Assembly (NCBI GenBank): GCA_023247875.1
Contig: JAHFFQ010000010.1
Location: 1 to 18,664 of the forward strand
DNA length: 18,664 nt
From: Candidatus Omnitrophota bacterium
GTDB lineage: Bacteria > Omnitrophota > Gorgyraeia > Gygaellales > Profunditerraquicolaceae
Direction of reading: 5' to 3'
Position 1 is the stretch's first letter; each line of letters opens with the position of its first letter. Positions 1 to 18,664 of this stretch are shown here, in pieces. The notes under the pieces were generated by a model that saw only the letters and a list, made by a program, of their open reading frames with translations, was not told where the DNA came from and did not search any database. Position numbers and translations under genes: made by a program.

Positions 1-185
1 CCGATTATCTGACCATAGTAAAGATCGCGGATATGGGAAAACAGGGGGTGCCTGATTCGGTGATCATAAGCGAGATCCAGAGGACGCATTCGGTGTATCA
101 GCTTAATTCCGAGATCATCACTTATCTGCGGCAGAATAAGGTAAGCAACAAAGTAATTGATTATATGCTTCAGACAGGCAAATAA
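1..185 (+). CDS. 3' end of an unrecognised protein (partial)
   Basis: The reading frame is open from the left edge of the window to a TAA at 183-185, giving about 60 C-terminal residues. It contains two similar stretches, GVPDSVIISEIQRT and KVSNKVIDYMLQT, about 35 residues apart, which looks like a tandem repeat of a short helical unit (V-x-x-x-V-I-x-x-x-x-x-T). There are no membrane segments or cysteines in the visible part. I do not recognise the family with confidence and assign no function. A hairpin followed by a T-run at 230-263 probably ends its transcript. Being an intact frame in the same style as the rest of the window, it is probably a real gene. Confidence 0.6.
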   Translation, partial: DYLTIVKIADMGKQGVPDSVIISEIQRTHSVYQLNSEIITYLRQNKVSNKVIDYMLQTGK

Positions 186-229
186 GACTTACCTTATCCA
201 GTCGAACTATAGGTAAGGTGAATTTAGCG

Positions 230-263
230 CCCCTAAATATATCTTGATTTCGGGGATATTTTT
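230..263 (+). terminator. Rho-independent terminator of the upstream gene
   Basis: CCCC at 230-233 pairs with GGGG at 252-255. Inside it, AAAT at 235-238 pairs with ATTT at 247-250 across one T/C mismatch, leaving an 8-base loop. ATATTTTT follows directly. It lies 45 bases after the stop codon of the left-edge gene. The next promoter overlaps it. Confidence 0.5.
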
Positions 264-271
264 AGTATAAT
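244..271 (+). promoter_or_regulatory. Sigma-70-type promoter for the TPP riboswitch and thi4
   Basis: TTGATT at 244-249 and a consensus TATAAT at 266-271 are separated by 16 bases. The expected start is near 278, about 10 bases before the first paired bases of the riboswitch, so the aptamer would sit at the 5' end of the RNA. The -35 box lies within the terminator hairpin of the preceding gene. Confidence 0.65.
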
Positions 272-288
272 TAAGAACGGTAAAATGA

Positions 289-388
<100 letters not shown>

Positions 389-392
389 AGAC

Positions 393-423
393 AACCCTTA
401 TGCGTACGGCATGAGGGTTTTTT
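393..423 (+). terminator. Riboswitch-controlled intrinsic terminator
   Basis: AACCCTTATGC at 393-403 pairs with GCATGAGGGTT at 409-419 over 11 base pairs (one G-T), with a 5-base loop and a run of six T at 418-423. It sits between the TPP aptamer and thi4 and is the likely expression platform. I did not find a clear single antiterminator partner for its 5' arm. Confidence 0.88.
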
Positions 424-445
424 AATGAGGAAAGGAGAGGGAGAA

Positions 446-1219
446 ATGAAATTAGATGAGATCAAGATTTCCAAGGCGATCATCCAGTCCTACAATAATA
501 AGCTGATTGACGCGCTGGATGTTGATGTGGCGATCGTCGGCGCCGGCCCCGCCGGCATGGTCTGCGGTTATTATTTGGCGAAAGCAGGCAAGAAGGTAGT
601 GCTTTTTGAAAGAAAGCTTTCAGTCGGCGGCGGGATGTGGGGCGGGGGCATCATGTTCAATGAGATCGTGGTCCAGGATAAGGCCAAAAGGCTGCTTGAT
701 GAGTTCGGCATTAAAAGCAGGTGCTATGAGAAGGGTTACTACCTGGCGGATTCCATTGAATCGGTTTCAACCATTTGTTCTAAGGCGGTTAAAGCGGGAC
801 TAAAGATATTTAATCTTATAAGCGCCGAAGATGTGATGGTGCGCAATAAACGGGTGGTGGGCCTGGTATTGAACTGGAGCGCGGTGGAAATAGCCCGGCT
901 CCACGTTGACCCGGTGACCATGCGCGCTAAATTCGTGGTGGATTCTACCGGTCATCCGGCGGAGGTAGCCCGTATCATTGAAAGAAAATCCGGTATCCGG
1001 CTCAATACCAAAACCGGCAAGACCATGGGTGAACAATCCATGTGGGCGGATGTGGGAGAAGAGACTATCGTGAAGAATTCAAAAGAAGTGTGTGCCGGTT
1101 TATATGCCTGCGGTATGTGCGCCAATGCCGTATTCGGCGGCCCGCGCATGGGCCCGGTATTTGGCGGGATGCTCTTAGCCGGAGAGAAAGTCGCCAAAGA
1201 CCTGATCAAAAAACTGTAG
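446..1219 (+). CDS. thi4: Thiamine thiazole synthase, Thi4 family (sulfide-dependent type)
   Basis: The 257-residue protein matches the Thi4 family, which builds ADP-thiazole for thiamine from NAD and glycine in the cytosol. A Rossmann motif G-A-G-P-A-G lies at 32-37, an acidic residue follows the second strand (FER near 54-56), and the glycine-rich GGGMWGGG segment is at 61-68. The C-terminal [16 protein letters not shown] segment is typical. In the active-site loop the residue aligned with the sulfur-donating Cys of yeast Thi4 is His153 (sequence RLHVDP). This is the form known from methanogens and some anaerobic bacteria that takes sulfur from free sulfide in a catalytic way. The ATG at 446 is chosen because AAGGAGAGG stands just before it. 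An in-frame ATG at 425 abuts the T-run of the terminator and has no ribosome binding site. The gene stands alone behind a TPP riboswitch. Confidence 0.93.
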
Positions 1220-1232
1220 AGCCATATTTTCA

Positions 1233-1261
1233 TTGATTTAATCCATTGGGAGGGATATAAT
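1233..1261 (+). promoter_or_regulatory. Sigma-70-type promoter ahead of the two-component genes
   Basis: TTGATT at 1233-1238 and a consensus TATAAT at 1256-1261 have the ideal 17-base spacer. The start would fall near 1268, giving a leader of roughly 95 bases before the histidine kinase start codon. That leader contains the terminator-like hairpin at 1305-1353. Confidence 0.6.
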
Positions 1262-1279
1262 TATATAAAAGGAAAATAA

Positions 1280-1306
1280 ATGCCGGTGACTTTTTTAGAT
1301 CTGTAA
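1280..1306 (+). other. Possible 8-codon leader peptide
   Basis: ATG at 1280 opens a short frame (MPVTFLDL) ending in TAA at 1304-1306. An AAGGA sequence lies about 6 bases upstream. The stop codon touches the first bases of the terminator stem, so a ribosome there would cover its 5' arm. Chance occurrence is quite possible, since the frame is very short and has no codon run that points to a regulated amino acid. Confidence 0.25.
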
Positions 1307-1353
1307 ACCAGGTTTTCTGCGGCCTAACCTGCGGGAACCTGGTTTTTATTTTT
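1305..1353 (+). terminator. Intrinsic terminator between thi4 and the histidine kinase
   Basis: AAACCAGGTT at 1305-1314 pairs perfectly with AACCTGGTTT at 1336-1345, and GGTTTTTATTTTT follows. It may end the thi4 transcript. Since it lies downstream of the promoter at 1233-1261 it may also act as an attenuator for the kinase gene, whose ATG is only 9 bases further on. A competing shorter pairing, CAGGTT 1309-1314 with AACCTG 1326-1331, uses the same 5' arm. Confidence 0.75.
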
Positions 1354-1361
1354 AAGAGAAG

Positions 1362-2921
1362 ATGGATAAAAAATTAGATCCCAGCGAGAATCAGTTAAGC
1401 AAGGTGCTTGCGAGTATCCGCGAAGGGGTTACTTTTAGCGACCAGTCAGGGCATTTCTATGTTTATAATTCGGCAATGGAGGAGATCACCGGTTATTCCA
1501 TGGAGGAGGCAAACGCCTCTTCGGATTTTATCAGCCTGCTTTATCCGGACCCCAAAGACCGCAAGGTCGCCTTAAAGGGGATAGATGAACTTTTGAAAAA
1601 AAAGACAAGCCGGGAGATAGAAACGGTCATCGCCACAAAAAACGGGCAATTTAAGAATGTCCTTGTTTCATCATCTTTGATCCATTACGCGGGCCGCGAT
1701 CTATTCTTAAGCGTTTACCATGATATCACCAGGCGCAGATTGGTAGAGAATCAGTTGATGGATAACGAATGGAAGGTGCGCGCCATATTTGATGAGACCT
1801 ACCAGTTTATCGGCCTGATGAAGATCGATGGGACATTGATCGAGGCAAACAGGTCGGCATTGGAATTCAGCGGTATTCAGGCATCCAGCGTTTTGGGCAA
1901 GCTCTTTTGGGAGACCCCTTGGTGGAGGCATTCCGCGCAGCTGCAGGAGAAGGTCCGCCAGGCAGTAAAGAGCGCCGCAAACGGGGAATTTGTCCGTTTT
2001 GAAGCGACCCATCTTGACAAAGACGGAAGCCTGCATTACGTAGATTTCTCGCTTAAGCCGGTTAAGGATAAATCCGGTAAGGTTGTTTACTTGATCCCCG
2101 AAGGCCGGGATATCACCGAGCGCAAGCAGATAGAGAAGAACCTGGAAGATGCCTATGCCAAACTGAAGGAAACTCAAGGGCAGCTCATCCAGGCCGAGAA
2201 GATGGATGCTATCGGGAGGCTGGCCAGCGGGGTAGCGCATGAAGTAAAAAATCCTTTGGAGATACTCCTGCAGGGGGTTAACTATTTAGAGGAGAAGATC
2301 CGGCCGGAAGAGAAGAAAATGTTTGAGATCGTCCAGATGATGAAGAATAACATCAAAAGGGCGGATAAGATCGTGCGCTCGGTGCTGGAATTTTCCAGGT
2401 CAGGGGAGTTGAGTTTAAAAACCGAAGATATAAACAGCGCGTTGGAGAGCGCTTTGGATTTGGTGCGCTACAAGGTAAATGTTTCAAATATAGAAATAAA
2501 GAGGGAGTTGTCCGCCGGCCTTCCCGGGATCCTGATTGACAAAAATAAGATAGAGCAGGTATTTGTAAACCTGCTTTTGAATGCCCTTGAGAGCATGCCT
2601 GAAGGCGGGAAGCTTTTTTTGCGTTCATATGGGTTATGGTTAAAAGGGGCCGGTGGTGCTGCCGGTATAAGGTTGACGGATTATGCCGGCCTTAAGAATG
2701 ACGCGATCGCGGTAGAGATAGAGGATACGGGCTGCGGAATCCCGGAGGAGAACAAGAAAAAACTATTTGAGCCGTTTTTTACGACCAAAAGGCCGAAGGA
2801 GGGCACGGGCCTGGGCCTTTCGGTGAGTAAGAATATAATCGAGATGCATAAAGGGGTCATAGATATAGAGAGCAAAGCCGGCAGAGGCACCAAGGCAAAG
2901 GTTTTCCTAAGGATCGCCTAA
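1362..2921 (+). CDS. Soluble sensor histidine kinase with two PAS domains
   Basis: The 519-residue protein has no membrane segment, so it should sense a cytosolic signal. PAS domain 1 spans about residues 8-125 and ends in the DIT motif at 121-123. PAS domain 2 spans about 135-255 and ends in RDITERK. A short coiled coil leads to the HisKA domain with the phosphoacceptor His293 in SGVAHEVKNP. The ATPase domain shows the N box (N403, N407), G1 box DTGCGI at 455-460, an FEPFFTTK segment and G2 box GTGLGL at 481-486. All residues needed for autophosphorylation are present. The ligand of the PAS domains cannot be told from sequence. The ribosome binding site is weak (AAGAGAAG). The receiver gene starts 11 bases after the stop, so the two are very likely partners in one operon. 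Confidence 0.93.
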   Translation: MDKKLDPSENQLSKVLASIREGVTFSDQSGHFYVYNSAMEEITGYSMEEANASSDFISLLYPDPKDRKVALKGIDELLKKKTSREIETVIATKNGQFKNVLVSSSLIHYAGRDLFLSVYHDITRRRLVENQLMDNEWKVRAIFDETYQFIGLMKIDGTLIEANRSALEFSGIQASSVLGKLFWETPWWRHSAQLQEKVRQAVKSAANGEFVRFEATHLDKDGSLHYVDFSLKPVKDKSGKVVYLIPEGRDITERKQIEKNLEDAYAKLKETQGQLIQAEKMDAIGRLASGVAHEVKNPLEILLQGVNYLEEKIRPEEKKMFEIVQMMKNNIKRADKIVRSVLEFSRSGELSLKTEDINSALESALDLVRYKVNVSNIEIKRELSAGLPGILIDKNKIEQVFVNLLLNALESMPEGGKLFLRSYGLWLKGAGGAAGIRLTDYAGLKNDAIAVEIEDTGCGIPEENKKKLFEPFFTTKRPKEGTGLGLSVSKNIIEMHKGVIDIESKAGRGTKAKVFLRIA

Positions 2922-2932
2922 GGAGGAGAGTT

Positions 2933-3313
2933 ATGGCAAAGAAAAAGGTTATGGTTGTTGACGATGAGCAGGATTTCCTTAGCATAGTAAAAACCAACCT
3001 GGAGGAAACAAATAACTATGAGGTGAAGACCCTTGCAAGCGCCAATAATCTCATCTCCGAGGTATATGCTTTTGAGCCCGATGTAATCCTGCTTGATGTG
3101 CTTATGCCCGGGGTAGGAGGGGTAGAGGCCTGCGCGATATTGAATAATGATCCTATCGGCAAACTTACGCCTATTATAATAGTTTCGGCCCTCTTCAAGG
3201 ACCAGGATAAATACTGCGCGTATAAGGAAGGGATCAATGATTACCTGGTCAAACCCGTCGGAAAGAATGACCTTATCGCCGCGATAGAAAAAGCCATAGG
3301 GCATCAGCACTAA
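2933..3313 (+). CDS. Single-domain response regulator (CheY-like receiver)
   Basis: The 126-residue protein is one receiver domain with no DNA-binding or enzymatic output. The acidic pair D10-D11, the phosphoacceptor D55 (in VILLDVLMPG), the switch residue S85 and the conserved K107 in VKP are all present, so it should take a phosphate from a kinase. A strong AAGGAGGAG site precedes the ATG. It follows the PAS histidine kinase by 11 bases. Lacking an output domain, it must act by binding a partner protein or by passing phosphate on in a relay. The target is not evident here. Confidence 0.93.
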   Translation: MAKKKVMVVDDEQDFLSIVKTNLEETNNYEVKTLASANNLISEVYAFEPDVILLDVLMPGVGGVEACAILNNDPIGKLTPIIIVSALFKDQDKYCAYKEGINDYLVKPVGKNDLIAAIEKAIGHQH

Positions 3314-3348
3314 ACCTCCGGCCAACCCGCTTAATATTTTACATAATT

Positions 3349-4236
3349 ATGAATATAGAAATTTACCCGGGATCCGGCCCGCTTAAGTTAGAGGATAGGG
3401 AAGAATTTTCCCGCGCATTGAGCGCTAATCCTCCTTTGACAAGCGAGCTTACCTTTACCAATCTTTACTGCTGGAGGCAGGCGTATAATTTTCAGGTTGC
3501 AAAGCTGGATAACCTGCTCATCGTTTCCTCCGGGAAGGATCCAGCAAAGAGATTCCTTAGCCCTATCGGCAAGGGTGATATAAAGAGCGCCGTAATTAAA
3601 ATATTAGGGGAGACAAAAGGCGCCTTTATCCGCATAGGGGAGGAAGTTTCCGGACTATTCAAGGATGAGCCGGGCATACGCATAGATTATGACCGTGACA
3701 ACTCGGATTATCTATACTCGGCTGCGGATCTGATAGAGCTGGCCGGAAGGAAATATGACGGTAAACGTAATCTGATCAGGAGATTCAAGTCAGAGCGTGA
3801 ATATGAGTATTTAATCCTTGATGCTTCAAATATCGCAGAATGCCTGGAATTTGAAGAGACATGGTGCACGATCAAGGATTGCGATGGTGTCCAGGGGCTG
3901 GCTAACGAAAAGCAGGCGATAAGAGAGATGGTTAGTAACTTTGCTTTTTTTAATCTGCTTGCCGGGGCAATCAGGGTAGATGGAAAGATCCGCGCCGTGG
4001 CGCTCGCCGAGAAGCTTAACCCCGATACCCTTGTCATGCACGTACTCAAGGCGGATCCGGATATGCCGGGATTATACCAGGTGATGTTCAATGAATTCCT
4101 CCTGCGCCAGGAGAGGGGCTTTGATTATGTTAATCTGGAGCAGGACCTGGGGATAGAAGGATTGCGCCGGTCAAAAGAGTCATACCATTATATCAAACTG
4201 ATAAATAAATATACTTTGCGTTTAAGGGAAAGCTAA
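3349..4236 (+). CDS. DUF2156 (phosphatidylglycerol lysyltransferase C-terminal-like) protein
   Basis: This 295-residue protein resembles the DUF2156 family, which has two GNAT-like halves related to the transferase domain of MprF, the enzyme that puts lysine on phosphatidylglycerol. Family marks are SDYLY at 119-123, KYDGKRNLIRRF at 135-146 and, near the end, a segment around NLEQDLGIEGLRRSK at 262-276 followed by SYHYIKL. The N-terminal membrane flippase part of MprF is absent, so this is a free-standing soluble acyl/aminoacyltransferase-like protein with unknown substrate. No good ribosome binding site precedes the ATG at 3349. The upstream bases are AT-rich, and a leaderless start is possible. 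The MATE gene starts one base after its stop. Confidence 0.82.
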   Translation: MNIEIYPGSGPLKLEDREEFSRALSANPPLTSELTFTNLYCWRQAYNFQVAKLDNLLIVSSGKDPAKRFLSPIGKGDIKSAVIKILGETKGAFIRIGEEVSGLFKDEPGIRIDYDRDNSDYLYSAADLIELAGRKYDGKRNLIRRFKSEREYEYLILDASNIAECLEFEETWCTIKDCDGVQGLANEKQAIREMVSNFAFFNLLAGAIRVDGKIRAVALAEKLNPDTLVMHVLKADPDMPGLYQVMFNEFLLRQERGFDYVNLEQDLGIEGLRRSKESYHYIKLINKYTLRLRES

Positions 4237-4237
4237 A

Positions 4238-5578
4238 ATGAAGTTAAGGCATATATTGAAAGACGGCAAACTGTTTAGAGAAAGCTGGTCGGTCAGCTGG
4301 CCGATGACCCTGATCATGTTTTTTATCTTCCTCATCGGGTTTTCCGACGTCTATGTGGCGGGGATATTCGGCAAGGAGATACAGGCGGCTTACGGCCTGG
4401 CCAGCCAGATATATTTCATTTTCAGCATTATCGTTTTTGCCCTGACCATCGGCACGGTCTCGGTTTTATCCCGCCTGTTTACTTCAAAGAAAAAGGAGGA
4501 GTTTAATCAGGCGCTTGAATCCTCCCTGATCCTGACTTTCTTATGCGGGGCGATATTCAGCCTGCTGGGTTTTGTCTTCTCCGGCCAGATCATCCGCTCC
4601 CTGGGGGTTCCGCAGGAATTAAAAGGGTTTGCCGTTGCCTTTATGCGCATTTACTCAAGCGGCCTGCTTTTTAACTATCTGCTCATTAACACAAACGGCA
4701 TATTGCGCGCCTGTAAGATGATCCGCAATTCCCTCTGGACCATGTTCGTGGTCGCGCTGTTAAATATCGCGCTTAATTTTGTTTTGGCTTTATACACCCC
4801 CCTTGGATTTAAGGGGATCGCCGTGGCTACCGTTATAAGCACAGGGATAGGCTGCCTGATGAACGCTTTGTTCATGCGCAGGCTTATGGATGGGTTAGCT
4901 AAGTTCTCGTTAAGCGCGGCGATAAAGATCCTGCATATAGGCTGGCCTGCCGGATTGCTGCAGGTATTTTGGCAGTTGGCAGCCCTTGCGCTTTACCTTA
5001 TATTAAGCCGGCTCCCCCTGCATAATATTGAGATACTGGCTGCCTTTACCAACGGTTTAAAGGTGGAGTCGGCGATATTCCTGCCTGCCTTTGCTTTTAA
5101 TATGGCGGCTGCCGTCCTGGCGGGTAATTTCCTGGGGGCAAAGAGGAGCGAGGAGGCATACAATTCCGGGATGGTTACCGCCGTATTAGGAGTGGTTATT
5201 GTTACCATATTATCCCTTTTTGCGATGATCTTTGCCCGGCCGATCGCTTCACTTTTGTCTAATAATTCCGTAGTAGTCAATGAGTGCGTAAGATATATCC
5301 GTATCAGCCTTATTTTTGAGCCGCTGATGGCCTGGGGAATAATTTTAGGCGGAGCTTTAAACGGCGCCGGAGATACAAGAGGGGTGACCTGGATAGTGGC
5401 GCTCTCCGTATGGCTGGTACGCCTGCCTTTAAGTTATTTTTTAGGCCTATATCTCGGGTTCGGGGCTCTGGCGGTCTGGTGGTCAATGAATGCTTCCATA
5501 ATCGTGCAGTCAATATTTCTTACCCGGCGTTATCTCAAGCGCCAATGGATAAGGCACGCGGAGGCGCTGGTTATTTGA
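4238..5578 (+). CDS. MATE family multidrug/Na+ antiporter
   Basis: The 446-residue, strongly hydrophobic protein has about 12 membrane segments in two similar halves, which is the usual MATE size and layout. Typical family features are the first-helix region SWPMTLIMF, the loop after helix 2 with NGILRACKMIRNSLW in the first half, and the equivalent GGALNGAGDTRGVTW in the second half. It would export cationic or other small molecules from the cytosol, driven by Na+ or H+. The substrate is not predictable. It begins one base after the DUF2156 stop, suggesting translation coupling. The C-terminus ends in a basic stretch after the last helix. Confidence 0.92.
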   Translation: MKLRHILKDGKLFRESWSVSWPMTLIMFFIFLIGFSDVYVAGIFGKEIQAAYGLASQIYFIFSIIVFALTIGTVSVLSRLFTSKKKEEFNQALESSLILTFLCGAIFSLLGFVFSGQIIRSLGVPQELKGFAVAFMRIYSSGLLFNYLLINTNGILRACKMIRNSLWTMFVVALLNIALNFVLALYTPLGFKGIAVATVISTGIGCLMNALFMRRLMDGLAKFSLSAAIKILHIGWPAGLLQVFWQLAALALYLILSRLPLHNIEILAAFTNGLKVESAIFLPAFAFNMAAAVLAGNFLGAKRSEEAYNSGMVTAVLGVVIVTILSLFAMIFARPIASLLSNNSVVVNECVRYIRISLIFEPLMAWGIILGGALNGAGDTRGVTWIVALSVWLVRLPLSYFLGLYLGFGALAVWWSMNASIIVQSIFLTRRYLKRQWIRHAEALVI

Positions 5579-5586
5579 AACGGATA

Positions 5587-5595
5587 TGCTATAAT
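5587..5595 (+). promoter_or_regulatory. Extended -10 promoter before the site-2 protease gene
   Basis: TGCTATAAT (TG at 5587-5588, consensus TATAAT at 5590-5595) is an extended -10 element starting 9 bases after the MATE stop codon. No good -35 lies at 16-18 bases, which is tolerable for extended -10 promoters. The start would be near 5602, about 16 bases before the next ATG. Confidence 0.45.
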
Positions 5596-5617
5596 TAATC
5601 AAACAGGAGGCAAGGCA

Positions 5618-6250
5618 ATGGGTTTATTATCGTTATTGTTCAGTAATCCGGGGTTATTCCTTATATTGGCGGTAACGCTTTTGTATTCGGTGATCTTGCA
5701 TGAGGTCGCGCACGGCTGGGTAGCCCGGCTTTTCGGGGATGATACTGCCTGGCGTGATGGAAGATTGACCCTTAATCCTGTTTCACATCTTGATCCCATA
5801 GGGACCCTTATGCTTTTTCTTGTGGGATTTGGCTGGGCAAAGCCGGTACCGGTCAATTATTACAGTTTAAAGAGGAGCCGTTTCGGCTTCTTTAGCGTTG
5901 CCCTGGCAGGATGCGCGACGAATATACTCATCGCCGTGATCGCCCTTATTTTGCTGCAATTCGGAGCGGTGAATGATAATTCCATGCTTTCTACGATCCT
6001 GCCGTTGGTAATAAGAGTGAATATTATCCTGGGGGCTTTTAATCTTATCCCCATACCTCCGCTGGACGGATCAAAGATATTGATGAGTTTTCTCCCCTTG
6101 AATGCGCAGGAGAGATTAGCCAGGGTTGAGCCTTACGGGTTCTTCATTTTGGTATTTTTGCTTTTTAGCGGCCTCTTGAACCCGGTAATAATTTTTATGC
6201 AGAGCTTGATTTATGGTTTTATCGGTTTATTGTTCCACTTTCTTAAATAA
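5618..6250 (+). CDS. Site-2 protease family membrane metalloprotease (M50)
   Basis: The 210-residue membrane protein belongs to the short M50 family. The zinc motif HEVAH is at 28-32, inside the first conserved helix, and is followed by the conserved LNPVSHLDPIGT loop at 52-63. The third zinc ligand is D150 in NLIPIPPLDGSKIL. A G-x-x-x-N motif (GCATN, 98-102) is also present. There are about five membrane segments and no PDZ domain, so it is of the minimal type rather than RseP. Its substrate is unknown. AGGAGG lies 7-8 bases upstream of the ATG, and an extended -10 promoter precedes it. Confidence 0.92.
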   Translation: MGLLSLLFSNPGLFLILAVTLLYSVILHEVAHGWVARLFGDDTAWRDGRLTLNPVSHLDPIGTLMLFLVGFGWAKPVPVNYYSLKRSRFGFFSVALAGCATNILIAVIALILLQFGAVNDNSMLSTILPLVIRVNIILGAFNLIPIPPLDGSKILMSFLPLNAQERLARVEPYGFFILVFLLFSGLLNPVIIFMQSLIYGFIGLLFHFLK

Positions 6251-6276
6251 TCTATGCCGTTCATTTGGAGTCATTA

Positions 6277-7305
6277 ATGCCAAGAGCTAAAATAATTTGC
6301 ACTTTAGGCCCTGCCTCGGATAGATCCGGGATTTTGCTGAAGATGATGCGTGCGGGCATGGATGTGGTAAGGTTGAATTTTTCCCACGGAAGCCTTGAAG
6401 CACATTCAGCCAGGATAAGCCAGGTAAGGGAGCTGAATAAGAAATACCATCGCAGGATAAAGATACTGGGGGACCTGGAGGGGTATCGCATAAGGATAGG
6501 CAGGCTAAAAGGAGGTATCCCTGTAACAGTCAGGAAAGGCCAGTTCATTTGGCTGACCCAGGAGGATACTCCGGGCGAAGGAAGCCTGATCCCATTTGAT
6601 TATAAAGGCTCTTTGAATAAGGTCAGAAGGGGTCAGCAGATCTTTATTGATGACGGCAATATTGCCCTTGTCGGCCAGGGCTGCGAGAAAAATAAACTGA
6701 AGGCCAGGGTGGTTATCCCCGGGTTGATCAAAGAGCGCAAAGGTATCAATATGCCCGGGCTTAAGCTTGATTTTAAGGGCCTGACGCTAAAAGACAGGGA
6801 GCATATCCGTTTTTGTGTGGAAAATAAGATCGATTATATCGCCCAGTCCTTCGTAAGAGGCAGGGAGGATATTCTGGCGCTCAGGGATTATCTTGACGGT
6901 TTCCGGACAAAACCGCAGGTTATCGCCAAGATAGAGAATAGGGAGGGTATTAATAATATTGACGATATAATCAGGGTTTGTGACGGGATCATGATCGCCA
7001 GGGGGGATATGGGTATATCCATACCTATATACGAGGTACCCATGGTCCAGAAAGAGATAATTAAGAAATGTAACCACGCCAAGATTTTCGCGATCACCGC
7101 CACGCAAATGCTGGAGAGCATGACCGAAAACCATATGCCCACCAGGGCTGAGGTTTCGGATGTAGCCAATGCCATACTGGACGGCTCGGATTACCTGATG
7201 CTTTCCGCCGAGACGGCGGTAGGAAGTTACCCCGCCCCTTGCGTGGATATAATGAATAAAATAATCAAGTTCACGGAGAATTCCACAAAAACATTGACAA
7301 AATAA
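6277..7305 (+). CDS. pyk: Pyruvate kinase, short form without C-terminal domain
   Basis: Catalyses phosphoenolpyruvate + ADP to pyruvate + ATP. The 342-residue protein covers the barrel and the inserted B domain only. Seen are VRLNFSHG (31-38), the lysine motif VIAKIENREG (K218), ARGDMG (241-246), TATQMLESM (274-282) and the EVSDVANAILDGSD signature from 292. The usual C-terminal domain of about 110-130 residues is missing: the frame stops soon after SAETAVGSYPAPCVDIM, and nothing like that domain follows in any frame. The metal-site loop reads D66-L-E-G-Y-R-I-R-I74. Leu, a basic residue and Ile at these three places match the pattern of K+-independent enzymes. I chose ATG 6277 because GGAG lies 6 bases before it. 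A TTG at 6265 is in frame but overlaps that site. Confidence 0.9.
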   Translation: MPRAKIICTLGPASDRSGILLKMMRAGMDVVRLNFSHGSLEAHSARISQVRELNKKYHRRIKILGDLEGYRIRIGRLKGGIPVTVRKGQFIWLTQEDTPGEGSLIPFDYKGSLNKVRRGQQIFIDDGNIALVGQGCEKNKLKARVVIPGLIKERKGINMPGLKLDFKGLTLKDREHIRFCVENKIDYIAQSFVRGREDILALRDYLDGFRTKPQVIAKIENREGINNIDDIIRVCDGIMIARGDMGISIPIYEVPMVQKEIIKKCNHAKIFAITATQMLESMTENHMPTRAEVSDVANAILDGSDYLMLSAETAVGSYPAPCVDIMNKIIKFTENSTKTLTK

Positions 7306-7321
7306 GTTATTCCTGTAAACT
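7294..7321 (+). promoter_or_regulatory. Possible promoter for the hydrogenase-like operon
   Basis: A consensus TTGACA at 7294-7299, at the very end of pyk, is followed after 16 bases by TAAACT at 7316-7321, a poor -10 box (4 of 6). The first operon gene starts at 7409, so the leader would be about 80 bases. No other good promoter is visible in the 103-base gap, which is AT-rich and otherwise shows nothing I can name. Confidence 0.3.
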
Positions 7322-7408
7322 TTTTATAAATACCGCGGCAAAAGAATTAAAAAAGACAGCGATTTTTTAAAACCCCTGCCTTTTTACAAACGTCTTCCTT
7401 TAAAATAA

Positions 7409-9283
7409 ATGCTGAATTTTAACCTCTTGTTTGACCCGCTTTCCTTGTTTTTCCTTTTTGTTATCTTTATTATTTCCCTGCCGTCAGCCATTTACTCCCT
7501 GGGATATTTTTCCCCGAAGGCAAATCCCTGCCTGTCCGGTAGGCAGGCTCCTGCGGCGGAAAAAGATAAATATTCCCGGGGTAAGCTAACCCTGCTTTGG
7601 TTTCTGTTTGTTGCTTTTGTAGCGTCAATGGCCCTGGTAGTTACTGCGGCTAACCTGCTTATTTTTCTTGCGGCCTGGGAGATCATGTCCCTGATATCCT
7701 ACTTTCTGGTAGTTTTTGAAACAGGCCAGGAAAAATCCATCCAGGCAGGCCTGATCTACATTGTCATGACCCATATCGGCACGGCTTTTTTAATTGCCGC
7801 CTTCCTGCTGATGTATCAACACTGCCATTCTTTTGATATCTTGGTGATAAAGAATGCCTGCCAGGCAATGCCCGCCCAGCTTAAAAACATTATTTTTATT
7901 CTACTGCTGGTCGGTTTTGGGACCAAAGCCGGGATCGTGCCTTTACATATCTGGCTGCCATATGCTCATCCGCAGGCGCCCAGCCATATCTCAAGCCTGA
8001 TGTCAGGGGTGATGATCAAGACCGCCATATACGGGCTGATCCGGTTTGTGATCTTTACTCTCGGGGTAAATTCTTCCTGGTGGGGCATGCTGATCCTGGT
8101 ATTAGCGGTGATCTCCTGCCTGGTGGGGGTGATCTACGCGCTGATGGAGCATGATATTAAAAGGCTGCTTGCCTATCACAGCGTGGAAAATATAGGAATA
8201 ATCCTTTTGGGGGTAGGGCTGTCCATGTTCTTCATCGCCAGGAATATGCCTTATTTAGCCATATTCTCATTGATCGCCGGGCTCTACCATTTGGTAAATC
8301 ACGCCATCTTTAAAGGGCTTTTATTCTTGTGCGCCGGCAGCGTGTACAAAGCCACGGGAACCCGCGATATGGAAAAATTAGGCGGACTGATAAAGAAAAT
8401 GCCGCAGACCGCCTTTTATTTCTTAATCGGCTCAATGGGGATCTCCGCTTTGCCTCCGCTAAACGGCTTTGTGAGTGAATGGCTGACTTTACAGGCATTC
8501 TTTTTGGGGGCTTCAAGCGTAATAGGCGGGGCTAAGCTTTTTTTAGGGATCTGCGCGGGGATGCTGGCTTTAACCGGCGGTTTAGCCGCCGCCTGCTTCG
8601 TCAAGGCATTTGGCATAACCTTTCTGGCAGAGCCCAGGAGCCGGCGCGCCGAAGAGGCGAGGGAGGTTTCTTTCTCCATGAAGGCGGGAATGCTGTTCCT
8701 TTCCTTTCTGACTGTTATTTTTGGTTTGGCGGCAGGGTGGATCGTCGCTTTATTGGCCAAGGTTGCCTCTGCCTCAACCGGTATTGAGATCGGCAGTATG
8801 ATATTTTCTTTGAACATTTTTACGCTAAGCCCGCAGACGGCTAAAGGCGTCTATCTTTCCACCCCTTTACTTGCTTTGGTTTTAATCGTGCTGGGGATGG
8901 CAGGTTTTGGCGTATACATGCTGTTTGGCAGGAGAAAGCCGGTAATTTATAAGACCTGGGATTGCGGTTACTACAAGCTCTCCAGCCGCAACGAATACAC
9001 CGCGACCGCTTTTTCAAAGCCGTTCAGGATTGCATTCAGTTTTTTCCTTATGCCCTACCGCAAGACAGAGAAGATCAGGGGATCATTTTATCACGTCAAA
9101 TCCTTTGTCTATGAGACGCACACCACCCCGGTTTTTAAGAAATATATTTATGCGCCGCTGGTGGCTCTGGTTTTTAAATCCGCCAGGTTCATGAGGCGTA
9201 TTCAACCCGGCAGTATTCACCTGTATCTAGCTTATATTTTTGCGGCGTTATTGTTATTGATCATATTTATGCAAAAGTTCTAA
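7409..9283 (+). CDS. HyfB-like (NuoL-type) proton/cation-translocating membrane subunit
   Basis: The 624-residue protein is an antiporter-like subunit of complex I and group-4 hydrogenases, of HyfB type. Ion-channel residues are present: E91 in AWEIMSLISYF, K173 in GFGTKAGIVPLHIWLPYAHPQAP, K204 in MIKTA, and H298/K302 in HLVNHAIFKG. The C-terminal part shows the TWDCGY...EYTATAFSKPFR segment known from HyfB proteins. It starts the six-gene operon. The frame has a stop (TAA) directly before the ATG, so the start is fixed, yet there is no clear ribosome binding site. The loop between the first two helices carries an extra piece, residues 41-47 CLSGRQA, encoded by a palindromic element at 7527-7547. 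Neighbouring subunits show that this is part of an Ehr-like complex. Confidence 0.92.
   Translation: MLNFNLLFDPLSLFFLFVIFIISLPSAIYSLGYFSPKANPCLSGRQAPAAEKDKYSRGKLTLLWFLFVAFVASMALVVTAANLLIFLAAWEIMSLISYFLVVFETGQEKSIQAGLIYIVMTHIGTAFLIAAFLLMYQHCHSFDILVIKNACQAMPAQLKNIIFILLLVGFGTKAGIVPLHIWLPYAHPQAPSHISSLMSGVMIKTAIYGLIRFVIFTLGVNSSWWGMLILVLAVISCLVGVIYALMEHDIKRLLAYHSVENIGIILLGVGLSMFFIARNMPYLAIFSLIAGLYHLVNHAIFKGLLFLCAGSVYKATGTRDMEKLGGLIKKMPQTAFYFLIGSMGISALPPLNGFVSEWLTLQAFFLGASSVIGGAKLFLGICAGMLALTGGLAAACFVKAFGITFLAEPRSRRAEEAREVSFSMKAGMLFLSFLTVIFGLAAGWIVALLAKVASASTGIEIGSMIFSLNIFTLSPQTAKGVYLSTPLLALVLIVLGMAGFGVYMLFGRRKPVIYKTWDCGYYKLSSRNEYTATAFSKPFRIAFSFFLMPYRKTEKIRGSFYHVKSFVYETHTTPVFKKYIYAPLVALVFKSARFMRRIQPGSIHLYLAYIFAALLLLIIFMQKF
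7527..7547 (+). repeat. Short palindromic element inserted in frame in the HyfB-like gene
   Basis: CCTGCCT (7527-7533) and AGGCAGG (7541-7547) form a perfect 7-bp inverted repeat around the loop GTCCGGT. It is GC-richer than its surroundings and encodes cysteine, proline-flanked and arginine residues in a loop that is short in related proteins. It looks like a dispersed palindromic repeat that has settled in a coding region without breaking the frame. I found no second copy in this window, so its repeat nature needs the rest of the genome. Confidence 0.5.
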
Positions 9284-9284
9284 A

Positions 9285-10205
9285 ATGACAAAAACAGCGT
9301 TAACCTTCTTGCAAATAATTTTATTTATCGCCGTGTCTCCGTTTTTAAGCGGCCTGATCACTAAAATAAAGAATAATGTCAGGATGCGTAAAGGCCAGAG
9401 TATTTGGCAGCCTTATTTTAACCTGCTCAAGCTGTTTTCAAAACAAGAGGTGGTTTCCGGGACAGCTTCCTGGATATTCAGGGCCGCGCCTTTTATAGCG
9501 CTTGCTTCCTGCCTGGCCGCCTCCGCATTAATCCCTGTATTTATTTTCGTAAGCCCCTTGCAGCGCATGGGGGATCTCCTGGCCCTCATATTTATTTTTG
9601 CCTTGGGCCGTTTCTTCATGGCGCTTGCCGCCCTTGACACCGGAAGTTCTTTTGGCGGGATGGGCGCCTCAAGGGAGATGTTCATCTCAAGCCTGGCTGA
9701 GCCCGGGCTGTGCTTAGCCATATTCGCCATATCCCTGCAATTCGGCTCAACCAGCATCTTAGCATTTAGCGCAAGCCACGCCGTATCCATCTCATCCGTA
9801 CTTGCGGCAGCTGCCCTTTTTCTCGTAACGCTCGCCGAGACATCGCGTATCCCCGTTGATAATCAGGAAACGCATCTGGAGTTGACCATGGTCCACGAGG
9901 CAATGCTCCTGGAGTATTCCGGCAGGTCCCTTGCCTTGATAGAGTTGTCTTCCTATATAAAACAAATGATCCTGTTTTTTCTCATCGCGCAGGTAGTTTT
10001 TCCTATCGGCATGCCTGGAGCGGCTTTGGCGCCGATCTCGTTATGGTTTTTGTGGTATTTGGCCAGGATACTCATCATCGCCGTTGTGGTAGCTTTGGTG
10101 GAGGTATCGCTGGCAAAGATGCGGCTCTTTAGGGTCGCGGATTTCCTGGGGTTTGCCTTTGTATTGGGGATCATCGCGGTAGTCTGCGCTATGCTGGGGG
10201 TTTAA
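9285..10205 (+). CDS. HyfC-like (NuoH-type) membrane subunit
   Basis: The 306-residue protein with about eight membrane helices matches the HycD/HyfC/NuoH family. This subunit links the peripheral arm to the membrane arm. Seen are RMRKGQSIWQPYFNLLKLFSK near residues 33-53, GGMGASRE at 124-131, and the conserved cytoplasmic loop AETSRIPVDNQETHLELT at 184-201, continuing to EYSG at 210-213. That loop, rich in acidic residues, is the proposed entry of the coupling path in complex I. The gene starts one base after the HyfB-like stop and ends one base before the next start, so it is in a tight operon. Confidence 0.93.
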   Translation: MTKTALTFLQIILFIAVSPFLSGLITKIKNNVRMRKGQSIWQPYFNLLKLFSKQEVVSGTASWIFRAAPFIALASCLAASALIPVFIFVSPLQRMGDLLALIFIFALGRFFMALAALDTGSSFGGMGASREMFISSLAEPGLCLAIFAISLQFGSTSILAFSASHAVSISSVLAAAALFLVTLAETSRIPVDNQETHLELTMVHEAMLLEYSGRSLALIELSSYIKQMILFFLIAQVVFPIGMPGAALAPISLWFLWYLARILIIAVVVALVEVSLAKMRLFRVADFLGFAFVLGIIAVVCAMLGV

Positions 10206-10206
10206 T

Positions 10207-10839
10207 ATGCGCCAAATTCTATTATTCGGCATCCTGACTTCAACTTATCTTATGTGTATCGCCAAAAGGATGCCCGCTTTGGTGCGTTCTTTCCGGTACC
10301 AGTCTTTTTTTATTTTCCTGATAACCTTAGCCGCCGGATTCAGCGAAAAGCGCATTGATTATTATTTTGTCGCGCTGCTTATCCTGGTTTTGAAGGTTTT
10401 TATAATTCCGGCTTTGCTGAATCTGACGGCAAGAAGAATAAATGTGGATGAGAATCTGGGGCTTTTCGTGAATGCCCAGCTTTCGCTGGTGGCGGCGCTG
10501 GTACTCTCTTATTGCTCATGGGTCTTTTCCAGGGGACTGGGGTTTGGCCAGTACCATAAATTGCTGGCGATGACGGTGGCATTTGCCGTGATCTTTATCG
10601 GAGCATTCCTTATGATATCCCGCATGAAGGCCCTTACCCAGGTAGTGGGCCTTTTGGTAATGGAAAACGGGGTTTTTATTCTCGCCTCATCCGTTTCCGG
10701 AGGCATGCCTTTTTTTGTGGAGATCGCCATATTCCTGGACGTATTTGTGAGCGTGATCATTATGGGACTTTTTGTGTTCAGGATAAATAAGCTTTTCACG
10801 CATATTGATGTGACCAAGCTCTCGCGCCTGAAAGGATAG
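10207..10839 (+). CDS. HyfE-like (NuoK-related) membrane subunit
   Basis: The 210-residue hydrophobic protein has about six to seven membrane helices. Its size and position between the HyfC- and HyfF-like genes fit HyfE, the hydrogenase-4 component with a NuoK-like C-terminal part. The segment VVGLLVMENGVFILASSVSG resembles the NuoK helix that carries a membrane glutamate (here E in MENG), expected to take part in proton transfer. The match is less distinct than for its neighbours, but family and context agree. It overlaps no other gene, and the spacer to the next gene is 5 bases. Confidence 0.88.
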   Translation: MRQILLFGILTSTYLMCIAKRMPALVRSFRYQSFFIFLITLAAGFSEKRIDYYFVALLILVLKVFIIPALLNLTARRINVDENLGLFVNAQLSLVAALVLSYCSWVFSRGLGFGQYHKLLAMTVAFAVIFIGAFLMISRMKALTQVVGLLVMENGVFILASSVSGGMPFFVEIAIFLDVFVSVIIMGLFVFRINKLFTHIDVTKLSRLKG

Positions 10840-10844
10840 CTAAG

Positions 10845-12302
10845 ATGCAAATATTCATTATTCTGGGATTGCCGCTCCTGCTTGCCCCGCTGGGTTATTT
10901 GATCGCCAGGCAGAAGATTATCGGAGTAGTTAACGCCATAGGCTATGCACTAGTGTTGTTGGCATCTATACTGCTCCTGAAGGAGAGGGTTTTATCAGGG
11001 GAGGGGCGTTCATTCCTTGGTTTTATATACTTAGACGGCTTAAGCGCTTTCTTTATCTTGGTTATCTCGGTCGTAGCTTTGGCCTCCAGCCTTTATTCTA
11101 TCGGCTATATCAAAAAGGATATGGAGGCAGGGGTGGTCTCCGGAAGAAAAGCCAAGCTTTATTATCTTTTCTTTAATCTATTTTGTTTCTCCATGTTTTT
11201 TGTCCCCGCGGTTAATAATTTAGGCCTGATGTGGGTTGCTATTGAAATGACTACCCTGATCTCCGCCTTTCTCGTGGGATTTTACAACACCAAGGGTTCG
11301 GTAGAAGCCGCCTGGAAATACATCATTATCTGTTCGGCGGGGATCATCCTGGCGCTTTTGGGCACCATTCTTTTTTCCTCCGCATTTTCAATTTCCGGAT
11401 TGAGCAGGAGCTTAAATTGGTCGGATATGGCAAGTGTTGCGCATATCCTGGATAAGAATATCCTGAAGATCGCTTTTATTTTTATTTTGGTGGGTTATGG
11501 CACCAAGGCAGGGCTTGCCCCGATGCACACCTGGCTGCCTGACGCACATAGCCAGGCCCCGGCGCCGATAAGTGCTTTGCTTTCCGGGGTCTTGTTAGAG
11601 ACCGCTCTCTATGCCATATTAAGGTTCGGCATTATCGTGATCAAGGGCGTGGGTTTCGCTTATTTCGGAAATCTTATGCTCCTGTTGGGATTGGTTTCCC
11701 TGGTGATATCAAGCGCTTTTATCCTGGTGCAGAAAGATTTAAAGCGGCTGCTTGCCTACAGCAGTATTGAGCATATGGGCATAATCGCCATCGGTTTTGG
11801 TTTAGGCACTCCTTTGGCTGTCTGCGGGGCGCTCCTGCATGTCTTTAATCACGCCCTGGCTAAGTCACTTATGTTCTTCGGGGCCGGAGATATCGTCAGC
11901 GCTTACAAAAAGCATAATATGAATGCCATCAGGGGCGTAGTTAAAGCATTGCCCTTTGCGGGGATCATGCTTCTTTTAGGGGTGTTCGCGCTTGGGGGCC
12001 TGCCGCCCTTTTGCATATTCATAAGCGAGATGATGATCATCATTGCCGCTTTCGCCAATGGTTCTTATTTAACGGCAGCTTTAATGCTCCTATTCCTGGC
12101 AGTTATTTTCGGCGCCTTCATTTATCATTTCGGGAAAATGCTCTTTGGCAATCTGCCCAAAGGGATGCTTCCTCCAGGCGAACCGTTAAGTTCTAAACTT
12201 GCGTTTTTATTTTTATTTTTCCCGATTTTAACCTTAGGGATCGGGCTCTTATTTATAAAAAAGGATTTATTATGGATCGCGCAGGGCTTATTTCAGTTAT
12301 AA
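10845..12302 (+). CDS. HyfF-like (NuoL/N-type) proton-translocating membrane subunit
   Basis: The 485-residue protein is the second antiporter-like subunit of the operon. Key residues are E134 in WVAIEMTTLISAF, K221 in GYGTKAGLAPMHTWLPDAHSQAPAP, H336/K340 in VFNHALAKSLMFFGAG, and E252 where the HyfB-like paralogue has a lysine. It ends with a glycine-proline helix GGLPPFCIFISEM and no long C-terminal amphipathic arm. Two such pumps beside one NuoH-like subunit is the Hyf-type layout. An AAAGGA site precedes the ATG. Its last 31 bases overlap the start of the next gene, which suggests coupled translation. Confidence 0.92.
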   Translation: MQIFIILGLPLLLAPLGYLIARQKIIGVVNAIGYALVLLASILLLKERVLSGEGRSFLGFIYLDGLSAFFILVISVVALASSLYSIGYIKKDMEAGVVSGRKAKLYYLFFNLFCFSMFFVPAVNNLGLMWVAIEMTTLISAFLVGFYNTKGSVEAAWKYIIICSAGIILALLGTILFSSAFSISGLSRSLNWSDMASVAHILDKNILKIAFIFILVGYGTKAGLAPMHTWLPDAHSQAPAPISALLSGVLLETALYAILRFGIIVIKGVGFAYFGNLMLLLGLVSLVISSAFILVQKDLKRLLAYSSIEHMGIIAIGFGLGTPLAVCGALLHVFNHALAKSLMFFGAGDIVSAYKKHNMNAIRGVVKALPFAGIMLLLGVFALGGLPPFCIFISEMMIIIAAFANGSYLTAALMLLFLAVIFGAFIYHFGKMLFGNLPKGMLPPGEPLSSKLAFLFLFFPILTLGIGLLFIKKDLLWIAQGLFQL

Positions 12303-13849
12303 AAAGTAAATTGCCGGATTTTAACCCTATTTCTGCCGCGCAGGGATTTCCGGATGAGTTCTCCATTAAGGTAAGCCCGGAGGCCTTCAAGGATACTTGC
12401 CTTGTTTTGCACAAACACCTTGGTTCACCCGTGATGATGCTTTTTGCGCTTGACCAGCGTAAAGAAACGGGCAATTTTGTGATCAATGCCGTGTTCGCGG
12501 ATTTCAGGGAGAGCCGGTGGGTCATTGTGAGTATGGATATCCGGCAGGAAAACCCATGTTTTGAAACGTTGGCAAAAAGCATGCATTCAGCCCTGCTTTT
12601 TGAAAGAGAGATCTGGGAGATGTTCGGTATTGAGCCGAAAGGCAGCCCTGACCTAAGGCGGTTGAATCTGCATGATGAGGTTTGGCCGCGGGGAAATTAT
12701 CCTCTGCGCAAAGATTTTCAGAAAATGGCTGCCGGAAATACGGGTGAATATAATTTTGCCAGGGTGGAGGGGGAAGGGGTATTTGAGGTGCCGGTGGGGC
12801 CCGTGCATGCCGGGATCATCGGCCCGGGGCATTTCCGCTTTAGCGTTGCCGGCGAACCGATCATAAACCTGGAGGCCAGGCTCGGGTTTACTCACCGGGG
12901 GGTGGAGAAACTTTTTGAAAATAAAAGTTATGATCAAGCGGCGTGCCTTTCGGAATGCGTATGTGGCGATGCGGTTTTCAGCCACAGTCTTGCTTTTGCC
13001 AGGGCGATAGAGAAGATCTCTTGCGCCAGGATCCCTCTCCAGGCGGATCTCTTGAGAGGGATATTTTTAGAGCTTGAGCGCATGCATAACCATGTGCATG
13101 ATATCGGCGGTATCGCCATAGATGTGGGTTTTAGTTACCCTCACGCCTACGCCTCGATCATCAAAGAATCCCTCCTGCAGTTGAATGAAAGATTATGCGC
13201 CAGCCGGTATCTTAAAAAGGTTAACCTCCCGGGAGGGGTTTTAACGGATATGGATGATGAGAAAAAAGAACTGCTTCGGGTTTCCCTTAAAAAAATGAAA
13301 CATGATTTTAATGCGCTGGTTAAAATATTATATACCAGCGTCTCTTTTATGGACAGGGTGGACGGAACGGGTGTCTTGAGAAGAAAGACCGCGGAGGATT
13401 TGGGCGTGACTGGACTCGCCGGCCGCGCTTCGGGGATCCCGGAGGATTTAAGAAAATATTTCCCCGGAGTATACAAAGAAGCTAAATTTAAAATAGCGGT
13501 AGAGGGTTCCGGGGATGTCCTGGCGCGCTTGCGCATCAGGATCTCTGAATTCCTTGAGTCCTGCCGTTTGATCGAAGAGTTTAGCGCCATGCTCGTTAAA
13601 GACTCCAGGAGTAAAGTTGATCTTGAATTAAGAGAGGGCAGCGCCTTGGGTTATGCGGAGGGCTGGAGAGGCCCGGTATTGTACTGGGTTAAGACAGGCC
13701 CTGGGGGCCGGCTCCAGAGGTGCAAGATCGTTGACCCCTCTTTCCATAACTGGCAGGGTTTATGCTTTTCCGTGCTGGGGAATATTATCCCGGATTTTCC
13801 TCTTTGCAATAAAAGCTTTGACCTGTCATATTCAGGGAATGATCTCTAA
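12272..13849 (+). CDS. HyfG-like NuoC-NuoD fusion subunit lacking the NiFe ligands
   Basis: The 525-residue protein joins a NuoC-like domain (about 1-150, ending in PLRKDF) to a NuoD/hydrogenase large-subunit domain (about 160-525, with VHAGIIGPGHFRF and LEARLGFTHRGVEKL). In hydrogenases of this type the first metal motif is R-V-C-G-I-C and the second, at the C-terminus, is D-P-C-x-x-C. Here the first reads C229-V-C231-G-D-A234, so one of two cysteines remains. The second reads D488-P-S490-F-H-N493, with both lost. The protein also stops without an obvious maturation-peptide tail. It therefore should not hold a NiFe centre, and is closer in kind to Ehr proteins or complex I NuoD. Its electron acceptor is unknown. 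A good AAAGGA site precedes the ATG, which lies inside the previous gene. Confidence 0.92.
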   Translation: MDRAGLISVIKSKLPDFNPISAAQGFPDEFSIKVSPEAFKDTCLVLHKHLGSPVMMLFALDQRKETGNFVINAVFADFRESRWVIVSMDIRQENPCFETLAKSMHSALLFEREIWEMFGIEPKGSPDLRRLNLHDEVWPRGNYPLRKDFQKMAAGNTGEYNFARVEGEGVFEVPVGPVHAGIIGPGHFRFSVAGEPIINLEARLGFTHRGVEKLFENKSYDQAACLSECVCGDAVFSHSLAFARAIEKISCARIPLQADLLRGIFLELERMHNHVHDIGGIAIDVGFSYPHAYASIIKESLLQLNERLCASRYLKKVNLPGGVLTDMDDEKKELLRVSLKKMKHDFNALVKILYTSVSFMDRVDGTGVLRRKTAEDLGVTGLAGRASGIPEDLRKYFPGVYKEAKFKIAVEGSGDVLARLRIRISEFLESCRLIEEFSAMLVKDSRSKVDLELREGSALGYAEGWRGPVLYWVKTGPGGRLQRCKIVDPSFHNWQGLCFSVLGNIIPDFPLCNKSFDLSYSGNDL

Positions 13850-13852
13850 ATT

Positions 13853-14377
13853 ATGATACATATATTTAAGAACAGGGTATTAAAAGGCGTAGTTACCAGG
13901 CATATTGAAGCGGGATTCTCCGGTGAGATAATATCCGCGGGCGCCGAATTACGCTCGTTGATCCGCAAGAAATTCGGCAGGTCCTTACATATCCGCGAAG
14001 TGGATACAGGTTCCTGCGGGGGCTGCGAATCCGAGATCATTTCAGCCAACAACCCGGTCTATGACCTGCAGAGATTCGGTATAAACTTTGTGGCTTCACC
14101 CCGCCATGCCGACGCGCTTTTAGTCACGGGCCCGCTCTCTAAAAATATGCTTCTTGCCCTCAAAAATACTTACGCCGCCATGCCCGATCCTAAATTCGTG
14201 ATCACTGCCGGGGACTGCGCGCTAAACGGGGGATTATTTAAAGATTCATATTATCTCGCCGGCCCGGTGAAGGATATATTGCCGGTAGCATTGCATATAC
14301 CCGGTTGCCCCCCAAGCCCGGAGGCGATCATAAAAACATTGCTTGCTTTTTTAAGGCAGGGCTCACCCTCCCGTTAA
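13853..14377 (+). CDS. HyfI-like (NuoB-type) [4Fe-4S] subunit
   Basis: The 174-residue protein is the small electron-transfer subunit that sits next to the HyfG-like large subunit. It has the full ligand set for one [4Fe-4S] cluster of the N2/proximal type: C55 and C58 in GSCGGCE, C122 in AGDCA, and C152 in PGCPPSPE. The C-x-x-C spacing is the hydrogenase form, as opposed to the adjacent pair in complex I NuoB. It ends the tight six-gene operon, three bases after the HyfG-like stop. The cluster being intact while the NiFe site is lost suggests that electrons still reach the large subunit. Confidence 0.92.
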   Translation: MIHIFKNRVLKGVVTRHIEAGFSGEIISAGAELRSLIRKKFGRSLHIREVDTGSCGGCESEIISANNPVYDLQRFGINFVASPRHADALLVTGPLSKNMLLALKNTYAAMPDPKFVITAGDCALNGGLFKDSYYLAGPVKDILPVALHIPGCPPSPEAIIKTLLAFLRQGSPSR

Positions 14378-14415
14378 ATCGTAGAAAAAATTCAGCAAAA
14401 AGCAGAAGAGGCCGC

Positions 14416-14443
14416 TTGCTATTTTTAATAAAAGTAGTAAAAT
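14416..14443 (+). promoter_or_regulatory. Possible promoter for the two small Cys/Lys genes
   Basis: TTGCTA at 14416-14421 and TAAAAT at 14438-14443 (5 of 6 matches) are separated by 16 bases. The expected start near 14450 would put the ribosome binding site AAAGGAGG at the very 5' end of the RNA. A weak hairpin at 14401-14420 followed by ATTTTT may end the hydrogenase-like operon in the same stretch. Confidence 0.4.
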
Positions 14444-14462
14444 AATTTTAAAGGAGGTGCAG

Positions 14463-14627
14463 ATGGCTAAACTTAAGAAAGGGCATAAGCTGCTTTGTAT
14501 TCCTTGCGGAAGAAGGATTGTTATTGACGTCAGCGGCGTATCAGAGACAACCATATGGTGTTGCGGCAGGCCCATGCAAAAAAAGGCAAAGGCAAAGACA
14601 GCAAAGAAAACCGGTAAGAAAAAATAA
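14463..14627 (+). CDS. Small desulforedoxin-like protein with lysine-rich tail
   Basis: The 54-residue protein opens behind a near-perfect AAAGGAGGT site. Residues 8-41 match the desulforedoxin fold (the N-terminal domain of desulfoferrodoxin): C12-I-P-C15, then C33-C34-G-R-P-M. Desulforedoxin itself has the pattern C-x-x-C ... C-C-G-x-x-M, so four cysteines should bind one iron (or zinc) in a rubredoxin-type site. Spacing between the pairs is 17 residues, slightly longer than in the classical protein. The last 14 or so residues are Lys/Ala/Thr-rich, like a histone H1 tail, and could bind nucleic acid, an acidic partner or the membrane. The neighbours are the Ehr-like operon and a ferredoxin-reducing enzyme, so an electron-carrier role is reasonable but unproven. 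Confidence 0.82.
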   Translation: MAKLKKGHKLLCIPCGRRIVIDVSGVSETTIWCCGRPMQKKAKAKTAKKTGKKK

Positions 14628-14666
14628 ACCCGGATAGACAAAGCAACCATAACAAAGGAGGCGTTT

Positions 14667-14729
14667 ATGAGCTGCGGATCATGCGGGCCGAAGAAACCGA
14701 AGAAAAAAGCAAAGAAGAAAAAGAAATAA
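14667..14729 (+). CDS. 20-residue CxxC-polylysine peptide
   Basis: An AAAGGAGG site 6-7 bases before ATG 14667 opens a 20-codon frame that begins MSCGSCGPKKPKKK and is then almost all lysine, with 11 Lys in total. It has one C-x-x-C pair (C3, C6). The strong ribosome binding site, its place 39 bases after the desulforedoxin-like gene, and the shared plan of cysteine motif plus basic tail all suggest a real gene. A single C-x-x-C could bind metal as a dimer or be redox active. I know no family for it, and a non-coding leader role is the alternative. Confidence 0.6.
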   Translation: MSCGSCGPKKPKKKAKKKKK

Positions 14730-14735
14730 GTTTTT

Positions 14736-14771
14736 AAGGGGCAGATGAGAAATCATTCATCTGCCCCTTTT
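14736..14771 (+). terminator. Strong intrinsic terminator after the small genes
   Basis: AAGGGGCAGATGA at 14736-14748 pairs perfectly (13 bp) with TCATCTGCCCCTT at 14757-14769, with an 8-base loop and TTTT at 14768-14771. It begins 6 bases after the stop of the 20-residue gene and ends only 14 bases before the start codon of the oxidoreductase gene. The downstream operon must therefore depend on read-through or on a promoter I cannot see. Confidence 0.88.
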
Positions 14772-14785
14772 ATTTGGAAAATAAA

Positions 14786-16459
14786 ATGAATGATTTTTCC
14801 ATCCTCATCGGAGGCAAAGCCGGTTTTGGCATAGACAAGTCCGGGGCAGTAATAGGCGGGCTTTTGAATAGGTTAGGTTTAGCCGTCTATATTTACCGCG
14901 ACTATCCCTCCATTATCAGGGGAGGGCACACATTTTCTATCATCCGCGCATCAAAGGAAAGGATAGCTAGCCATAGAAACAAGGCAGATTTTATTCTCGC
15001 CTTGAATCAGGATACCTTTAATCTCCACAAGGATAGATTAAAGGAGAGCTCTGTCATCATTTATGATTCTGATTCCGTTAAATTAGAGGGCCTAAGCGAT
15101 AAGGTCCGATCCATAGGTGTCCCTATTGCTAAGATCATTAAAGAGGAGGGGGCAGGCGAGATAATGCGCAACAGCTGCATTATCGGCGCCTTCGTCAAAG
15201 CAGCGGGGATAAAATGGGAGCTCCTGGAAGATATATTCAGAAAAGAATTTACCAAAGAGATCCAGCTGAATTTAAACTCCGGCCGGCGCGGTTATGACGA
15301 AGCAAAGGAATTGACAAAAATAGAAGCTGTATCGCAGGAAAGCCTTCCTTTAGTTTCCGGCAATCAGGCTGTGGCGCTTGGGCTTGTCAAGGCCGGACTC
15401 AACACATATATCTCCTATCCTATGACCCCTACCTCGCCTATCCTGCATTATCTGGCGGAAATAGCGGATGATTTCGGCTTAAAAGTAATTCATCCGGAAA
15501 GCGAGATCGGGGTGATCCTTATGGCTTTGGGATTCTCTTATATGGGTAAGAAAGTGGCCATGGGAACATCCGGAGGCGGTTTTTGCCTGATGACCGAAGG
15601 ATTAAGCTTCTCGGGGATGAGCGAATTGCCGATCGTGATCGTCATGGGCCAAAGGCCGGGGCCATCTACAGGATTACCAACATATTCCACCCAGACAGAG
15701 CTGCATTTTGTTTTAAGCGCCGGCCAGGGAGAGTTCTGCCGCTTTATCGTTGCCCCTGGCGATACGGAGGAGGCGTATTTCTGGTCAGCGCAGGCTTTGA
15801 ATTTGAGTTGGAAATACCAGATACCCTCGATCATACTTACGGATAAGAACTTAGGGGAAGGGATTTTTAACTTTGATATTAATTCTGTGCCGGATATAAA
15901 AGAGGAAGCCCCTTTGTTATGGGATAGAAAATCACCCTATAAAAGATACCTGAATACGGAAAACGGGGTTTCCCCTTTGGCTTTTGTGCCGGAAAAAGAA
16001 ACGATCATAAAAGTAAATAGTTATGAGCATGATGAATCCGGCATAACTACCGAAGAACCTGTGCTCTCCGCTTTAATGCTGGAGAAACGCCTGCGCAAGG
16101 AAAAGCATTTACAGGAGGAGCTGGAGAAATTCAATACCGTAAAAACTTACGGGAATAAGGATTGCCAGATTGCTCTGCTTTGTTGGGGCTCTAATAAAGG
16201 GGTGTGCGTGGAGGCAGCGCAGGGTTTAGGCCTGAAGGTGATCCAGCCGCTTGTGCTCTCTCCATTCCCGGAAAAACAATTTCAGGAGGCTCTCAAAGGG
16301 GTCAAAAAACTTATCTGCGTTGAAAATAATGCCACAGGCCAGTTGAGCCGTCTGCTCAAGATATCCGGATTTAATGTAAATGAACAGATCCTTAAATATG
16401 ACGGCCGGCCTTTTTCTGTGGATGAGCTGGAGGAGAGAATCAGGGGGATGGTGAAATGA
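14786..16459 (+). CDS. 2-oxoacid:ferredoxin oxidoreductase, fused gamma-alpha subunit
   Basis: The 557-residue protein joins the gamma domain (about 1-180, starting ILIGGKAGFGIDKSG, with RGGHTF at 45-50) to the alpha domain (from about 191, GNQAVALGLVKAGLNTYISYPMTPTSPIL). The latter is the KorA/VorB type. The segment SGGGFCLMTEGLSFSGMSELPIVIVMGQRPGPSTGLPT is typical of this group. With the beta subunit it would oxidise a 2-oxoacid to acyl-CoA and CO2, reducing ferredoxin. The exact 2-oxoacid (2-oxoglutarate, pyruvate or branched-chain) cannot be fixed from sequence alone. I chose ATG 14786. A TTG at 14774 is in frame but overlaps the terminator tail and the only GGA resembling a ribosome site. 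It overlaps the beta gene by 4 bases. Confidence 0.93.
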   Translation: MNDFSILIGGKAGFGIDKSGAVIGGLLNRLGLAVYIYRDYPSIIRGGHTFSIIRASKERIASHRNKADFILALNQDTFNLHKDRLKESSVIIYDSDSVKLEGLSDKVRSIGVPIAKIIKEEGAGEIMRNSCIIGAFVKAAGIKWELLEDIFRKEFTKEIQLNLNSGRRGYDEAKELTKIEAVSQESLPLVSGNQAVALGLVKAGLNTYISYPMTPTSPILHYLAEIADDFGLKVIHPESEIGVILMALGFSYMGKKVAMGTSGGGFCLMTEGLSFSGMSELPIVIVMGQRPGPSTGLPTYSTQTELHFVLSAGQGEFCRFIVAPGDTEEAYFWSAQALNLSWKYQIPSIILTDKNLGEGIFNFDINSVPDIKEEAPLLWDRKSPYKRYLNTENGVSPLAFVPEKETIIKVNSYEHDESGITTEEPVLSALMLEKRLRKEKHLQEELEKFNTVKTYGNKDCQIALLCWGSNKGVCVEAAQGLGLKVIQPLVLSPFPEKQFQEALKGVKKLICVENNATGQLSRLLKISGFNVNEQILKYDGRPFSVDELEERIRGMVK

Positions 16460-17307
16460 GCCAGATAAATCTCGGAACCTGCGCCCCGAATACCTGGTGC
16501 CCGGGCTGCGGAAATTTCGCCATACTCAACGCCGTTAAGGCGGTCCTGGGTGAGTTAAATGCCGAAGGTCTCCCTCTGGAGAATATCGTTCTGGTCTCAG
16601 GCATCGGTTGTCATGCCAAGATCGTGGATTATGTGAACGTGAATAGTTTTTATTCCATACATGGAAGGGCAACCCCCGCTGCCGAAGGGATAAAGCTCGC
16701 TGATCCGAAAGTCAAGGTGATCGTATTTGCCGGGGATGGGGATGCTTACGGGGAAGGCATAGAGCACCTTATTTTTGCCGCCAAGAGGAATATCGATATC
16801 ACGATGATCATCCACAATAACCGGGTATACGGGCTTACCACCGGACAATATACGCCTACTTCTCCTTTGGGTTTTAAAGGCCGCTCTACTCCCGCCGGGA
16901 CCATCGAGCCGCCGCTGAATCCACTTGAAGTCATGCTTGCCAGCGGAGCAACTTTTCTTGGCCGGGGCACATCCCACGGCATAGATCTGCTTAAGAAGCT
17001 CTTTAAGGAAGCGATCAAGCACAAGGGTTTTTCCCTGGTTGATGTGCTGCAGGTTTGTGTTACTTATTACAATATGTATGAATATTATGATAAAAGAGTT
17101 TATGGATTAAAAGACCATAATCCTCAGGATTATGTCCAGGCTTTGAGTAAAATACGGGAATGGGATTATAATAGCGATTCGCCTATTGCCTTGGGCGCCT
17201 TCTATAAAAAGGAGGCTCCCAGCTTCGAAGAAAAGTTTTCGGAGCCAGGTACTCCGGCGCAGGATAGGGATACAAAAATAAATGATTTTCTGAAAGGTAA
17301 AATATGA
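16456..17307 (+). CDS. 2-oxoacid:ferredoxin oxidoreductase, beta subunit (TPP-binding)
   Basis: The 283-residue protein carries the thiamine diphosphate motif GDGDAYGEGIEHLIFAAKRN from residue 93 and HNNRVYGLTTGQ from 120. Cysteines C15 and C18 (WCPGCG), C52 (GIGCHAK) and C201 (LQVCVTYYN) match the four ligands of the single [4Fe-4S] cluster in this family. HGRATPAAEGIK is also characteristic. It pairs with the gamma-alpha subunit through an ATGA overlap, so the enzyme is the two-gene type without a separate ferredoxin (delta) subunit. Its TPP need links it loosely to thi4 at the other end of the window. The next gene again overlaps by ATGA. Confidence 0.95.
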   Translation: MSQINLGTCAPNTWCPGCGNFAILNAVKAVLGELNAEGLPLENIVLVSGIGCHAKIVDYVNVNSFYSIHGRATPAAEGIKLADPKVKVIVFAGDGDAYGEGIEHLIFAAKRNIDITMIIHNNRVYGLTTGQYTPTSPLGFKGRSTPAGTIEPPLNPLEVMLASGATFLGRGTSHGIDLLKKLFKEAIKHKGFSLVDVLQVCVTYYNMYEYYDKRVYGLKDHNPQDYVQALSKIREWDYNSDSPIALGAFYKKEAPSFEEKFSEPGTPAQDRDTKINDFLKGKI

Positions 17308-18149
17308 GCGCAAAAATAACTTTTAGAGGCACTCCCCTGACTTTAGCGGGGAGGGTTTTAAAGACTGGGGTGATTGCGCCGGATTTTAAAGTGGTTTCCC
17401 AGGAGCTAAAGGAGGTAAGCTTGTGTGATTTCAAGGGGAGGATAAAAATCCTTACCTCTTTCCCCTCTTTGGATACCCCGGTATGCGATCTTCAGGTGAA
17501 AGAATTCAACAAAAGGGCAACAGGGCTATCCGGGGAGGTAGTCATCCTGGGGATAAGCAAAGATCTCCCTTTTGCCCAGAAGAGATTCTGCGAAACCTTT
17601 GAGATAAAAAATGTAAAGGTCCTCTCCGACTATAAGAGCTCATCCTTCGGGATCAATTACGGTCTTTTGATCAAAGAATTGAATCTCTTGGCCAGGTCTG
17701 TCCTGATCGTAGATAAGAATGATACGCTGAGGTATATCCAGATAACAGGGGAGTTGACTGATCCCGTGGATTACGAGGATGCCTTAAAAAACCTGGCAGG
17801 GTTACTGAATAACCCGCCATTGCCGGTAAAGGAGGAGCTTCCCTCTAAGTGTAAGCCTTGCGAAGTGGGGACAGGAGCTTTGCCAAAAGAGCAGATCGGG
17901 AAGATGCTGGATAAATGCCCCGGCTGGGAGTTGATCGAAGGCAGGAAGCTGGCAAGGGAATTCAAGTTCAATGATTTTAGCGATGCCAAGTATTTTTTAG
18001 ACATTATCTGCGTTATCGCCGAAGAGCAGGGGCATCATCCTGCTTTAGCCTTAACCTATAATAAGTTAAAGGTTTCCCTTACGACGCATGCCTCCGGAGG
18101 CCTTACGGAGAATGATTTTATCATGGCTAAGATAATCAATGAACTTTAG
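17304..18149 (+). CDS. Fusion: Tpx-type thiol peroxidase + pterin-4a-carbinolamine dehydratase
   Basis: Residues 1-168 form a complete Tpx (atypical 2-Cys peroxiredoxin) domain, with peroxidatic C61 in PSLDTPVC and resolving C96 in DLPFAQKRFC, that reduces peroxides using thioredoxin. Residues about 183-281 form a complete pterin-4a-carbinolamine dehydratase domain. E240-x3-H244-H245-P246, Y252, H262 and D271 fit the family pattern exactly. It dehydrates 4a-hydroxytetrahydropterin, but no aromatic amino acid hydroxylase is seen here. A proline-rich linker at 170-182 joins the two, and C183-K-P-C186 opens the second domain. One frame and no internal start with a good ribosome site argue for a true fusion. 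It overlaps the beta subunit gene by ATGA, so it is translated with the oxygen-sensitive oxidoreductase. Confidence 0.9.
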   Translation: MSAKITFRGTPLTLAGRVLKTGVIAPDFKVVSQELKEVSLCDFKGRIKILTSFPSLDTPVCDLQVKEFNKRATGLSGEVVILGISKDLPFAQKRFCETFEIKNVKVLSDYKSSSFGINYGLLIKELNLLARSVLIVDKNDTLRYIQITGELTDPVDYEDALKNLAGLLNNPPLPVKEELPSKCKPCEVGTGALPKEQIGKMLDKCPGWELIEGRKLAREFKFNDFSDAKYFLDIICVIAEEQGHHPALALTYNKLKVSLTTHASGGLTENDFIMAKIINEL

Positions 18150-18167
18150 CAGCGGGATGCGATAAGA

Positions 18168-18664
18168 TTGAAATCCATCAAAAGCCGGTTAATCCTCTTT
18201 TTGGTTTGTTTTGTTCTCTTTCTGTCGATCAAAGACAGGGATGCGGCATTCCTGGTTTCTGCGCTGGCTGCTGTTATTTCGGCTTCAGCGCTGGAGTCAG
18301 CCATCCTGTTTCTTAAAACAAAATCCTTACGGGTGACCGAAAGCTCCATTATCACGGGCTTGATCGTAGGTTTTGTGCTTTCAGGGGACCAGCCGTTATG
18401 GGTATTCGCATCAGCTTCCGCCTTAGCCATCCTTTCCAAGTATTTAATACGCTTCCGGAAGAGGCATATCTTTAATCCCGCGGCCTTCGGTATATTCCTT
18501 TCCCTGGTTATTTTCGGCGCTTATACCCAGTGGAGAGGGACTTATATCTGGTATATACTCCTGCCTTTTGGGATTTATTTCGCCAGGAGTTGCGTAAAGA
18601 TGGAGATACTGGCCGGCTATGCTCTTGTTTCCCTGGGGTTGTTTGGGATCCAGGCAATACTCCA
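18168..18664 (+). CDS. RnfD/NqrB-like membrane protein (5' part only)
   Basis: The frame runs off the right edge after about 165 residues. It has at least five hydrophobic segments. The segments SSIITGLIVGFVLSGDQ and RKRHIFNPAAFGIF match the NQR2/RnfD family, whose members are membrane subunits of ion-pumping flavin complexes (Rnf, Nqr). The covalent FMN attachment motif of that family would lie beyond the window, so it is not known whether this one carries flavin. No ATG is available in frame after the TAG at 18147. TTG 18168 is the only plausible start and its ribosome site is weak, so the start is uncertain. It follows the peroxidase fusion by 18 bases and probably belongs to the same operon. 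Confidence 0.75.
   Translation, partial: MKSIKSRLILFLVCFVLFLSIKDRDAAFLVSALAAVISASALESAILFLKTKSLRVTESSIITGLIVGFVLSGDQPLWVFASASALAILSKYLIRFRKRHIFNPAAFGIFLSLVIFGAYTQWRGTYIWYILLPFGIYFARSCVKMEILAGYALVSLGLFGIQAIL

Follow-up and report, generated by a model that had tools for sequence, protein, structure and literature searches.

The window, by which we mean the whole stretch of 18,664 nucleotides analysed here, comes from a bacterium of Omnitrophota, an uncultured phylum, and carries six genes in one run on the forward strand, ehrABCDLS (7409-14377). Its source assembly has 1.38 Mb in 177 contigs and represents a 90%-complete genome. The antiporter-like, NuoH-like and HyfE-like membrane subunits are all present, as in Ehr complexes (Table 1). 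EhrA scored 626 bits against the NCBIfam model of hydrogenase 4 subunit B, which is below the cut-off of 667, and EhrC scored 68.9 bits (5.6e-19) against hydrogenase 4 membrane subunit E, below the cut-off of 136. The large subunit, EhrL, matched PF00346 with 123 bits (cut-off 24), and its start overlaps the end of EhrD (12272 versus 12302).

Table 1. Coordinates of the ehr genes, of segments within EhrL and of the neighbouring oxidoreductase genes in the window.
Feature	Position	Strand	Evidence or remark
EhrA, HyfB/NuoL-M-like antiporter subunit, 624 aa	7409..9283	+	Pfam PF00361, E 1.8e-55
EhrB, HyfC/NuoH-like membrane anchor	9285..10205	+	PF00146, E 6.5e-35; aligned with NuoH, HyfC, HycD
EhrC, HyfE-like membrane subunit	10207..10839	+	NCBIfam hydrogenase 4 membrane subunit E
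EhrD, HyfF-like antiporter subunit	10845..12302	+	PF00361, E 9.4e-51
EhrL, large subunit, NuoC-like and NuoD-like domains, 525 aa	12272..13849	+	
EhrL residues 175-191, beta1-beta2 loop	12794..12844	+	alignments
EhrL residues 229-238 (C-V-C-G-D-A-V-F-S-H), counterpart of R-x-C-G-x-C-x3-H	12956..12985	+	
EhrL D488-P-S-F-H-N493, Ehr family motif, not a metal motif	13733..13750	+	
EhrL D517-L-S519-Y-S-G522, counterpart of second CxxC (D-P-C-Y-S-C)	13820..13837	+	alignments; structural match consistent
EhrS, NuoB/HyfI-like small subunit, 174 aa	13853..14377	+	PF01058, E 1e-29
2-oxoacid:ferredoxin oxidoreductase alpha (14774-16459) and beta (16456-17307)	14774..17307	+	neighbour, outside the conserved unit

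The closest relatives of EhrL are found in Omnitrophota/Omnitrophica records with 59-73% identity (best segment, full-length matches). Relatives were encoded in 88 of the 105 matched stretches of genome contigs, and the best 80 of the 88 were used. Chance or a frame error as the source of EhrL was rejected, because the ORF is intact and these 88 stretches encode relatives.

EhrL lacks the two CxxC pairs of group 4 [NiFe] hydrogenase large subunits. In a MAFFT alignment with HyfG, HycE and NuoCD, and likewise in a profile alignment against HycE (PDB 7z0s), the segment E228-C-V-C231-G-D-A234-V-F-S-H238 faces D-R-V-C-G-I-C-G-F-A-H. The initial annotation had placed the first metal motif at C231/A234, with C229 where hydrogenases carry Arg and H238 as the conserved His, and had explained it by substitution and not misalignment. 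The alignment with the first CxxC of HyfG/HycE (R-V-C-G-I-C) bears this out, and the residues quoted (C225, C229, C231, G232, D233, A234, H238 and D488-P-S-F-H-N493) are present at those numbers in the ORF. The second metal motif had been read at the wrong place, namely D488-PSFHN. D488-PSFHNW faces A-A-T-Y-A-N-W of HyfG and T-P-S-F-A-H-L of NuoD, and neither of these provides ligands. The segment facing S-L-D-P-C-Y-S-C-T-D is instead S-F-D517-L-S519-Y-S-G522-N-D. The second motif position thus lies elsewhere in EhrL, as the initial annotation had allowed for, but there are no cysteines there either: a cysteine-bearing metal motif elsewhere in the protein was ruled out, with S519 and G522 in its place. 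A second HyfG-like gene was searched for in the window's 90%-complete genome and not found.

An AlphaFold model of EhrL, made from a 30-row alignment (pLDDT 88.1, pTM 0.91), matched HycE chain 7z0s_E over 517 residues at 2.0 A and paired residue 523 with residue 535. The second HycE cysteine pair is 531 and 534, so this agrees with the placement at S519/G522 if 7z0s_E is numbered natively. The profile alignment is the firmer evidence, because the last five residues of the model and residues 177-185 have low confidence. EhrL terminates three residues past G522, whereas HyfG and HycE continue for more than 30 residues. The C-terminal extension after the second CxxC of group 4 hydrogenases is removed by a maturation protease. 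Within the beta1-beta2 loop, I183 occupies the position of Nqo4 H38, and G184 that of the MbhL E21-type Glu.

Ehr complexes have been described as group 4-like complexes without NiFe-binding residues (PMC6349859, PMC10284858, PMC12342949, PMC7304191), as the initial annotation had stated when it likened the locus to this class, possibly as a new branch. The large-subunit tree agrees on both counts. It contained 61 rows, 40 of them Ehr (15 of 32 near-clade, 25 of 59 other), with the root unknown and long branches flagged; one fragment (L098), one truncated sequence (L079) and one sequence removed by the domain-cut filter (L103) were left out. Reference loci were taken as Ehr from gene order and from the published Geobacter subunit names (PMC7894505), and GSU0739-0745 was not included. 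A 100/100 branch separated all 40 Ehr rows, among them Geobacter, Elusimicrobia and other Ehr-type rows, from the rest. In this tree of unknown root the near-clade rows (15, EhrL included) formed a group of their own (100/97), the Geobacter-type rows adjoined it (97/86), and two Acididesulfobacter-type rows lay outside. The EhrL complex is almost certainly a member of Ehr.

What we call the near clade consists of Omnitrophota together with some Elusimicrobia (L022) and Margulisbacteria (L023, a Margulisiibacteriota record), and the ehr unit is maintained across records of several phyla. A separate Ehr subclade has also been reported in CPR bacteria (PMC7304191). With Geobacteraceae and other Ehr the window's complex shares the subunit types A, B, C, D, L and S, the loss of both CxxC pairs, the side of the tree and the motifs DPSFHNW and NKSF/L-x-LSY. 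Its EhrL is only 32-39% identical to the other Ehr rows of the alignment, and several Geobacter-type loci have two EhrA where the window's unit has one with a shortened N-terminus. In most of the near clade the MBH-type proton glutamate, the ferredoxin domain of EhrS and the N-terminus of EhrA are missing. Position 184, which is the MbhL E21 place in the profile alignment, is Glu in 59/59 other Ehr rows and Gly in 28, Glu in 2 and Ala in 1 of the near-clade rows; E21 of MbhL is named as key in MBH (PMC7684303). C484 is present in 30/31 near-clade rows versus 1/59 other Ehr rows.

The ligand positions were surveyed in 91 aligned large subunits, of which 32 came from near-clade loci, duplicates removed, and 59 were further Ehr-type sequences. 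Each position had 90 informative rows (31 near-clade, window included), one near-clade fragment missing at each. Every informative row has Ser at 519 and Gly at 522. No row has Cys at position 234, where Ser, Ala, Thr, Asn and His occur. At position 231 the near clade has Ser in 23/31, Cys in 6/31 (the window, L024, L109, L114, L115 and L117) and Ala in 2/31 rows; the 59 other rows have Ala in 51, Ser in 7 and Gly in 1, with no Cys. As Ser prevails in the near clade, C231 of the window is most simply taken as a probable Ser-to-Cys change rather than a retained ligand. The claim that EhrL has lost three of four NiFe cysteines is therefore correct as a count (A234, S519 and G522 are not Cys) and misleading in the word 'lost', because ligand loss is family-wide, the second motif was misread and C231 varies between Ser, Cys and Ala. 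The residue at 229 is Cys in 22/31, the hydrogenase residue Arg in 7/31 and Ser in 2/31 near-clade rows. Glu or Asn replaces D233 in 3/31 and Tyr replaces H238 in 7/31 of them, and N513-K514-S515 is invariant in all 90 rows.

For the eight closest near-clade EhrL pairs, dN/dS was 0.09-0.17 by two methods. Mean entropy was 0.20 bits for residues 175-191, 0.75 for 463-470, 0.56 for 484-496 and 0.39 for 506-525, pocket segments that were picked with the alignment in view. For residues 226-240 it was 1.42, slightly under the 1.74 of the remaining NuoD-like domain. EhrL is thus under purifying selection, and with the majority of its pocket loops strongly conserved it is not degenerate.

EhrS has a single [4Fe-4S] ligand set (C55-x2-C58, C122, C152) and no ferredoxin domain, and the full ligand set noticed earlier in this NuoB-like partner is thus in place. 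Its V-D-T-G-S-C-x2-C segment aligns gap-free to HycG/HyfI, in an alignment that did not contain an MBS sequence. A ferredoxin cysteine set is absent from all 21 near-clade EhrS listed (168-196 aa). Twelve other EhrS forms have an N-terminal extension that these lack; in six of the twelve it carries two complete four-cysteine sets, in the other six the sets are incomplete. Three Acididesulfobacter-type EhrS (179 aa) likewise have no such extension. In alignments with NuoM, EhrA retains E91, K173, K204 and E357 at the pump positions and EhrD has E134, K221 and E395. At NuoM position 265, a lysine position, EhrD has Glu (E252), where HyfF has Asn. Most of the pump residues are thus kept. The first ~60-80 residues found in HyfB and other EhrA are missing from the window's protein, as they are from the four near-clade relatives compared. 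The window's EhrA also contains a 17-residue insert around NPCLSGRQAPAAEK, which is found in L115 as well.

The neighbourhoods of 32 non-duplicate near-clade loci were compared using ORFs of at least 60 aa, several of the loci ending at contig ends. Only the six ehrABCDLS subunits recur; any other family is found in at most 6/32 loci. The 2-oxoacid:ferredoxin oxidoreductase adjoins Ehr in the window only and is not among the families common to at least 3 near-clade loci, so the neighbourhood proves nothing. Weakly similar 2-oxoacid oxidoreductase genes (24-26%) lie 9 kb before EhrL in L018. Among 21 near-clade loci, HyfA/HyfH-like proteins were seen in L014 (4 kb away) and L008 (6.5 kb) only. 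In L008 (9001-19472) one contig carries the Ehr unit and, ~6.5 kb from it, a hydrogenase-type cluster with HyfA-like, HyfC-like and small-subunit-like genes; the large-subunit gene of this second cluster falls outside the stretch compared. Judged by their first residues, no hydrogenase maturation or formate genes were present among families in at least 3 loci.

Some further ORFs of the window were recorded. Between ehrS and the oxidoreductase lie a 56-aa desulforedoxin-like ORF (14457-14627; PF06397 E 0.019, below cut-off) and a 20-aa ORF (14667-14729) with MSCGSCG and a lysine tail, seen here only. L014 and its duplicate L111 have an ORF 37% similar to the desulforedoxin-like one, 2 kb before ehrA, and by motif none was found in loci other than the window, L014 and L111. 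Downstream, a thiol peroxidase and a pterin-4a-carbinolamine dehydratase domain are fused in one ORF (17304-18149), followed by an RnfD/NqrB-like membrane protein (18168-18662; PF03116 E 9.9e-9) that runs past the window end.

The genome survey covered 58 related genomes, all incomplete assemblies (64-96% complete). Near-type Ehr was present in 15 of these, including 13 of 27 in the window's genus, where its patchy distribution takes 12 changes on the best tree of the single gene pyrG (34 labelled rows). Profile matches of the group 4 [NiFe] hydrogenase type were found in 11/15 Ehr genomes. In the genus they occur in 10/13 genomes with Ehr versus 1/14 without (Fisher 0.0003), and at 90% completeness or more in 7/8 versus 1/10 (0.003). 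Of ten group 4 sequences inspected, all have the first CxxC, eight have both and two are contig-end fragments; the matches of G021, G029, G031 and G034 were counted by profile only. An independent-pairs test on the genus pyrG tree, from which G009 is absent for want of pyrG, gave 6 versus 1 (p 0.125), and outside the genus group 4 matches without Ehr are common (5/8 further family members). For these two reasons the association of Ehr with group 4 [NiFe] hydrogenase is only suggestive. No link was seen with [FeFe] hydrogenase in the genus (9/13 with Ehr versus 7/14 without).

The window's genome itself has no group 4-type profile match, and no PF02906 [FeFe] hydrogenase domain was found in it. 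It has a ShyA/HydA-like (group 3 type) [NiFe] hydrogenase on contig C124 with both CxxC pairs, its NCBIfam scores being below cut-off. Beside it, one ORF (L002:2623-3654) fuses HypC with a HydE-like radical SAM protein (TIGR03956, 203 bits, below cut-off). RnfC over cut-off was found in 51/58 relatives and 11/15 Ehr genomes. Within the genus the counts were 9/13 with Ehr versus 14/14 without (p 0.04), and at 90% completeness 6/8 versus 10/10 (p 0.18). The misses are put down to assembly loss, because three of four show RnfC pieces below cut-off.

The observations to be explained are the gene content, the predicted fold of EhrL, the absent [NiFe] pairs, the one [4Fe-4S] set, the antiporter charges and the conservation of the pocket. 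The EhrL complex looks like an Ehr-type complex in which the NiFe site has been replaced by a different, well-preserved pocket, and not like a broken hydrogenase. From this we infer a donor, an acceptor, a direction and a coupling. The six genes encode a minimal Ehr complex, within the superfamily of complex I and group 4 hydrogenases. Our best reading is that it pumps ions with electrons from a soluble one-electron carrier, and we hold it evenly balanced whether this mechanism as a whole is right. The carrier, most likely ferredoxin, would dock on EhrS where relatives hold their own ferredoxin subunit. Electrons would cross the single EhrS cluster to a small oxidised substrate in the rebuilt pocket, which may be formed by the H179/H187 loop, E228, D233, R466, D488, N493, C512-N-K514-S and S519. 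The loop 175-191 and EhrB would relay the energy to EhrA and EhrD, so that reduction of the substrate drives ions through these two subunits. The substrate is not H2, and formate is probably excluded as well; our leading guess for the acceptor is something hydrophobic, e.g. a sulfur chain or an unusual quinone. Rnf, which is found in 11/15 Ehr genomes, can oxidise ferredoxin too, so a ferredoxin pump of the Ehr type may be redundant.

A different acceptor or donor is conceivable at several points of this scheme. EhrL shares its fold with NuoC/NuoD of complex I, which likewise has antiporter and NuoH-like subunits; EhrS has C-x2-C versus the tandem CC of NuoB, and no NuoE/F/G/I-like gene is present in the window's cluster. 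A NuoD-like EhrL might reduce quinone at the pocket. This is unlikely. H38 and Y87 of Nqo4, named as quinone headgroup residues (PMC7684303), are replaced by Ile183 and Gly232 in 90/90 informative rows. As to menaquinone genes, PF02621 (futalosine pathway) was matched in 0/58 genomes, and MenD was over cut-off in 3/58 and in 0/15 Ehr genomes, the many matches below cut-off probably being acetolactate synthases. The UbiA family is found in 9/15 Ehr genomes and absent from 6/15, the window's genome included, and it is not commoner with Ehr in the genus (8/13 versus 12/14). Reduction of sulfane sulfur (polysulfide) at the proximal cluster, as in MBS of Pyrococcus furiosus, we consider quite unlikely. 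In the passages concerned of PMC7684303, MBS is a group 4 relative working without NiFe and without equivalents of H38, Y87 and E21; the near clade is also without H38 and Y87, and the E21 equivalent is absent in 29/31 rows. However, the same passages attribute the missing fourth ligand of the MBS cluster to a Cys loop three residues shorter, whereas the C-x2-C spacing of EhrS is unshortened and its four-cysteine spacing full. MbsL is described there as retaining two of the four NiFe cysteines, while most Ehr rows retain none. MBS as described there also includes MbsN as a ferredoxin subunit and membrane modules of the Mrp type. No sulfur-enzyme-like family was recognised by first residues among families in at least 3 loci. 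Both the quinone and the MBS route are kept under consideration because the acceptor need not use the same residues.

Electrons might also come from a molybdenum/tungsten formate dehydrogenase. Such an FDH-Ehr complex has been proposed for Riflemargulisbacteria and Saganbacteria (PMC6349859), and in Geobacter sulfurreducens the abundance of Ehr was higher on formate than under conditions containing hydrogen, a link to formate-derived H2 being suggested (PMC7894505). For the near clade this partner is contradicted and exceedingly improbable: PF00384 (molybdopterin oxidoreductase) is unmatched in 14/15 Ehr genomes and in 27/27 genus members. A degenerate hydrogenase under relaxed selection is a very improbable reading too. 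Degeneration was suggested in passing for Geobacter Ehr, called nonfunctional (PMC13194489), and the missing metal ligands and the patchy occurrence in the genus would fit it, but the dN/dS values, the conserved pocket segments and the retention of the ehr unit across several phyla do not. The selection data were computed for the near clade and not for Geobacter, and as sequence evidence they argue against the label 'nonfunctional' for the near clade.

With the soluble-carrier pump as the preferred reading, the Omnitrophota-type branch may be a single-cluster redox ion pump whose pocket chemistry is neither that of H2, formate nor an ordinary quinone, a tentative proposal that we regard as somewhat doubtful. 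It rests on the absence of a built-in ferredoxin, of a [NiFe] site and of the quinone residues of complex I, and on the MBH-type glutamate being mostly missing. Formate hydrogenlyase and hydrogenase 4 of E. coli (HycE, HyfG) differ by the NiFe cysteine pairs and C-terminal extension that EhrL does not have and by the HycF/HyfH-type ferredoxin that is absent from the ehr unit.

The function of Ehr is given as unknown in the passages of PMC10284858 and PMC12342949 that deal with it, and Ehr is among the hydrogenases raised in coculture (PMC8691401). In the titles and abstracts of the open-literature matches listed, no description of Ehr of Omnitrophota was found. The loss of ligands in Ehr is already known; new within the literature searched are the branch with its marks, the corrected place of the second motif, and the tests by which partners were excluded. 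Complex I surveys by PF00346 alone could count EhrL-type genes as complex I. PF00346 is named where complex I was reported in an Omnitrophota order (PMC10066038).

Ehr complexes occur in many phyla, and the near clade weakens the ideas of an FDH partner and of menaquinone for itself. In the six-gene form the donor must meet the single cluster, so the question can be tested on the EhrL-EhrS pair. If the single-cluster pump is true, it would give the complex I superfamily another kind of acceptor in addition to protons, quinone and polysulfide, with the acceptor chemistry set in the smallest frame of that superfamily met in this analysis.
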